Part shown: in pieces, positions 1 through 62,830 of the stretch
How the letters are laid out: the number at the start of each line of letters is the position of its first letter
Numbering within the stretch: position 1 is the first letter of the stretch
Source of the DNA: Saccharofermentans sp.
GTDB taxonomy: Bacteria; Bacillota; Clostridia; Saccharofermentanales; Saccharofermentanaceae
Direction: 5' to 3'
DNA length: 62,830 nt
Assembly: GCA_024683485.1 (NCBI GenBank)
Contig: JAIKYD010000031.1
Coordinates: 1 to 62,830 of the forward strand
The notes under the pieces: model-generated
Seen by the model: only the letters and a program-made list of their open reading frames with translations
Databases searched by the model: none
Told to the model about the DNA's origin: nothing
Made by a program: the position numbers and the translations under genes

Positions 1-1
1 T

Positions 2-844
2 AAGTTCATCGAGCTCCGCGGTGTTGACACTATGGTAGCTGCAGCTAAGAAGAAGGCTGAGAAGAAGGGCCTCTCCGAAGAGGAGACAAACGCTCTTATT
101 GCTGATGCACAGAAGAAGGGTATCACACCCGAGAAGGCTCAAGCTCAGATGGAATCTGACTATATGTACTATGCATGCCTTATGTGCAAGTGCGGCGATG
201 CTGACGGTGCTGTTTCCGGCGCATGCCACTCAACAGGCAACACTATCCGTCCTGCTCTCCAGCTCCTTAAGATGAAGCCCGGTATTTCTTCTGTTTCCGG
301 TTTCTTCCTTATGGACGTTCCGGACTGCGATCTTGGTGAGCACGGACTCTTCATTTTCGCTGACTGCGCTGTAAACACAGACGTAGATTCGGCTAAACTC
401 GCAGAGATCGCTAAGCTCTCCGCTGAGTCTTTCGAGAAGTTCATTGGTGCTCCCGCTAAGGTTGCCATGCTCTCATATTCATCTTACGGTTCTGCAAAGC
501 ACGCTGATGTTGACAAGGTATCCAACGCAGTCAAGATCGCTAAGGAAAAATATCCTGAACTCGTAGTTGACGGTGAGCTCCAGCTTGATGCAGCTCTTGT
601 TGAGGAAGTCGGTCAGCTCAAGGCTCCAGGTTCACCGGTTGCAGGCCACGCTAACACATTGGTATTCCCTTCGCTCGAAGCAGGCAACATCGGTTACAAG
701 CTCGTTCAGAGACTTGCCAAGGCTCCTGCTTACGGACCTGTCCTCCAGGGACTCGCACTTCCTGTTAATGACCTCTCCAGAGGATGCAACGCTGACGATA
801 TCGTTGGTACTGTTGCTATCACTGCAGTTCAGGCACAGGGATGA
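2..844 (+). CDS. pta: Phosphate acetyltransferase, C-terminal part (5' end outside window)
   Basis: This frame is open from base 2, with KFIELRG before the first internal ATG at 32, so the gene begins upstream of the window. About 280 residues are visible of a family length near 330. Pta interconverts acetyl-CoA and acetyl phosphate in the cytoplasm. The C-terminal PTA/PTB fold is recognisable, including the GHANTLVFPSLEAGNIGYKLVQRL stretch (in two parts, residues about 210-235) and the closing PVNDLSRGC segment. ackA starts 37 bases downstream, the classical acetate operon order. Codons look like those of a highly expressed gene. Identity is firm; only the missing start is unknown. Confidence 0.95.
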   Translation, partial: KFIELRGVDTMVAAAKKKAEKKGLSEEETNALIADAQKKGITPEKAQAQMESDYMYYACLMCKCGDADGAVSGACHSTGNTIRPALQLLKMKPGISSVSGFFLMDVPDCDLGEHGLFIFADCAVNTDVDSAKLAEIAKLSAESFEKFIGAPAKVAMLSYSSYGSAKHADVDKVSNAVKIAKEKYPELVVDGELQLDAALVEEVGQLKAPGSPVAGHANTLVFPSLEAGNIGYKLVQRLAKAPAYGPVLQGLALPVNDLSRGCNADDIVGTVAITAVQAQG

Positions 845-881
845 TAAATCCAGATAAGTTTATAGACAGGAGATAAGTCTA

Positions 882-2078
882 ATGAAGATTTTAGTAATCA
901 ACTGCGGAAGTTCTTCCGCTAAGTTCCAGCTTTTCGACATCGACACAGGCGATGTCCTCGCTAAGGGTAATGCCGAGAGAATCGGAATTGATGGCAAGCT
1001 TACTTATAAGCCTTCAGGCAAGGATGAGTTCGTTTCCACAGAGCCTATGCCTGACCACAAGGTTGCTGTCCGCATGATCCTCGACGCACTCGTAGATCCC
1101 CAGCATGGCGTAATCTCTGACGTATCCGAGATCGCAGCTGTAGGTCACAGAGTCCTCCATGGCGGTAAGTACTACAGCGAGTCTGTTATCGTTGATGACG
1201 ATGTTAAGAGAGTCATCAGAGAGTGCTTCCCGTTAGGACCTTTGCATAATCCTGCAAACCTCATTGGTATCGAGGCATGCGAGGATGTTCTTCCTGAAGG
1301 TACACCTCAAGTTGCAGTATTCGATACAGCTTTCCATCAGACAATGACCCCGAAGGCATACACATATGCTCTTCCTTATGAGCTTTCTGAGAAGTATGAC
1401 ATCCGCCGTTACGGTTTCCATGGAACATCCCACCGTTATGTAAGCCACAGAGTTGCTGATTTCCTCGGCAAGAAGTATGAGGATCTTCGCATCATCACAT
1501 GCCACCTTGGTAACGGTTCTTCTTTCGCTGCTGTTAAGGACGGCAAGTGCCAGGATACATCAATGGGCCTCACACCTCTTGCAGGTATCTGCATGGGTAC
1601 GAGAACAGGTGACATCGATCCCGCTATCGTTCCTTTCCTCATGAAGAACGAGAGATACACAGCTGACGAGATGGACAACCTCCTTAACAAGCAGTCAGGT
1701 GTTCAGGGTGTTTCCGGTGTCTCTTCCGACTTCAGAGATCTTGAGAAGGCAGCTAACGAAGGTAACGACAGAGCAAGACTCGCACTCGACATGTTCGCAT
1801 ATCAGGGCAAGAAGATCATCGGGTCTTATGCTGCTGCTATGGGTGGCGTTGATGTTATCGTATTCACAGCTGGTATCGGCGAGAACACAGACCATATGAG
1901 AAAGGCTATGTGTGAAGGCCTTGAATTCATGGGCGTTGAATTCGATGAAGATGTAAACACAGGACTCAGAGGCAAGGAAGCTATTATTTCCAAGCCCACA
2001 TCCAAGGTAACAGTTTGTGTCATTCCTACCAATGAGGAACTTGCAATCGCTCAGGAGACTGAGAGACTCGTAAGATAA
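882..2078 (+). CDS. ackA: Acetate kinase
   Basis: This 398-residue protein has normal family length. It converts acetyl phosphate and ADP to acetate and ATP, completing substrate-level phosphorylation after Pta. Visible motifs are the N-terminal [12 protein letters not shown] (from residue 7), [24 protein letters not shown] and [10 protein letters not shown], all typical of the ASKHA fold. The ATG is preceded by AGGAG at about 869-873. It is probably co-transcribed with pta, and a terminator hairpin lies 30 bases after the stop. Nothing looks altered. Confidence 0.97.
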
Positions 2079-2108
2079 TCTGACTGATACAGTGAAATAA
2101 TTGATTAA

Positions 2109-2140
2109 GGGCTGCCTCGATGAGACAGCCCTAATTATTT
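2109..2140. terminator. Hairpin terminator between convergent ackA and ktrA
   Basis: GGGCTG at 2109-2114 pairs with CAGCCC at 2126-2131. An inner CTC/GAG pair extends the stem, and TAATTATTT follows. The element sits between the ackA stop and the end of ktrA on the other strand, and AT-rich sequence on both sides would allow bidirectional use. Confidence 0.75.
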
Positions 2141-2158
2141 AATCGGATATATGCCGGA

Positions 2159-2812
2159 TCAGTAGTTGATATTGAGTCCCTTCCTGATGTCCTTATCGGC
2201 ACCGAAGATCGTAACTGTATCGCCTTCTTCGAAAAGGAAGTCCGCAGGGAATTCCAGAACCACTTTGCCGCTTCTCTTGATAGATAATACATTAAGATGG
2301 TATTTCTTTCTGATGCCCAGTTCAGCGAGACTCTTGCCGATCCATTCCTTAGGGACTTTGATCTCGAATATGGAGAATTCGCCAGGATAATCAAGGTAAT
2401 CGACAACCCTTCCGGAGCACCAGCGGATAGCTGCCCATTCGGCGAGTTGCTTTTCAGGGAATATTACAGAATCTGCACCATTCCTTAACAGGAACTTCTC
2501 ATGAACAGATCTCGAAGCTCTTGCAACAACATATTTAGCTCCACATTCTTTTAGCAGGGAGGTAGTCTCAAGGGAAGATTGAAAATCATCACCGATGGCA
2601 ACGAAGCAGACATCAAAATTTTCAACTCCCAAAGATCTTATGAAACTCTCATTGGTTGCATCACCTATCAGCGAACTTGTGACCATTCCCAGAACAGGTT
2701 CCAGGCGTTCCTCGGAGGAATCAACCGCCAATATCTCATCTCCCGCTTTGTTCAGCTGATCTATAAGATGGTAGCCGAAACGTCCGATTCCAATTACAAG
2801 TATGCTCTTCAT
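2159..2812 (-). CDS. ktrA: Potassium uptake regulatory subunit (KtrA/TrkA type)
   Basis: This 217-residue cytoplasmic RCK protein should form the gating ring of the Ktr potassium channel. The N-terminal half is a Rossmann RCK_N domain starting MKSILVIGIGRFGYHL with the GxGxxG nucleotide-binding loop and an acidic residue (VDSS) at the end of the second strand. The C-terminal half (about 130-217) is an RCK_C domain. It lies 21 bases after ktrB on the same strand, with AAAGGAA before the ATG. Length and partner fit KtrA better than the two-repeat TrkA of proteobacteria. Confidence 0.92.
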   Translation of the reverse strand: MKSILVIGIGRFGYHLIDQLNKAGDEILAVDSSEERLEPVLGMVTSSLIGDATNESFIRSLGVENFDVCFVAIGDDFQSSLETTSLLKECGAKYVVARASRSVHEKFLLRNGADSVIFPEKQLAEWAAIRWCSGRVVDYLDYPGEFSIFEIKVPKEWIGKSLAELGIRKKYHLNVLSIKRSGKVVLEFPADFLFEEGDTVTIFGADKDIRKGLNINY

Positions 2813-2833
2813 ATATATTTCCTTTCCGCCGGA

Positions 2834-4180
2834 TCAACCGACTGCTATGTCATCTGCCGGATACTGTTTGTTGCCCGTTGATTTGCGTGTGATAGCTGCA
2901 AATACTAGAGTAAGTCCTCCGACACGTCCCATATACATCATTAAGATCAGTATTATCTTTGAGGCCGTAGCCAGCTCAGGAGTGATGCCCATCGAAAGAC
3001 CAACGGTTCCAACAGCTGATGCACTCTCGAATAAAGTCTTCAGGAAAGCTATGTGTTCGATCTTGGAGATCAGCATTGCTCCGATCATGGTGATCAAAAC
3101 ATCGAGCATAAATACCGCAATAGCACCTGATATAGCCTCTGATTTGATCCTCCGCTTGAATACTGCCGGAGATTTCTCGTGTTTAAATACAGAGATCATG
3201 GTGAAGAAAAGGACAGCTACTGTCGTAATCTTCATACCGCCTGCCGTGGAACCTGGAGCGCCGCCAATGAGCATCAGGATAACAGTCATCAGGATGCCTG
3301 TCCCTGAGAAATAATTGTAATCAGTTGTGTTAAAGCCTGCAGTTCTCGGTGTTACAGCCTGGAACAGTGAAGCAAAGAACCTCTGTCCGAAGGGAAGATG
3401 ACTGTATTCACCGAACCACAGGTAGATCATGGGTACTAAAACAAGTATTATTTCCATTACGATAATGATCTTGCTCTGTGTGCTGTATCTTGAGAATTTA
3501 AATCCGTATCTTTTGATATCCAGCCATGTGAGGAATCCGAGACCGCCTGTAAGGATAAGAACAACGAGAGTCAGAACGATTATGGGGTTGTCCATGTAGG
3601 GCATCATTGATGAGAAAGATCCGTGTGCACCATTCAGATCAAAGCCCGCATTACAGAAAGCAGATACTGATGTGAAGACAGCAAGCCAGATTCCTTTTAA
3701 AAATCCGTACTCTGAAATAAAGACAGGTGACAGTAATATTGCTCCTGCGGCTTCGAAAATAACTGTCCCGGTGCATATGAATCCTGTATATTTCAGGATC
3801 TCACCAAGATTTGGTGCGGAAACAGCTTCCTGCAGAGTTGATCGGGCCTGCAGACTTATCTTCTTGCCTATGAGCTTGCTTAAGATCGTGGTCATAGTAA
3901 CCACGCCCATTCCGCCGATCTGGATCATTGTAAGGATCACAATCTGACCGAATAATGACCAGTGTGTAGCCGTATCATAAACAATAAGTCCGGTAACGCA
4001 GCTTGCTGAGGTGGCTGTAAAGAACGCATCGGTGAATCCTGTCCACTCTCCCGTCTTTGTTGAGATGGGCAGCATAAGAAGGACTGCACCGGCCAGGATC
4101 ATCAGCAGGAATCCCAGGAGGATGCTCTGGGAGCCATTCAGTCTGAAATGTTTTTGTCGGTTACTATTCATAAAGAACAT
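2834..4180 (-). CDS. ktrB: Potassium channel subunit (KtrB/TrkH family)
   Basis: This 448-residue integral membrane protein belongs to the TrkH/KtrB cation transporter family and is the pore subunit for the following ktrA. Four imperfect pore repeats with selectivity-filter-like segments can be seen: ATSASCVTGL, FTSVSAFCNAGFDL, PRTAGFNT and ESASAVGTVGLSMG. The start is uncertain. The first ATG (4178-4180) has no ribosome-binding site and overlaps a TATAAT on this strand (4179-4184). The fourth codon, also ATG (4169-4171), may be the true start. K+ or Na+ transport follows from the family, not from direct evidence here. Confidence 0.92.
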   Translation of the reverse strand: MFFMNSNRQKHFRLNGSQSILLGFLLMILAGAVLLMLPISTKTGEWTGFTDAFFTATSASCVTGLIVYDTATHWSLFGQIVILTMIQIGGMGVVTMTTILSKLIGKKISLQARSTLQEAVSAPNLGEILKYTGFICTGTVIFEAAGAILLSPVFISEYGFLKGIWLAVFTSVSAFCNAGFDLNGAHGSFSSMMPYMDNPIIVLTLVVLILTGGLGFLTWLDIKRYGFKFSRYSTQSKIIIVMEIILVLVPMIYLWFGEYSHLPFGQRFFASLFQAVTPRTAGFNTTDYNYFSGTGILMTVILMLIGGAPGSTAGGMKITTVAVLFFTMISVFKHEKSPAVFKRRIKSEAISGAIAVFMLDVLITMIGAMLISKIEHIAFLKTLFESASAVGTVGLSMGITPELATASKIILILMMYMGRVGGLTLVFAAITRKSTGNKQYPADDIAVG

Positions 4181-4249
4181 TATAAAACTAACTATTTATT
4201 TTTTAAAAGCAAATTGTCCCATTAATTGACGGTCAAGCTCAGTCATTAC

Positions 4250-4258
4250 TGATATAAT
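4250..4258 (+). promoter_or_regulatory. Extended -10 promoter before pcrA
   Basis: TGATATAAT is a perfect extended -10 (TGn plus TATAAT at 4253-4258), 35 bases before the TTG start of the helicase gene. No good -35 sits at 17 bases; TTGACG at 4226-4231 is 21 bases away. Confidence 0.6.
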
Positions 4259-4293
4259 CTCTTAGAGTTATAGATTTACGGGAGATATTTGTT

Positions 4294-6732
4294 TTGTCAG
4301 AGAATAATTACAGTAATTCAGATGAATTTTTCAGAGATCTTGAGAATATATACGGACAGGACACCGGAACGGTTATAGGGCAGGATGCAGACCAGCTGCT
4401 GGAAGGCCTTAACAGTGAGCAGAAAGACGCCGTAACACATCTTGACGGTCCTTTACTTATCCTTGCAGGTGCAGGATCCGGCAAGACCAGAGTTATTACA
4501 TACCGTATCGCTTACATGATGAAGAAGCATAATGTTGCGCCTTCATCTATTCTCGCGATCACATTTACCAACAAGGCTGCAAATGAGATGCGCCAGAGAA
4601 TAGAAGGACTGGTTGGTGAGAGTTCCAAGTTTATATGGTGCGGTACATTCCACAGTATTTTCGCGAGAATACTGAGGCGCCATTCAGAACTTCTCGGATA
4701 TACTAAGAATTTCTCTATCATAGACACTGATGACCAGTTAAAGCTCGTCAAAGAATCAATGAAGGAACTTGATATATCTGACAGCCAGTTTAAGCCAAAG
4801 TCTGTACAGAGTGAGATATCAAATGCCAAAAATAAGTTCATAGATGTTGAGGAATATTCACTCCTGGCAGGCAAGGAGTATTTTCTGGGCGTTGTTGCAA
4901 GGATTTACAAGAGATATCAGGAGAAGCTCCTTGCCAATAATGCAATGGATTTTGATGACATCCTTATAAACATGGTTAAACTTCTTGAGAAGAATCCTGA
5001 TGTCAGGGAGCTTTACAAAAACAAGTTCCGTTATATTATGGTCGATGAATATCAGGATACCAATATGGCGCAATACCGTGCGGTAATGCAGCTTGCCCAA
5101 GGTAACGGGAATATCTGTGTGGTAGGTGATGATGACCAGTCGATCTATTCTTTCAGAGGTGCAGATGTCAGGCTTATCCTGAAATTTGAGAAGGACTTTC
5201 CCGGATCCAGGGTAATAAAACTTGAAGAGAATTACCGTTCCACGAGAACGATTCTTGAAGCTGCCAACTGTGTCATCGCCAATAACAAGAAGCGCAAGAG
5301 CAAGCATTTACGTACAGAAGGCGAAGAGGGCGATAAGATTATCGTCATGAATGCTGATACAAGCAATGGAGAAGCAGACTTTGTAGGAAGGACCATCAAG
5401 ATGATGGCCGATAAAGGCAAGTTCAAGTATTCTGATTGTGCTGTTCTTTACAGAATGAATGCTCTTTCCCGTAATATCGAGACCACACTTCATAATCTCG
5501 GGATTCCTTTCAGAGTATATGGAGGTATGAGATTCTATGACAGGAAAGAGATCAAGGATATTCTTGCTTATCTGAGGCTCATTAACGATCCGAAGGATAA
5601 TATCGCATTTGAGCGGATAATAAATGTTCCGAAGAGGGGAATAGGTGATACCACCATCGAGAAGATAAGACAGTATGCGATAGGGGATAACATCAGTATG
5701 TTTGAATGTGCCATGCATGCTGTGGATTATCCCGAACTTGTAAGGTCTGCATCAAGGATATGTGCTTTTACCGATCTGATCAACAATATGCGCGACAAGC
5801 TTAGAGAGAATGAGCTGGACTTTGCCGGATTTGTTGACTATGTTGAGAACGAATCAGGCATTATTGAGGAAATTACCGAACAGCGGGAGAAAAAAGGCGA
5901 CATCATCGACAGGGTCGAGAACCTGAAAGAACTCTTATCCGAAGCCAAGGAATATGATAAGGCACACCGTGCTGAGCCTGTTGATATGGACAGTCTTGAG
6001 ATCGATGAGGGGGATGGGCTTCCCGTGGAAGTTGACGATGATTTCTTTTTTGATACTGCGACTGCAGATACAACGGAAGGGATACTCGGGCTTTACCTTG
6101 AGAACGCATCTCTGTTCACAGAGGGCGATGAATACAATGACGGTGATGATTACGTTAAGCTTATGTCAATACACAGCAGTAAGGGACTTGAGTTTGGCGC
6201 CGTGTTTATTATTGGTCTGGAAGAGGGGGTTTTCCCAAGTTACAGATCTGTTCAGAGCGTTGAAGACACGGAAGAAGAGAGAAGGCTTATGTATGTGGCT
6301 ATAACAAGAGCCAAGAAAAATCTGTTTATTGTTTTATCAAGACAGAGGATGCTCTTCGGTCAGACTAACTGCAACCAGCCATCAAGATTTATCAAGGAGA
6401 TTTCTCCTGAATATCTGTATCTGATGGGAACGAAGAGGGAGGCACCAAAGGAAGTTCCCCAGGGAGAGACCAACAGGGAAAAATCCAGGAAGTCCATTGC
6501 TTCTGCTATCAAATCACAGTTTACGGTTGAAAAAGACAGAAAGACTGCATCACGTGAGGGACAGCTTGGGCCAGCTGACCTTGTTGAAGGAATGAGAGTT
6601 GTTCATCCTAGATTTGGTGAGGGTATTATCCTCAAAGTGGAACCTGTCGGCGGTGATGCTCTTATTACTGTTGATTTTGATGGAATGCGCAAGAACATGC
6701 TTGCTAATTCTGCCGGATTGAAAAAGGGATAA
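4294..6732 (+). CDS. pcrA: ATP-dependent DNA helicase PcrA/UvrD
   Basis: This 812-residue SF1A 3'-5' helicase acts in nucleotide excision repair, replication restart and clearing of RecA filaments. Visible motifs are the Q-motif LNSEQKDAV (39-47), Walker A GAGSGKT (about 59-65), motif Ia ITFTNKAANEMRQR, Walker B VDEYQDTN (250-257), motif III GDDDQSIYSFRGAD, motif V VKLMSIHSSKGLEF and motif VI LMYVAITRAKK. The last 60 residues form the Tudor-like C-terminal domain that contacts RNA polymerase in PcrA. Translation starts at TTG (4294-4296), nine bases after GGGAG. An acidic stretch rich in Asp/Glu (about residues 560-620) before motif V looks longer than in standard PcrA. Confidence 0.95.
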   Translation: MSENNYSNSDEFFRDLENIYGQDTGTVIGQDADQLLEGLNSEQKDAVTHLDGPLLILAGAGSGKTRVITYRIAYMMKKHNVAPSSILAITFTNKAANEMRQRIEGLVGESSKFIWCGTFHSIFARILRRHSELLGYTKNFSIIDTDDQLKLVKESMKELDISDSQFKPKSVQSEISNAKNKFIDVEEYSLLAGKEYFLGVVARIYKRYQEKLLANNAMDFDDILINMVKLLEKNPDVRELYKNKFRYIMVDEYQDTNMAQYRAVMQLAQGNGNICVVGDDDQSIYSFRGADVRLILKFEKDFPGSRVIKLEENYRSTRTILEAANCVIANNKKRKSKHLRTEGEEGDKIIVMNADTSNGEADFVGRTIKMMADKGKFKYSDCAVLYRMNALSRNIETTLHNLGIPFRVYGGMRFYDRKEIKDILAYLRLINDPKDNIAFERIINVPKRGIGDTTIEKIRQYAIGDNISMFECAMHAVDYPELVRSASRICAFTDLINNMRDKLRENELDFAGFVDYVENESGIIEEITEQREKKGDIIDRVENLKELLSEAKEYDKAHRAEPVDMDSLEIDEGDGLPVEVDDDFFFDTATADTTEGILGLYLENASLFTEGDEYNDGDDYVKLMSIHSSKGLEFGAVFIIGLEEGVFPSYRSVQSVEDTEEERRLMYVAITRAKKNLFIVLSRQRMLFGQTNCNQPSRFIKEISPEYLYLMGTKREAPKEVPQGETNREKSRKSIASAIKSQFTVEKDRKTASREGQLGPADLVEGMRVVHPRFGEGIILKVEPVGGDALITVDFDGMRKNMLANSAGLKKG

Positions 6733-6745
6733 ACCTTGTGAAGTT

Positions 6746-6770
6746 CCGGCAAATCTTAAGGGTTTGCCGG
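6746..6770 (+). terminator. Perfect 8-bp hairpin after pcrA, weak terminator candidate
   Basis: CCGGCAAA (6746-6753) pairs exactly with TTTGCCGG (6763-6770) around a 9-base loop. No T-run follows, so it may be a processing or stability hairpin or a weak terminator. A TATAAT at 6793-6798 just downstream could be the -10 of a separate promoter for the next gene. Confidence 0.4.
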
Positions 6771-6829
6771 GAATCGGTCAATTCAATTGTAGTATAATAA
6801 CTTATTGTGTTTTAAGGAGACCATTAAAG

Positions 6830-8059
6830 ATGTCAGACAATCTTAGTTTTCAGGACCTCTATGCTGACAGCATTGCCAGCATAGGAAAGTCAGACAAGAT
6901 CTCCGAGGCAACAAAAGCCAAGATCAAAATGCTTCATGAGCAGAAGGATAAGTGCCTGAGTGTTAATGCTGTCAAATGTTCCGAATCCAGAGGCAGAACC
7001 ATTCCCGAGAAGGACGGTGACATAAGGAACTGCTTCGAGCGGGATATGGGCAGAATAATATATTCACAGGCTTTCAGGCGGCTTAAACATAAGACTCAGG
7101 TGTTCTTCAACCCGTCTAATGACCATATATGTTCCAGACTTGAGCATGTTATTTATGTGGATTATATTTCGTCAACTATAGGCAGAGCATTAAATCTGAA
7201 TGTGGATCTCATAAGGGCTATCGCGCTGGGACATGATGTTGGACACACACCTTTCGGACACAGCGGCGAAAGGAGTCTTAACAATAAACTCAAAGAAGTG
7301 GACAGCAATCTTTATTTTGAACATGAATCAAATGGTCTGAGAGTGCTGGATATAATAGAGAAACACAACGGAAGCAACGGATTGAATCTCACATTCGAAG
7401 TAAGGGACGGAATTATCTCCCATTGCGGCGAATATTATTCAGAAAGAAAACTTGTTCCCTGCAGGGATAAGACAGAAGAGGATCTTTCATACCTGATTCC
7501 AAAGAAAGACCGTAAAGGTCCTGCAACACTGGAAGGTTGTGTTGTCAGATTTGCAGATAAGATCGCATATGTCGGAAGAGATATTGAAGATGCGTTAAGG
7601 ACCGGAGTGATCGCAAGTGAGTTTGATGTTCCTGCTGTCGCGGATGTAATGGGCAGTTCCAATTCAGAGATAATCAATTTTCTGGTCCAGGATATTATCG
7701 AGAACAGTATGGATAAAGGCTGCATCATGATGAGTGATCATGCGGGAGAGGCCTTGGAGCATACACTTAAGGACAATGTTAATAAGATCTATACCACACA
7801 AAAGGTTAAGACTTACGAGAAGTATTGTGATGTTATGATCGAAGGCCTTTTCGATGCTTTTTATGAAGCAGTTCAGAATATCGGCAAAGCAGCGGATTCA
7901 AAGTCTCCGGCTATAAGGAAATTTGCCGAATTTGTGTATAACCATCCGGACTTCAAGGAAAAGGTGAATACGCCTCTTCCTATTTATGTTTCGGATTATA
8001 TTGCGGGGATGACAGATTCATTTGCAGTGAGCTGTTTTAACGAGATATATAAGAGTTAA
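6830..8059 (+). CDS. dgt: dGTP triphosphohydrolase-like HD-domain protein
   Basis: This 409-residue protein belongs to the dGTPase/SAMHD1-related HD family, which hydrolyses dNTPs to deoxynucleoside and triphosphate. The metal-binding HD site shows as RLEHVIYV followed by GHDVGHTPFGHSGE with His135-Asp136, plus a downstream RFADKIAYVGRDIEDA helix carrying the last metal Asp. The start is the ATG at 6830, nine bases after AAGGAGA. An upstream in-frame ATG at 6764 lies inside a hairpin and lacks a binding site. The YfbR-like gene follows after 12 bases, making a pair of deoxynucleotide hydrolases behind a repair helicase. Nucleotide specificity cannot be read from the sequence. Confidence 0.88.
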   Translation: MSDNLSFQDLYADSIASIGKSDKISEATKAKIKMLHEQKDKCLSVNAVKCSESRGRTIPEKDGDIRNCFERDMGRIIYSQAFRRLKHKTQVFFNPSNDHICSRLEHVIYVDYISSTIGRALNLNVDLIRAIALGHDVGHTPFGHSGERSLNNKLKEVDSNLYFEHESNGLRVLDIIEKHNGSNGLNLTFEVRDGIISHCGEYYSERKLVPCRDKTEEDLSYLIPKKDRKGPATLEGCVVRFADKIAYVGRDIEDALRTGVIASEFDVPAVADVMGSSNSEIINFLVQDIIENSMDKGCIMMSDHAGEALEHTLKDNVNKIYTTQKVKTYEKYCDVMIEGLFDAFYEAVQNIGKAADSKSPAIRKFAEFVYNHPDFKEKVNTPLPIYVSDYIAGMTDSFAVSCFNEIYKS

Positions 8060-8071
8060 CGGGGTTTTTGT

Positions 8072-8707
8072 ATGGATAATAAGGAAGAATATGGTTTTTT
8101 TGCTATGCTTGACCGCATGCAGTATATCGGAAGATGGGCGCTGATGCGTAATAGCCGTACTGAGAATATAAAAGAGCACAGCTTCGATGTTGCGGTGATT
8201 GCACACTGTCTTGCTGTGCTTCACAACAGATTTGAAAAAGATACCGAAGGTGCGGTGTTACCTGATCCGTATAAGGTTCAGGCATACGCTTTATATCATG
8301 ATTGCACGGAGATCCTGACTGGGGATCTGCCAACACCTATAAAGTACCGCAATAAAGAGATCACAAAAGCGTATAAGGAAGTTGAATCGGAGGCTGCTGC
8401 AAGTCTGGTTGAACTCCTGCCTGACGATCCGGAGATGAGGGCGGAATACCAGGAACTTCTGGCACCGTCACTGAACTCTGAAGAGGCCAAAGTTATTCAT
8501 AAACTTGTTAAGGCTGCTGACAAGATAGCAGCATATATTAAGTGCCTGAGGGAAGAGAGCACCGGCAATGCTGAGTTCTCGGCTGCCAAGGAATCAACCG
8601 GGAAGATCATCAGTGAGATGAATATGCCTGAAGTCAGATATTTTATGGAGCATTTTGTTCCTTCTTACGGATACACTTTGGATAAGATAACCGGGAGGGA
8701 CGCTTAA
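8072..8707 (+). CDS. yfbR: 5'-deoxynucleotidase, YfbR-like HD protein
   Basis: This 211-residue HD hydrolase closely matches the E. coli YfbR pattern. It has IGRWALMRNSRTEN, then EHSFDVAVIAH (metal His), YHDCTEILTGDLPTPIKY with His76-Asp77, and KAADKIAAYIKCLREESTGNAEF near the end. YfbR dephosphorylates deoxynucleoside 5'-monophosphates. Its position 12 bases after the dGTPase-like gene suggests joint control of deoxynucleotide pools. The ATG at 8072 has only a G-rich weak binding site (GGGG at 8061-8064), so translation may be coupled to the upstream gene. Confidence 0.9.
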   Translation: MDNKEEYGFFAMLDRMQYIGRWALMRNSRTENIKEHSFDVAVIAHCLAVLHNRFEKDTEGAVLPDPYKVQAYALYHDCTEILTGDLPTPIKYRNKEITKAYKEVESEAAASLVELLPDDPEMRAEYQELLAPSLNSEEAKVIHKLVKAADKIAAYIKCLREESTGNAEFSAAKESTGKIISEMNMPEVRYFMEHFVPSYGYTLDKITGRDA

Positions 8708-8710
8708 CCA

Positions 8711-11245
8711 ATGTTTGTAAGAAGACCCGAGTATTTTGCTGCAGCGGTTCTTGGCGGAGTCCTTGCAATCGCCTCGGCAGCTTTTACGGTAATAAACCTT
8801 GATACAGGGATCAGCTGTCCTGACAGAAAGACGATGAAAGAAGCAGATGATATCGTTGCCCGGGCTGGAATGCTGACATCAAGTTCAGAAGCTGAGATAA
8901 GGATCGCAAAATCACGTGTTGAGGATGGACTGGTATCATGCGGAGATTATGTTATATCGGTAATGACTTCGCCCGAGTATTTACTGACTGGAGTTTCAGA
9001 TGAGAAGTTTGCTTCTGATCTTTGTAATGTAATATATGGTGAAACACGCAGTGATGAGGTCGGTCTTATAATTGATGATCTGAAAGATAATTCGAGGACT
9101 GTTGCAATAGACAGAGCGATGGCTTCAGAGAACAAAGATCTAAAAGCTTCCGGTACTCCATCCGGCAAGGGTTCGGTCATCTCTGATGTCAGTCTCGTTT
9201 CGGCCATTGATTCGTCTGAACAGTATACAGTTGGGATTAGAGAAGCAAAGGGATCTTATACCGCTACAGGAGATGATGTCAGGACTGATTTCTTCGTTGA
9301 CGGTTCACTTTATTATGGTTATCTAAGATTTGATGACGGTAATAACGGCAAGGGTTCTGACCGCCGTGAATTTGTGTTGTCTTGGGATACTGCCGATTGT
9401 GTTCCGGGAAAACATGAAGTATATGCTCTCCTTAGAAGTTCAGACGGGCGTGGAACGGTTATTTCCGGGGGAGAGATAACGATTCCGAAGAAAGTGTCTA
9501 TTTATCCGGATTCTGTAGCTGAAGGTCTGATCCCTAGCGGGAATCAGACTGCCTGGTACATGATCGACTGCGGTGATGATGACTGCTATATTGATTTTGC
9601 CGGATTATCGGATGATATAAGGGTATCGCTTTATGACCTTAAGGGCGATCTGATAGGTGCCAACGAGAACCCGGGTATACCATATGCGATGCTGAGGGGA
9701 AGGAAGCAGGATACTGATGCAGTCTCGCGCGAGACCGGCATTTCAGGTGTATCCAACTGTTTCTATGTTTGTGTCAGCAGGACCGGCACTGGAAGTGATA
9801 TAGGCAAGGATATAGATTTTACTATGATCCAGTCTAAAGAATGTGCTTATTTTGACGGATGCTATATGGCGGTTACCGGAGATGACGGAAAAGGCAAAGT
9901 AAAGCTTACTGACATGAGCAATACAACTTATGAGGTTGAAAGGAAGAAAGCAGGGATCCTTCCGGTCAATGGTGCTCTCTCAGAATGTTATATTAATGAT
10001 TCCGCTCCTGATCAGTTCCTGGATATTTATCCTGAATTTGATTACCGTACACGTGATTATGCATATTACATGAACAGGACGGGCAGTATTGCTGTCAGAT
10101 GCAGTGCGCTTGAAGGTTATTCTGCAAGCGTTACTATTAAGGCTGATTCAAACGGTGATATATTCACTTTGGACCAGGGACAGCTTTATGAGATCCCTCA
10201 GGGTGAAACAGTCATTACCTGTACTGTCACAGGTTTTGACGGAACTTCAGAAGACTATTCTTTCTTTTTGTTGAATGGTGATGATGAAGGTGATTTCAGT
10301 GAGACTACGCTTTCCAAATTCCCTGCAAGTTATTACAGCGGACTTTGGCTTTTGCACAGTCTTAAGCCGGACTATTTTTTCACACCCTACTATACTAATC
10401 TTGCATTTGATACTGCACTTGCAGCAGAGGACAGCAAGGGAAGAAATCTAATCCAGAATTCCTCTTATCCGTCTTATGTTAAGCCTAACAGCCAGGTTTA
10501 CGATAAGCCTGACTGGATGGCAGCTAAGACTGAAGTTGTCAGTTATTATATGGATCCGAGAAATTTTTTTACTCCGGAAAGGATCTTTGCATTTGAGATG
10601 CTCGGATTTGATCCGAAGGTACACACAACTGACGGGGTCAGAGAGATAATCAGAGGATCATTTATGGATGGCTCCGCTGACTATGATTATGCTGAACTCA
10701 TTTATGCAGCCGGCGAGAAAGCCGGTGTGTCACCGTATTTTCTTGCAAGCAGGATTATTCAGGAAATGGGGTATAACGGAGAGTCGGCTTTGTGCAGAGG
10801 TGACCTTTCCGATTTTGAAGGTTATTACAACTACTACAATATAGGAGCTTATGCAACAACTGAACCCGGTGGTGCTGTTGTAAACGGTGCGAAATACGCC
10901 CAGTGGGGAAGAGAGTGGGAAGCTCAGGAGATAACGGATACAGAGGCTTCATACCTTCTTCCGTGGACATCTGTTGAACGGGCTATAGCAGGTGGTGCTA
11001 TTTGGATCGCAACAGGATATATAGATAAAGGCCAGAATACACTGTATTTCCAGAAGTTCGATGTTCTTGATGATGGCACTGACAAGTATAATCATCAGTA
11101 TGCCCAGAATATTATGATGGCTTATTCTGAAGGTATGAGGTATTACAGAAGTTATGATTCAATAGGCATGACAGATGCCGGATTTGAATTCATAATACCT
11201 GTATACAACAATATGCCTGATTCATATGGGAGCCTCCCTGAATGA
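8711..11245 (+). CDS. Membrane-anchored N-acetylglucosaminidase-like wall hydrolase
   Basis: This 844-residue exported protein starts with one hydrophobic segment (about residues 8-30) that probably anchors it. A long central region is beta-rich. A cadherin-like Ig-type module (about 455-530, ending in YSFFLLNG) leads into a C-terminal glucosaminidase domain (about 545-815). That domain carries the clostridial signatures YYMDPRNFF, ASRIIQEMG with Glu685 as likely catalytic acid, and NYYNIGAY. The family cuts GlcNAc-MurNAc bonds in peptidoglycan. GGGAGG lies 12 bases before the ATG. The stop overlaps the next start by four bases, so both are likely made together. The N-terminal 450 residues match no family I recognise. 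Confidence 0.8.
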   Translation: MFVRRPEYFAAAVLGGVLAIASAAFTVINLDTGISCPDRKTMKEADDIVARAGMLTSSSEAEIRIAKSRVEDGLVSCGDYVISVMTSPEYLLTGVSDEKFASDLCNVIYGETRSDEVGLIIDDLKDNSRTVAIDRAMASENKDLKASGTPSGKGSVISDVSLVSAIDSSEQYTVGIREAKGSYTATGDDVRTDFFVDGSLYYGYLRFDDGNNGKGSDRREFVLSWDTADCVPGKHEVYALLRSSDGRGTVISGGEITIPKKVSIYPDSVAEGLIPSGNQTAWYMIDCGDDDCYIDFAGLSDDIRVSLYDLKGDLIGANENPGIPYAMLRGRKQDTDAVSRETGISGVSNCFYVCVSRTGTGSDIGKDIDFTMIQSKECAYFDGCYMAVTGDDGKGKVKLTDMSNTTYEVERKKAGILPVNGALSECYINDSAPDQFLDIYPEFDYRTRDYAYYMNRTGSIAVRCSALEGYSASVTIKADSNGDIFTLDQGQLYEIPQGETVITCTVTGFDGTSEDYSFFLLNGDDEGDFSETTLSKFPASYYSGLWLLHSLKPDYFFTPYYTNLAFDTALAAEDSKGRNLIQNSSYPSYVKPNSQVYDKPDWMAAKTEVVSYYMDPRNFFTPERIFAFEMLGFDPKVHTTDGVREIIRGSFMDGSADYDYAELIYAAGEKAGVSPYFLASRIIQEMGYNGESALCRGDLSDFEGYYNYYNIGAYATTEPGGAVVNGAKYAQWGREWEAQEITDTEASYLLPWTSVERAIAGGAIWIATGYIDKGQNTLYFQKFDVLDDGTDKYNHQYAQNIMMAYSEGMRYYRSYDSIGMTDAGFEFIIPVYNNMPDSYGSLPE

Positions 11246-12720
11246 GAAGTGTTTTTGACAGGATAATTAAAAAAATGTTTGCAAAAGTGATTGCAGTTAT
11301 GCTTGTGGTCATTTTTGTTGCTTCTGCCTGTCTTATGTGCCTGACATTAAGAGCAAATGCTGATTCTGATGTCGTTATATCGGCGACCACCAGACAGACA
11401 AATGTCGGTCCCGGTGATATCCTGATCGTAGATGTCGTAGCGAACAGACTGCCTGGAGTCACGGAATTTGGTCCTGTCGTATTCAATTTTGATTCGGATA
11501 AAGCTGAATATGTAGCTTTCGAACAGGGCGAAGAACTCTCGAATTATGTGTTCAATGAGACTCAGAACGATGGTGTTTTGTCGATCATCGGCATGGATCA
11601 GATGATGAATATCAGCACTGATATTAATGGCGAAGACGTTGTTTCAGCATCTTTCTATTCAGAGTTTCAGGTTGTCTTGTTTACGATTACTTTGAGGCTT
11701 TTACCAGACAGTAACGGCGAGATCAACTGCTGGATAAGTGATACCGGTGAATTCATTGCAGTGGATGAAAGCATTTCGACGGATATAGGCAGCGGAATAA
11801 CACTTCCTGTCAGCAGAAGCGGTCTGTCAAGTGATGCGACTTTGGCTTCGTTGAAGATAAGAGGCGCCACGATTACGCCGGAATTTAACCCCAATATTAC
11901 AGAGTACAGCTGTTCCGTTGAACGTTCAGTAACAGAGGTTCAGGTCAGCGTGTTGGCGAGTAATCTATGGGCGGCGATCATTATCGATGGCAACCAGCAT
12001 CTCAATATGGGTGACAATATTGTCAATATAAATGTAACAGCACAGGACGGTATCAGCCGTATGCGGTATACGATCCATGTCCTGCGTAAAGAGAGTAATG
12101 TTCCTGAGGACGCTTCGCTTGTTGATATGGACGGAAATACTTACACATTTGTGGATGCTCCAGAAGATGCGCAAGTCCCTGCAGGATTTGTACAAACGAC
12201 CAGAGTTATAAACGGATACAGCGTGCCGGTTTATGTCAGGGATGGAGTAACAAGTATACTTTTATATATGTTTGACGGAACACAGTCACCGGGATTTTAT
12301 CTTTATAACAGCACAGCGAAAACCGTTATGAGATATGAGCCTGAGAATACAATAATAGAGACTTCTTCTATTCTTAAAGTGACAGAGGTTCCTTCAGATA
12401 TTGTAATCCCTGATGAGTTCAAACCGGATGAGTTTGACACAGGTTCTATGGTGTTATCAGGTTATTCCAATAATGATGGCGATTTTATCGTTTATCTTTC
12501 TGATGAGAACGGCAGCAAGGATTTCTATTTTTATGATAAGCTCAGCGGTTCGATCAGTCTGTACAGATTTGCGGACAAAAAGGCGGAGATATTGTACTCA
12601 TATCTGTTTGATGTTTTTCTTGTAATTGCTATTATTGAGGCGGTCATTATAACGATTACCGTTTATATCGTAAGAAGAATGGTCTCAGAGAGAACAAATC
12701 CGAGACCAAAGAGGGTATAA
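11242..12720 (+). CDS. Membrane protein with cohesin-like and cadherin-like modules
   Basis: This 492-residue protein begins with a signal peptide (hydrophobic core about 12-33, likely cut after RANA). Next comes a cohesin-like beta domain (about 40-185), with VGPGDILIVDVVANRL and the VVFNFDSDKAEYV pattern. A cadherin-like Ig module (about 190-285) runs from ATLASLKIRGATITPEFNP to RYTIHVLRKE. After a further region of about 160 residues, a C-terminal transmembrane helix (about 455-478) ends in a basic cytoplasmic tail. It overlaps the wall hydrolase gene by ATGA. Cohesin-type folds bind dockerins in cellulosomes but also occur as generic surface modules, so no partner can be named. Confidence 0.7.
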   Translation: MRSVFDRIIKKMFAKVIAVMLVVIFVASACLMCLTLRANADSDVVISATTRQTNVGPGDILIVDVVANRLPGVTEFGPVVFNFDSDKAEYVAFEQGEELSNYVFNETQNDGVLSIIGMDQMMNISTDINGEDVVSASFYSEFQVVLFTITLRLLPDSNGEINCWISDTGEFIAVDESISTDIGSGITLPVSRSGLSSDATLASLKIRGATITPEFNPNITEYSCSVERSVTEVQVSVLASNLWAAIIIDGNQHLNMGDNIVNINVTAQDGISRMRYTIHVLRKESNVPEDASLVDMDGNTYTFVDAPEDAQVPAGFVQTTRVINGYSVPVYVRDGVTSILLYMFDGTQSPGFYLYNSTAKTVMRYEPENTIIETSSILKVTEVPSDIVIPDEFKPDEFDTGSMVLSGYSNNDGDFIVYLSDENGSKDFYFYDKLSGSISLYRFADKKAEILYSYLFDVFLVIAIIEAVIITITVYIVRRMVSERTNPRPKRV

Positions 12721-12732
12721 AGGAAGAGAAGC

Positions 12733-13317
12733 ATGGATATAAAGACAATCATATTCGGAGATAAAAGCCTTACCGAGAAACAGGAGAAGAAGCGCAAGCT
12801 TTTTATGTATCTTGTCAGTGGAGGTCTTACCACGGCAGCTAACTGGATAGTCTATATCCTTTTTGATCTTCTGGTAAGAGCGGATATGATGGTATCGGTT
12901 CTTAATTTTGAGTTTTCTCTCAAGATTGCCGTAAAGCAGATCGTGGGCTGGATAGTTGCTGTTATAGTTGCTTATTTCCTTAACAGGATCACGGTGTTCA
13001 GATCCAAGGGAAACATCGTAAGAGAGCTTATTACTTTTGCCGGCGCAAGAGTCCTTTCTTTTCTCGTTCTGGAATTGGGCGTGATGTATCTGATGATATG
13101 GATTTGCGAGGCAATTACGGGTGTTTCTGCCTCAACACCGATGACTTATATAGGTTCGTTTGCATTTACTTATGATTATCTTGTTAAACTTATTAACTGC
13201 ATATTTGTTATCATAGCCAACTATGTCTTGAGTAAACTTATGGTCTTCAAGAAGAAGGATATGGTGGATTATAAAGCGGAAGAAGATAAGGAAGACGGTT
13301 CTTCCGGGGAAGCGTAA
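12733..13317 (+). CDS. GtrA-like four-helix membrane protein
   Basis: This 194-residue protein has four predicted membrane helices and the GtrA family pattern: FMYLVSGGLTTAANWIVYILFDLL near the N-terminus and VAYFLNRITVF after helix 2. GtrA proteins are thought to help move polyprenyl-linked sugars across the membrane. The C-terminus is charged (Asp/Glu/Lys). It begins 12 bases after the cohesin-like gene, with GGAAGAG upstream, and folC starts five bases after its stop. Its substrate is unknown. Confidence 0.82.
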   Translation: MDIKTIIFGDKSLTEKQEKKRKLFMYLVSGGLTTAANWIVYILFDLLVRADMMVSVLNFEFSLKIAVKQIVGWIVAVIVAYFLNRITVFRSKGNIVRELITFAGARVLSFLVLELGVMYLMIWICEAITGVSASTPMTYIGSFAFTYDYLVKLINCIFVIIANYVLSKLMVFKKKDMVDYKAEEDKEDGSSGEA

Positions 13318-13322
13318 AGCTG

Positions 13323-14714
13323 ATGTCTGATCACGGTATGCCTGAGCTCCTTAAGGGAGCATTGCAGTTTGGAATCAAACCCGGACTTGAGAGAATAAGC
13401 GAGCTTATGAGACTCCTTGGGAATCCGCAGGACAGTTTCAGATCTGTTCATATTGCGGGAACCAACGGAAAAGGTTCCGTGGCAACATTTATATCTTCAA
13501 TAATGGCTGCCGGAGGCAGTAAAGTCGGAGTATTTACATCTCCATATCTTGAGAGGTTTTCTGAACGTATCAGGATCATTGACGGAAAAAAGGGACTTGA
13601 AGAATACGTCAGGGACGACAGTTACGGAGAGATCAATGATGTTGATCTTTCAAGATACTCTGTCATGGTAAAGCAGGCTAAGGATAAGATGCTGTCCGGC
13701 GGGACCTTTGATGAACCTACAGAATTTGAACTGATCACAGCTATTTGTTTTCTTTATTTTGCAGACCGGAAGGTCGATATTGCAGTGCTTGAGACCGGAC
13801 TTGGCGGAAGGCTTGATTCAACAAACATTATTAAGGATCCACTGGTTACGGTCATCACGGCGATAGGCCTTGATCACTGCGGAGTATTGGGAAATACGGT
13901 CTCTGAGATAACAGGTGAAAAGGCCGGGATATTCAAAAAAGGAGCTCCCTGTGTTTGTTTTGATCCGGAACTCATGATCCTGCCCGAAGATATGAAGAAT
14001 GATGTAAGGAATACTCTTGTTTCCAAGGCGCGCGAAAAGAATGCTGATATTACTTTTGCAGGGAATTCCGAAGCATATGGCAGCGCAAGATTTACTGAAG
14101 ACGGACAGATGGAATTCAAATATGGTGATGTTATATATGTCACTGCACTTAACGGCAGGCATCAGATCGGGAATGCGGTTACAGCAATAGAAGCCTGCAG
14201 GAAATGCGGGGTGCCGGAAACTGCAATAAAGGAAGGAATAGCTTTCGCTAGATGGAAGAGCAGAGCTGAGATACTCAGTATTGATCCCACGGTCATTATT
14301 GACGGAGGTCATAATCCGCAGGGTGCTGCAAGTCTCGGTGAGACAATGAATGAGATGCTCGGGGGATCGCTTAAAGGCAAACCTGTAAGACTTCTCATGG
14401 GCGTTATGGCTGACAAGGATGTTCAGGGTATACTTGAGGCTTATAAAGCCTGTGGTCTGAATATAAGAAGTGCAGTAACAGTGATGCCGGACAACCCCAG
14501 AAGCGAGCCTGCCGATGTTCTCGCACAGAAAATTAATTATGTGTATAATATCAGCGGCGATTTGACGGCCTGCCAGAATGCTGAAGAAGGCACAAAGCTG
14601 GCATACGGGAAATCGGTCAAAGACGGTATGATACTTCTTGCGACCGGATCGCTTTATCTTACGGGTCAGATAAGAGCAACTCTGAAAGGATTGATCAGAT
14701 GCACGACTATTTAA
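13323..14714 (+). CDS. folC: Folylpolyglutamate synthase / dihydrofolate synthase
   Basis: This 463-residue Mur-ligase-type enzyme adds glutamate to folates, and in many Bacillota also makes dihydrofolate from dihydropteroate. It shows the P-loop HIAGTNGKGSVATF (about 40-53), TSPYLERFSERIRI, ETGLGGRLDSTN, GLDHCGVLG and the C-terminal domain marker IIDGGHNPQGA. Length is slightly above the usual 420-440. The next gene overlaps its last 16 bases. It sits between envelope genes and thrC, with no obvious pathway link to either. Confidence 0.93.
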   Translation: MSDHGMPELLKGALQFGIKPGLERISELMRLLGNPQDSFRSVHIAGTNGKGSVATFISSIMAAGGSKVGVFTSPYLERFSERIRIIDGKKGLEEYVRDDSYGEINDVDLSRYSVMVKQAKDKMLSGGTFDEPTEFELITAICFLYFADRKVDIAVLETGLGGRLDSTNIIKDPLVTVITAIGLDHCGVLGNTVSEITGEKAGIFKKGAPCVCFDPELMILPEDMKNDVRNTLVSKAREKNADITFAGNSEAYGSARFTEDGQMEFKYGDVIYVTALNGRHQIGNAVTAIEACRKCGVPETAIKEGIAFARWKSRAEILSIDPTVIIDGGHNPQGAASLGETMNEMLGGSLKGKPVRLLMGVMADKDVQGILEAYKACGLNIRSAVTVMPDNPRSEPADVLAQKINYVYNISGDLTACQNAEEGTKLAYGKSVKDGMILLATGSLYLTGQIRATLKGLIRCTTI

Positions 14715-15688
14715 GCTTATGTATGATGATACAGCCTATAAATGAGTCGAGTCTCATTCTTTTCGATGTAAGCAACGAAGAGAAATCCCGTATAGTCCGC
14801 CAATATAACAGGGCATTGCAGAACAGCCAGGGCGATGGAACCGATGTTGCCCAGATATTCTTAAAACCGTTGATCTCACAGTATCAGAAATGGGGAGATC
14901 CGGCTTTGATCTTCGGACTCTGCCTTGCAAGGGAAGGTCAGTTCAAAAGAGCTGAAGGAAGTCTTGCTTTTGCTATCCAGGGCGTTCTTGGAACTGAACA
15001 GTATCTTACTATTGCCCAGGAAGCGTTAAGAATGGTACGTGAGGATATCAAGAATCCTCCGGCAGATCTTCCGCCTGCTGATATTGCCGGCAAACTCAAG
15101 AATGCACAGATGGCCTCAGGTTCATCTCCTGCTGCTAGGGCCAATTTCCAGGCACCGATCCTTACCAAGGCTCAAAAGAGTTCGGAAGCTCCGCAGATGG
15201 CTTCGAGCAAGGAGCGGAGAGATATAATGATGCGTTCGGGAGGTGTTGCAGACGAACTGCCGGATGATTCAATAGATATTGAGGATATCAAATCTCCGAG
15301 AGAGCGGATGAAATCTTTAGTCATAGTTGGCATAGTAATTTTGTCACTCTTGTTAGTGACGTTGCTTATCATATTTGGTATTATTCCTCTGGTAAAACAG
15401 ATTGAGGACGGTGCAGCTGCCCGGGATAAGATTGAATATCTGCACGGAGAGTTCTATAAGAACAGATATGATCCTGAGGTGTCGGCAATAATGAGTGCCT
15501 ACGAATCAAGTTACGGAACGGTCTGGACACGGAATTCTCAGGATCAGGAAATCACTGTGGCTGAGACGACAACAGAAGAAACGGCTACGACTCCTGAAGA
15601 GACACAGCTTACGGCATCGCTTGCCGAGACTACGACTCAGGCAGAAGAGACAACAGAACCTGAGGAGACTCAAGGAGAGGATGAATGA
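14699..15688 (+). CDS. Single-pass membrane protein with helical cytoplasmic part and Thr/Glu-rich tail
   Basis: This 329-residue protein is not assigned to a family. The N-terminal 115 residues look like TPR-type helices (YQKWGDPALIFGLCLAREGQFKRAEGSLAFAIQ, quoted as two adjacent helices). A low-complexity linker follows, then one transmembrane helix at about 207-232, a short helical segment, and a C-terminal tail of about 55 residues dominated by Thr and Glu. The start at 14699 lies inside the folC 3' end with AAAGGA eight bases before it; ATGs at 14723 and 14726 are alternatives. The stop overlaps thrC by ATGA. The architecture suggests a sensor or scaffold with an exposed tail, which is inference. 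Confidence 0.7.
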   Translation: MHDYLSLCMMIQPINESSLILFDVSNEEKSRIVRQYNRALQNSQGDGTDVAQIFLKPLISQYQKWGDPALIFGLCLAREGQFKRAEGSLAFAIQGVLGTEQYLTIAQEALRMVREDIKNPPADLPPADIAGKLKNAQMASGSSPAARANFQAPILTKAQKSSEAPQMASSKERRDIMMRSGGVADELPDDSIDIEDIKSPRERMKSLVIVGIVILSLLLVTLLIIFGIIPLVKQIEDGAAARDKIEYLHGEFYKNRYDPEVSAIMSAYESSYGTVWTRNSQDQEITVAETTTEETATTPEETQLTASLAETTTQAEETTEPEETQGEDE

Positions 15689-17190
15689 AATATATAAGCA
15701 CAAGAGGGTATGAAGGAAATTTTTCTTCAAGCGAAGCGATCATAAGAGGTATCGCTCCTGATGGCGGACTCTTTGTTCCCGAGTCGATCCCACAGCTCAC
15801 AAAAGAAGATCTGGAAGCTATGCAGACAATGCAGTTTTATCAGCTTTCCGCTTTTGTTCTGTCAAAATTCCTTACAGATTTTACTGAAGCAGAGCTCCTT
15901 GAATATACAAAGCAGGCTTATTCTGAGGATAAGTGGGGTGAGAATCCTGTTCCTTTGGTTCAGCTAAATGAATATAACGACAGGGAATATATCCTTGAAC
16001 TCTGGCACGGGCCAACATGTGCATTTAAGGATGTAGCACTTCAACTTCTGCCTCACCTTATGACAGCTTCTGCTAAGAAGACAGGAACTGCTAAAAAGAT
16101 ATGTATACTTACTGCCACATCCGGAGATACCGGCAAGGCGGCACTTGAGGGATTTAAAGATCTTCCCGGAACGGAGATAATAGTTTTCTATCCGACAGGC
16201 GGTGTATCTGAAGCGCAGAAACTGCAAATGGTTACGACCGGCGGAGACAATACCCATGTTATTGCCGTTAACGGATGCTTTGATGATGCCCAGACAGGTG
16301 TTAAGAATATCTTCGGCAACAAGACGCTGGCAGAGACACTTGACAATAACGGCATCATGCTTTCGTCTGCCAATTCGATCAACTGGGGACGTCTTGCGCC
16401 TCAGATTGCTTATTATGTTTATTCTTATGTTGAACTGATAAGAAAAGGAAAGATGGATCTGACCGAGTCATTCAACATTGTTGTGCCGACGGGCAATTTC
16501 GGAAATATCCTTGCCGCCTGGTTTGCCAAGCAGATGGGCATTCCGGTCCATAAACTTATCTGTGCATCCAACCGCAATAAGGTGCTTTGTGATTTCTTCT
16601 CAAGCGGTATCTATGACCGTAACAGGGAGTTTTACAAGACAACCTCACCTTCTATGGATATCCTGATCTCATCCAATCTCGAGAGACTTTTGTTTGAGAT
16701 TGCGGATAAGGATCCGGTAAAGGTGAAGGAATGGATGAGACAGCTCAATGAAGACGGAAAGTACAGCGTTGACAAGGATACGCTGAAAGCTCTTCAGAGA
16801 CTGTTTGTCGGCGGATTTGCCGATGAGACCGGAGTCTCAAAGACGATCCTTGAAGTATATGACAGGACGGATAATGTTATCGATCCGCACACTGCTGTTG
16901 GATTTAATATCTACGGAAGATATCACCAGAGATCGGGAGATGAGAGCAAAACGGTATTTGCTTCCACCGCTTCTCCGTTTAAGTTTGCCCCCGCTGTTAT
17001 GGATGCATTGAGGGGCGCAGGTTATTCCAATGATAAGTCAATACCGGATATCATTTCAGAACTTGCAGAGGAAAGCGGACTTGTCATTCCGCAGTCAATA
17101 TCTGAACTGCCGTCGCTTGAAGTAAGGCATAAGGATGTTATCGAGAAAGAGCAGATGGAGAGCAAAGTCCGCGAGATCCTTCTCGATTGA
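15685..17190 (+). CDS. thrC: Threonine synthase
   Basis: This 501-residue PLP enzyme converts O-phosphohomoserine to threonine. It belongs to the long class typical of E. coli ThrC, with the N-terminal MKYISTRGYEGNFSSSEAI-type opening, HGPTCAFKDVALQ with PLP lysine Lys115, TATSGDTGKAAL, PTGGVSEAQKLQM, SSANSINWGRLAPQ and VPTGNFGN. It is translationally coupled to the preceding membrane-protein gene by a four-base overlap. A strong hairpin terminator follows ten bases after the stop. Confidence 0.96.
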   Translation: MKYISTRGYEGNFSSSEAIIRGIAPDGGLFVPESIPQLTKEDLEAMQTMQFYQLSAFVLSKFLTDFTEAELLEYTKQAYSEDKWGENPVPLVQLNEYNDREYILELWHGPTCAFKDVALQLLPHLMTASAKKTGTAKKICILTATSGDTGKAALEGFKDLPGTEIIVFYPTGGVSEAQKLQMVTTGGDNTHVIAVNGCFDDAQTGVKNIFGNKTLAETLDNNGIMLSSANSINWGRLAPQIAYYVYSYVELIRKGKMDLTESFNIVVPTGNFGNILAAWFAKQMGIPVHKLICASNRNKVLCDFFSSGIYDRNREFYKTTSPSMDILISSNLERLLFEIADKDPVKVKEWMRQLNEDGKYSVDKDTLKALQRLFVGGFADETGVSKTILEVYDRTDNVIDPHTAVGFNIYGRYHQRSGDESKTVFASTASPFKFAPAVMDALRGAGYSNDKSIPDIISELAEESGLVIPQSISELPSLEVRHKDVIEKEQMESKVREILLD

Positions 17191-17200
17191 TAAGCAATCT

Positions 17201-17233
17201 AAGGCTTTTTCTTTTACGGAAAAAGCCTTTTTT
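17201..17233 (+). terminator. Strong intrinsic terminator between thrC and carA
   Basis: AAGGCTTTTTC (17201-17211) pairs perfectly with GAAAAAGCCTT (17219-17229) over a 7-base loop, followed by a run of six T (17228-17233). The carA ribosome-binding site begins about seven bases later. That leaves no room for a promoter between the terminator and carA, so it may act as an attenuator or a partial terminator. Confidence 0.85.
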
Positions 17234-17251
17234 ATAAAAGGGGGAAACATT

Positions 17252-18334
17252 ATGAAACGTTATCTTGTTTTGGAGAACGGCAACATTTACGAAGGTGAGG
17301 CAATGGGTGCCGGTGGAAGTGTTATATCGGAGATCGTATTTACGACTGCGATGACAGCATATCTGGAGACACTGACTGATCCGAGTTACAAAGGTCAGGC
17401 AGTTGTTCAGACTTTCCCCCTGATAGGTAACTACGGAATCATCACACCGGATATGGAGAGCGGCAAGGTAAACGTATCGGGTTATATCGTAAGAGAAGTA
17501 TGTGAGCTCCCTTCCAATTTCAGGTGCGAAAAGGATATGGATACTTTCCTTAAGGAGCAGGGTATTCCCGGAATCAAGGGGATCGATACGAGAGCTCTGA
17601 CAAAGAGTTTGAGAGAATCAGGTACGATGAACGGTGCAATATGTGACCGTCCTGATGAGTTCTCGTTAGATGAGATCAAGGCATACAGGATCAAGGATCC
17701 GGTTGAGGAAGTAACGACAAAAGAGGAACAGGTGGTTCCCGCAAAGGACGAAGTAAAGTTCAGGGTTGCCATGTTCGACTTCGGTATCAAGTCAAACATC
17801 GCAAGAGAACTTGCCAAGAGAGGCTGCGAAGTTCATCTTCTTCCAGCAGATACATCTTCAGCCAAGGTTAAGGAGATCGATCCTGACGGCATCTTCCTGT
17901 CTAACGGTCCGGGAGATCCTGAGGATAATATAAAGGCAATTGAGACGATGAAGGAGATCAAGGACTGGGGCATACCCGTCATGGGTATCTGCTTAGGTCA
18001 CCAGATCCTTGCGCTTGCTCACGGATTTAAGACTTCCAAGCTTAAGTATGGCCACAGAGGTGCAAATCACCCTGTTAAGAATCTGGAGACCGGAAGAGTT
18101 TATATCACATCACAAAACCACGGTTATCAGGTTCTGAGTGATTCGATCGATACAAAGGTCGCGAAAGAATACTTCGTTAACGTAAACGACGGAACAAATG
18201 AAGGAATCAAGTATCTTGATAAGCCCGCATACTCCGTACAGTTCCATCCGGAAGCCTGCGGAGGCCCGAAGGATACGGAATTTCTTTTCGATATGTTTAT
18301 TCAGATGATGTCAGAGAAGAAGGGGGACAACTAA
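17252..18334 (+). CDS. carA: Carbamoyl-phosphate synthase small (glutaminase) subunit
   Basis: This 360-residue protein supplies ammonia from glutamine to CarB for carbamoyl phosphate, the precursor of arginine and pyrimidines. The N-terminal domain starts MKRYLVLENGNIYEGEA. The class I glutaminase has the nucleophile elbow MGICLGHQILALA, and later NHGYQV and the catalytic HPEA (FHPEACGG). The start is ATG 17252, nine bases after GGGGG. An in-frame extension back to 17135 runs through the terminator and is rejected. It ends one base before the carB-dapF start. Confidence 0.95.
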   Translation: MKRYLVLENGNIYEGEAMGAGGSVISEIVFTTAMTAYLETLTDPSYKGQAVVQTFPLIGNYGIITPDMESGKVNVSGYIVREVCELPSNFRCEKDMDTFLKEQGIPGIKGIDTRALTKSLRESGTMNGAICDRPDEFSLDEIKAYRIKDPVEEVTTKEEQVVPAKDEVKFRVAMFDFGIKSNIARELAKRGCEVHLLPADTSSAKVKEIDPDGIFLSNGPGDPEDNIKAIETMKEIKDWGIPVMGICLGHQILALAHGFKTSKLKYGHRGANHPVKNLETGRVYITSQNHGYQVLSDSIDTKVAKEYFVNVNDGTNEGIKYLDKPAYSVQFHPEACGGPKDTEFLFDMFIQMMSEKKGDN

Positions 18335-18335
18335 T

Positions 18336-21300
18336 ATGCCGCTTGATAAAACTATAAGAAAAGTTCTTGTTATCGGATCAGGTCCTATCGTAATCGGACA
18401 GGCAGCCGAATTTGACTACGCAGGCACGCAGGCCTGCAGAGCTCTGCGTGAAGACGGCATTGAGATCGTTCTTTTGAACTCCAACCCCGCTACCATCATG
18501 ACTGATAAGTCAATGGCAGATAAGATCTATATCGAGCCGCTGACACTTACGACTGTTAAGAGAATCATCGAGACAGAAAAGCCAGACTCGATTCTCTCAG
18601 GTCTGGGCGGACAGACAGCTCTTACACTCTGTATGCAGCTCGCCAAGGAAGGTTTCCTCGAATCCCACGGCGTTAAGCTCTTAGGTTCATCACCCGAGTG
18701 TATTGACAAGGCCGAAGACCGTCAGATGTTCAAGGACACGATGGAAGCGATCGGCCAGCCCTGCATCCCTTCAAAGGTTGTAACGACAGTTGAGGATGCG
18801 ATGGATTTTGCAAAGGAGATCGGCTATCCGGTTATCGTAAGACCTGCATTCACATTAGGCGGAACGGGCGGCGGTATCGCAAACAATGAAGACGAACTCC
18901 ATGAGATCGCAAGAAACGGTCTTGCTCTGTCTCCAATCACACAGGTACTTATCGAGAGAGGTATCGCAGGATGGAAAGAGATCGAGTTCGAAGTCATTAG
19001 AGATAAGGACGGCAACGTAATCACAGTCTGCTCAATGGAGAACCTGGATCCTGTCGGAGTACATACAGGTGACTCAATAGTTATCGCTCCCGCAGTAACG
19101 CTCTCAGACAAAGAGTATCAGATGCTCAGAACTGCTTCACTTAACATAATCGAAGCACTGGGCGTTGAAGGCGGTTGTAACTGCCAGTTTGCTCTTAATC
19201 CCAACTCATTCGAGTATGCGGTAATCGAGGTTAACCCGAGAGTTTCCAGATCATCTGCTCTTGCATCCAAGGCTACTGGTTACCCGATCGCAAAGGTGGC
19301 TACGAAGATTGCTATCGGTTACAGACTCCACGAGATCGTAAATGCCGTAACTGGTCATACATATGCAGCTTTCGAGCCTGCACTGGATTATGTTGCAGTT
19401 AAGTATCCGAAGTGGCCTTTTGACAAGTTCGTATATGCCAAGAGAAATCTCGGAACACAGATGAAGGCGACAGGCGAAGTCATGGCAATCTCTGATTCAT
19501 TTGAGAGCGCTCTCATGAAAGCGGTAAGAGGCGCAGAGATCTCTGCTGATACTCTTCACTTAAAGAAAATGGAAGATGTTGCAGACGAAGATCTAATGGA
19601 GCGCTGCGTTACGCCTACTGACGAGAGACTCTTCTATGTTGCTGAAGCAATCAGAAGAGGCGCCCCGATCGAGAAGATCAATAAAGAGACAAAGATCGAT
19701 ATGTGGTTTCTTGCCAAGATCAAGAATCTCATTGATTTTGAGAAGGCTATTACAGATAAAGAGATCTCTTTCGATGAGTATGTAAAGGCTAAAAAACTCG
19801 GTTTCACAGACAAGGCAATCGCAAGAATTACAGGCAAGCCTGTTACTTACGAACTCAAGCCCACATTCAAGATGGTTGATACTTGCGCTGGTGAGTTCGA
19901 AGCGCATACACCTTATTTCTATGCTACATTCAACAGACCTGAGGAAGGCGGCGAGAACGAAGCTGACTTCGAGAAGGCAGGCGATAAGGATAAGCAGACG
20001 GTAATTGTATTCGGTTCAGGTCCGATCAGGATCGGTCAGGGTATCGAGTTTGACTATGCCGCAGTTCACTGCGTGCACGCATTAAGAGATCTGGGCTACA
20101 GAGTTGTTATCGTAAACAACAACCCTGAGACAGTATCCACAGACTTCGATACTGGCGACAGACTGTATTTCGAGCCTCTCACACCTGAAGACGTAATGAA
20201 TATCGTTCATCAGGAAAAACCGTTCGGCGTGGTTGTTGCATTCGGCGGACAGACAGCTATCAAACTCACGAAAACTCTTTCCGAGAATAACATCAACATC
20301 ATAGGAACCTCAGCAGATTCCATCGATATGGCAGAAGACCGTGAGAGATTTGATGAGCTCTTAGAGCGTCTCGGAATCGCAAGACCGAAGGGATTCTCCG
20401 TCCTTACATTGGATGAAGCTCTTAAGGCTGCCAACACACTCGAATATCCTGTGCTCTTAAGACCTTCTTATGTACTTGGCGGTCAGAATATGATCATCGC
20501 CTTCAACGACGAAGACGTTAATGAGTACATGAAGATCATCCTCGCGCAAGGCATTGAGAACCCTGTGCTCATCGATAAGTACATTCAGGGCAAGGAGATC
20601 GAAGTAGACGCTATCTACGACGGTAAGGATGTCCTTATCCCCGGCCTCATGGAGCACGTTGAGCGTGCGGGAATCCACTCCGGTGACTCTATAGCGATGT
20701 ATCCTGCAAAGCATATCTACGATGATATGTACAAGAATCTTGCAGATACGACAATCGCGCTCTGCGACGGACTCAAGTCAACAGGTATCGTAAACATACA
20801 GTACATCGTTAAGGACAACAGAATCTATGTAATCGAGGTTAACCCGAGAGCTTCAAGAACCGTTCCTTACATGAGCAAGGTAACAGGCATCCCGATGGTA
20901 GATGTTGCCATCGAAGTAAGCCTCGGAACAAAGTTAGCAGACATGGATTACGGTACCGGATTCTACAGACAGTCACCTTACACGGCTGTTAAGGTTCCTG
21001 TGTTCTCGTTTGAGAAACTTACTGACGTTGATACACAGCTCGGACCTGAAATGAAGTCCACGGGCGAAGTATTAGGTGTCGGCAGAAATCTTTCCGAAGC
21101 ACTCTACAAGGGTCTCGTTGCAGCAGGCTACAAGATGTACAAGCGTGGCGGTGTTTTCATCACGGTAAGAAATTCAGACAAGATGGAAATCGTCGAGATC
21201 GCGAAGAAGTTCGATTCAATGGGTTTCAAGCTCTATGCAACACACGGCACTGCAGATGCGCTTAGACAGGCGGGAATGGAAGTTACTGCCGTATCCAAGA

Positions 21301-22394
21301 TCCATGAGTCTGATGAGAATAACACAATGTCTCTTATCGAGAGCGGCAAGATCAACTACATCATCTCAACATCTGCAAAGGGCAGACTCCCTGCAAGAGA
21401 CTCAGTAAAGCTCCGCCGCCGTGCGGTAATGCTCGGTATCCCTTGCCTTACTGCTATTGATACTGCAGACGCTCTTGCTGATTCACTCATGAGCCACTTT
21501 TCCGAGATCAATACAGAACTTGTTGATATCAACAACATGCGTGACAAGAGACGTAAGATCAACTTCATCAAGATGCAGGGTGCAGGTAACGATTATATCT
21601 ACATAGACTGCATGGAGAGCATGGTATCTTCACCTGAATCACTGTCAGTCTACATGAGTGACAGACACTTCGGTGTAGGCGGTGACGGTATCGTTCTCAT
21701 CGCACCTTCGAAGGTTGCTGACTGTAAAATGATCATGTACAACCTGGACGGTTCAGAGGGCATGATGTGCGGTAACGCGATCAGATGCGTTGCGAAATAT
21801 ATGTACGATGAACGCGGTCACAAGAAGAGACATATGAAGATCGAGACAAAGAGCGGAATCAAGACTCTCGAACTCATGACTTTGGGCGGCGAGGTTGCAA
21901 GAGTTAAGGTCGACATGGGCAAGGCAGAGCTTAACCCGCCTAAGATTCCCTGCACGCTCCCGGGTGATACTGCTGTCAATGTTCCGGTAAATATAGATGG
22001 TGATGAATATAATATTACAGCTGTATCTATGGGTAACCCTCACGCTGTAGTATTCACAGATCTTGTCGATGTGCTCGATCTCAATACCATCGGTCCCAAG
22101 TTCGAATACTCAACGGATATCTTCCCTGAGAGAGTAAACACAGAGTTCGTCAAAGTCATCGATGACCATACACTCAAGATGAGAGTGTGGGAGAGAGGTT
22201 CAGGTGAGACTATGGCATGCGGCACAGGAGCGTGCGCTACAGTTGTAGCCGCATGTGAGAACGGTTACTGCAAAAAGGGTGAAGACATCAGAGTAATCCT
22301 GAAGGGCGGAAGTCTGATCATCAGATATACCGATGATGCCGTGTTTATGACCGGGAACTGCGCAAAGGTTTTCGAAGGTACTATGGAGGTCTGA
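18336..22394 (+). CDS. carB-dapF: CarB-DapF fusion: carbamoyl-phosphate synthase large subunit joined to diaminopimelate epimerase
   Basis: A single open frame of 1352 residues encodes two complete enzymes. Residues 1-1066 are CarB: the first ATP-grasp half starts KVLVIGSGPIVIGQAAEFDYAG (split after VIG), the second starts VIVFGSGPIRIGQGIEFDYA near 560, and an MGS-type regulatory domain lies at about 940-1066. Residues about 1073-1352 are DapF, from KINFIKMQGAGNDYIYID, with both catalytic cysteines: Cys1145 in MMCGNAIRC and Cys1295 in ACGTGACA. The linker (about 1055-1072) is short. Met1068 has no ribosome-binding site upstream, so separate DapF translation is unlikely. DapF turns LL-DAP into meso-DAP. 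carA precedes by one base and the HAD gene overlaps the stop. Confidence 0.95.
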   Translation: MPLDKTIRKVLVIGSGPIVIGQAAEFDYAGTQACRALREDGIEIVLLNSNPATIMTDKSMADKIYIEPLTLTTVKRIIETEKPDSILSGLGGQTALTLCMQLAKEGFLESHGVKLLGSSPECIDKAEDRQMFKDTMEAIGQPCIPSKVVTTVEDAMDFAKEIGYPVIVRPAFTLGGTGGGIANNEDELHEIARNGLALSPITQVLIERGIAGWKEIEFEVIRDKDGNVITVCSMENLDPVGVHTGDSIVIAPAVTLSDKEYQMLRTASLNIIEALGVEGGCNCQFALNPNSFEYAVIEVNPRVSRSSALASKATGYPIAKVATKIAIGYRLHEIVNAVTGHTYAAFEPALDYVAVKYPKWPFDKFVYAKRNLGTQMKATGEVMAISDSFESALMKAVRGAEISADTLHLKKMEDVADEDLMERCVTPTDERLFYVAEAIRRGAPIEKINKETKIDMWFLAKIKNLIDFEKAITDKEISFDEYVKAKKLGFTDKAIARITGKPVTYELKPTFKMVDTCAGEFEAHTPYFYATFNRPEEGGENEADFEKAGDKDKQTVIVFGSGPIRIGQGIEFDYAAVHCVHALRDLGYRVVIVNNNPETVSTDFDTGDRLYFEPLTPEDVMNIVHQEKPFGVVVAFGGQTAIKLTKTLSENNINIIGTSADSIDMAEDRERFDELLERLGIARPKGFSVLTLDEALKAANTLEYPVLLRPSYVLGGQNMIIAFNDEDVNEYMKIILAQGIENPVLIDKYIQGKEIEVDAIYDGKDVLIPGLMEHVERAGIHSGDSIAMYPAKHIYDDMYKNLADTTIALCDGLKSTGIVNIQYIVKDNRIYVIEVNPRASRTVPYMSKVTGIPMVDVAIEVSLGTKLADMDYGTGFYRQSPYTAVKVPVFSFEKLTDVDTQLGPEMKSTGEVLGVGRNLSEALYKGLVAAGYKMYKRGGVFITVRNSDKMEIVEIAKKFDSMGFKLYATHGTADALRQAGMEVTAVSKIHESDENNTMSLIESGKINYIISTSAKGRLPARDSVKLRRRAVMLGIPCLTAIDTADALADSLMSHFSEINTELVDINNMRDKRRKINFIKMQGAGNDYIYIDCMESMVSSPESLSVYMSDRHFGVGGDGIVLIAPSKVADCKMIMYNLDGSEGMMCGNAIRCVAKYMYDERGHKKRHMKIETKSGIKTLELMTLGGEVARVKVDMGKAELNPPKIPCTLPGDTAVNVPVNIDGDEYNITAVSMGNPHAVVFTDLVDVLDLNTIGPKFEYSTDIFPERVNTEFVKVIDDHTLKMRVWERGSGETMACGTGACATVVAACENGYCKKGEDIRVILKGGSLIIRYTDDAVFMTGNCAKVFEGTMEV

Positions 22395-23056
22395 TGATAA
22401 AGCCAGACAGAACATTCAAAGCAGCTATTTTTGACATGGACGGACTGATCCTCGATTCAGAGAGGACAGTCCTGAAATGTTGGGAAATGATAGGTGAGAA
22501 ATACGGCTTTAAGGATATTGTTACTTACGGCATCAGTGTCATAGGCAAGAATAAAAAGGCCACTGTCGATGAGTTCGAGAGAGTCTACGGAGAACCCGGC
22601 GACCGTTACGAACGTGAGCTCCGTGATATATATAACGGTCTGGCCGCAGAGGGTAAAGTTCCGTTAAAGCCCCATACTATAGAACTTTTGAGTTCGATGA
22701 AAAACGCCGGCATGAAGATCTCAATTGCATCTTCTTCAACAAGAGAGGAAGTTACTTCACAGATGGCCGCTCTCGGTGCTCTGCCTTATTTTGACACCTG
22801 TGTCTGCGGAGACCAGGTAACCAGATCAAAGCCCGATCCGGAGATATTCCTTCTTGCCTGCGATGCTTTGGGTGTAAAGCCTGAAGAGGGTGTAGGACTT
22901 GAAGATTCTTTCAACGGAGTAAGATCATGCAAGGCATCGGGACTTTATACGATAATGGTTCCCGACATCATTCAGCCTGATGATGAGATAAAAGAACTGG
23001 CAGATGCCATCCTTCCATCTTTAAAAGACGTTCAGGTCTTTTTAAACCTCAAGTGA
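22394..23056 (+). CDS. HAD-superfamily phosphatase (beta-phosphoglucomutase-like)
   Basis: This 220-residue HAD hydrolase has motif I FDMDGLILDSERT (nucleophile Asp in the first 20 residues), motif II SIASSSTREEV, motif III lysine in SKPDPEIFLLAC and motif IV GLEDSFNGV. The cap is the small helical type of phosphoglucomutases and sugar or nucleotide phosphatases. Its ATG overlaps the last base of carB-dapF, with GGAGG four to five bases upstream, so it is the third gene of the carA operon. Its 3' end overlaps the convergent transporter gene by 25 bases. The substrate cannot be predicted. Confidence 0.88.
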   Translation: MIKPDRTFKAAIFDMDGLILDSERTVLKCWEMIGEKYGFKDIVTYGISVIGKNKKATVDEFERVYGEPGDRYERELRDIYNGLAAEGKVPLKPHTIELLSSMKNAGMKISIASSSTREEVTSQMAALGALPYFDTCVCGDQVTRSKPDPEIFLLACDALGVKPEEGVGLEDSFNGVRSCKASGLYTIMVPDIIQPDDEIKELADAILPSLKDVQVFLNLK

Positions 23057-23949
23057 TTATTGTTGTAAAGATAGTTCAGCACGGATGCGCCGATTATTAT
23101 CGCGTATCCGATAATGCTGAGCAGATCCGGGATCTCTCCTAAAATGATCAGTCCTAAAAGAGCCGTGAAAATTACGGTTGAATAGTCGTATATAGATATC
23201 TCTTTTGCGGGACAGGCGGCATAAGCGGAAGTAATGAACAACTGTCCAAAACAGGCAGCAACTCCTGTCATGCAGCAAAAGAAGAACTGAACCCAGGTTA
23301 TAGGCTGGTAAGTGAAAATGATGAATGGGATCAGTGCAACACACGAGAATGTTGAGAAAAAGGCCACAACAACTATTCCTCGCTCGCCCTGAAGAGTTAC
23401 TTTACGGAGGAATGTATAAGCGATACCTGCGCTGACTCCGCCTGTAAGAGCTATCAGCAGCGGAAAGAAGTCATCCCCGTTAACACCGAGATTTCCGAAA
23501 AGAAATGATGGTTTTACCACGAAAATGGCACCAACGAGTGCTGTCAGGATCGCAGCCCATTGAAAACTGTCTGCGGCTTCCTTAAGTACTATTATGGATG
23601 TCAGTATTGCAAAGAACGGGGACAGTTTGTTGAGCATCATTGCATCAGCCATATTGGTGTGGGAGATCGCATAGAAATTCGCTATAACACCTATAGTTCC
23701 AAATCCTGCACGCATAAGAAGTCCAGGCATTGATCCTTTTTTGATCCTGAATTTCTCGGGTGACCTTGCAAGGATTGTGTAAGACATGATTATTGCGACC
23801 AGATTCCTGAAGAAAGCTTTCATAAAGACCGGCATATCTCCGGCAAGGTTTATGAACAATGCCATACATGCAAAAGAGAATGAAGACAGCAAAAGATAGA
23901 CTATTCCTCTTTTGCGTGATGATAATCTGTCCAGGATCTTAACAGTCAC
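23032..23949 (-). CDS. EamA/DMT-superfamily transporter
   Basis: This 305-residue membrane protein has ten predicted helices and two EamA repeats. The first opens YLLLSSFSFACMALFINLAG, with TNMADAMMLNKLSPFFAIL and LKEAADSFQW at the repeat end. The second ends YDYSTVIFTALLGLIILGEIPD (split here after FTALLG). Members export amino acids, purines or other metabolites. The start codon is GTG (23947-23949), preceded by GAGGG. It is a lone minus-strand gene whose 3' end overlaps the HAD gene. The substrate is unknown. Confidence 0.87.
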   Translation of the reverse strand: MTVKILDRLSSRKRGIVYLLLSSFSFACMALFINLAGDMPVFMKAFFRNLVAIIMSYTILARSPEKFRIKKGSMPGLLMRAGFGTIGVIANFYAISHTNMADAMMLNKLSPFFAILTSIIVLKEAADSFQWAAILTALVGAIFVVKPSFLFGNLGVNGDDFFPLLIALTGGVSAGIAYTFLRKVTLQGERGIVVVAFFSTFSCVALIPFIIFTYQPITWVQFFFCCMTGVAACFGQLFITSAYAACPAKEISIYDYSTVIFTALLGLIILGEIPDLLSIIGYAIIIGASVLNYLYNNNHLRFKKT

Positions 23950-24035
23950 AATTACCCTCTTTTCCGATATCTTTTATAAAAAATAAAGCAACGGAGAGTT
24001 ATTGTCCATAACAACAGGCTTGTTCAAATCATAGA

Positions 24036-24064
24036 TTGACACATAGTATCGCGCTAAATAAAAT
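24036..24064 (+). promoter_or_regulatory. Near-consensus sigma-A promoter
   Basis: TTGACA (24036-24041) and TAAAAT (24059-24064) are separated by exactly 17 bases, 37 bases before the start of the Gfo/Idh gene. It should drive the four-gene block 24102-26975. Confidence 0.8.
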
Positions 24065-24101
24065 TAGAGGGTTATATAAAAAATAATCAAGAGGTCTGTA
24101 T

Positions 24102-25061
24102 ATGCTCAGAGTCGGTATCTTAGGTTGCGGCAATATAGCTGCTAAAGTTGCGGACAGTCTTAAAGGCAATAAAAAAGTTGTTATTGCAGGAGTTGCTTCC
24201 AGAGAAAGAAATAAAGCGAAGAAATTTGCCGCAAATCATTGCCCTGATGCAAAAGTCTTTTCGGGTTATGAGAAGCTTGCTGCATCAGATGAGATCAATC
24301 TGGTCTATATTGCAACTCCGAATACATATCACTATGAACACGCGATACTGTGTATCAAGGAATACAAGAATGTGCTTATTGAGAAGCCTTTTGCTATGAG
24401 CAAGGCCGAAGTTGACAGTATATTCTTTGAAGCAAAGAACAGAAATGTTTTTGTTGCGGAAGCCATGTGGACTTCATATCTGCCTTTGCATAAGACGGTT
24501 CTTGACTGGATCGCAAAGGGAAGAATTGGTGCCGTTAAATACGTTACAGCCAATCTGGGATATGATATTGCAAATGTGCCGAGACTCAACAGTCCGGTTC
24601 TGGGTGGCGGAAGTTACCTTGATCTTGGTGTGTACACCACCAATTTTGCGTTGTCTTTCATGGGGGATGATATTAAGGTCTCGAGAGTTTTTGCAAGGAG
24701 ACTTTCATCAGGAATAGACAGGGATACCACATATTCTATGGAATCTGAAGACGGCAGTATCCTTGGGAATTTCTATGTCACGATGTGTGCCGATACTGAC
24801 AAAGATGGCGTTATTGTCGGAGAAAGAGGCAAGATCAAGCTGAGCAATATCAACAATTACCGTAAGGTCGAACTGTTATCTTCCGAAGATACTCTGCTCG
24901 AGGAGATCGTTAACAAGGATGCATATATTCACGGATATGTATATGAATTTGAAAGCTGCGCGCAGGCTATTTCCAAGGGGCTTATCCAGGCACCTGATAT
25001 GCCATGGGCAAGAACGATAAGAATAGCACAGATCAACGATACTATCCGTTCGATGATGTAA
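24102..25061 (+). CDS. Gfo/Idh/MocA-family NAD(P)-dependent oxidoreductase
   Basis: This 319-residue dehydrogenase has an N-terminal Rossmann fold (VGILGCGNIAAKVADSL) and the family's EKPFAMSKAE motif near residue 95 with the conserved Lys. The C-terminal domain holds GGGSYLDLGVYTTNFAL. It resembles trans-dihydrodiol or sugar dehydrogenases of the family, but the substrate cannot be told. AGAGG lies eight bases before ATG. The next gene starts two bases after its stop, so it heads an operon with the QueT-like, methyltransferase and PF06541 genes. Confidence 0.88.
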   Translation: MLRVGILGCGNIAAKVADSLKGNKKVVIAGVASRERNKAKKFAANHCPDAKVFSGYEKLAASDEINLVYIATPNTYHYEHAILCIKEYKNVLIEKPFAMSKAEVDSIFFEAKNRNVFVAEAMWTSYLPLHKTVLDWIAKGRIGAVKYVTANLGYDIANVPRLNSPVLGGGSYLDLGVYTTNFALSFMGDDIKVSRVFARRLSSGIDRDTTYSMESEDGSILGNFYVTMCADTDKDGVIVGERGKIKLSNINNYRKVELLSSEDTLLEEIVNKDAYIHGYVYEFESCAQAISKGLIQAPDMPWARTIRIAQINDTIRSMM

Positions 25062-25063
25062 TT

Positions 25064-25399
25064 ATGACCGGGACTATATCTGAACAGTCTAAGAATAAAA
25101 AACGCATAAGATTCGTTGTTTTTAACGGGATCATTGCCGCATTATATGTTGTGCTGTCATATTACATAGGCAGGAAGAACAAATGGCTCGGCATTATTCC
25201 GCCGGTTGTCGCAAACGGAATTATTGTAGGAGGTTATCTTCCTTTTCTTATTGTTGATCCGGGAAGCACCGTAACAGTTCAGGCTGTTGTACTGACTATG
25301 CTTTCTGTTGCAGGCGGGGATGCAGCCGTACTGGTTGTTCTTGGTCTTCCGCTTGTGGCGATAATTGAGAAAACAGGTTTAAAGAATAAATTGCCATGA
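25064..25399 (+). CDS. QueT-like membrane protein missing its central segment
   Basis: This 111-residue protein matches the two ends of QueT-family proteins (about 160 residues, ECF-type S components for queuosine precursors). The N-terminal match is IRFVVFNGIIAALYVVLS (first helix). It jumps directly to RKNKWLGIIPPVVANGIIVGG and ends VLGLPLVAIIEKTGL, as QueT does. The roughly 50-60 residues between, which hold the conserved substrate-binding region in the family, are absent, yet the frame is open. The start is ATG 25064, two bases after the upstream stop; a longer frame from 25004 lies inside the Gfo/Idh gene. The next start overlaps its stop. It could be a deletion derivative, non-functional, or an assembly collapse. 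Confidence 0.6.
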   Translation: MTGTISEQSKNKKRIRFVVFNGIIAALYVVLSYYIGRKNKWLGIIPPVVANGIIVGGYLPFLIVDPGSTVTVQAVVLTMLSVAGGDAAVLVVLGLPLVAIIEKTGLKNKLP

Positions 25400-26007
25400 C
25401 ACAGTACTTTGATCCCAATCCCGCTACACCATCGGACAGAAAAGCGATTCCGTACAGAATGAACGGAATCAATTTTGAGTTTTTTACCGATACTTCCGTC
25501 TTCTCGCGGAGGGAAGTTGATTTTGGAACGGATCTCCTTATAGGAACCATTGTGAAAGACATCAAAGCCAGAGGTCCGAAGATGGAGCGTTTCGTTGACC
25601 TGGGCTGCGGTGTGGGTGTAGTAGGCATAGTTATAAAGTCATGTTTTATGGCCTTTGATGTTACGGGTGTCGACATTAATTCAAGGGCTGTAGCTCTTGC
25701 AAGGGAAAACGCTATGCATAACGGCCTGAACTGCAGGTTCATGTCAAGTGATATTCTCTTTGCTGTAAGGGATGAGCATTTCGATATTATTGCCACAAAT
25801 CCTCCTGTCAGAGCAGGCAAGAAGACTGTGTTCGGTTTTTATGAACAGTCATATGATGTTCTTAATCCGGGTGGATATCTTTATGTTGTTCTTCAGCGCA
25901 AACAGGGAGCTCCCTCGACTATGGAGAAACTTAAAGAACTGTTTGGCAACTGTGAGACGCTGTCGATCGATGGCGGATACAGGGTAATGAGGGCAAGGAA
26001 AGAATGA
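25396..26007 (+). CDS. RsmC-like class I SAM-dependent methyltransferase
   Basis: This 203-residue methyltransferase has the small MTS-type fold. Motif I is VDLGCGVGVVGIV (about 73-85), an acidic motif II residue follows in VTGVDINSRAV, and the catalytic tetrapeptide NPPV (residues about 135-138) marks N-methylation of bases in RNA or DNA. Its length fits the single-domain Gram-positive RsmC-like group, probably acting on 16S rRNA guanine. It overlaps its upstream and downstream neighbours by four bases each. The exact target is inferred from family only. Confidence 0.85.
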   Translation: MTQYFDPNPATPSDRKAIPYRMNGINFEFFTDTSVFSRREVDFGTDLLIGTIVKDIKARGPKMERFVDLGCGVGVVGIVIKSCFMAFDVTGVDINSRAVALARENAMHNGLNCRFMSSDILFAVRDEHFDIIATNPPVRAGKKTVFGFYEQSYDVLNPGGYLYVVLQRKQGAPSTMEKLKELFGNCETLSIDGGYRVMRARKE

Positions 26008-26975
26008 TATTGCCGTATCCGTTTTCAGAGTCCTACCTGATGTTCTTTATATACAGTTTTGTAGGATGGATCGTTGAAGTAGTTTATTACGGGATCACCG
26101 AAGGTAAGTTTATTAACAGGGGATTTCTCGCGGGTCCGCTATGCCCGGTTTACGGACTTGGTTTTTATGCGGCGATCTGGATATTTGAACCGTTCAGGGA
26201 TAAATTTCTTATCATATTCTTTGGAATGGCATTAGCCTGTACCATAGTTGAACTTATAGCGGGAGTTATCCTTTACCATATCTTTCATATGCGATGGTGG
26301 GATTATTCAGATTACAAACTCAATTTCCGCGGGTATATATGCCTGAGATTCTTTATCTATTGGGGTATTGCAGCTTCTCTCGGTATATATGTTCTTCACC
26401 CGGCAGTCAAATGGCTGATAGCCCACATCAATTATCCTGTCAGAATAGGAATACTGGTTTTCTTTACATTGATTCTTATAGCTGACCTTGTAACAACTAT
26501 CATAACGATCGTAGGCTTTAAGAAGAAATTTGAAGCAATGGAGAAAGTCGTTACAGGAACTAAAGCTGTATCCGATAAGATCGGGTCGCAGATATATGAA
26601 GCTGTGGACACTCTTGTTACCGTCAGCGAACCTACAAGAAATCATTATGAGCAATACAGAAAGCTTCTTGCTGATAACCGTCAGCAGGAAAGAGAACTTG
26701 CCGCGCAGCACAGGGCGGAAGAGAAAGCTTTTGCAAACCAGTTTACTGAAGCCGAGAAGGAGAGCCTCAGGCTTGCAAAGCAGCAGGCTTCAAACGCAGT
26801 GGATTCTTTTGTCAGATCATTCAAGAAAAACGAGCAGCGTCTTGTAAGGGTGGTTATGGTCAGGTCAAGCGATGCAGGCGCTGCTGTTATGAGATTTATT
26901 AAAGGAAAGACCGAGAATGGCAATGAAAGCATTTTCGATATCAGGGAAGATGATTCTGATCCGGATGGTCTTTGA
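26004..26975 (+). CDS. PF06541-type membrane protein with coiled-coil tail
   Basis: This 323-residue protein has about five membrane helices in its first 175 residues, with YSFVGWIVEVVYYGITEGKF followed by NRGFLAGPLCPVYGLG, the hallmark of PF06541 (called putative ABC transporter permease; true function unknown). Residues about 175-280 are charged and helical (REKELAAQ-type heptads rich in Glu, Gln, Lys) and likely form a cytoplasmic coiled coil. It is the last gene of the block that starts at 24102. The first ATG overlaps the methyltransferase stop. Confidence 0.8.
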   Translation: MILPYPFSESYLMFFIYSFVGWIVEVVYYGITEGKFINRGFLAGPLCPVYGLGFYAAIWIFEPFRDKFLIIFFGMALACTIVELIAGVILYHIFHMRWWDYSDYKLNFRGYICLRFFIYWGIAASLGIYVLHPAVKWLIAHINYPVRIGILVFFTLILIADLVTTIITIVGFKKKFEAMEKVVTGTKAVSDKIGSQIYEAVDTLVTVSEPTRNHYEQYRKLLADNRQQERELAAQHRAEEKAFANQFTEAEKESLRLAKQQASNAVDSFVRSFKKNEQRLVRVVMVRSSDAGAAVMRFIKGKTENGNESIFDIREDDSDPDGL

Positions 26976-26981
26976 GTTGAT

Positions 26982-27010
26982 TTGAAAAAGAAACAGGCAT
27001 TTCATATAAT
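26982..27010 (+). promoter_or_regulatory. Sigma-A promoter before mrp
   Basis: TTGAAA (26982-26987) and a perfect TATAAT (27005-27010) are spaced by 17 bases, 32 bases before the mrp ATG. It begins seven bases after the previous stop. Confidence 0.8.
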
Positions 27011-27041
27011 TATCGAGTTATTTACTTAAAGGAGGCATTTT

Positions 27042-27884
27042 ATGTCATCAGCATGTGATTCATGTCCATCAAAAGACGGCTGCACATCCCAGGCAACCTG
27101 CCCTTCAGCTATAGGAAAGGATCCTCTTGCCAATGGCTCTTCAATTAAGACTGTTATAGGAGTGGCAAGCGGAAAAGGCGGTGTTGGGAAATCCTTTGTT
27201 ACTTCGGTTCTTGCGGTTCAGCTCGCGAGGAAAGGTTATAAAGTCGGAATATTGGATGCGGATGTAACCGGTCCTTCGATCCCGCAGTCTTTTGGACTGA
27301 GTGATAATCTGAGGGCCAATGATGACCAGCTCATTGAACCTGCCGTAACGGCTTCCGGAATCAAGACTGTAAGTGTAAATCTCGTTCTTGAGGATAAAGA
27401 GGCTCCGGTAATCTGGAGAGGTCCTGTTCTTAATTCCCTTATCAAGCAGTTCTGGGGACAGGTAAATTGGGAAACACTGGATGTTCTTTTGATAGATATG
27501 CCTCCGGGAACAGGTGATGTTCCGCTTACGGTGTTCCAGTCGATCCCGATCGATGGAATCGTTCTTGTTGCAACCAGTCAGGATCTTGTATCGATGATCG
27601 TAAACAAGGCACGCAATATGGCTTCCATGATGAAGGTTCCTGTATTGGGAATGGTCGAAAATATGAGCTTTGTTAAATGTCCTCACTGCGGTGATGAGAT
27701 TAGGCTTTACGGAGACGGTTCATCTATTGAGAGATCAGCGGCCGAGATCGGTTCCAGAGTTACCGATAAGGTTCCTCTTGATCCTGAAGTTACAAAACTA
27801 GTTGATTCAGGCAATGCAGAGAAGGTCAGTGAGGATCTTCTGTCAGGAACGGCCGGCATGGTGATAGAGCTGATAAAAAAGTGA
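27042..27884 (+). CDS. mrp: Mrp/NBP35-type iron-sulfur carrier ATPase
   Basis: This 280-residue P-loop protein holds and transfers Fe-S clusters. It has an N-terminal Cys cluster (ACDSCPSKDGCTSQATC, residues 4-20), the deviant Walker A GVASGKGGVGKS, DADVTGPSIP, DMPPGTGDVPL and the C-terminal cluster-binding CPHC (in FVKCPHCGDE). AAAGGAGG precedes the ATG and a good promoter lies upstream. A lipoprotein gene overlaps the stop by GTGA. Fe-S carriage is established for the family. Confidence 0.93.
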   Translation: MSSACDSCPSKDGCTSQATCPSAIGKDPLANGSSIKTVIGVASGKGGVGKSFVTSVLAVQLARKGYKVGILDADVTGPSIPQSFGLSDNLRANDDQLIEPAVTASGIKTVSVNLVLEDKEAPVIWRGPVLNSLIKQFWGQVNWETLDVLLIDMPPGTGDVPLTVFQSIPIDGIVLVATSQDLVSMIVNKARNMASMMKVPVLGMVENMSFVKCPHCGDEIRLYGDGSSIERSAAEIGSRVTDKVPLDPEVTKLVDSGNAEKVSEDLLSGTAGMVIELIKK

Positions 27885-28408
27885 GACACAGATTTCTGTC
27901 TGCAGTATTATCCGCACTTCTTCTATTTGCATTTCTATGCGGATGTTCAAAGAACGGTGATAATTCCGGCGGTGCGAATGAATATCTCGGTGACTATTCG
28001 TATAGCGCTCCTGCCATATGCATGGTATATGAGCCGGTTGAAGATGAGACAGACGATAATGGAAAGCCTTTCTATGGCATCCAGTACCGTGAGATTACAG
28101 ACCTGAACGGATTTCTGATATCCGGAAATACGCTTCTTTTATACTTTTACAGCTCTATGGATACCAGAGGTGCTGAAATTACCGCTGCCGTGGAAGATCT
28201 TGCCCAGATTTATAACGGCAGATTATCTGTTCTGATGTTGGATGCGGTGGAGTATAAAGACCTTCTTGAAAAGTATGATATCAATGCCGTTCCGGAATTT
28301 GTTCTTGTCAAAGCGGGGCAGTCAGGCAGCGTGTTCGGCAGCGGTTCATATGATTATTGGACCATGAATGATGTGGTATTATGGCTAAAAAGTAATGGAA
28401 TAAACTAA
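27881..28408 (+). CDS. Lipoprotein with a thioredoxin-like fold lacking the redox cysteines
   Basis: This 175-residue protein has a signal peptide ending in the lipobox LCGC (Cys about 22), so it should be lipid-anchored outside the membrane. The body shows a thioredoxin-like pattern: a LLLYFYSSMDTRGAEI strand-turn-helix where redox proteins have WCxxC, and a cis-Pro strand in INAVPEFVLV. No CxxC is present, so it is unlikely to be a disulfide reductase. It starts with GTG, overlapping the mrp stop, and no strong binding site is seen. Its role is unknown. Confidence 0.7.
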   Translation: MRHRFLSAVLSALLLFAFLCGCSKNGDNSGGANEYLGDYSYSAPAICMVYEPVEDETDDNGKPFYGIQYREITDLNGFLISGNTLLLYFYSSMDTRGAEITAAVEDLAQIYNGRLSVLMLDAVEYKDLLEKYDINAVPEFVLVKAGQSGSVFGSGSYDYWTMNDVVLWLKSNGIN

Positions 28409-28420
28409 AGGTGAGAATCT

Positions 28421-28915
28421 ATGGGCAATATCATATCTATCAGTACTATAGGCCAAGATAGTCACAGATTCGGTGATTCCTGTGGTGAAGCAACAATAAA
28501 GCTCGGAGGGATTGATATTCCTTTTGATAAGCCTATTGTTGCGAACAGCGATGGTGATGTGGTTCTCCATGCGATTACAAATGCTGTTTCCGGTTTTACA
28601 GGTGTAAATATCCTGGGCGGAGAGGCTGATAAGATCTGTCTTGAAGATGGAATGAAAGACAGTACGGTATATCTCAGAAAAGCACTTGAATATATGAAAG
28701 ATGGTAATGTCATTCATTGTTCGGTAACGATAGAGTGTCTCAGACCAAAGCTTATGCCACACATTCCAGAGATGAAAAAGTCAATAGGTAATCTCCTTGG
28801 ATTGCCAGTCTCATCTGTCGGGATCACAGCCACTACAGGTGAAGGTCTTACCGGATTCGGCAAAGGCGAAGGAATACAGGTATTTGCAATTCTTACTTTC
28901 GCAAAAGAGATATGA
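28421..28915 (+). CDS. ispF: Divergent IspF (2-C-methyl-D-erythritol 2,4-cyclodiphosphate synthase)
   Basis: This 164-residue protein aligns along the whole IspF fold. The metal ligands are kept: Asp13 and His15 (QDSHRF) and His50 (SDGDVVLH). RPKLMPHIPEM and TATTGEGLTGFGKGEGI are also recognisable. It departs from classical IspF: Asn42 replaces the active-site His before SDGD, the DIGKLFPDTDP loop is replaced by VNILGGEADKICLE, and TTTEKLGFTGRGEG is rearranged. It may be a functional subfamily in the MEP isoprenoid pathway, because ispD is the convergent neighbour three bases away. Confidence 0.82.
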   Translation: MGNIISISTIGQDSHRFGDSCGEATIKLGGIDIPFDKPIVANSDGDVVLHAITNAVSGFTGVNILGGEADKICLEDGMKDSTVYLRKALEYMKDGNVIHCSVTIECLRPKLMPHIPEMKKSIGNLLGLPVSSVGITATTGEGLTGFGKGEGIQVFAILTFAKEI

Positions 28916-28918
28916 TGA

Positions 28919-29668
28919 TCAATCGCTGAATGGTTCGCTCTCGCCACGGGATCTTACTATTTCAGATGCAATGGCGATATCTTCCGGTGTGGTAATCTTC
29001 AGATTTGAATAAAGTCCTTTTGTCAGATAAACATCAAGACCGCAAAGTGATGCAAGTGCAGTATCATCTGTTGCGGTTATACCGTTTGCGGCTGCTTTTG
29101 CATAACATGTTCTGATGTCTTTATACTTGAAACCCTGAGGAGTAAGGATCTCATAGAATCTTGATCTGTCAGGCGTGCGCGTGACTTTGATCCCGCCCGA
29201 AAAAGTGACTTCCGTTTCCTTCAAAGTATTCTTAACCGGAACAGCGGAGGCACATACATCGTAGATCTTCAGTCCGTCTATACAGGCAGTGATCTCTTCG
29301 GCGGTTACAAGACAGCGTGCTCCGTCATGTACTAGAACAAGATCATCATCTCTGGCTTCAGGGATCGCATCAAGACCTAAAGATACGGATTCTGTCCGTG
29401 TGTTTCCTCCCAGCGTAAAAAGAATATCGAGATCCGGGAAATACTCGGAACACATCGCTTTAAGGATATCGATGAGATCAGCAGTAGTAACCAATATGAT
29501 AGTGTAATCAAGACCGTCATAACCGCTGTGGCAGACATCGGCTACAGCCCCGAGTGTTCTTAATATAACAGGACTGCCTTCAATGTTTCTCATCAATTTG
29601 GGGAGACCTTCCCCCATACGTGTTCCGCTCCCGGCGGCAGGTATCAGAAAAAAGCATTTACGTTTCAT
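28919..29668 (-). CDS. ispD: 2-C-methyl-D-erythritol 4-phosphate cytidylyltransferase
   Basis: This 249-residue nucleotidyltransferase opens with PAAGSGTRMGEGLPKL, the CTP-binding loop of IspD, followed by LGGNTRTESVSLGLDAI, VHDGARCLVT and an ending KITTPEDIAIA. It makes CDP-methylerythritol in the MEP pathway. AAGGAGC lies about eight bases before the ATG. It is 20 bases downstream of radA on the same strand and convergent with ispF. A second, more TarI-like paralogue is at 57527. Confidence 0.92.
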   Translation of the reverse strand: MKRKCFFLIPAAGSGTRMGEGLPKLMRNIEGSPVILRTLGAVADVCHSGYDGLDYTIILVTTADLIDILKAMCSEYFPDLDILFTLGGNTRTESVSLGLDAIPEARDDDLVLVHDGARCLVTAEEITACIDGLKIYDVCASAVPVKNTLKETEVTFSGGIKVTRTPDRSRFYEILTPQGFKYKDIRTCYAKAAANGITATDDTALASLCGLDVYLTKGLYSNLKITTPEDIAIASEIVRSRGESEPFSD

Positions 29669-29688
29669 AAGAGCAGCTCCTTACTGTA

Positions 29689-31107
29689 TCAGGAAAAAAG
29701 AATATCAACAGCTTCCTTTAGATTGTCGGCATAAATGAATTCCGGAACGGCATTTCCTCCAAAAGCATCTCCGGATATGTTGGAAAGCTCCTTCTCAAGA
29801 GCAGCCTTTGAACTTCCAGGCAGAACTACAGTGGTTATCCCAAGTCTTGCAGCAGCGATGCATCTCTTAAGGATACGGCTTACTGGTCTGATCTCACCGG
29901 ATAGACCTACTTCTCCGAGAATCAGGGTATCAGCCTTGCAGCTTACTCCTCTGGCTGAGGAAACAGTTGCGATGCACACGGCAAGATCTGTTGCGGGGTC
30001 ACTGATCTTAAGGCCTCCGATGACGTTTACAAAACAATCCTTTGATGTGAGTCCAAGTGACAACAGCTTCTCGCAAACTGCCAGGAGCATAAGGACTCTG
30101 CCTCTCTCCGGACCGGACGTCATCCTTTGTGGATTGGGATAAACGCTCTCGGAACATAAAGCCTGAACTTCAATGGTCAGGGCATCGTTACCTTCAAGTG
30201 TGGAAGTGAGGACAGAACCAGGACTGTTGAGCGGTCTTCCTGCAACTAACAAAGCTTTGGAACTGTCGACCGGAATGAGACCTGTCTCACCCATCTCAAA
30301 GAAGCATATCTCATTGCTCCGTCCGAAGCGGTTCTTGGCGGATCTGATGATCCTGTACCCACCGGTGCTGTCGCCTTCAAAACTGAGAACAGTATCGACC
30401 ATGTGCTCGATGGTTTTAGGGCCGGCGATAGAACCGTCCTTGGCTATGTGACCTACCATGATTACCGTAATATTATTGGTCTTGGCAATCCTGATAAGAC
30501 CTGCCGCAACCTCACGGATCTGGGCAACACCGCCGGGTGTGCCAGCGACCTGTTCGGAATAGAGTGTCTGGATCGAGTCTATAATTGCGAGACATGGCTT
30601 GTGAGTCTTTATCTGTTCTGCTATAGACTCGAATCTTGTCTCGCCGCATATCAAAATATCTCTGCTGATCTTGAGCCTGGATGCGCGCATTCCGATCTGA
30701 GCAGGTGATTCTTCACCGGATATATAAAGCACTTCGCCATCTGCCTGGTAAGAGTCTGCCAATTGCATAAGGATAGTGGATTTGCCGATTCCGGGTTCTC
30801 CGGCAACTAAAGTGACAGAGCCTTCTGTTATCCCGCCGCCGAATAACCGGTCAAGGCTTTCTATTCCGGTCTTGTGTCTTTTATAATTCTCTTTGCCTGC
30901 ATCTTTCAGTCTTACCGTAACGGCAGAGTCAGTCCACGAATACTGGTTTGCCGTAAATGCAGGTGAATCAGTCTTTGCTTTTGCAGTTTCCCTGGACGAA
31001 GGGGCTTCAACAAAAGTGTTAAACATGCCGCAGCCCGGACACTTTCCCATCCAGCCCGAAGTCTCGTATCCACACTCCTTACAGAAAAATACAGTTTTCT
31101 TAGCCAT
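29689..31107 (-). CDS. radA: DNA repair protein RadA
   Basis: This 472-residue RecA-like branch-migration ATPase has all four parts: a C4 zinc finger (CKECGYETSGWMGKCPGC), Walker A GEPGIGKST, the RadA-specific KNRFG (KNRFGRSNEI) and a C-terminal Lon-like domain (from about 330, DLAVCIATVSSARG, ILGEVGLSGEIRPV). RadA promotes D-loop extension in recombination. AGCAGG lies upstream of the ATG. It is followed by ispD; dapL lies upstream beyond a 144-base gap. Confidence 0.95.
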   Translation of the reverse strand: MAKKTVFFCKECGYETSGWMGKCPGCGMFNTFVEAPSSRETAKAKTDSPAFTANQYSWTDSAVTVRLKDAGKENYKRHKTGIESLDRLFGGGITEGSVTLVAGEPGIGKSTILMQLADSYQADGEVLYISGEESPAQIGMRASRLKISRDILICGETRFESIAEQIKTHKPCLAIIDSIQTLYSEQVAGTPGGVAQIREVAAGLIRIAKTNNITVIMVGHIAKDGSIAGPKTIEHMVDTVLSFEGDSTGGYRIIRSAKNRFGRSNEICFFEMGETGLIPVDSSKALLVAGRPLNSPGSVLTSTLEGNDALTIEVQALCSESVYPNPQRMTSGPERGRVLMLLAVCEKLLSLGLTSKDCFVNVIGGLKISDPATDLAVCIATVSSARGVSCKADTLILGEVGLSGEIRPVSRILKRCIAAARLGITTVVLPGSSKAALEKELSNISGDAFGGNAVPEFIYADNLKEAVDILFS

Positions 31108-31251
31108 AGTATTACCTGCTGTGTTTATTTCTTAGAATAATAACACAGGCGCGGAAACTATGGCTGCCATTAATGGGACAAAACCGTGTCACAGAAGATC
31201 ACAGAAGATGTCAGTTTGGCAGTTTTGAGTTTTCAGATCTTGTATTCCGGA

Positions 31252-32436
31252 TCAGAGTGTCCTGAAGAGATCACAAGCTTTCTTAGTATTCTCATATGAC
31301 CCGAAAGCTGTGAGACGGAAAAATCCGCGGCCATTCTCTCCGAATCCTTCACCAGGAGTTCCAACGATACCGAATCTTGTCAGGATAGAGTCAAAGAATT
31401 CCCATCCTCCCATGTCACCGGGACACTTGAGCCAGATGTAGGGAGAATTTACTCCGCCGGTGAAATAGATTCCTCTATCTTTGAAAACATTTGCGAGCAT
31501 TGTGGCATTGCGCTTGTAATATGCGATGTTCGCAAGACAGTCTTCGAATCCCTTGCCTGAGAGCGAGGCTGCTGCGCCTTTCTGTGTGATATAGGAGACT
31601 CCGTTGAATTTTGTTGCCTGCCGTCTGGCCCAGAATTTTGAAAGTTTTATTCCGCCTGCCTCCAATGTGTCCGGTACTACCGTCCAGCCGCATCTTAAGC
31701 CTGTGAAGCCGGCAAATTTAGAGAATGATGATATCTCGACAGCACATGATTCCGCTCCGGGGATCTCATATATCGTGTGGGGCTTGTCTTCAGATATGAA
31801 TGCTTCATATGCCGCATCGAAAATGATGAGTGATCCGGTCCTGAGTGCAAAGTTTACCCAGGCTGTAAGTCCTTCATAACTGTAGACTGCACCGGTCGGA
31901 TTGTTTGGTGAACAGATATAGATTACAGACGGTTCGATATCAGTATCTGCAGGCGGTTCCGGAAGGAAGTCATTATCCTTTGTTCCATTGACAAAAGAGA
32001 TCTTCCTGCCATTCATTAAATTTGAATCGACATAAACAGGGTAAACGGGATCCGGAATGATGACCGGATTGTCACCAAGTATATCAGGAAGGTTACCGAG
32101 ATCGCTCTTGGCACCGTCAGAAACGTATATGCTTTCCGGAGTCACAGAATCTGCTCCGATAGCTTTGTAGTGACCAGATATTGCGCTTCTTAAGAATTCA
32201 TAACCATATTCGGGCGGATAACCGTGGAAGGAATCTTTTGATGCCATTTCTTTAACTGCTTCCTCCATAGCGGAAGTGATCGAAGCAGGAATTGGCAGGG
32301 TGACATCACCTATTCCCATTCTGATGATCTCTCTGCCGGGGTTTTCCTCCTGAAACCTCTTAACCCGCTTTGCTATATCCGAGAAAAGATAAGTTTCTTT
32401 AACATCCAGAAAGTGTTCATTCAATTTGATGTCCAT
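31252..32436 (-). CDS. dapL: LL-diaminopimelate aminotransferase
   Basis: This 394-residue class I/II PLP aminotransferase converts tetrahydrodipicolinate directly to LL-DAP. Family markers are the opening ETYLFSDIAKRVKRF, MGIGDVTLPIP, the DapL-type SDGAKSDLGN, CSPNNPTGAVY, and the PLP lysine in SSFSKFAGFTGLRCGW. The ATG at 32436 lies nine bases after AGAGG; a TTG nine bases earlier is a possible but weaker start. Its product is the substrate of the DapF domain fused to CarB. Confidence 0.93.
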   Translation of the reverse strand: MDIKLNEHFLDVKETYLFSDIAKRVKRFQEENPGREIIRMGIGDVTLPIPASITSAMEEAVKEMASKDSFHGYPPEYGYEFLRSAISGHYKAIGADSVTPESIYVSDGAKSDLGNLPDILGDNPVIIPDPVYPVYVDSNLMNGRKISFVNGTKDNDFLPEPPADTDIEPSVIYICSPNNPTGAVYSYEGLTAWVNFALRTGSLIIFDAAYEAFISEDKPHTIYEIPGAESCAVEISSFSKFAGFTGLRCGWTVVPDTLEAGGIKLSKFWARRQATKFNGVSYITQKGAAASLSGKGFEDCLANIAYYKRNATMLANVFKDRGIYFTGGVNSPYIWLKCPGDMGGWEFFDSILTRFGIVGTPGEGFGENGRGFFRLTAFGSYENTKKACDLFRTL

Positions 32437-32466
32437 AGTTTTCAACCTCTAAATTAATATGGAAAC

Positions 32467-32475
32467 ATTCTATCA
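32467..32475 (-). promoter_or_regulatory. Extended -10 promoter of dapL
   Basis: On the minus strand the sequence reads TGATAGAAT (TGn plus TAGAAT), 31 bases before the dapL ATG. The same GTGATAGAATG string precedes the DUF1015 gene at 49711-49719. No clear -35 is visible. Confidence 0.5.
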
Positions 32476-32559
32476 CGCGTTAAGAAATGCGCTTTAAAAA
32501 TGTTATCGTACACATGCACAAAAGATTGTCTGATAATGTGCCACTGATGTTAAAAGTTT

Positions 32560-32586
32560 TTGATGAATTGATTGAGAGTGTATAAT
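32560..32586 (+). promoter_or_regulatory. Probable promoter of the acyl-CoA-ligase-like gene
   Basis: TATAAT at 32581-32586 is perfect; TTGATG (32560-32565) lies 15 bases upstream, or TTTTGA (32558-32563) 17 bases upstream. The TTG start codon is at 32642. Confidence 0.55.
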
Positions 32587-32641
32587 GAATCCGATAAACA
32601 ATTTGTCTGCGTATTGCTTGGAATGATCACGGAGAAAAAAC

Positions 32642-34423
32642 TTGGAAAGTCTTTGGAGCGTTTTTTATCCTGCTAAATATCAGAATCCGGAGACGGACAC
32701 TTCAGATACCCTTTATATGCGTATCAGAAGAGTCTGTTCGAAATATCCTGCAAGGGTTGCCCTCGAATACGGGTACAGGAAATTCACTTATGCTTCTTTC
32801 CTGGAAAGGATAGACGAGACTGCTCTTGCCTGGAAGAGACTGGGAGTTCAAAAAGACGATAAAGTATTATTCCTGATGGGGCATAACCCACTGAATATCA
32901 TAAGTGTCTATGCATTGGATAAGATTGGTGCACAGGCGGCTTTGGCAGTGCCAAATCTTGCAACAGAACACTTCGAAGAATTTGCAAATCATTTAGGTGC
33001 TAAATTCTGCCTGATGAGCTGCAACCAGTATCTGAACTATTCTTCTGTGCTGCTCAATACAAATATCAGGACTGTTGTAATCGGCAAATATAATTACATG
33101 CTGTCGGGAAGAGACAGCATTGCATTCCGGTTTTATCCTTTATCCGGATACGATACACCCAGTCCTAAGCATATTCCGGAAGGAATCAGACTTCTAAAAT
33201 GGGAAGATGTTCTTGAACTTCCGAAGACAGGGAATGAATCAGACAATGAGGATTTCGACAGAGATAACAACAGACCTGCGCTTTATCTTTTTCCGAGCGT
33301 TGCTGAAGAAGGTATCATTGCAGCGGTGTTCAATGCAAAAAGCATAAACCTTTCTGCAAATCTTACAGAGATGGTGTTTAGGGCAAACGAGGATCTTACG
33401 GGTATGCCGGCCAGAATGCTTTGTCTTAATGAAAGCTGCTTTGCACTTGGTTTTGTCGCCGGGATACATAATGTGCTTTCAAGCGGACAGACGGTGTTAT
33501 TATTCACATGGTATGACAATGATAAACTCTTTTTCGCAATAAAGCGGTATAAACCCGATGTGCTTATCGGATATAACAGCACAGTGGCTGCAATAAATAA
33601 AGCGGGAAGAAGATCTGGAATATTGAGATCAGTTGACCGGATCATCGTCGGAGGGGGACTTCTTACCAGCAGTCAAAAGGCGACATTGTTTGAGATTGCT
33701 CAAGGTTCAGGAAGAAAACTGTCGGTATGCTCAATTACGGGATGCGATGAACTGCTGGCGTATGCATACGGCCCATCGGATCTTCAAAGCGACAGACTTC
33801 TTGGTTTTCCGGTTCCGGGAGTGATCATGAGGGTGGCAGACAGCATAACGGGACTTGATGTTCCAGATGGTGCGGAAGGAGAGATAGCTGTATGTTCACC
33901 GGTATCTTCCAGCACAGGTGAAGGAGAAAGCCGGATAGGGAAGAAGAATTACAGGAAACTCCCTGATGGAAGGATCTGGTACTTTACCGGAAAGATCGGC
34001 AAGCAGGACGGCAATAAAATGTTTTATCTTGTAGGAAGCAGATCAAGAGAAGCAAGGATCAACAGTTATCCGGTATATCCCGATAAAGTTGACGAAGCCG
34101 TTCAGATGACGGAGGGTGTTGTCGAGTCATGCTCCGTGATCATCGAAAAGCAGGAAGGACCGGTCCTTATATCAGCCGTGGTTCCCAATGAAGAATATTT
34201 CTATGATAATTCCATGATGGAGGACCTGAGGGACAGGATCAAGTCTGAATGCGGGATGACACTGCATGAGGCAATGCGCCCTTCTGAAGTTGTTTTTCTC
34301 GTGGCTCTGCCGCGTGATTCGAGAGGTGTCATTGATTATGATGCGGTAAAAGAGAAGGTAGAATTATTGCAGGACGATGATACGGCAGACGATACTTTAA
34401 TAGATTCTTCTGCAATGGAATAG
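32642..34423 (+). CDS. Degenerate acyl-CoA synthetase-like (ANL superfamily) protein
   Basis: This 593-residue protein follows the ANL adenylating fold end to end. It has an N-terminal YASFLERIDETALAWKRLGV and KVLFLMGHNPLNII pattern, a C-terminal GKIGKQDGNKMFYLVG, and YPVYPDKVDEAV. The key signatures are lost. The Thr/Ser/Gly-rich phosphate loop (YTSGTTGxPK) is replaced by LFPSVAEEGII near 215-225. The TGD aspartate is Lys in TGKIG, and the GRxK hinge reads GSRSRE. It starts at TTG, seven bases after GGAG. It may be a pseudoenzyme or have an altered chemistry. It is transcribed alone from its own promoter. Confidence 0.7.
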   Translation: MESLWSVFYPAKYQNPETDTSDTLYMRIRRVCSKYPARVALEYGYRKFTYASFLERIDETALAWKRLGVQKDDKVLFLMGHNPLNIISVYALDKIGAQAALAVPNLATEHFEEFANHLGAKFCLMSCNQYLNYSSVLLNTNIRTVVIGKYNYMLSGRDSIAFRFYPLSGYDTPSPKHIPEGIRLLKWEDVLELPKTGNESDNEDFDRDNNRPALYLFPSVAEEGIIAAVFNAKSINLSANLTEMVFRANEDLTGMPARMLCLNESCFALGFVAGIHNVLSSGQTVLLFTWYDNDKLFFAIKRYKPDVLIGYNSTVAAINKAGRRSGILRSVDRIIVGGGLLTSSQKATLFEIAQGSGRKLSVCSITGCDELLAYAYGPSDLQSDRLLGFPVPGVIMRVADSITGLDVPDGAEGEIAVCSPVSSSTGEGESRIGKKNYRKLPDGRIWYFTGKIGKQDGNKMFYLVGSRSREARINSYPVYPDKVDEAVQMTEGVVESCSVIIEKQEGPVLISAVVPNEEYFYDNSMMEDLRDRIKSECGMTLHEAMRPSEVVFLVALPRDSRGVIDYDAVKEKVELLQDDDTADDTLIDSSAME

Positions 34424-34516
34424 GCATTTTTGATGCATTAGTGGTATTATTCATGTGCATCTTTCAGGGAATAAGGAAGAGATGCTTATGGATAAGGCAT
34501 AGGAGTAAATATTTGT

Positions 34517-36502
34517 ATGAAAAAGCTTTCACTTAAGGTGTCAGCGATTGTTTGTTGTCTGGCATTGATCATATCTCTGGTGGGCTGTACCGCGACAGAA
34601 CCTTCGGGCAGTCATTCCGGAGGAAGACGGTCCGGAGGAAGCAGTAAGCCGGAAGGCGGACGTGCATCGGATCCGACATATGCAACGGATCCTTCATCTG
34701 ATCCGACGGTTAAGCCCACTGCCGCTCCGGGCGGTTACGGCAATTATATCCCCACATCCGATTCGCTTACATATCCTGATCATGTTGCATCGTTTGAAGA
34801 GATACATCCCTCACATGACCCGGGCGTTTTATCCGGCAATCAGGCCGTATCGCTTTTGTCTGAAGTTGAGTACGACATTTTGCACCATCAGATAAATAGT
34901 TATGCTGATGTTGAGATCTGTTTTGAGAAGCCGGAAGATTTCGGATTTGACATAAAAGACGTGACGTGGGGAGATGCAATTTCCATAGATGAATTTGATG
35001 ATGAAAAGGCTTTTTACCAGGAACAGATCGACAAGCTTCTTAAGATAGATTACAACACGCTCAGCTGGGACGACAAACTCTGTTATGAGAAGATCCTCTA
35101 TGATTGTGAGGAGAATGTCTATGCATATTCATACACTGCGTTTAATTATTATTCGATGGTGTTTAATTTTCTGACCGGTCCGCAGTCGGAGATACTTTTT
35201 GTTATGGATGTTTATACTTTCGAGAGTTTAAAAGATGCCGAGAATTATATCTTGCTCGTTAAGGATATAGACAGGTTCTTTGATCTGTTGTGTGAATATG
35301 AGGAAACAAGAGCATCTTTGGGCTTTGCTTCATCTGACAACAGTTATGAGGAAGCGGCCGTATCATTTGATAATCTTGTATCACAGAAGGATGATTGCTT
35401 CCTCTATGAGTCTTTCGAGGAGCGGCTGGATAATATCAAGGGATTGTCAGATTCAGACAGGAGCAGGCTTATTTCTGAACATGAGAAGGCGATGAAGGAG
35501 ATAGTGTTCCCTGAATTTGAGGAGTGTGCCCGCCGTATGAGAGCTCTGAAGGGTTCGGGAGGTACTGATGCCGGTCTTTGTGAATACAGGGGTGGTGATG
35601 CATACTATGCGGCTATGACCAGAGGGGTTACGAATAAAAATGCCAGTGTGGATGAGAGTATAAGAGCCCTGGATGCGGAGATTGATTCTGTTTATGCTGA
35701 TTTTACAGGGATAATGTCCTCAGGATTTGGATGGTATTCCGAATATATGAAGCACTCATACTCAAAAGGCGGAATACAGGATAATCTCGATTATCTTTAT
35801 GATGCGGTTGTAAATGATTTCCCGGCTATTCCTGCACATGAGTATTATTTGATGGATGTGCCTGAAGTGTTCGAAGAGAATTTCTCACCTGCGGCGTATC
35901 TCGGATACCACCTTGATAACTACAACGCCAATGTCATAATCGTGAATAATAAAAATGTGGACGGTGACTTCGGAATTACAGTTGCTCACGAGGGATATCC
36001 CGGACATATGTTCCAATCGCTATACACTAGGTCACATACTTCCCATCCATATATGTATCTGATCTCATCGATCGGTTATAACGAAGGCTGGGCAACCTAC
36101 GTTGAGAATTACTCAATGAAGTATTTTTCAGACGACGGCACAAAGTCAGATGGAATGAAACTGGTGGAGTATGAGTCTGTGCTTGGACTTCTTGCCAGTA
36201 CAAGAGCTGATTACGGTATTCATGTTGAGAACTGGTCTCTGGATGACTGTGTGGATTACTTTAACAAATTCGGATTTCAAGCAACAAACGATACCTTTAG
36301 CAAGTATTACACTTTGCTGATTACTGATCCGGGATACTATGCGAAATACGGTATGGGTTATCTTTGGACACTTAAGACGATCGATGATATGCATGCAAAA
36401 TATCCTAATGCCACAGACCGCGAGATCCACACTGCATATCTTGATTCGCTTACAGGAACTTTTGACATGATAAATAAGCATATGGATGAATTGTTAAATT
36501 GA
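34517..36502 (+). CDS. DUF885-family lipoprotein, putative metallopeptidase
   Basis: This 661-residue protein has a signal peptide ending in LVGC (Cys about 28) and a Gly/Ser/Pro-rich tether of some 50 residues, so it is likely an extracellular lipoprotein. The rest matches DUF885, with the zinc-type motif HEGYPGH (His491-His497) and the downstream NEGWATYVENYS helix that supplies the third ligand and acid. AGGAG lies 11 bases before the ATG. A terminator follows. Peptidase activity is inferred from the motif. Confidence 0.85.
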   Translation: MKKLSLKVSAIVCCLALIISLVGCTATEPSGSHSGGRRSGGSSKPEGGRASDPTYATDPSSDPTVKPTAAPGGYGNYIPTSDSLTYPDHVASFEEIHPSHDPGVLSGNQAVSLLSEVEYDILHHQINSYADVEICFEKPEDFGFDIKDVTWGDAISIDEFDDEKAFYQEQIDKLLKIDYNTLSWDDKLCYEKILYDCEENVYAYSYTAFNYYSMVFNFLTGPQSEILFVMDVYTFESLKDAENYILLVKDIDRFFDLLCEYEETRASLGFASSDNSYEEAAVSFDNLVSQKDDCFLYESFEERLDNIKGLSDSDRSRLISEHEKAMKEIVFPEFEECARRMRALKGSGGTDAGLCEYRGGDAYYAAMTRGVTNKNASVDESIRALDAEIDSVYADFTGIMSSGFGWYSEYMKHSYSKGGIQDNLDYLYDAVVNDFPAIPAHEYYLMDVPEVFEENFSPAAYLGYHLDNYNANVIIVNNKNVDGDFGITVAHEGYPGHMFQSLYTRSHTSHPYMYLISSIGYNEGWATYVENYSMKYFSDDGTKSDGMKLVEYESVLGLLASTRADYGIHVENWSLDDCVDYFNKFGFQATNDTFSKYYTLLITDPGYYAKYGMGYLWTLKTIDDMHAKYPNATDREIHTAYLDSLTGTFDMINKHMDELLN

Positions 36503-36528
36503 TCCCTTGCCACAAAATTACACCAATT

Positions 36529-36564
36529 GGCCTCCGTGAATAAATGCCTGGAGGCCTTGTTTTT
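36529..36564 (+). terminator. Intrinsic terminator after the DUF885 gene
   Basis: GGCCTCC (36529-36535) pairs perfectly with GGAGGCC (36550-36556) over a 14-base loop and is followed by TTGTTTTTG. Confidence 0.8.
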
Positions 36565-36631
36565 GCGCTGTTTTCCGAAAATTACCGTTAAATTATATTT
36601 TTATATATTATGATTGAGTTGAAAGACCTTG

Positions 36632-36640
36632 TGATATAAT
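36632..36640 (+). promoter_or_regulatory. Extended -10 promoter for the 1093-residue protein
   Basis: TGATATAAT (TATAAT at 36635-36640) is a perfect extended -10, identical to the one before pcrA. It lies 32 bases before the ATG at 36673. A -35-like TTGAGT at 36614 is 15 bases upstream. Confidence 0.6.
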
Positions 36641-36672
36641 TAGCGTGAATATTTATACGGAGGATGGGCTTC

Positions 36673-39600
36673 ATGGCTACCTTAACAAGGCTTGCAAGTA
36701 CGATGACGGCGCGCTATTTTCCATCCGGCACGCTGACTGACGCATTCTATCTTGACGGAAGACTCTGCGGAAAACGGGAAACCAGACAGGCAGATATCAC
36801 TATAGACAAAGATGAGAGAGGTTTTTTCTTCTCGCTGTTCACACACCCTTCGATCGAAGGTTTTGAGCCCGGCACCATCCCGCCGTTTGAACCTCAGCTC
36901 CGCGGTCTTTGCAATGAGGTAAAGAACGGTCACAAAGAGATCGATGCGATGATCGAGAAGTTCCTTTCTACTGCAGTGGAAGTTGCCGGAACTACCAAGC
37001 TCATTGAGAACGAGAGCAGAGACCCGTATTTTACGGGTGTCATAGTAAGGGATTCCGAAGCCTTTGCAGTAACTATCGGAGGCGGACTTGCATTCCTGTA
37101 CAGAGATGATACTTTATTCCCTCTGACCGACGCCGGTATACCTATGGAACCTATCGATGCTTACGGCAACAGAGTTGGTGACTTCCAGTACTATTGTTCA
37201 TCCAAGACGGCAAATGCACTATGGTCAAATTTCTTTACGCTTACTCCTGATGACTGCATTATTCTTTGCAATAAATCTATCTACGACGCTTTGGGGCAGA
37301 GAGAGATACTTAGGATCCTGACAGATGCTGAAGATCAATGTGATGCAGCAGGACTTATCCTCACACAGGCTTCTGCCAGAATGCCGAATACACCTATGCA
37401 GATATCCATCTCGTTTGTCGAGAGCGTTACCAAGGAAGAAAAGCGCGGATTGTTCGGTAAGAAGAAAAAGAACAAGGATTATGAGAGCGAGACACATGAA
37501 CTCCTCGAATCAACCGTTGAGGGCGGTGAAGTCGGAGCAGCTGCAAAGGCTATTGCTGATGCAGGCTTTGTGAGCCTCACTCCTGAAGAACCGCTGGCAG
37601 TACCCGTTACCCCTGCTGTTCCTTCAGACGGAAGCATTCAGTTTGGCGATAAGGTCGGTCAGCCTGAAGCTCAAAAGATACCGGATGATGCTCCTGAATT
37701 TCCTGCTATGAATGAGACACCCGAAGAGATCTCTGCTGAAGAGGCAATGAAGAGGATCTTCGGTGAGATGAAGGAATCTGCCAGAAGCGATTCCGAAGCA
37801 GTGACAAAGGCCGAGGAAGCGGTAATCGCTGATTCTCCTTTTGTTTTTAATCTTGACAAAACAGACAATGAGCCTGTGGAGGCTCCTGAAGTTAAGCCTG
37901 CAGAGCCGGCAATGGAGACTATATCCACTACTGAGTTTGTTCCTGATATGACGGATGACTCACCTACAAAACCTGTTACCGATATCAATTCTATTCTGTT
38001 CACAGGATCAGGATCAGGGGTTTTGGCCCAGGCTATGGCTGAAGCTAAAGAAAAGGAACAGCAGGTTTCGAGAGAGACCTCTGTATCAGATCTTAAGGAA
38101 GAACCAATAGTTCCGGACTTTTCTTCTGTACCTGAAGTTCCGGTGGCTCCTGTTATCCCTGTGGTACCTGCCGCACCGGTTATTCCTTTTGCCGCTGATA
38201 CCACTTTGGGCGTTCCTCCGGCACCGGCGGTTGTCAACAAGCCTGAAGAGATAGTTTTCGCGCCAGGTGAAGTTAAGGCTGATTCAGGTGTTTCTGATGC
38301 GAAGGCTGATGCGGAGGATACATTTGATCCTTATGGAAATATAAGTGCCCAGGAACTCAAGAATACCCCGCCGCTCGTATTCGGTGATGATGCTATGGCT
38401 CCCAAGTCAGAGCCTGTACAATCTGAAGAAGTTTCTTCAATTCCTGTTCCTGAATATGATATCAACGAAGAAAAACCCGAGATTAAGGACGACGATAAAC
38501 TTAATGTGGATTTCCCTGTTATCGATAAGCAGCCGGAGCCGGTTGCCGAAGTACCGGTGGCAGTTGACGAGGATGTTCCGCAGGAGATTACAGATGTTCC
38601 GGTACAGGATGATATCGTTCTTCCTTTCGGCAGTTCGGTTTATGTTGAGGGTGAGGAAGATAACACGCAGGCAAATGCCGATGATATCCCCCAGATGCCC
38701 CTTTATGATTCAGACAATTACAATAATCCTGTAAATGCTGTGGGCTCTGAACAGAACATCGCCCAGCCTTTTGACAATGCATCGGTTTATGGAGATTACG
38801 CCGGTGGTGAGGTCCAGGGAGCGGCTGAAGTTCCGCCTTATCAGCCCTATGGAGCTGAGGCTTTCTCCACAGCAGATCAGAGCAGTTTTGGTACCTATGG
38901 TGAGCAGTCTCCGGATATGCAGGGAGGTGTACCTATGGATAATAACGTATATCCCGGATACGGTGCCGCAGATAACGGATACACACCGGGTTATGATCAG
39001 GCTCCTCAAAGCAGTTTCGGTGATTATTATTCCGGAGGATATCAGGAGCAGGCAACCGGCGCTTCATATCAGCAGGATACGGCGCAGGAAGGTTATACTG
39101 ATTTTTCTGCCCAGCCGCAGCCGGGCTACGGTGAGGACTATGGTCAGCAGCAGGCATCCGCATCCTCGTCAGCATCACTTGATGATGAATGGTTCAATAA
39201 TATTCTTGGTGTGGATGAGAACGGTGATGCCTACAGCGGCGGACAGAGTTATGGTTATACGCCTTCTGCTGAGGATACACAGCCAACAATACCTGATGTC
39301 CAGCAGCAGGCTCAGTACACTAATCCCGGACATACATCATACAGACCTTCGGGTTCAGGTCCGAATAATAACGGAAGACCGACCGGTAGTGCACCGCGTA
39401 CAAGTTCCTCTGCAGGCAGAGGCGGCAATGGCGGTGGAAAGAAGATGAAGCTTAACCGCAACGGTTATATGTTCATCGCATTTTTGGCGATCCTCCTTAT
39501 CTGCATAATTATCGTAATCGCTTTGATCGCAAGAGGATGCAGCAGAAAGACCAAGCCGACGGAGTCTGTACCGTCCCTTTCTGAGACAGAGACTACGACA

Positions 39601-39954
39601 GAGACAACGATGCCGACAACACAGGCCACACTGCCTGACGCTTCCGCGCCTATCGGATATTTTGTATTCTCAGATAATATCGGATTCAGAACATGGTGGG
39701 ATGTATTCCATTACGTTTATGATATCGATATTGAGAACTGCAGTGATCCGAGGATCGCAAAGATCATCGATTACAATAAGCTTGATCCTGCAACATACAC
39801 CGGACCTAATAACGGAGATAAGCTCCTGCTGCCTCCTTTGGGCGTATTGACCGGTGAGATACCGAACACATTTAATGCGGGAACATCAACAGGTGAGACA
39901 TCCGCAGCAGAGACAGGTTCCGGAGAGATAACAAGTTCGATACATATCACGTAA
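36673..39954 (+). CDS. Large membrane protein: PPM-phosphatase-like N-terminus, disordered linker, TM helix, LysM-like C-terminus
   Basis: The ATG at 36673 sits nine bases after GGAGG; the ATG at 36664 abuts that site and is unlikely. The 1093-residue product has a cytoplasmic domain (about 1-255) resembling PP2C/PPM phosphatases, especially DDCIILCNKSIYDAL and the ending MQISISFVESV, without the usual metal-binding Asp motifs. Residues about 255-920 are low complexity: first Pro/Glu/Val/Ala-rich, then Gln/Gly/Tyr/Ser-rich. A basic stretch and one TM helix (about 931-955) follow. A Thr-rich tether leads to an extracellular domain (about 993-1065) ending in YNKLD...GDKLLLPP, like LysM. It may link wall sensing to a cytoplasmic pseudophosphatase, which is inference. 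Confidence 0.65.
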   Translation: MATLTRLASTMTARYFPSGTLTDAFYLDGRLCGKRETRQADITIDKDERGFFFSLFTHPSIEGFEPGTIPPFEPQLRGLCNEVKNGHKEIDAMIEKFLSTAVEVAGTTKLIENESRDPYFTGVIVRDSEAFAVTIGGGLAFLYRDDTLFPLTDAGIPMEPIDAYGNRVGDFQYYCSSKTANALWSNFFTLTPDDCIILCNKSIYDALGQREILRILTDAEDQCDAAGLILTQASARMPNTPMQISISFVESVTKEEKRGLFGKKKKNKDYESETHELLESTVEGGEVGAAAKAIADAGFVSLTPEEPLAVPVTPAVPSDGSIQFGDKVGQPEAQKIPDDAPEFPAMNETPEEISAEEAMKRIFGEMKESARSDSEAVTKAEEAVIADSPFVFNLDKTDNEPVEAPEVKPAEPAMETISTTEFVPDMTDDSPTKPVTDINSILFTGSGSGVLAQAMAEAKEKEQQVSRETSVSDLKEEPIVPDFSSVPEVPVAPVIPVVPAAPVIPFAADTTLGVPPAPAVVNKPEEIVFAPGEVKADSGVSDAKADAEDTFDPYGNISAQELKNTPPLVFGDDAMAPKSEPVQSEEVSSIPVPEYDINEEKPEIKDDDKLNVDFPVIDKQPEPVAEVPVAVDEDVPQEITDVPVQDDIVLPFGSSVYVEGEEDNTQANADDIPQMPLYDSDNYNNPVNAVGSEQNIAQPFDNASVYGDYAGGEVQGAAEVPPYQPYGAEAFSTADQSSFGTYGEQSPDMQGGVPMDNNVYPGYGAADNGYTPGYDQAPQSSFGDYYSGGYQEQATGASYQQDTAQEGYTDFSAQPQPGYGEDYGQQQASASSSASLDDEWFNNILGVDENGDAYSGGQSYGYTPSAEDTQPTIPDVQQQAQYTNPGHTSYRPSGSGPNNNGRPTGSAPRTSSSAGRGGNGGGKKMKLNRNGYMFIAFLAILLICIIIVIALIARGCSRKTKPTESVPSLSETETTTETTMPTTQATLPDASAPIGYFVFSDNIGFRTWWDVFHYVYDIDIENCSDPRIAKIIDYNKLDPATYTGPNNGDKLLLPPLGVLTGEIPNTFNAGTSTGETSAAETGSGEITSSIHIT

Positions 39955-39984
39955 TCTGCCGGCAGGAATAATCTAATGTGATTT

Positions 39985-40034
39985 AAAGGACTGTTTCAGA
40001 GGCAAAGTGATTTGCCGGAGACAGTCCTTTTGTT
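39985..40034 (+). terminator. Intrinsic terminator before the serine genes
   Basis: AAAGGACTGT (39985-39994) pairs with ACAGTCCTTT (40021-40030). An inner GGCAAA/TTTGCC stem lies in the loop, and TTTTG follows. It separates the large membrane protein gene from the serC-like gene. Confidence 0.8.
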
Positions 40035-40153
40035 ATGAGAAACGGCAATGCAGACGCAATGCTTGTTGACTTGAGTATTACAATTGCGCAAGCCCTTATG
40101 TTTTTTGGCTATTTAGTCAAAGCGGTTTTGTACAAAAAAACATTTTCAAAGTA

Positions 40154-40159
40154 TATAAT
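40154..40159 (+). promoter_or_regulatory. Probable -10 of the serC-like/serA operon
   Basis: A perfect TATAAT lies 42 bases before the ATG. The nearest -35-like sequence, TTGTAC (40128-40133), is 20 bases upstream, longer than ideal. The 247-base gap 39955-40201 holds only the terminator and this site. Confidence 0.45.
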
Positions 40160-40201
40160 GCTATTGCTCTATAAATACGCGCGCGAAAAGAGGAATGAAA
40201 C

Positions 40202-41284
40202 ATGCATAAGAAACTGTTTATACCTGGTCCTATTGAGGTTTCGCAGGATGTCCTTGAGAAGATGGCTATGCCTATGATCGGCCACAGAACCAAGGACGCT
40301 TCGGCTCTTCAGCAGTCAATTTCTGAAAAACTTCAGAAGGTAATGATGACTGACAACACAATAGTATTGTCCACATCGTCAGGCAGTGGTCTTATGGAAG
40401 GTGCGGTAAGAAGCTTTACAAAGAACCGTGCTGCTGTTTTCTCTATCGGTGCATTCGGTAAGAGATGGCACAAGATGTGCACATCCAACGGAATCGCTGC
40501 GGATCTTTTCGAATCTGAACTCGGTCAGCCCACAACACCGGATATGATCGATGCCGCTCTTTCCACAGGCAAATATGATCTGATTACCATTACGCAGAAT
40601 GAGACTTCAACGGGAATCCATAATCCTATGGATAAGCTCGCGGAAGTATATAAGAAATATCCGGATGTTATCGTATGTGTTGATGCAGTATCATCCATGG
40701 CTGGTGATTATATTCCAGTAGATGAACTCGGTATTGATGTATGCATAACTTCCACACAGAAGTGTCTTGGCCTGCCTCCTGGAATGGCTATCGCTTCCGT
40801 ATCCGAGAAGGCAATAAAGAAGGCTGAAACGGTTGAGAACAGAGGACTTTACTTTGACTATCTTGAACTTGTAAAGTTCGTTAAAGAGAAGCCTTACCAG
40901 TATCCTTCGACACCTTCCGAGTCACATATGTTTGCATTAGATTACCAGCTTGATAAGATCCTTGAAGAGGGAATCGAGAACAGATATCAGAGACACTGCA
41001 AACTTGCAAAGATCGCTCAGGATTGGGCAAGGGAAAATTGTGAACTCTATTCCAATCCTGAAAACCTCTCAGTTACGGTCACATGCGTAACAAACACAAC
41101 GGGTATCCCCACGTCAGACCTTATCAAGGCAATGGGTGAGAAGGGCTACCTTATGAGTAACGGCTACGGTCCATTGAAGGATAAAACATTCAGGATCGCT
41201 CATATGGGTGATCTTACGGAAGAAGGTCTGAAGGAATACCTGAGTGATCTTAAAGCGACTATCGAAGAACTTAAAGCACAATAA
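40202..41284 (+). CDS. Class V aminotransferase, probable phosphoserine aminotransferase
   Basis: This 360-residue PLP enzyme belongs to the alanine-glyoxylate/serine-pyruvate aminotransferase group. It has FIPGPIEVSQDVLE, GHRTKDASAL, STSSGSGLMEGAV, VDAVSSMAGDYIP and the PLP lysine Lys187 in TSTQKCLGLPPG. It is followed after 17 bases by serA, and no classical SerC is visible, so it most likely converts 3-phosphohydroxypyruvate to phosphoserine, as related class V enzymes next to serA do. The start has AGAGGA upstream. Glyoxylate transamination is the alternative. Confidence 0.85.
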   Translation: MHKKLFIPGPIEVSQDVLEKMAMPMIGHRTKDASALQQSISEKLQKVMMTDNTIVLSTSSGSGLMEGAVRSFTKNRAAVFSIGAFGKRWHKMCTSNGIAADLFESELGQPTTPDMIDAALSTGKYDLITITQNETSTGIHNPMDKLAEVYKKYPDVIVCVDAVSSMAGDYIPVDELGIDVCITSTQKCLGLPPGMAIASVSEKAIKKAETVENRGLYFDYLELVKFVKEKPYQYPSTPSESHMFALDYQLDKILEEGIENRYQRHCKLAKIAQDWARENCELYSNPENLSVTVTCVTNTTGIPTSDLIKAMGEKGYLMSNGYGPLKDKTFRIAHMGDLTEEGLKEYLSDLKATIEELKAQ

Positions 41285-41301
41285 TTACGGGGGGACAAAA
41301 A

Positions 41302-42927
41302 ATGAAGATCCTTATTACAGAGAGCATTGCTGAAGAGAGCGTTCAGTACCTGAGAGACAAAGGCTATGAAGTGGAGGAATACTTAGGTCATTCCCAAGAA
41401 GAGATCGAACAGTATATCAAGGGCTTTGATGCTATCATCGTAAGATCTGCAACAAAGATCAATGAGACACTTCTTAATAATGCTGATTGCCTTAAGGCTG
41501 TCGGAAGAGCAGGTACGGGCATCGACAACATCGATGTTAAGGCATGCACTGAGCACGGTGTTATTGCTCTTAATACTCCTACTGCAAACAACATGGCAGC
41601 AGGTGAGCTCGCTGTCGGTCACGCATTCTCCATTTTCCGCAACCTCTGTACTGCAAACGAGGGCGTTCATAACGGGGACTTCAGACGTGGCAACTGGGTA
41701 GGAGTCGAGCTCGAAGGTAAGACTGCCGGTGTTATCGGTCTTGGCCGTATCGGTTCTATCGTATCCAGAAAGCTTAAGGGTGTAGGTATGAATGTAGTTG
41801 CTTATGATCCTTATGTCCCTCAGGAAAAGTTCGACAAACTCGGAGTAACAAGATGCAAGACTCTTGATGAACTCCTTCCCCAGTGTGATCTCATTACACT
41901 TCATACACCTAAGACTAAGGAAACTTATGGAATCCTTTCCAAAGAGCAGCTCTATAAGTGTAAGAGAGGCGTAAGGATCGTTAACGCTGCAAGAGGCGGC
42001 CTTGTTAATGAGCAGGATCTCGCTGATGCATTGGAAGAGGGTCAGGTTGCAGCAGCCGCTATCGATGTTTTCGATAAGGAGCCTTCCTACAACAAGGCAC
42101 CCGGCGAGCAGGAGTACGATAACGTTCTTCTCCATGCTCCACACTGCTATATCACACCTCACCTTGGAGCATCCACAGTTGAGGCTACCGCAAAGGTAGG
42201 ACAGGGAATAGTTGAACTGATCGACGGTGCTCTGAAGGGAGAACTCGTAGCAGCTATTAACATGCCCCAGTTCTCCGGCAGCATTGAAGACATCAAGCCT
42301 TACTGCTCACTCGCTGAGAAGATCGGCCGTATGTATTTCCAGGCTGAAGCAACACCCATCACAAAGGTTGAAGTAAGATACAGAGGCGAGCTTGCTGAGA
42401 GCTCCGGCACTGGCATCATCACACTCTCACTCATGATGGGGCTTTTGAAGGGAATGGGCAACGATCACGTTTCTTACGTAAATGCTCAGGAATGCATGGA
42501 TGAGAGCGGCATCGAAGTTGTTGAGACAAAGACAGAGTCCATCCAGAAGTACAACAATCTGATCAATGTAAAGTTCTGTACTGAGGACGGCAGAGAACTC
42601 AAGATTAACGGTACTGTGTTTGAACCCGGTACCGAAGTTATCGTATCCTTCTTCGGTTATGAGATGAATTGTCCTTTATCCAACACTGTACTTGCGCTTA
42701 AGAACAACGATGTTCCGGGTGTAATCGGAAGGATTGCAACGATCCTTGGCAAACACAATATTAATATTGCCTCCATGCATTGGGGAAGAAAGAACCAGGA
42801 TGGTTCGGATAATCCGCACGCACAGGCATTTGTTGCAATCGATCAGCCTGTATCGCAGGATATTATAGATGAACTCAAGGCAGCTGAAGGTGTTCTCCGC
42901 GTATCACTTTTAGAGCTGGGTGATTAA
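41302..42927 (+). CDS. serA: D-3-phosphoglycerate dehydrogenase
   Basis: This 541-residue protein catalyses the first step of serine synthesis. It has the long form: a substrate domain opening MKILITESIAEESV, an NAD domain with GLGRIGSIVSRKL, the catalytic Arg in ARGGLVNEQDL and the His in HAPHCYITPHLGAST, an intervening ASB-type domain (about 320-450), and a C-terminal ACT domain (about 465-541; NDVPGVIGRIATILGKHNIN) for serine feedback. GGGGGG lies upstream of the ATG. It is second in an operon with the class V aminotransferase. Confidence 0.95.
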   Translation: MKILITESIAEESVQYLRDKGYEVEEYLGHSQEEIEQYIKGFDAIIVRSATKINETLLNNADCLKAVGRAGTGIDNIDVKACTEHGVIALNTPTANNMAAGELAVGHAFSIFRNLCTANEGVHNGDFRRGNWVGVELEGKTAGVIGLGRIGSIVSRKLKGVGMNVVAYDPYVPQEKFDKLGVTRCKTLDELLPQCDLITLHTPKTKETYGILSKEQLYKCKRGVRIVNAARGGLVNEQDLADALEEGQVAAAAIDVFDKEPSYNKAPGEQEYDNVLLHAPHCYITPHLGASTVEATAKVGQGIVELIDGALKGELVAAINMPQFSGSIEDIKPYCSLAEKIGRMYFQAEATPITKVEVRYRGELAESSGTGIITLSLMMGLLKGMGNDHVSYVNAQECMDESGIEVVETKTESIQKYNNLINVKFCTEDGRELKINGTVFEPGTEVIVSFFGYEMNCPLSNTVLALKNNDVPGVIGRIATILGKHNINIASMHWGRKNQDGSDNPHAQAFVAIDQPVSQDIIDELKAAEGVLRVSLLELGD

Positions 42928-42971
42928 TAGAAATCATATTATCTGAGATTCAGACCGCAGAGGTAAGACCG

Positions 42972-44021
42972 GTGAAATACCATTTTTCGAGAAAAGAAGG
43001 TTGGCTGGGAAACCCCTGCGGTCTTGTTTATTTTCAAGGAAAGTACCATTTATTCTTCCAGGTGAATCCGGATGTGCCGAGATATGGCAGGATGTATTGG
43101 GGACATGTTATGTCGGAGGATCTTATAACCTGGGAGGAATATCCTGTTGCTATAGGTCCTGATAACGAAATGAGCTGTAATTCAGGTTCTGCGATAGTCC
43201 ATAAAGGCAGGATATGGCTGTTCTATACTGCAGTGGATCCTGAATATCATGAGACTGTTTGCGCTGCGTATTCTGAAGACGGATTCAGTTTTAAAAAGCT
43301 TGAAGACAATCCTGTTGCAAAAGCAGATCTTGCGGGTTGTTCAAAGTTCAGAGACCCTTTTGTAATGAGATATGATAACGGATTCCGTATGCTGACAGGT
43401 GCAGGACAGTATGGAATCTCTAAAGTGCTTCAGTACAGATCAGATGATCTGATCCATTGGGAATACATGGGTGAACTCTTATCGGACGGAAGATTCGGAA
43501 GTGTAATTGAAGCTCCGGGTTTAATCGAGACAGACGGAAAATGGATCTTTATGATCCAAAGCGAAAAGCATCTTCCCACCAAGGTTTTGTTTGCCACCGG
43601 CGAATATGACGGTGAGAGATTTGTTTTCGAGAATGATAAAGACCCGTTTAAGCCTGTTGATTCAGGTAATGACTTCTTAAATCCTGTAACCTGTATTGAT
43701 GAGAATGGGACACCGGTGCTTATGGCATGGATGTTTTCCACAAAACTGAATTCTTCTGCCATAAGCTGCCCAAGGGAGATCCTGATCTCAAGAAAAGGCG
43801 AAGTATGCATGATCCCGTATGGTCAGCTCAGGCAAAAAACGGTCAGGGAAAGCAGTTTTGTCAGTTATGGTTCGGGCCGGCTAAGGGTCCTGTTTGAAGG
43901 CCGCACATTATTTGACAAGGCATACAGGGAATGCCCTGATCTTACTGTACTGGAGGATGTCGGAACCGTTGAGGTGTTTATTGACGGAGGCCGTGAGACG
44001 GTCACACTGTTCGTTTGCTGA
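42972..44021 (+). CDS. GH32-family glycosidase-like protein with altered nucleophile
   Basis: This 349-residue protein shows the five-bladed GH32 propeller of sucrose/fructan hydrolases: KYHLFFQVNPDV, MYWGHVMSEDLITWEEYPVAI, KFRDPFV (transition-state Asp128) and IEAPG (acid/base Glu180). The nucleophile motif, normally WMNDPNG, reads WLGNPCG with Asn14 in place of Asp. The C-terminal beta-sandwich is mostly missing (about 480 residues is usual). It starts at GTG, eight bases after AGAGG. Its location 44 bases after serA gives no sugar-use context: no transporter or kinase is nearby. It may be inactive, a binding protein, or a non-hydrolytic enzyme. Confidence 0.78.
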   Translation: MKYHFSRKEGWLGNPCGLVYFQGKYHLFFQVNPDVPRYGRMYWGHVMSEDLITWEEYPVAIGPDNEMSCNSGSAIVHKGRIWLFYTAVDPEYHETVCAAYSEDGFSFKKLEDNPVAKADLAGCSKFRDPFVMRYDNGFRMLTGAGQYGISKVLQYRSDDLIHWEYMGELLSDGRFGSVIEAPGLIETDGKWIFMIQSEKHLPTKVLFATGEYDGERFVFENDKDPFKPVDSGNDFLNPVTCIDENGTPVLMAWMFSTKLNSSAISCPREILISRKGEVCMIPYGQLRQKTVRESSFVSYGSGRLRVLFEGRTLFDKAYRECPDLTVLEDVGTVEVFIDGGRETVTLFVC

Positions 44022-44027
44022 TTTCTT

Positions 44028-44591
44028 ATGACGAAGATACTGAAGACCGGTAAAGGATACTGCATCCTGTACAAGGAAAGAGGAGAGGACAGCGAGAAGA
44101 TCGCACCTCCCGGAATGGCTGTGCTGTCAAGGCTGGATGTTCCGGTTCCCGGCATAATTGCCGCTGCTGATTCAGCCAATAGGATACGTATTTCAGATAA
44201 GAGATACTGCCTTGTCTGTCAGGGACGGTTTGATGAAGAGGATGGTGTTATGGAGGATCTTCTGTTCCATGATTCCAGAAGCAACCGGACTTTTCCTGTC
44301 AGGCGGATGAGGAAAGGTGTTAAGGAAGCCAGACTCAGATATAAGGTCATCAGGTATAACGAAGAAAAAGATCTCTCATTTGTGTCTGTGGTCCTGGATA
44401 CCGGACGCACGCATCAGATAAGGACGCAGTTCGCATCCAGAAAGCATCCTCTTGCAGGAGACGGTAAATACGGAAGCAGGATAAAGTGTCCTGTTGCGCT
44501 TGTCTGCTGCGAGATGACTTTTGATGAAGGCGAAGGAACCAGCTCTGTTACTGTAAAGACAGATTCTGAAACTGAACTTCCGGAAGTCTGA
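44028..44591 (+). CDS. Minimal RluA-family pseudouridine synthase
   Basis: This 187-residue protein keeps the core of RluA-type RNA pseudouridine synthases: the catalytic loop SRLDVPVPG with Asp37, KEARLRYKVI, and the C-terminal signature TGRTHQIRTQFASRKHPLAGD (split after THQIRTQ). It is far shorter than the usual 290-320 residues: the S4 domain and part of the N-terminal catalytic region before RLD are reduced to 35 residues. It begins six bases after the GH32 stop with no clear binding site. The RNA target is unknown. Confidence 0.8.
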   Translation: MTKILKTGKGYCILYKERGEDSEKIAPPGMAVLSRLDVPVPGIIAAADSANRIRISDKRYCLVCQGRFDEEDGVMEDLLFHDSRSNRTFPVRRMRKGVKEARLRYKVIRYNEEKDLSFVSVVLDTGRTHQIRTQFASRKHPLAGDGKYGSRIKCPVALVCCEMTFDEGEGTSSVTVKTDSETELPEV

Positions 44592-44606
44592 GATCAGGTG
44601 TGCCTG

Positions 44607-47261
44607 TCAGACAGGTGCAGGAGTTACTTTATACACCGTAAGATCTTCATACTGATATACAACAGTTCCGAGTTCTGAGAATACATAAGAATTATCGTAA
44701 CCGTATCTGTAACGCTCCATGCCGCCGATAATAATGTACTCGATCTGATACTTATCGATCACTGATTGAACATCAGGCGCATAATCACTCAGATAGACAA
44801 TATCAACATCGTTGTGCCTCGGGGTAATATAGATCTGCCATACATCTTTGTCAGGATCTGATTCGAGCGTGTCAGTCTCTTTATTTACGATACCATGGAA
44901 TCTCCAGAGCCACTCATGTGTCTGCCATCCGAAGACTGTGGGCAGACCGGTATAGGCGGATATTATACAGTTATCGGTGTAACTGTCTCCGTAGGATTCG
45001 CAGATAACAGGACTGCCTTTTACATTTGTATTGAACCAGTTAACACAGGCCATGTAAGGCTTAAGGTTGCCGGTATAGTCATTATCCACATATTCGCTGG
45101 CGTATGTCTCAATATAGGCTGTGCCGTCTATCGTTTTATAATTCTCGCGTTTTAGTTCTCCTGAACGCTGTTTTAATGAAGCCATTGTGTAATGGGCAGG
45201 AATGAACAGATCGATGGCAAATCCTATAGCGATCGCAAAGAGAAGGATAGAATACTGGCCTTTCTTGTTTACAAACCTGAACAGTCTTATGACAGAATAG
45301 ATCATTGTGACCGACAGGATAATGAATGCTGCAAAAGCAAATTTAAACATCGTGTTGGAACGCAGATATCCGCCGGTATAGATATCCCGTACATAGAAGA
45401 TCTCCGGTGCGATAAGAAGCATTAATCCAACAACGGTCATACCGCAGCAGAAAATATCTATGATATTACGCTTTGCAAAGAAGGCCTGTATGGGATTGGT
45501 AAAAACTGAGTTCTCACCGATCACATAAGGCATGCTTTTCCTTACGGGGTTTTTCCTTTTGGACTTGGTGAGAGATTCGTATCTGTAATTCTTTGTCGCG
45601 AAAACAACCACCAGGAAGAAAACGCTGATTATCACATGTGTTCCATAAAGAATAAACAACTGGTAAAGCGATGAATTATTCTTAACCCTTCCCAGAGAGT
45701 TCGAGATCATGTCAAAGTTGATATTGAACGGCAGTGCCGTGAGAGTTGCAACGGTGAACAGGAAACTCATCTGGAATGATGTTCTTGGAAGTGCTGTGGG
45801 ACTTACCACGCAGAACAGGAATACTGCTATCATGAGTATCAGTTCAAGAATGAAAAGCATCACCGGCTTATCACCTTTTGCAAGATAAATAAGAAGTATT
45901 CCGCCCACGTTTATAACGAAGACTATGGCGCCCGGAACATTTACGAATTTTGGAGACTTAATAGTGTTTACTACCAGCATTCCCATCGAACAGAAGACGA
46001 AGTAGATGAGAAAATCCCAGTAGTTCGTCATCTGGGCACATCCGAGGAGAATTGCACACAAAACAAGATGAAGGCTGACAGATGATCTGAGTTCCGGCAG
46101 TATCCTGTTGTTTTCGCCGCTGAGATTATCGAGACTGTGGAGAACATCTATATCTTCAGCAGACGGAAGACTGACCGAGCATATAAGCGAGAGAATGACT
46201 GCCATGATAAGAAGCACGATGATCATCGAGATTACGTGGGCATGAAGGTCACCGACAAGATATGAGTAGAACGGGAATTCCTCAATGGTGTAATCAACTC
46301 CGAGATCGGGGTTCCAGCCTATGTATCTGGTACTGTCAGGATAGAAGAAGCCGTCTGTCTTTCCGACATCGATCCCCATAGCTTTAAACACATCCAGAAG
46401 ACTGTTTCCGATGCTGTTCTCATCATAAAAATATGAGTGCGAATTACCCCAGAGGGAGACAGCACATCCAGTAAGAAAACCTGCTATATACTTTACAACT
46501 TTGCTGTCTGTAAAGCCTCTTTTCGATGAAGCTTCGATAAGATACTTTCCTATGGCAAAACTCATTCCAAACGGGATTGCAGTGGCAGAACACATGGCAA
46601 GGTTGTATCCGACTCCTGTTGGAATGCCGGTAATCTTGATCACGACGGACCAGATATATTGACCGAAATAATAATAGTTGATCGGATAACCTGACAGCCA
46701 CATATCATTCGCAGGCAGGTTGCCGTTACGCTGCATTGACATAATGAAGCCGTAATCCATGAACTTCTCCTGCCCGTTGATGTCAGGCAGGAAACCTTTG
46801 AAATAACACATCAGGAAGAAGACTATAAGAAAAGCGGTCTCTTCCATGACTATGGCTTCAACAAAACCTTTGCTGTCATACTTCCTGATAAGAGCTTCCC
46901 TGAATGTTTTAGGTATGTAACAGCAGGCTGCAACGATCAACGCTGAAAGGATGATCGATATAACATTTATCTTAAAGATCTTAAAATGTGTCAATGTCCA
47001 CAGGACAAGACATGTAAGAACAAGTCCCATCGGCTGTGACAGAAAGAAACCGCCGGATGAGAAGTTTTCCCATAGCTTTGCAGCAAGCGGCAGGGTCACA
47101 AAACCTATGAGCATAAGGACTGCCACCCACCAGAGGCAGTAAGCGGTATCGTTTGCCCCCATTGTACATACGCCGGTCAACGCAGCGATTACAAAAGGAA
47201 CCAGGATCAGCAGAAAGCGGAGAGGTGAAGTCTCGATAAGCGAAGCAGAGGTCTTGTTCAT
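44607..47261 (-). CDS. DUF2298 (YYY-type) multi-pass membrane protein, GT-C-like
   Basis: This 884-residue protein has many membrane helices and the hallmark of DUF2298: PINYYYFGQYIWSVVIKI (the YYY motif), preceded by MSMQRNGNLPANDMWLSG. A long extracellular C-terminal region (about 690-884) includes YVDNDYTGNLKP and IISAYTGLPTVFGW. The topology is like polytopic GT-C glycosyltransferases that use lipid-linked sugars, but no activity is proven for the family. It is the last gene of a minus-strand operon with DUF1015 and FAD-oxidoreductase genes, overlapping the latter by four bases. Confidence 0.8.
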   Translation of the reverse strand: MNKTSASLIETSPLRFLLILVPFVIAALTGVCTMGANDTAYCLWWVAVLMLIGFVTLPLAAKLWENFSSGGFFLSQPMGLVLTCLVLWTLTHFKIFKINVISIILSALIVAACCYIPKTFREALIRKYDSKGFVEAIVMEETAFLIVFFLMCYFKGFLPDINGQEKFMDYGFIMSMQRNGNLPANDMWLSGYPINYYYFGQYIWSVVIKITGIPTGVGYNLAMCSATAIPFGMSFAIGKYLIEASSKRGFTDSKVVKYIAGFLTGCAVSLWGNSHSYFYDENSIGNSLLDVFKAMGIDVGKTDGFFYPDSTRYIGWNPDLGVDYTIEEFPFYSYLVGDLHAHVISMIIVLLIMAVILSLICSVSLPSAEDIDVLHSLDNLSGENNRILPELRSSVSLHLVLCAILLGCAQMTNYWDFLIYFVFCSMGMLVVNTIKSPKFVNVPGAIVFVINVGGILLIYLAKGDKPVMLFILELILMIAVFLFCVVSPTALPRTSFQMSFLFTVATLTALPFNINFDMISNSLGRVKNNSSLYQLFILYGTHVIISVFFLVVVFATKNYRYESLTKSKRKNPVRKSMPYVIGENSVFTNPIQAFFAKRNIIDIFCCGMTVVGLMLLIAPEIFYVRDIYTGGYLRSNTMFKFAFAAFIILSVTMIYSVIRLFRFVNKKGQYSILLFAIAIGFAIDLFIPAHYTMASLKQRSGELKRENYKTIDGTAYIETYASEYVDNDYTGNLKPYMACVNWFNTNVKGSPVICESYGDSYTDNCIISAYTGLPTVFGWQTHEWLWRFHGIVNKETDTLESDPDKDVWQIYITPRHNDVDIVYLSDYAPDVQSVIDKYQIEYIIIGGMERYRYGYDNSYVFSELGTVVYQYEDLTVYKVTPAPV

Positions 47262-48412
47262 GACAGAACTCCTTCGAAAGAATCTTTTATTGTATTTTCA
47301 TTTATATTCAGTTCGGTAACAGGTGCAGGTGCAGATTCACGGATAACGGAATCCTCATAGGACCTGATGATCCCGGAACTAATCTTTCCTGCGAGATTCA
47401 CTACGGAATCCATATGATTCTCAGGTGTATCATTCGTTGCAAATTTGGTGAGTCCTGTTGAGCAGACATAAAGATTCTCGCACGGGTTTGTCAGATCGAT
47501 CTCGGGATACTGTGCTGTCAGTGCATATCTGGTCTTTGTCAGGCGCCACGATCTTACATCCGACTTGCGAAGTGACGGATAAAGTTTGCGCAGTCCCGCA
47601 AAATATTTAAGCATTATGTTGGCATCTGAATCGATCCAGAGTGAGTCGGTTATAGAACATGAACCGACAAGATACACGACAGATCCGCCGTATCCGCGTT
47701 CACCAAATGCACTGGAGTGATTGATTATCGCCTTGAAGGGCAGGTCTGAATCCTTTGGGGGAACCTGATAGAACATCTGCGATATCTCGTGCTTCATAAC
47801 CATCATGGCCGTGATCTTTGCACTGTAAGTAATGTTCATAAGGATATCCCTGTCATCCATCGGAATAGGAAGTCCGTGACTGACATTTACGAAAGTTCTG
47901 CAGGAACCGGTGAATATGACATAAGCACTGTCGATCACAACTCTTGTTGAATTGGAAAGGATACAACTTGTCCTGTACATTCCGCTTCCGAGTCTGGCTA
48001 TCTCCGCAACGGTGGTGGAGTAACTGATGTGACCTCCGTTATCGGTAATTGCCTGCATAAGGCTTGAGATGAGACACGCAAATCCACCGTCATAATAACC
48101 GACTTTGCGGTGGGAAGCTTTTCCTGACCATGCGGAATCGAACCAGTTTATCTTATCATCAACACCCATTTCCTTGGAAAGTGCAAGCAATGACTTGTCA
48201 CTTTTTCTGAGATGGTGGGGAAGCAGTTCAAGATATTCCCTTCCGATCCTTGTATATGCAAGAAGTCCGCCGGGAGAAGCAAGCTCCTCGACGACAGTAA
48301 CCTTGAAGCCGGCTTTTGACAGCCTCATTCCGCAGGTGAGACCCGACAGACCGGATCCTATTATGCAGACGGTTTTCTTCTCATCAGAAAAAACATTATC
48401 TGAATTCATCAT
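47258..48412 (-). CDS. FAD-dependent amine-oxidase/protoporphyrinogen-oxidase-like protein
   Basis: This 384-residue flavoprotein has an N-terminal dinucleotide-binding fold VCIIGSGLSGLTCGMRLSKAG (split after GLSGL), with VVEELASPGG at the second strand. The mid-region resembles NAD(P)-binding FAD oxidoreductases that act on polyprenyl or sugar substrates (YLELLPHHL, GGFACLISSLM). The C-terminal FAD motif reads NLYVCSTGLTKFATNDTPENHMDS. Overlaps with both neighbours suggest one operon with DUF1015 and DUF2298. The substrate is unknown; a role in modifying a lipid-linked glycan is speculation. Confidence 0.75.
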   Translation of the reverse strand: MMNSDNVFSDEKKTVCIIGSGLSGLTCGMRLSKAGFKVTVVEELASPGGLLAYTRIGREYLELLPHHLRKSDKSLLALSKEMGVDDKINWFDSAWSGKASHRKVGYYDGGFACLISSLMQAITDNGGHISYSTTVAEIARLGSGMYRTSCILSNSTRVVIDSAYVIFTGSCRTFVNVSHGLPIPMDDRDILMNITYSAKITAMMVMKHEISQMFYQVPPKDSDLPFKAIINHSSAFGERGYGGSVVYLVGSCSITDSLWIDSDANIMLKYFAGLRKLYPSLRKSDVRSWRLTKTRYALTAQYPEIDLTNPCENLYVCSTGLTKFATNDTPENHMDSVVNLAGKISSGIIRSYEDSVIRESAPAPVTELNINENTIKDSFEGVLS

Positions 48413-49671
48413 TCGATCTTCTTTGCCTCAAGATAGAACCGCTTCTCAAAAGCTTCTCCCATTGAAAAGGTTTTTCTGGGGAAGACCCCTTCTTTCTCTA
48501 CTGTGCTGAAGAAGGTATCTTTGCTTATAGCTGGGACAAGTATCCCTGTGTTGCCTGAATCTGCAAGTTTTCTTACGGAATCTTCACCGTGAATGTAGTC
48601 ACATTCCAGTCCAAGGCTGTCTATCATCATCTGAACGGAACCGACAGCTAAAGTGTGCGGCGGATTGGAAAGAGAAACGGTAATATCCTCTTTGCCCCCG
48701 GACACAACTGTAAAAGACTGGGCACCATCGGATGGTGAATTGATCTCAATGCCGGAATCCTTAAAGTATTCATTTGCTTTTCTGATGAATTCATCAGAAC
48801 TGATGTTGAAGATTACTCTGTGTATCGGCTCGAAATCAAGACCTTTGTCGTGAATATTTACTATTTCGGCAAGAGCATATCTTGCGGGATGATCCTGTTT
48901 TTCCTCATCTGAAAGATCCTTCCTGATATTCTCCCAATGCGCCTTGGCAGAAGCTAAGGAATGGTTGCCGTCACCTACAAGGAATAATAATCCGTCGCTG
49001 TTTGCGTTTTTGAGTGCAGCAAGACCGTTAACGATAGAATCCGCAACCGCAGAACCGTCAGGGATAAAGGTGCCGGTAATATGTCCGGAACCGAGCATAA
49101 GATCAGTATCATATAAAGGAGTGATACCTTCCTCTTTTGCCATGGCGAAAGCTTTCTCGATAGTGATGCCCTCCGGGTCATCAATGAGTATCATAATATG
49201 CGGAAGTTCAAGAGGGGAATTTGCTCTGATCCTGATCCTTGGAGGGATCCTTGAAAGAACGGTTCCTTCTGTTGCTCTGCATATATTCTTGTTGCCGGGT
49301 TCAAAACTGTAACCTTCAAGATCGATGGCAGCCATTAAACCCTTTCTTGAGGGATGAAGGGACGTGGATCTGTCGGTAAGGATGAAGCCGGTTCCGAGAC
49401 TTTGGAGAATGCCGTCATCAAGATATTTGCGGGCTGTTCTGGCGATGGATTCAAGCTTTTTTGTTTCCTCATCAGTTCCGAGATACACTTCCGGAAGAAC
49501 AAGATTCAATGCAGACGGAGCATCTCCTGCTTCGCCTTCGGCACTTTTCCAGTACTCAGGCTCTGATGTATATTGATCGCACGCGATAACTGCCCATTTC
49601 TTAAGGTCTGAACCTTGCTGCGGAATAAGTATGTCCGGTACCGCAAAACCGAGATCACTGATGGTCCTCAA
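48409..49671 (-). CDS. DUF1015-family protein
   Basis: This 420-residue protein matches DUF1015: WAVIACDQYTSEPEYW near the start, FILTDRST, a central VGDGNHSLASAKAHWE (the strongest family signature) and HDKGLDFEPIHRVIF. It starts at TTG (49669-49671), nine bases after GAGGGG. It heads the minus-strand operon that continues with the FAD oxidoreductase and DUF2298 genes. DUF1015 proteins are often near serA in Clostridia, and serA is a few genes away here. The biochemical role is not established. Confidence 0.85.
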   Translation of the reverse strand: MRTISDLGFAVPDILIPQQGSDLKKWAVIACDQYTSEPEYWKSAEGEAGDAPSALNLVLPEVYLGTDEETKKLESIARTARKYLDDGILQSLGTGFILTDRSTSLHPSRKGLMAAIDLEGYSFEPGNKNICRATEGTVLSRIPPRIRIRANSPLELPHIMILIDDPEGITIEKAFAMAKEEGITPLYDTDLMLGSGHITGTFIPDGSAVADSIVNGLAALKNANSDGLLFLVGDGNHSLASAKAHWENIRKDLSDEEKQDHPARYALAEIVNIHDKGLDFEPIHRVIFNISSDEFIRKANEYFKDSGIEINSPSDGAQSFTVVSGGKEDITVSLSNPPHTLAVGSVQMMIDSLGLECDYIHGEDSVRKLADSGNTGILVPAISKDTFFSTVEKEGVFPRKTFSMGEAFEKRFYLEAKKIE

Positions 49672-49710
49672 TTCTAATTACCCCTCTAAAAACAATAAAA
49701 ATGCCTAATC

Positions 49711-49719
49711 ATTCTATCA
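49711..49719 (-). promoter_or_regulatory. Extended -10 promoter of the DUF1015 operon
   Basis: On the minus strand TGATAGAAT lies 39 bases before the TTG start. GTGATAGAATG is identical to the string before dapL. Confidence 0.5.
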
Positions 49720-49841
49720 CGGCAGGAAAGGGTTTTGGGAACAAAAACAGGCTTTTTTGCTTTTTTTGCATGTTTGAAAAATATGTTCATAAGAGTAATG
49801 CCTGTATAAATGGAATTTGCCCTGGAAACCCTGCAATGCAC

Positions 49842-49870
49842 TTAACTCTATGTACATTTAATGGTACTAT
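49842..49870 (+). promoter_or_regulatory. Probable promoter of the WYL regulator
   Basis: TTAACT (49842-49847) and TACTAT (49865-49870) are 17 bases apart, 33 bases before the ATG. The 232-base gap 49672-49903 otherwise shows only AT-rich sequence and the minus-strand promoter. Confidence 0.45.
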
Positions 49871-49903
49871 TAATTAACCGATCATATATGAGGAGGAACA
49901 CAT

Positions 49904-50998
49904 ATGGCTAACAGTGAATTATCAAAACTCAAGATATTGTTCATTTATGATTATTTCAAGAACAGGCTCTGTGCCTCAGGCGGTAAGGATTCTGTGTCTG
50001 TTAGCGAACTTATCGCTTATCTGGAGGATAAGACCGGGACAACTTTTGAACGGAAGTCCATATATGCTGATATAAGCAAGATCAATGAATATGTGCGGAA
50101 ATCCGGTCAGACAACTGACAGTGATTGGATCTTTTGTGAAGGCAAGAAATACAGGCGGGGAGATCTAAAAGGCGAGATCCTTATAGATGAAGCAAGACTT
50201 ATAGTAGATGCCATCAGCACGACACCATTCGTTGATTCGGATCTTTGTGACAAGATCACTGATATGTTCCCCTCATATTTCACGGGCGATTATCAGAAGA
50301 GGATACTTTACCCGCATTATGAAAAAGTGGACAGAAAATGCATTTCCAGACTGAATAACATCAGAACCGCAATAAACGACAAATCGTCACTTAAGATCCC
50401 CTATGGTTACAAGCTGGGAAGTGAACTGACGGAGAAAACAGACAAGACTGTATCTCCGATGGCTCTTGACTGGGAGAATAACTGCTATTATCTGATAGCC
50501 GTTGATAATGCAGTTGTTAATGAGAAAGGATTAGACAGGGATGAATCACTTACCGGCGCATTAAGACGCTACAGGGTTGACAGGATGGCCAATGTTTATT
50601 TCTCGAATGCTCCATATATTGATTACAAGAGCGAAGCGTTAAGGCAGCAGGAACTCAAGAGGTTCATCGGAAACTCGCTTTCGGCATTTTCGAGCAATGA
50701 TCTGACGTTATTAGGCATCAAAATAAAGGGCAGGACCAGAAAAGATGCTCTCAAGGCATATGGTGCATTTGCCTCAAAAGCAAGTGATAAAGTCAGGATC
50801 AAGGATGATACCAAACTTGACAAGGGCATACTGGAGATAACCGTTAAGACCGGACGGGCACCGACTCTTTATACTGATATTTTCGAGCTTTCCACATTCG
50901 AGAATGTTGAGATCGAGATCGATAACGACGAGATCTGCCGCGAATACGGTGAATTCATAAAGAAAGCCGCCAAGGCAGCAAAACTTCAGAAGCTCTGA
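49904..50998 (+). CDS. WYL-domain transcriptional regulator
   Basis: This 364-residue protein has an N-terminal winged helix-turn-helix (about 10-75; SVSELIAYLEDKTGTTFERKSIYADISKI, given in part) and a WYL ligand-sensing domain (about 150-245), with VSPMALDWENNCYYLIAVD and LRRYRVDRMANV. The WYL core itself is substituted (CYYL). A C-terminal WCX-type region follows (about 270-364). AGGAGGA precedes the ATG. It is upstream of alaS, but alaS has its own promoter. Its target and ligand are unknown. Confidence 0.88.
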   Translation: MANSELSKLKILFIYDYFKNRLCASGGKDSVSVSELIAYLEDKTGTTFERKSIYADISKINEYVRKSGQTTDSDWIFCEGKKYRRGDLKGEILIDEARLIVDAISTTPFVDSDLCDKITDMFPSYFTGDYQKRILYPHYEKVDRKCISRLNNIRTAINDKSSLKIPYGYKLGSELTEKTDKTVSPMALDWENNCYYLIAVDNAVVNEKGLDRDESLTGALRRYRVDRMANVYFSNAPYIDYKSEALRQQELKRFIGNSLSAFSSNDLTLLGIKIKGRTRKDALKAYGAFASKASDKVRIKDDTKLDKGILEITVKTGRAPTLYTDIFELSTFENVEIEIDNDEICREYGEFIKKAAKAAKLQKL

Positions 50999-51027
50999 TT
51001 GCAAAGAAATATTAAACGATTTATAAT
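50999..51027 (+). promoter_or_regulatory. Sigma-A promoter of alaS
   Basis: TTGCAA (50999-51004), starting right after the WYL stop, and TATAAT (51022-51027) are separated by 17 bases. The leader to the ATG at 51062 is under 30 bases, too short for a T-box. Confidence 0.7.
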
Positions 51028-51061
51028 TTCTAAGTTTTATTTTTATATAGGAGTGTCACCA

Positions 51062-53749
51062 ATGAGACAGTTTACTTCAAAAGAGCTAAGAAAGACATGG
51101 AAAGAGTTTTATATTGAAAGAGGTCATGTCGATGTAGGTGCCGTATCCCTGGTATCTGACGGTTCAACCGGAGTATTATTCAACGTTGCGGGAATGCAGC
51201 CTTTGATGCCTTACCTTTTGGGCGAGAAGCATCCTATGGGAACGAGGCTTTGCAATGTGCAGGGCTGTGTCCGTACGAATGATATTGATTCAGTAGGTGA
51301 CAGGAGCCACGTCACATTCTTTGAGATGATGGGAAGCTGGAGCCTTGGTGATTACTTCAAGGAAGAAAGATGTAAATGGAGTTACGAACTTCTCACCCAG
51401 GTGTTCGGATTTGATAATGACCATCTTGCTGCAACAGTTTTCGCAGGAGATGAGAACGCCCCCAGAGACGAGGAGGGCGCCCGGTTCAGAATTGCGTCCG
51501 GATTCAAGCCCGAGAATATCTACTATCTCGGTGCAGACGACAACTGGTGGGGACTTGAGTATGGTCCCTGCGGTCCGGACAGTGAGATGTTCTATATTGC
51601 TGATGTTCCTGACTGTGGTCCGGACTGCGGCCCCGGATGTTCCTGCGGCAAATATACCGAGATCGGTAACGATGTTTTCATGCAGTATGAGAAGCATCAG
51701 GACGGAACTCTCACACCTCTCAAGCAGAAGAATGTTGATACCGGCTGGGGTCTTGAGAGAATCCTTGCGTTCCTTAACGGGACAAAAGATGTTTATAAGA
51801 CAGATCTCTTTACTGATGCTATTGCATTTATCGAGAAGGCTTCAGGTGTTAAATATGACTCTGACGAGAAGCTTACTAGGTCAATGAGAGTCCTTGCAGA
51901 CCACATCCGTACAAGCGTCATGCTTATCGGTGACGCAGCAAAGCTCGTTCCTTCAAATGCCGGTGCAGGTTATGTGTTGAGACGTCTCATCAGACGTGCT
52001 GTAAGACACGCAAGAACACTCGGAATGTCAACAGAACAGATCCTGGATCTGGCAAAGATCTATATCGACAGTGTTTACGATGACAGCTATCCGCTTCTTG
52101 CAAAGAACCGTGAGTTCATCCTGAACGAGCTCGACAAGGAGATCGCAAGATTCGAGAGCACCCTTGAGAACGGTATCAAGGAATTCAAGAAGATCCTTGA
52201 TGACAAGAAAGCAGCAGGTTCAGCTGAGATCGACGGTGATTCCGCCTTCTATCTTTATGACACATTCGGATTTCCTATCGAGCTAACCGTTGAGATGGCT
52301 TCTGAAGAAGGCCTTAAGGTCGATGAGGAAGGCTTCAAGGCTGCAATGGAAAAACAGAAGGAAACTGCAAGAGCAGCTACCAAGGCAAAGGGTGATCTCG
52401 CTCTCAGCGTAAATGAGATCCCTGATGAAGTTGCCAAGGATTCAAATGCTACAGAATATGATGGTTACGATAACCTCAAGTGTGATGCAAAGGTTATCTA
52501 CATCCTTAAATCTGATGAAGACGGTATCAAGGTTGTTGACAGTGCTTCCGAAGGAGATGACATTATCCTTGTTACTGATAAAACAGTTCTTTACGCCACA
52601 ATGGGTGGTCAGATTCACGATGAAGGTAAAGTATTCACATCAGGTTTTGAAGCAGAGGTCATCTCGGTCGATAAGGATGCCGCAGGCAAGTATCTCCATA
52701 CTCTTAAGGTTGTTAAGGGCACTGTTTCCGCAGGCGAGACCGTCAGCGTCGAAGTTGATAAGAAGAACAGACTTGCTATCGCAAGGAACCACACAGCTAC
52801 ACACATCCTGCTTTCAGCTCTCCAGAAGGTTTTGGGAGATCATGTTGAGCAGGCAGGTTCTTATGTAGGCAATGACCGTCTGAGATTTGACTTCAACAAC
52901 TCCCAGGCAATGACTGCAGAAGAGATATCCAAGGTTGAAGAGATGGTTAACGATGTTGTTCTCCAGGCTCTTCCTGTAGAGACTAAGGTTCTTGCAATTG
53001 AAGACGCAAAGAAACTCGGTGCCACAGCAATCTTCGGCGAGAAGTACGGAGAGGTCGTAAGAGTTGTAGCGGTTGGCGGTTTTGAAGTTCCTTTCGATCT
53101 CGAGTTCTGTGGCGGCACACACCTTACAAACAGCGCACAGATCGGTCAGTTCAGGATCGTTTCAGAATCCGGTATCGCAGCAGGCATAAGAAGAATCGAA
53201 GCTGTAACAGGCGAGAGATGTTATGAGATGAACAAGGCAGACAGAAACCTAATTGATGAGGCTGCAGCTGCTCTTAAGACTCCTAAGGATAAGATCGTTG
53301 AGCGTATTGATGCTCTTCACGCAGAAGTTAAGTCTCTTGAGAAGGAGCTCGCTGAGATCGAGAAGGCCAAGGCAGGTTCATTTGCGGACAGCGCTGTCTC
53401 AGGTGCCAAGGATATCGGAGGCGTTAAGGCAGTTATCGCGGCATGCGATGCTGCAGATGCGGCAGCTATGAGGGATACAGCAGACAAGATCAGAGATAAG
53501 CTGGATTGCGGAATGGTATTCCTCGCTGCCGAGGGTGAAGGCAAACTGCTGTTCACGGCCATGGCTACGAAGTCTGCAGTTGATAAGGGCGTTCACTGCG
53601 GAAATATCATCAAGGAAGCTGCAAAGGTTGCCGGCGGTGGCGGTGGCGGACGTCCGGACATGGCACAGGCCGGCGGTAAGGATGTTACCAAACTTAATGA
53701 TGCTCTTGCGAAAGCAGAGGAGATCCTGGCTTCCCAGGTTAATGCATAA
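51062..53749 (+). CDS. alaS: Alanine-tRNA ligase
   Basis: This 895-residue class II synthetase has an N-terminal catalytic domain (FNVAGMQPLMPYLLG, NVQGCVRTNDID, FFEMMGSWSLGDYF). The editing domain has the zinc-type HTATH (His577, His581) and CGGTH (Cys683, His687), and the C-Ala domain ends in a Gly-rich GGGGGGRPDMAQAGG stretch. A four-Cys insert (Cys185, 189, 193, 195; DCGPDCGPGCSCG) in the catalytic domain is typical of one clostridial AlaS type and may bind metal. The start is ATG 51062, nine bases after AGGAG. An open frame back to 50999 is rejected. Confidence 0.96.
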   Translation: MRQFTSKELRKTWKEFYIERGHVDVGAVSLVSDGSTGVLFNVAGMQPLMPYLLGEKHPMGTRLCNVQGCVRTNDIDSVGDRSHVTFFEMMGSWSLGDYFKEERCKWSYELLTQVFGFDNDHLAATVFAGDENAPRDEEGARFRIASGFKPENIYYLGADDNWWGLEYGPCGPDSEMFYIADVPDCGPDCGPGCSCGKYTEIGNDVFMQYEKHQDGTLTPLKQKNVDTGWGLERILAFLNGTKDVYKTDLFTDAIAFIEKASGVKYDSDEKLTRSMRVLADHIRTSVMLIGDAAKLVPSNAGAGYVLRRLIRRAVRHARTLGMSTEQILDLAKIYIDSVYDDSYPLLAKNREFILNELDKEIARFESTLENGIKEFKKILDDKKAAGSAEIDGDSAFYLYDTFGFPIELTVEMASEEGLKVDEEGFKAAMEKQKETARAATKAKGDLALSVNEIPDEVAKDSNATEYDGYDNLKCDAKVIYILKSDEDGIKVVDSASEGDDIILVTDKTVLYATMGGQIHDEGKVFTSGFEAEVISVDKDAAGKYLHTLKVVKGTVSAGETVSVEVDKKNRLAIARNHTATHILLSALQKVLGDHVEQAGSYVGNDRLRFDFNNSQAMTAEEISKVEEMVNDVVLQALPVETKVLAIEDAKKLGATAIFGEKYGEVVRVVAVGGFEVPFDLEFCGGTHLTNSAQIGQFRIVSESGIAAGIRRIEAVTGERCYEMNKADRNLIDEAAAALKTPKDKIVERIDALHAEVKSLEKELAEIEKAKAGSFADSAVSGAKDIGGVKAVIAACDAADAAAMRDTADKIRDKLDCGMVFLAAEGEGKLLFTAMATKSAVDKGVHCGNIIKEAAKVAGGGGGGRPDMAQAGGKDVTKLNDALAKAEEILASQVNA

Positions 53750-53761
53750 AGGAGAATAGAT

Positions 53762-54103
53762 ATGTGCTTGTTTTGTGATATAGTTGCGGGCAAGATCCCG
53801 TCAAGCAAGGTTTATGAGAACGAATATGTTCTTTGCTTTAACGATATTAATCCTGTAACCCCTGTTCATGTTCTTGTTGTTCCGAAGAAGCACTTCAATG
53901 ACATCAATGAACTTGCATCAGATCCCGAGGGTGCCGTTTATTCTGCGGAGATAACAAAGGCTATAAGCGAAGTTGCAAAGATAAAGGGTATCAGTGAAGG
54001 ATTCAGAACCGTTAATAACTGTGGTGAAGACGGTGGTCAGTCCGTAATGCATGTTCATTTCCACGTTCTTGGTGGAATCAAGTTTACTGAGAAGATAGTC
54101 TGA
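53762..54103 (+). CDS. HIT-family nucleotide-binding protein
   Basis: This 113-residue protein matches Hint-branch HIT hydrolases. It opens CLFCDIVAGKIPSSKVYEN, holds VLVVPKKHFNDI, and carries the His triad as HVHFHVLGG near the end. These enzymes hydrolyse AMP-NH2-type nucleoside phosphoramidates, and some act on aminoacyl-AMP, which may explain the position 12 bases after alaS. GGAG lies before the ATG. Confidence 0.93.
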   Translation: MCLFCDIVAGKIPSSKVYENEYVLCFNDINPVTPVHVLVVPKKHFNDINELASDPEGAVYSAEITKAISEVAKIKGISEGFRTVNNCGEDGGQSVMHVHFHVLGGIKFTEKIV

Positions 54104-54107
54104 TCCT

Positions 54108-54758
54108 ATGGCAAGGATGAGAACCAAACGCAATATTCCCGCGCGCATGGAAAGATGCCATGAGCGGTGGTTTGATGCTCCTTTGCTGAACCGTGGCAAA
54201 TGGCGTGAAGCCTGCGGTTTTGCAGAGGATATTCCCCTTTGGCTTGAGATAGGATGCGGAAAAGGCAAATTCTGTACAGAGATGGCTTTAAGACATCCTG
54301 AAGTTCTCTATATCGCTATGGAAAGGGATGCTTCCGTTACTCTTGCTGCGGTGGAAAAGGCGCATGAACTGGAAATCCCGAATCTTTTCTTTATACGGGG
54401 AGATGCAGGTATTATCGAGAATTATTTCGCTGAAGATGAAGTTGACCGGATATTTCTTAACTTTTCCGATCCCTGGACCAGGCAGAATAAGCCTAAGAGA
54501 CGTCTGACTTACAGGGATTTCCTGAACAAATACAAGGTTATGATGAGAGCCGGGGGAGCTGTCGAGTTTAAGACCGATAACGACGAACTTTTCGATTTCT
54601 CATTGAATGAATTCAGGGAAACCGGGTTTGTGCTGGAAGATGAGACAAGGGATCTTCACAACAGCGTATTTGATGCTGAGAATATCCGCACTGAATTCGA
54701 GCAGAAATTTGCTGACCAGGGTATAACGATCAAAAGAGTAGTGGCAAAAATGCTTTGA
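54108..54758 (+). CDS. trmB: tRNA (guanine-N7)-methyltransferase
   Basis: This 216-residue enzyme methylates G46 of tRNA. It carries the SAM motif LEIGCGKGKF (about 47-56), YIAMERDASVTLAAV, and the TrmB-specific FLNFSDPWTRQNKPKRRLTY (split after FSDPWT), plus FKTDNDELFDFSL. The N-terminal RMRTKRNIPARME tail is basic. It begins four bases after the HIT gene stop and is likely part of the alaS transcript. Confidence 0.94.
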   Translation: MARMRTKRNIPARMERCHERWFDAPLLNRGKWREACGFAEDIPLWLEIGCGKGKFCTEMALRHPEVLYIAMERDASVTLAAVEKAHELEIPNLFFIRGDAGIIENYFAEDEVDRIFLNFSDPWTRQNKPKRRLTYRDFLNKYKVMMRAGGAVEFKTDNDELFDFSLNEFRETGFVLEDETRDLHNSVFDAENIRTEFEQKFADQGITIKRVVAKML

Positions 54759-54784
54759 TCCCGGCAACAGGAACTGAACAGCTT

Positions 54785-56284
54785 TTATTTCCGGACAAAA
54801 AGACCAATATCAGATGAATCGTAGATCTGTTCAAAATCACTGTCATTTAGCAGTGATGTGTAAAGATAGCAGTCTGCCCCCTTACTGAGAATCAGATAAT
54901 TGAATTGATATTTATCCACGAAGTCTCTGTAATATGCGGCCCCTTTGTAAATGCGGTAATACTCGTCAAAGTAATCATATTCTTTGTTATTTTTGGCCAG
55001 AAAGATCTCAGCTCTTCCATCGATATAAGGATGGTAGCCGTTAAATTCAAGATATTGACCGTCATTGAAATTTGTGTACAGGACAACAGGTTCATTGCTC
55101 TTATCGAGAATATCGACTACATCGTTTAAATGGGAATAGTGCTCGAGCTTATCGTGTTTGATGTTCCGGGTGGTTATGAATCTTCCTTCACAGATAAACC
55201 CCAGGGCACATATCAGAAAGATAATGCTCAGAGCTTTAACACGTTTTGTTACCAGATTTTTGAACGGCTTGAGCAACACCTTAAAGTCTGTATCTTTCAG
55301 CATATATGTAAATGCCGGGATTCCGAAAAGAAGAAAATACGGAATTCCCTTGATCTGCATCAATCCAAGTAAAAATGTTCCGGCAAACAGAAGAAAGAAA
55401 CGCACGGAATATAACCGCTGTTTGATAAAAAAGACTACAAGGCATGCTGCACCGAATAAGATGAAGAATATCCTTCCTTCTCCGGCGGAAAGACTGGAGG
55501 ATGCCATTTCCATGATCAGCGAAAAATCGCTCTGGCCATACGAACTGAATAAATAAAGCATGCTGTCAGTACCGTAAGGATTCAGTATTCCGGCGATTAT
55601 GCTGACAGCAAATGCAGCAAATAAAAACAGTGGATTGCCGGCCGGTGAGATCTTCATCGGCTCGTAATGAACGGGAAGAGATGCAGCAAGATATGGCAGC
55701 ATAAACACAAGCAGCATAAGCCACATTGCCGCATGAAGATTTACCAGTAATATGGAAAGAACAGGAATGCCTATAAGGTATTTGACCTTTTTTGTCTGAG
55801 CGTGTCTCTCAAGCAGACAGACTTCGGAAAGAAGGATGACATAAGTAAACATCTGGGGTCTGGTAACCATAAAGGGATCGAAGATCAAAATGTTTGCCAG
55901 GGCGGAAACAGATGCCGCTAAAAGCCCGTTGCCGGTAATCAGGGAAACAAAGCGGTAGGTGAGCAGACAAACTCCTATATTGCAAAGATAAAGAAGCGCG
56001 ATAATGCCAAACTCGCCAAGAAAGCCGTAAACATAATAAAAGATCACTGAACTGAGCCATTGCTGAACAACTAGCTTCATCGAAGAATGCATTGACAGTA
56101 TATCGTTAAAAGGGAACCCGTTCTTAACTATGTATTCTCCGGTTGAGTATAAAAAATAAAAGTCATTGTCAAGTGAACGTGTCTGGAAACATGAAATAAT
56201 GACGGGGAGTGCCAGGATCAGATATTTGATCCATTTCGGTTGCTTCTTGGAATTAATCTGTAAAACGGTACTGCTGTCTGTCAT
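54785..56284 (-). CDS. Polytopic membrane protein, GT-C glycosyltransferase-like
   Basis: This 499-residue protein has about 11-12 membrane helices, with an acidic pair in the first outside loop (RSLDNDFYFLYSTGEYIVKNG, shown in part) and VQQWLSSVIFYYVYG, like uncharacterised GT-C proteins related to PMT. The C-terminal 130 residues are extracellular (YTNFNDGQYLEFNGYHPYIDGRAE, shown as one segment of a larger loop). ATG 56284 lies eight bases after GGAG; a TTG two codons earlier is possible. It is divergent from the surface-decoration cluster and may add sugars to the same polymer, which is inference. Confidence 0.72.
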   Translation of the reverse strand: MTDSSTVLQINSKKQPKWIKYLILALPVIISCFQTRSLDNDFYFLYSTGEYIVKNGFPFNDILSMHSSMKLVVQQWLSSVIFYYVYGFLGEFGIIALLYLCNIGVCLLTYRFVSLITGNGLLAASVSALANILIFDPFMVTRPQMFTYVILLSEVCLLERHAQTKKVKYLIGIPVLSILLVNLHAAMWLMLLVFMLPYLAASLPVHYEPMKISPAGNPLFLFAAFAVSIIAGILNPYGTDSMLYLFSSYGQSDFSLIMEMASSSLSAGEGRIFFILFGAACLVVFFIKQRLYSVRFFLLFAGTFLLGLMQIKGIPYFLLFGIPAFTYMLKDTDFKVLLKPFKNLVTKRVKALSIIFLICALGFICEGRFITTRNIKHDKLEHYSHLNDVVDILDKSNEPVVLYTNFNDGQYLEFNGYHPYIDGRAEIFLAKNNKEYDYFDEYYRIYKGAAYYRDFVDKYQFNYLILSKGADCYLYTSLLNDSDFEQIYDSSDIGLFVRK

Positions 56285-56313
56285 TGTCAATACTCCATTC
56301 TGCTCATGCCCCG

Positions 56314-56322
56314 ATTATAGCA
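56314..56322 (-). promoter_or_regulatory. Extended -10 promoter of the GT-C-like gene
   Basis: On the minus strand TGCTATAAT (TATAAT with TGn) lies 30 bases before the ATG at 56284. The same TGCTATAATC string precedes the minus-strand licD gene. Confidence 0.6.
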
Positions 56323-56391
56323 TGAAATAAAAACAGTGATTGAACGCTTGACCTGAACCCGCCCGGAATCTGAATAATCCATGTGGGGAGT

Positions 56392-56419
56392 TTTACAAAA
56401 ACAATAAGTAGGTTACAAT
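56392..56419 (+). promoter_or_regulatory. Probable promoter of the surface-decoration cluster
   Basis: TTTACA (56392-56397) and TACAAT (56414-56419) are spaced by 16 bases, 33 bases before the first gene of the cluster. Confidence 0.55.
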
Positions 56420-56451
56420 ACTCTGAGTAGTATTAGCAGACAGGAGAATGA

Positions 56452-57513
56452 ATGATGATTTACGTTGATGAGGCTATTAAGAATACTTACCGTGTCCCTC
56501 AGCCTGAGGGAAGAGGCGCTTACATAAGACTTGACCAAAATGAGAATCCTGATGGAGTTCCGCAGTGGCTCTTTGATTCCGTGATGGAGAAGGTAACCCC
56601 CCAGTTCCTGGCAATATATCCTGAAGAAACTGTTCCGACAACAAAATATGCCAAACTTCTTGGACTTGAGAAGGAGAATGTAACACTTACAGCAGGCAGT
56701 TCAGTTGGAATGGGTTATGTAATCAAGACTTTCGGTGAGCCGGGCAAGAACATTATTACGGTAACACCTTCATTTGCCATGTATGAAGTTTATGCTGAGA
56801 TGATCGGCATGAAAGTCGTTAACATGCAGTATGAGAAAGACTTTACATACAAGGTTGAGAATACACTTGCTGCGATCAATGAGGATACAAGCATCGTTGT
56901 TCTGGTAAATCCAAATATGCCGGTAGGAAATGTCTATCCGAAGGATGAGATAAAGGCAATCGTAGAGAAGGCCAAAGCGTTTAACGCACTGGTTATCATC
57001 GATGAGGCATATTACTATTTCTATGACCAGTCATCTGTTGATCTTGTAAAGGAGTATGACAATGTGGTTGTTTTGCGCACTTTCTCCAAGATGCTCTCTA
57101 TTCCTTCAATGAGAGTCGGTGCGATCATCTCAAATGCGCAAAATATCCGCTATATGGACAACTACAAGCCGCATTATACTGTTAATTCCATAGGTTTGCT
57201 CTTTGTTGAGGCAATCGTTGATAATCACGATAAACTTATGGCTGAACTGACTGAGTCTTATCTTGAGGGCAAGGAATATATCATGAAGGCTCTTGCCGAC
57301 AACGGTTATGAGACACTTCCTTCTGAAGGCTGCTATGTTTGTATTAAACCGAAATACAGAACTTCAAGAGAGATCACAGATCTCCTTGAGGAGAACGGTA
57401 TCCTTATCCTCTGCGGAAAGCAGGGACTTACAGGATGGCTGAGACTGACTATTGCCCATAAGCAGTACATGGAGATCTTTATGGATGCACTGCTGAAACT
57501 TGATAAGGAGTGA
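56452..57513 (+). CDS. HisC/CobD-like PLP-dependent aminotransferase
   Basis: This 353-residue fold-type I PLP enzyme resembles histidinol-phosphate aminotransferase and threonine-phosphate decarboxylase. It has IRLDQNENPDGVPQW, TAGSSVGMGYVI, VNPNMPVGNVY (HisC usually NPNNPTG), IDEAYYYFYD and the PLP lysine Lys213 in RTFSKMLSIPSMRVGAI. The ATGs at 56452 and 56455 are both possible; the second is eight bases from AGGAG. Its neighbours are a cytidylyltransferase, a ThDP enzyme and LicD genes, not histidine genes, so a role in making an amino group or amino-alcohol phosphate for a surface polymer is more likely than histidine synthesis. Confidence 0.82.
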   Translation: MMIYVDEAIKNTYRVPQPEGRGAYIRLDQNENPDGVPQWLFDSVMEKVTPQFLAIYPEETVPTTKYAKLLGLEKENVTLTAGSSVGMGYVIKTFGEPGKNIITVTPSFAMYEVYAEMIGMKVVNMQYEKDFTYKVENTLAAINEDTSIVVLVNPNMPVGNVYPKDEIKAIVEKAKAFNALVIIDEAYYYFYDQSSVDLVKEYDNVVVLRTFSKMLSIPSMRVGAIISNAQNIRYMDNYKPHYTVNSIGLLFVEAIVDNHDKLMAELTESYLEGKEYIMKALADNGYETLPSEGCYVCIKPKYRTSREITDLLEENGILILCGKQGLTGWLRLTIAHKQYMEIFMDALLKLDKE

Positions 57514-57526
57514 GCAGGTCCGTTTT

Positions 57527-58240
57527 ATGAGAAATTATGCGATCATCCTTGCCGGAGGTGTCGGAAAGAGAATGGGATCCGATATACCCAAGCAGTTCCT
57601 TGAGGTTGACGGCAAACCCATAATCGCTTATTCGATCGGGAATTTTCAAAGAAATCCCCGGATCGATAAGATCCTGGTTGTGTGTGTAAAGGATTGGATC
57701 GACAGGGCTTGGGAAATAGTAAATAAGTATTCGTTGACTAAAGTTGAATGGATCATTGAAGGCGGCAATACAGGACATGATTCGATCAGAAACGGAGTGT
57801 TTTTCTTGAGAGACAAACTGGAACCTGACGATTTTGTTATTGTACATGATGCCGTCAGACCAATACTTCCGCAGAAAGCTATCGATGAGCTTATCAGAGT
57901 TGCACATGAGAAGGGCAACGCGTCCTCTTCAGTGGAATGTCATCCGCCCATTGTATATACGGATGATCATGAATCAGGGATCACCGATGTTGACCGGGAA
58001 CATGTAATGCTCACGGCTTCTCCGCAGATGTTCAGGTATTCTCTGGCTCTGCATTGTTATGAAATGGCTGAGGAGGAGGATTATCACACATCCACGTTCA
58101 CAAGTTCCCTGCTTATTCATTGCGGAGAACGTGTTTTTTTCGCGAAAGGAACATCATGCAATATCAAGGTGACACAGAAGGCAGATCTTGCTTTGTTTGA
58201 AGCTCTTCTGAAGGTCCCTGAGGAACTACTGTACAGCTGA
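57527..58240 (+). CDS. IspD/TarI-like cytidylyltransferase
   Basis: This 237-residue nucleotidyltransferase opens AIILAGGVGKRMGSDIPKQF with the CTP-binding loop, then EGGNTGHDSIRNGV, VIVHDAVRPIL and CNIKVTQKADLALFEALL. The dedicated ispD at 28919 probably covers isoprenoids, so this paralogue more likely activates a polyol or amino-alcohol phosphate, as TarI makes CDP-ribitol. The start is ATG 57527; nine in-frame codons upstream (from 57500) overlap the aminotransferase and lack a start signal. It lies 13 bases after the PLP enzyme gene and nine before the ThDP gene. Confidence 0.85.
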   Translation: MRNYAIILAGGVGKRMGSDIPKQFLEVDGKPIIAYSIGNFQRNPRIDKILVVCVKDWIDRAWEIVNKYSLTKVEWIIEGGNTGHDSIRNGVFFLRDKLEPDDFVIVHDAVRPILPQKAIDELIRVAHEKGNASSSVECHPPIVYTDDHESGITDVDREHVMLTASPQMFRYSLALHCYEMAEEEDYHTSTFTSSLLIHCGERVFFAKGTSCNIKVTQKADLALFEALLKVPEELLYS

Positions 58241-58249
58241 GGATTGATT

Positions 58250-58783
58250 ATGAATTGTTCAGAATACCTGGTCGATTATCTGATAAAAAACGGCGTGACC
58301 GATGTTTTCGGGTATGCCGGAGGTTATATTGTTCCGTTCATGGATGCGCTTTATAAGCGCCGTGACGAGATAAAGACACATGTATGCTACAACGAACAGG
58401 GATGCGCTCTGGCTGCTGACGGATATGCCAGAACAAGCGGCAAACTCGGAGTGTATTTCACTACTTCAGGTCCGGGAGCGATCAACGGTCTGGCAGGTCT
58501 GGCAGACTGCTGGTTTGACGGTTTCCCGATCATGGGCATATGCGGAAACGTCCCGACTCACGAGATGAAGGGTTTTTCCGGAATCCGTCAGAATGGTTTC
58601 CAGGAAATGGATCTTGTCTCAATGACAAGAAGCATTTCAAAATACTCTGTTACTGCGAACAGCGGCGAAGGTTTCCCGGAGATAGTAAGCAGAGCATATA
58701 ACATGGCCTTACTTGGAAGGAAAGGAGGGGTTGTCATTGATTTTCCGCTCGACATACAGCAAGCCGATATTATTGGCGGGTAA
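58250..58783 (+). CDS. ThDP-dependent acetolactate-synthase-like enzyme, N-terminal (PYR) part
   Basis: These 177 residues form the first domain of an acetolactate-synthase-type ThDP enzyme. They hold VFGYAGGYIVPFMDAL, the cofactor-activating Glu49 in CYNEQGCALAADGYAR, TSGPGAINGLAGLADCW and GGVVIDFPLDIQ at the end. The frame then stops, while the rest of the enzyme continues in the +1 frame (next entry). The linker of about 30 residues that usually follows the DIPLDVQ-type motif is absent. GAGG lies seven bases before ATG 58250. It is either half of a broken gene or one chain of a split enzyme. Confidence 0.75.
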   Translation: MNCSEYLVDYLIKNGVTDVFGYAGGYIVPFMDALYKRRDEIKTHVCYNEQGCALAADGYARTSGKLGVYFTTSGPGAINGLAGLADCWFDGFPIMGICGNVPTHEMKGFSGIRQNGFQEMDLVSMTRSISKYSVTANSGEGFPEIVSRAYNMALLGRKGGVVIDFPLDIQQADIIGG

Positions 58784-59849
58784 CGGAATCCGCACATCAG
58801 GCGCAGTCAGGCTGCTTCATGAATTTGCAAACAAGACCAATATTCCGGTCTTAACAACGATGAACGGCGTGGATCTTGCACAGGATGATCTGCATATCGG
58901 TTTTATCGGCACGCACGGTAACCGTGTGGCAAATATGATAATAAACGAGTGTGATGTGATAATCTCGATAGGAGCAAGGCTCGGTATAAGACAGGCCGGC
59001 AGGAATGCAAAGAATTTTGCTCCCCAGGCTGATCTTATCAGATGCGATATAGATGAATACGAATTGAGCAGAAATATTAAGGATGATGAACGTAAATATC
59101 ATTCAGATGCCCGTGATTTTCTGCAGATGCTGCTCGCAGAGGATATTCCGGATTATTCCGCCTGGAAGAATAAATGCATAGAGGCTAAGCGCCTTCTGGA
59201 ATCATATGATAAACAGCCGGGTAACAAAGCAGTTGAGAAGATATCTTCATTACTTCCAGCTGATCCTGTTGTTGCTGTTGATGTGGGAATGAATCAGTGC
59301 TGGTGTGCACAGTCTCTTCATCTGAAAGGATACAACGGACGCATTCACATCAGCGGCGGATACGGAACCATGGGCTGCGGTCTTCCTTTTGCCATTGGTT
59401 CTTCAATAGCGACAGGCAACGGCAAAGCGTTTTGTATCACGGGCGACGGCGGATTCCAGATGAATATCCAGGAACTCGAGACGGTCAAAAGAGAGAACCT
59501 TCCGGTCAAGATATTTATTCTGGATAATCATGTTCTCGGAAAGATAAGTGAGACGCAGTATTTTGAGCATGAGGGAAGATTTGCCGCGACAGCTTTGTCA
59601 GGCGGATATACTGTTCCCGATTTCTGCAGGATCGCTGAAGCTTACGGTATCAGAGCCGTTAAACTTGATACATATGAGCGGCTTGATGACTTCAGGGATA
59701 TGATAGACGATGAACAGCCCTGCTTATTTGATATTACGCTTCCTGAAGAAAGCTTCCTCACTCCAAAGATCAAGTTTGAGACCGGCAGGATGAGACCTGA
59801 ACTTGATGAAGGAATAGTTGAGAAAGTCAGGAATGTTTTGAAAGGTTGA
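58737..59849 (+). CDS. ThDP-dependent acetolactate-synthase-like enzyme, central and PP parts
   Basis: This frame continues the ThDP enzyme: KPILLAGNGIRTSGAVRLL (central domain start), IGARLGIRQ, then the ThDP-binding GDGGFQMNIQELETV and, about 27 residues after GDG, LDNHVLG. The open frame extends back to a TTG at 58713. A TTG at 58737 is eight bases after the G-rich AAAGGAGGGG (58721-58730), which could serve as a binding site, giving about 370 residues. That G-rich run also encodes the conserved Gly-Gly of the first part, so it may be accidental. Family members make acetolactate or decarboxylate 2-oxoacids. The next gene starts 9-27 bases later. Confidence 0.7.
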   Translation: MIFRSTYSKPILLAGNGIRTSGAVRLLHEFANKTNIPVLTTMNGVDLAQDDLHIGFIGTHGNRVANMIINECDVIISIGARLGIRQAGRNAKNFAPQADLIRCDIDEYELSRNIKDDERKYHSDARDFLQMLLAEDIPDYSAWKNKCIEAKRLLESYDKQPGNKAVEKISSLLPADPVVAVDVGMNQCWCAQSLHLKGYNGRIHISGGYGTMGCGLPFAIGSSIATGNGKAFCITGDGGFQMNIQELETVKRENLPVKIFILDNHVLGKISETQYFEHEGRFAATALSGGYTVPDFCRIAEAYGIRAVKLDTYERLDDFRDMIDDEQPCLFDITLPEESFLTPKIKFETGRMRPELDEGIVEKVRNVLKG

Positions 59850-59858
59850 TGATCATTT

Positions 59859-60740
59859 TTGCTCGACAGTAAGAGAATGTATACAACATATTTCAAGGAA
59901 TATATCCTGGACAATGATATGCTTCACCGTCTCCAGGATGAACTGTTCAAGATACTCCTTGACATCAAATATGTGTGCGAGAAACACAATATCTCTTATA
60001 TGCTTTGCGGGGGCACACTCATTGGTGCCATAAGGCATAAAGGTTTTATCCCGTGGGATGACGATATCGATCTTATGATGATCAGAAGCGAAGCCGAGAA
60101 ACTCGTTGTCAAAATGCGTGAGGAGTTTCCGGATAAATATATGGTGGCTGAACCTTTATGTGATGAGCAGTATGTGGTTAAATCCATCAAAATATATAAA
60201 CGCGGTACAAAATACGTTGAGATTCCTTTTGCAGGTCTTAAGGGTTTTGATATGCTGTTCATTGACGTTTTCGTTATCGAAAATGTTCCAGCCAACAAAC
60301 TTCTCCGCAAACTGCACAGTTCGCTTTATAACTTTGTTTACAAGGCTGCAAGTGTATGTGTGGATTACAAGTATCCTTCACCTGTTATCGAGGAAAAAGC
60401 GAAAGAGAGTGCTGAACTTGCAAAGTACTGGAAGACTCGTAAAAGACTTGGAAGTTTTTTCTCGCATATAGGCGGAATGAAGTTTTATCTCAGACAGTGT
60501 GAGAAGATCGGAAATATGAAGAAACACACAGGCTGGCTCGGGATTCCCTCTGGCGGATGTGTTGTTGAGAATTTTCCGGAGAAAATGTATCTTGAACTGA
60601 CCACTGCCGAATTCTGCGGATATGAATTTCCTGTTCCTGCAGCTTATGATGAGAACCTTACTGTGGTTTTCGGTGATTACATGAAGATACCGGAACCTTC
60701 AAAGCGCGACTGCCATGTCGCTTATGAGATAAAATTCTAA
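59859..60740 (+). CDS. LicD-family phosphotransferase
   Basis: This protein of 293 residues from TTG 59859 (or 287 from ATG 59877) matches LicD, the family that transfers phosphocholine or similar groups from CDP carriers to glycans. The nucleotidyltransferase-type core GGTLIGAIRHKGFIPWDDDID (two parts; Asp67-69 and Asp71) binds metal. The C-terminal part has VVFGDYMKIPEPSKRDCH, typical of the family. AAAGG lies 14 bases before the TTG, and no clear site precedes the ATG, so the start is uncertain. As last gene of the 56452 cluster it is the likely transferase for its CDP product. Confidence 0.88.
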   Translation: MLDSKRMYTTYFKEYILDNDMLHRLQDELFKILLDIKYVCEKHNISYMLCGGTLIGAIRHKGFIPWDDDIDLMMIRSEAEKLVVKMREEFPDKYMVAEPLCDEQYVVKSIKIYKRGTKYVEIPFAGLKGFDMLFIDVFVIENVPANKLLRKLHSSLYNFVYKAASVCVDYKYPSPVIEEKAKESAELAKYWKTRKRLGSFFSHIGGMKFYLRQCEKIGNMKKHTGWLGIPSGGCVVENFPEKMYLELTTAEFCGYEFPVPAAYDENLTVVFGDYMKIPEPSKRDCHVAYEIKF

Positions 60741-60775
60741 GAAGTTATTTCCGGCAAGGATAGGTGTTCCCGGGA

Positions 60776-61591
60776 TTACCTGTAACGTGAACAGATGGAG
60801 TGGGTCATTCTGTCTTCTTCAGGAGGCAGCTGCATATAGTTTCCGTATTGCATCGACAGATATTTGTCGGCATTCTGCGGTATATAGAATTCAGCATCCT
60901 CAAAGGGTGCAAGAACAGGTTTTTCCACATCTTTGCGTTCCATTATCTGCCTTTCCATAGGAGGTTCCTCCTCACAAAGAACGCATACTTTTTCTGCTTT
61001 TTCGAATTTGCACCATGAACAGAGTGAGGAAAGACGGCGCTCATATCTGTGATTCTTATTCGGGAAAACCTTAATGATAAATTTGCGGAGAGATCCTTTT
61101 GATCCGCTCTCGCTGTCCGGAACATACATTGTGGCATTCATCATTTTCAGATAGAACTTCCTGAGAGGTTTTTGGAAGAACAGCTTAGGTTTGGATATGC
61201 CGTCCATCGGAAATACATCCACCCATACGCCCATATCATCTATCTGTTCTCTTAAATAGGTGGGTTGAACTACCGTTCGCGTATTGCAGGCACGGATGAT
61301 GGGATAATGATAATTCGCATCGGTCGTATAATGAAAAAGCCTGATATTCTTGCCGATAGGCTCGGTCTTGTTCAGTTCCACTAGTTTCTCGACATCTTCT
61401 CTCGGCATCATGATATCCATGTCATTATCCCATGGAATAAAGCCCTTATGACGTATTGCGCCCAAAAGCGTGCCGTATCCGAGAACATATCTGAGACCGT
61501 GTTTTACGCAGAAAGAATGAAGTTCTTTCATGACCTGAAGTTCAGCCTGCTGTTCTTCAGCTATTGAGAGAAAACCATCGGAACCGCTCAT
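60776..61591 (-). CDS. LicD-family phosphotransferase, second copy
   Basis: This 271-residue LicD paralogue is encoded convergent to the first. It has GYGTLLGAIRHKGFIPWDNDMDIMM (in two parts; Asp55, Asp57, Asp59) and the C-terminal MQYGNYMQLPPEEDRM. The middle contains CSWCKFEKAEKVCVLC, an extra four-Cys pair not seen in the other copy, possibly a zinc site. The ATG is eight bases after GGGGG, and a strong promoter precedes it. Two LicD copies suggest two acceptor sites or two groups transferred. Confidence 0.87.
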   Translation of the reverse strand: MSGSDGFLSIAEEQQAELQVMKELHSFCVKHGLRYVLGYGTLLGAIRHKGFIPWDNDMDIMMPREDVEKLVELNKTEPIGKNIRLFHYTTDANYHYPIIRACNTRTVVQPTYLREQIDDMGVWVDVFPMDGISKPKLFFQKPLRKFYLKMMNATMYVPDSESGSKGSLRKFIIKVFPNKNHRYERRLSSLCSWCKFEKAEKVCVLCEEEPPMERQIMERKDVEKPVLAPFEDAEFYIPQNADKYLSMQYGNYMQLPPEEDRMTHSICSRYR

Positions 61592-61894
61592 TACAAATGC
61601 CCCCGGAAAATAACATATGCGGAGATTATAGCATTTTGATCAATTCATACCAAATGATAACTTCAGCGGTCTGTTATAGAGCAAATCATCCGAAATGAGG
61701 CATCCCGGAGTGAAGCAAAAATCGTTTGAGTGAAATCAGGGGCAATATGCCTTATTTTTATTAAAATTTACAATATTATGACAATTATTCTGTGGAAAAC
61801 AGAACCTTGCTGGAGTAGAATTCTTAAGGTGCAGACCATAGAGCACTATAAAAGTTTAATAATCCCGGTTAAGGGAATTTAGGAGGAATTCAAT
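61592..61894. other. Divergent intergenic region between licD and gap
   Basis: This 303-base region holds the licD promoter at its left side and the leader of gap at its right. A possible gap promoter is TGGAAA (61793-61798), 17 bases, TAGAAT (61816-61821), giving a leader of roughly 65-70 bases; this is weak. AT-rich sequence at 61745-61790 could act as an UP element. No tRNA, small ORF or clear riboswitch was recognised. Confidence 0.4.
61625..61653 (-). promoter_or_regulatory. Promoter of the minus-strand licD gene
   Basis: Read on the minus strand, TTGGTA (61648-61653) and TATAAT (61625-61630) are 17 bases apart, with a TGC extension before the -10. It lies 33 bases before the ATG. Confidence 0.75.
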
Positions 61895-62830
61895 ATGGCA
61901 GTAAAAGTTGCGATTAACGGTTTCGGTCGTATCGGTCGTCTTGCTTTCAGACAGATGTTCGGTGCAGAGGGTTATGAGATTGTAGCTATCAACGATCTTA
62001 CAAAGCCTTCCATGCTCGCTCACCTTCTCAAGTATGACACAGCTCAGGGCGGATATGCTGGTGTATTCGGCGAGAATAAGCACACAGTTACATCTGATGA
62101 CGAAGCTAACACAATCACAGTTGACGGCAAGTTACTTAAGATCTACAAGGAACCCGATGCAAACAATTGTCCTTGGGGCGAGCTCGGTGTTGACGTAGTT
62201 CTCGAGTGCTCCGGTTTCTACACATCTAAGGAAAAGGCACAGGCTCACATCAATGCCGGTGCTAAGAAGGTTGTTATCTCTGCTCCTGCAGGAAACGATC
62301 TCCCTACAATCGTTTACAACGTTAACCACACAACACTCACAGCTGATGACAAGATCATCTCTGCAGCTTCCTGCACAACAAACTGCCTTGCTCCTATGAC
62401 AAAGGCTCTTAATGATTATGCAGCTATCCAGAGCGGTATCATGACAACAGTTCACGCTTACACAGGCGACCAGATGATCCTCGACGGTCCTCAGAGAAAG
62501 GGTGACCTCCAGAGAGCAAGAGCTGGTGCTGCTAACATCGTACCTAACTCTACAGGCGCTGCTAAGGCTATCGGCCTCGTTATCCCTGAGCTCAACGGCA
62601 AGCTCATCGGTGCTGCTCAGCGTGTACCTACACCTACAGGTTCTACAACAATTCTCCACGCTGTAGTTGCTGGTGACGTTACAGTTGATGGCATCAACGC
62701 TGCTATGAAGGCTGCTACAAACGAGTCTTTCGGCTACACAGAGGAGAAGCTCGTTTCTTCCGACATCATCGGCATGAAGTTCGGTTCACTCTTCGATGCT
62801 AACCAGACAATGGTTTCCAAGATGGATGAC
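61895..62830 (+). CDS. gap: Glyceraldehyde-3-phosphate dehydrogenase, N-terminal part (3' end outside window)
   Basis: The first 312 codons of a gene of about 335-340 are present; the frame is open to the last base. It opens [18 protein letters not shown] (NAD fold), has the catalytic Cys in [33 protein letters not shown] (split after TGDQ) and the S-loop [20 protein letters not shown] (two parts), then [15 protein letters not shown] is eight bases before the ATG. Strong bias to GCT, CTC, ACA and AAG codons indicates high expression. It is the glycolytic enzyme. Confidence 0.96.

Follow-up and report, generated by a model that had tools for sequence, protein, structure and literature searches.

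Why should the large subunit of carbamoyl phosphate synthase (CPSase) carry a diaminopimelate (DAP) epimerase? CarB provides carbamoyl phosphate for arginine and pyrimidines, and DapF provides a building block for the cell wall and lysine, but in the window studied here (the whole stretch of 62,830 nucleotides from Saccharofermentans sp. that was analysed) one gene encodes both. The features at issue are these:

15685..17190, + strand: thrC, threonine synthase (TIGR00260, 229 bits)
17201..17229, + strand: hairpin of 12 pairs followed by a T run, terminator- or attenuator-like, between thrC and carA (from a consensus scan only)
17252..18334, + strand: carA, glutaminase subunit, 360 aa (TIGR01368, 450 bits), ending 1 base before the fusion gene
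18336..22394, + strand: carB::dapF fusion gene, single open frame, 1352 aa
18336..21494, + strand: CarB part, residues 1-1053 (NF003671 match)
21186..21452, + strand: MGS effector domain, residues 951-1039 (PF02142)
21495..21557, + strand: linker, residues 1054-1074, the native C-terminal tail of CarB (TELVDINNMR) and a few more residues
21558..22391, + strand: DapF part, residues 1075-1352 (TIGR00652 match; DapF entries of the PDB match in sequence and in fold)
21768..21770, + strand: codon of catalytic Cys1145, DapF part
22218..22220, + strand: codon of catalytic Cys1295, DapF part
22394..23056, + strand: HAD-family phosphatase (PF13419), overlapping the fusion stop by 1 base
31252..32445, - strand: dapL, LL-diaminopimelate aminotransferase, which makes the DapF substrate (TIGR03542, 464 bits)

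Two enzymes in one open frame

A sequence-only reading had described this gene as a natural fusion of a complete CarB and a complete DapF with both catalytic cysteines, and our analysis bears it out. The frame is open from 18336 to 22394, and the matches exceed the curated cut-offs: 1474 bits for NF003671 (NCBIfam CarB; residues 1-1053, cut-off 599), 1448 bits for TIGR01369 (CPSase large subunit; cut-off 1027) and 273 bits for TIGR00652 (NCBIfam DapF; residues 1075-1350, cut-off 114.65). Pfam identifies two D1, two D2 and one D3 domain of CPSase, the MGS domain at 951-1039 and two DAP_epimerase domains (PF01678). Cys1145 and Cys1295, presumably positions 73 and 217 of Haemophilus influenzae DapF, are present, together with every pocket residue that we checked. 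In the CarB part, 18 of the 21 ATP-grasp positions checked are identical to Escherichia coli CarB; the three that differ (208, 754 and 756) also vary among 18 stand-alone CarBs. The glutaminase partner is encoded directly upstream, and the CarB part is predicted to be intact for carbamoyl phosphate synthesis, which we consider likely. As far as the sequence shows, neither active site is damaged, so that the window protein probably has both activities.

The fragmented state of the window's assembly, which is 82% complete, could suggest that two genes were joined by a sequencing or assembly error. Yet the junction is free of stops and frameshifts, and the same uninterrupted frame occurs in dozens of other genomes, including Ruminococcus bicirculans 80/3 (L068), whose record is titled complete sequence. 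This refutes the artefact, to which we give practically no chance. The DapF part also lacks a start signal of its own, as had been proposed: Met1068, the sole in-frame ATG of the linker, has no Shine-Dalgarno-like sequence upstream, which makes an internal start yielding free DapF from this gene unlikely. In six of 37 fused representatives (L043, L049, L119, L124, L125 and L138), a GAGG/AGGAG-like site precedes a start at the DapF boundary, from which free DapF could also be made; in L128 such a site precedes a later Met.

Around the fusion gene, the phosphatase gene is likely co-transcribed with it. Sites of hairpin plus T run number 12 in the region, with 8.9 expected from shuffles, and an Rfam search for an RNA leader upstream of carA gave no match. 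The dapL gene had been placed some 9 kb away; it lies about 8.9 kb from the fusion gene, on the minus strand. Its proximity agrees with the idea that the fusion came from genes once arranged side by side as carA-carB-dapF-dapL.

Distribution and origin of the fusion

The expectation that related Clostridia share the fusion proved right. CarB and DapF sequences lie in one frame in 62 of 80 related loci, a count whose loci are not independent (the same genomes can recur across overlapping named and unnamed collections) and that leaves out two pieces of the window itself (L001 and L002) and a locus cut by a contig end (L039). Among the matches listed, 44 of 59 genomes of the window's genus are fused across both halves, and none of the 40 other genomes of its order. 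In a sample of the class Clostridia, at least 45 of 393 genomes have the fusion, in 23 families, and in a sample of the phylum outside this class 15 of 398. One of the two parts was dropped in some relatives, which retain CarB alone (L170) or DapF alone (L194-L197, L040). A second dapF or carB was not found in the window's own assembly, at its 82% completeness. Where the source records name the fused proteins, they give carbamoyl-phosphate synthase or CarB only.

The fusion likely arose once, judging from sequence comparison, because the same 18-residue junction is found in 121 of 131 fused loci and the gene order purF-carA-carB-dapF-dapL accounts for its formation. This junction is the tail native to CarB. 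One genome has the tandem carA-carB-TAA-AGGAGG-dapF-dapL (L153); the order carA-carB-dapF-dapL is shared by L153 and L154, and L155 and L156 have dapF-dapL-carA-carB. The fusion would have formed when the stop codon separating the two neighbours carB and dapF was lost in a cluster ordered purF-carA-carB-dapF-dapL. The patchy distribution might lead one to expect several independent fusions, but the trees and the common junction point to a single origin, with weak support: 84/89 in the DapF tree (representatives clustered at 80%) and 23 in the CarB tree (clustered at 85%, without L050, which has a frameshift, and the partial L065 and L071). In a larger, quick DapF tree, to which 10 stand-alone DapFs from fused genomes were added, some solo sequences (L186, L077, L239 and L220) are interspersed with those from fusions; taken by itself, the tree is therefore no proof of one origin.

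Loss of catalytic cysteines

A catalytic cysteine is gone in 14 of the 37 fused representatives, versus none of 32 stand-alone DapF representatives, a comparison biased toward canonical DapFs by 20 stand-alone stretches taken from the best-scoring matches. There were at least four such changes on the tree, and the change is common to several families. Cys1295 is kept in 11 of the 14; neither cysteine remains in L150 and L152, and L151 lacks the one other than Cys1145. In the L149 lineage, the 120 nearest protein clusters have Ala (117) or Gly (3) in place of Cys1145, while N1085, N1136, N1147, N1234, H1236, N1268, E1286, R1287, C1295 and G1296 are present in all 120, and G1146 and T1297 in 119. 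Pocket residues were lost as well in the cysteine-less L147, L150 and L151, and one each in L123 and L146. In the DapF of Corynebacterium glutamicum, the single substitutions C83A or C221A nearly abolish activity and the pocket residues are needed (PMC5296763).

The cysteine-less modules are under purifying selection in the eight pairs tested (dN/dS 0.025-0.139). In each of the eight, the ratio for DapF exceeds that for CarB, as it does in five of seven pairs with both cysteines. Cysteine-less modules keep 46 of 53 DapF-invariant columns; the idea that the pocket is kept better than the other columns (11/11 versus 35/41) did not reach significance (p 0.32).

Many of these organisms have other routes to meso-DAP. 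Among 20 sampled genomes with cysteine loss, 14 have a stand-alone DapF and five of the other six a meso-DAP dehydrogenase (Ddh) over the cut-off (19 of 20 in all). The window's genome also encodes Ddh (TIGR01921, 422 bits), which rules out the fused DapF as its sole route. Conversely, three genomes (G101, G189 and G449; 93-98% complete) have neither a stand-alone DapF nor a Ddh over the cut-off, so that their fused DapF is likely active.

The effector domain

The MGS domain adjoins the DapF module. The ornithine site of E. coli-type CPSase, which we take to be E783, E892, Y1040 and T1042, is only half present in the window: E783 and T1042 are kept, E892 is replaced by Val and Y1040 by Cys. 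T977 and K993, described as UMP-site residues in PMC6245113, are both present. So is the equivalent of E. coli K954 (residue 949, just before the MGS domain), and N1015 is replaced by Ser. All of 116 window-like proteins retain K993, and 43 of them have Asn in place of T977. Of 119 proteins from the cysteine-less set, 118 retain T977, most (91) have Asn in place of K993, and 117 have Tyr in place of N1015. The structure models (pTM 0.63 and 0.59) do not confidently place the MGS domain and the DapF module in a fixed contact, and the linker has AF2 pLDDT of 58 and 51 over residues 1050-1069; as modelled, the missing interface gives no help to a tight allosteric link.

Possible roles of the fused module

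Because the DapF part was kept in relatives despite cysteine loss, it likely has a second, non-catalytic job, for example in regulating CarB. Our preferred explanation, for which we see the case as evenly balanced, is that the window protein would be bifunctional and that its DapF module would also serve CPSase non-catalytically. CPSase is predicted to feel the binding of LL- or meso-DAP at this module, or the module may shape the oligomer; in some lineages the non-catalytic role may be all that remains of the fused DapF. A more specific version, which we advance tentatively and with more doubt than conviction, is that the epimerase gave rise to a DAP-sensing allosteric domain of CPSase. The protein would have been bifunctional first and become a pure sensor later, in the arginine-operon lineage, where one catalytic cysteine gave way to another residue while the DAP pocket stayed frozen and the adjacent UMP site was rebuilt, linking carbamoyl phosphate supply to the levels of cell-wall and lysine precursors. 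The sign of such sensing is an indirect one, the pocket retained without the catalytic cysteine in the 120 clusters.

Neighbouring genes of an operon might simply have been joined, which would fix a 1:1 ratio of the enzymes without any cross-talk. The adjacency of the genes in L153-L156, the low-confidence linker, the lack of a fixed interface in the models and the split or trimmed versions of some relatives all fit this idea, which is nevertheless rather unlikely: a cysteine-less DapF leaves no epimerase to co-express, yet is under purifying selection. Hence the kept cysteine-less modules favour, at least in their lineages, a second role over one purely in expression ratios. This second role might be structural, if a dimeric DapF module pairs CPSase subunits and cysteine loss is neutral given another meso-DAP route. 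The DapF of C. glutamicum works as a dimer (PMC5296763), the cysteine-less set conserves most invariant columns, and L147, L150 and L151 retain the module despite the loss of pocket residues. We consider a structural role unlikely, since a pure scaffold does not need the near-complete pocket conservation of the 120 clusters, even if other invariant columns are nearly as conserved.

Some dehydratases of the proline racemase fold are one-base enzymes, and the cysteine-less module might have become one, with a product other than meso-DAP. The retention of Cys1295 in most cysteine-altered representatives and the fold matches to hydroxyproline dehydratases would agree with such new chemistry, but the residues that recognize DAP are unaltered in the 120 clusters, and L150, L151 and L152 have lost Cys1295, the first and last of them together with Cys1145, which makes it improbable. 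Finally, the fused DapF may be drifting toward loss, its work having passed to a stand-alone DapF or Ddh. The frequent presence of these enzymes in cysteine-altered genomes, the eroded look of L150 and L151 and the module's dN/dS, above that of CarB in every cysteine-less pair, are what decay would produce. Yet these ratios remain low, 120 clusters keep the pocket and the cysteine change is found across several families; we give decay little credence.

If the module regulates CPSase, an enzyme domain would have turned into the regulatory domain of an unrelated enzyme; two-cysteine and cysteine-less forms are both extant and open to comparison, and DAP control of carbamoyl phosphate synthesis becomes a question for direct test. 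The naming as CarB only can make fused organisms appear to lack dapF, and there may be errors in the lysine and peptidoglycan pathways reconstructed for Clostridia of the gut and rumen.

Relation to known systems

In the literature searched, with thin coverage of subscription journals and bioRxiv, we found no description of a CarB-DapF fusion; the cysteine loss read from these sequences is new in this analysis. E. coli CarB has all the domains of the fusion in the same order, with the MGS effector domain and an adjoining carA, but is without the module of about 280 residues that the fusion carries C-terminally, right behind the effector domain. The window's module resembles DapF in its full length, both cysteines, pocket residues and fold match to DapF structures; DapF is free-standing, unlike the fused form, which so often lacks a catalytic cysteine. 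CPSase is also joined to other enzymes in CAD and in the fungal CPSase-ATCase-DHO proteins, but their fusion partners share its pathway, whereas DapF belongs to another and uses no CPSase product. In the fungal fusions the DHO domain can be inactive (PMC6022934). DapF2, described in PMC9026213, and Ddh, found in the present analysis, are replacements of DapF in lysine pathways and explain how meso-DAP can be supplied without an active DapF, but they are separate enzymes; the word "fusion" is absent from the main text of that article. A closer parallel to the role proposed here is E. coli DapF(C73&217A), which is inactive and still binds and activates RppH (PMC4227774). This association is non-covalent and involves another partner, but it is a precedent for a non-catalytic function of DapF.

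A single reading frame for CarB and DapF

The features at the fusion are the following.
17201-17229, between thrC and carA: strong hairpin with a T run, a terminator or attenuator
17252-18334: carA, ending one base before the fusion gene
18336-22394, + strand: carB::dapF fusion gene, 1352 codons, no internal stop

The hairpin lacks a matching Rfam family. The fusion product matches the model of the carbamoyl-phosphate synthase (CPSase) large subunit, CarB, over residues 1-1053 (NF003671, 1474 bits) and that of diaminopimelate (DAP) epimerase, DapF, over residues 1075-1350 (TIGR00652, 273 bits), both far over the cut-off. Its Pfam domains are two ATP-grasp halves, an oligomerisation domain, the MGS effector domain (951-1039) and two DapF halves. 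The sequence-only reading, which had claimed two complete enzymes in one frame, both catalytic cysteines and a DapF part devoid of its own start signal, is confirmed: C1145 and C1295 are present, as is every checked pocket residue, and Met1068, the sole in-frame ATG of the linker, has no ribosome-binding site. Among 21 E. coli CarB positions that we take to be active-site residues, 18 are identical in the window; the changed ones (208, 754 and 756) also vary in 18 aligned stand-alone CarBs. The window protein is thus likely to be a single bifunctional protein. Upstream of thrC, a gene run (8711-15688) encodes two proteins that match no Pfam family (844 and 329 aa) as well as a protein with a cadherin-like domain, a GtrA-like membrane protein and a Mur-ligase-like protein.

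The fusion is widespread

CarB sequence lies in frame with DapF in 62 of 80 loci from named genomes encoding a close DapF relative; the others have a stand-alone DapF (17) or are cut by a contig end (L039). One locus counted as fused, L050 (4810-8855), has a frameshift, likely a sequencing error, that splits CarB near residue 920. This is away from the junction, where a frameshift had been named as the possible flaw and where the relatives keep the same frame. The 80 loci come mostly from Saccharofermentans, Ruminococcus, Ruminococcaceae and other Clostridia, including Ruminococcus bicirculans 80/3. A match spanning both halves occurs in 44 of 59 genomes of the window's genus (those of G024 and G007 begin at a contig end) and, among the matches listed, in 0 of 40 other genomes of the order. 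The fusion was found in at least 45 of 393 genomes of a class sample, the window's own included (23 family codes; the matches in G370 and G107 abut a contig end). Among the matches listed, it also occurs in at least 15 of 398 genomes sampled from the rest of the phylum (5 further families). The suggestion that related Clostridia share it was therefore correct. Of 7990 candidates of 743-2366 aa scored in the protein database, 6901 matched the DapF part; the 120 matches listed of those carry CPSase domains as well, and their source names, where shown, mention carbamoyl-phosphate synthase only. The fusion is neither an artefact nor rare.

Origin of the fusion

In 121 of 131 fused loci, the spacer between the CarB and DapF matches is exactly 18 residues long and has a consensus resembling EINTELVDINNMR. 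Stand-alone CarBs share this type of tail (e.g., ELVDINTI, TELVDIMQL), so CarB's own C-terminus makes up the linker. Of 41 loci with stand-alone dapF, whose flanks differ in length, 25 have the aminotransferase gene dapL after it; dapL still lies downstream of the fusion in Ruminococcus-type and other loci, sometimes with pyrG, and purF precedes carA in some loci. In four loci (L153-L156) carA-carB adjoins dapF-dapL. In L153 (1464-5558), carB and dapF share a frame and the order is carA-carB, one TAA, AGGAGG, dapF-dapL, as expected before a fusion; its CarB and DapF sit on other branches of the trees than the fused ones. The DapF tree groups all fused DapFs on one side, together with five stand-alone ones from the window's genus or its kin (support 84/89); the fused CarBs likewise all share one side of the CarB tree with a single stand-alone CarB (support 23). 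A quick DapF tree with 10 extra rows had a few solo rows mixed in among the fused ones. In L196 (2212-3105), from the window's genus, dapF directly follows thrC; the carA gene and CarB half that separate them in the window are missing, which we read as a natural removal of CPSase. A single fusion event followed by splits is the likely history.

Fused DapFs repeatedly lost a catalytic cysteine

A catalytic cysteine is missing in 14 of 37 fused representatives, against none of 32 stand-alone DapF representatives (Fisher p 4e-5, not a clean probability because rows are related and 20 stand-alone stretches were chosen from the best-scoring matches). Thirteen of the 14 are changed at C1145 (to Ala, Ser or Gly) and L151 at C1295; L150 and L152 lack both, and the tree has at least four changes. 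In the nearest 120 of 7157 protein-cluster matches to L149, a fused protein without C1145, this position is Ala (117) or Gly (3), ten further active-site positions including C1295 show no change in any of the 120, and two are retained in 119. The 121 proteins resembling the window's retain all 13 positions. Several pocket residues are also gone in L147, L150 and L151, and one each in L123 and L146. In C. glutamicum DapF, alanine at either single cysteine is reported nearly to abolish activity, as are pocket-residue changes (PMC5296763); residue numbers were matched to the fused positions by us. The dN/dS was 0.025-0.139 in cysteine-less modules (8 pairs), 0-0.069 in DapF with both cysteines (7 pairs) and 0.018-0.067 in CarB halves (n=15), synonymous sites being near saturation in several pairs; it was higher in the module than in its own CarB half in 8/8 cysteine-less pairs and in 5/7 pairs with both cysteines. 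Cysteine-less modules are constrained.

Outside the window's family, a cysteine is missing in 20 of 34 fused genomes, of which 14 have a stand-alone DapF, five of the other six have meso-DAP dehydrogenase (Ddh) over the cut-off, and one, G394, has neither. Stand-alone DapF occurs in 2 of 14 genomes with both cysteines versus 14 of 20 without (Fisher p 0.0019, kinship ignored); those read from 10 of the 16 genomes having one all keep both cysteines. No stand-alone DapF and no Ddh over the cut-off was found in three genomes with both cysteines (G101, G189 and G449), which therefore probably depend on an active fused DapF. Ddh is present in the window's genome and in all 10 further fused genomes tested from its genus, making the fused DapF one of two routes in the window organism.

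The regulatory end of CPSase

Of 116 proteins resembling the window's, 110 retain the equivalent of E. coli CarB K954 and all 116 that of K993, and 43 carry Asn in place of T977. UMP inhibition and UMP binding reportedly depend crucially on T977 and K993 (PMC6245113). In the cysteine-less set near L149 (n=119), K954 is Tyr in 110, K993 Asn in 91, N1015 Tyr in 117 and T1017 Gly in 119; T977 is kept in 118. Eight fused loci have an argB, argD or argF neighbour, and all eight are cysteine-less; no such neighbour occurs at the 115 loci with both cysteines (loci are redundant and flank lengths vary). One lineage has therefore had its CPSase remodelled at the regulatory end. Other cysteine-losing lineages (L118, L123, L127 and L136) keep the residues of a UMP-type site, which means that cysteine loss and remodelling do not always go together.

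Other CPSase arrangements

Two genomes of the same order (L198:922-5127 and L199:913-5118) encode a CarB with a 334-residue C-terminal extension. In L198 this extension has matches to PyrK-like domains (DHODB Fe-S, FAD and NAD binding) and is a different fusion at the same CarB end; the L199 tail is nearly identical to it. Proteins of 1500-1512 aa (P0138, P0142, P0151, P0152, P0157, P0168 and P0176) join the CarA N-terminal domain (PF00988), CarB and a DapF without C1145; the precomputed Pfam list gives them no glutaminase domain, and they are possibly ammonia-dependent CPSases. Among 36 genomes searched, CarA was not found in G142 (L149; 95% complete) and G370 (L152; 93% complete), both with the fusion, where ammonia may be the nitrogen source. 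A second, unfused CarB (~44% identity) occurs in genus-mates (L176, L177 and many genus genomes); the window's assembly showed no such second copy.

A possible second role and known parallels

Since the DapF module outlives its own catalysis, we infer that it also serves CPSase in a second role. The data would fit a DAP sensor as well as a scaffold. Pocket retention favours a sensor, but conservation of the pocket does not significantly exceed that of other invariant DapF columns, and structure models predict no fixed interface of the module. DAP and uridine nucleotides both go into UDP-MurNAc-peptides, a shared destination that would give a DAP-CPSase link, if real, its purpose.

A non-catalytic role of DapF, as proposed here, has a precedent, because E. 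coli DapF without its cysteines is reported still to activate RppH (PMC4227774). Among the papers listed, literature searches found no description of the CarB-DapF fusion. Multidomain CPSases are known, including, as reported, CAD, fungal and fused glutaminase-synthase forms (PMC6022934), and the CarB-DapF fusion would be a further, apparently undescribed, variant among them.
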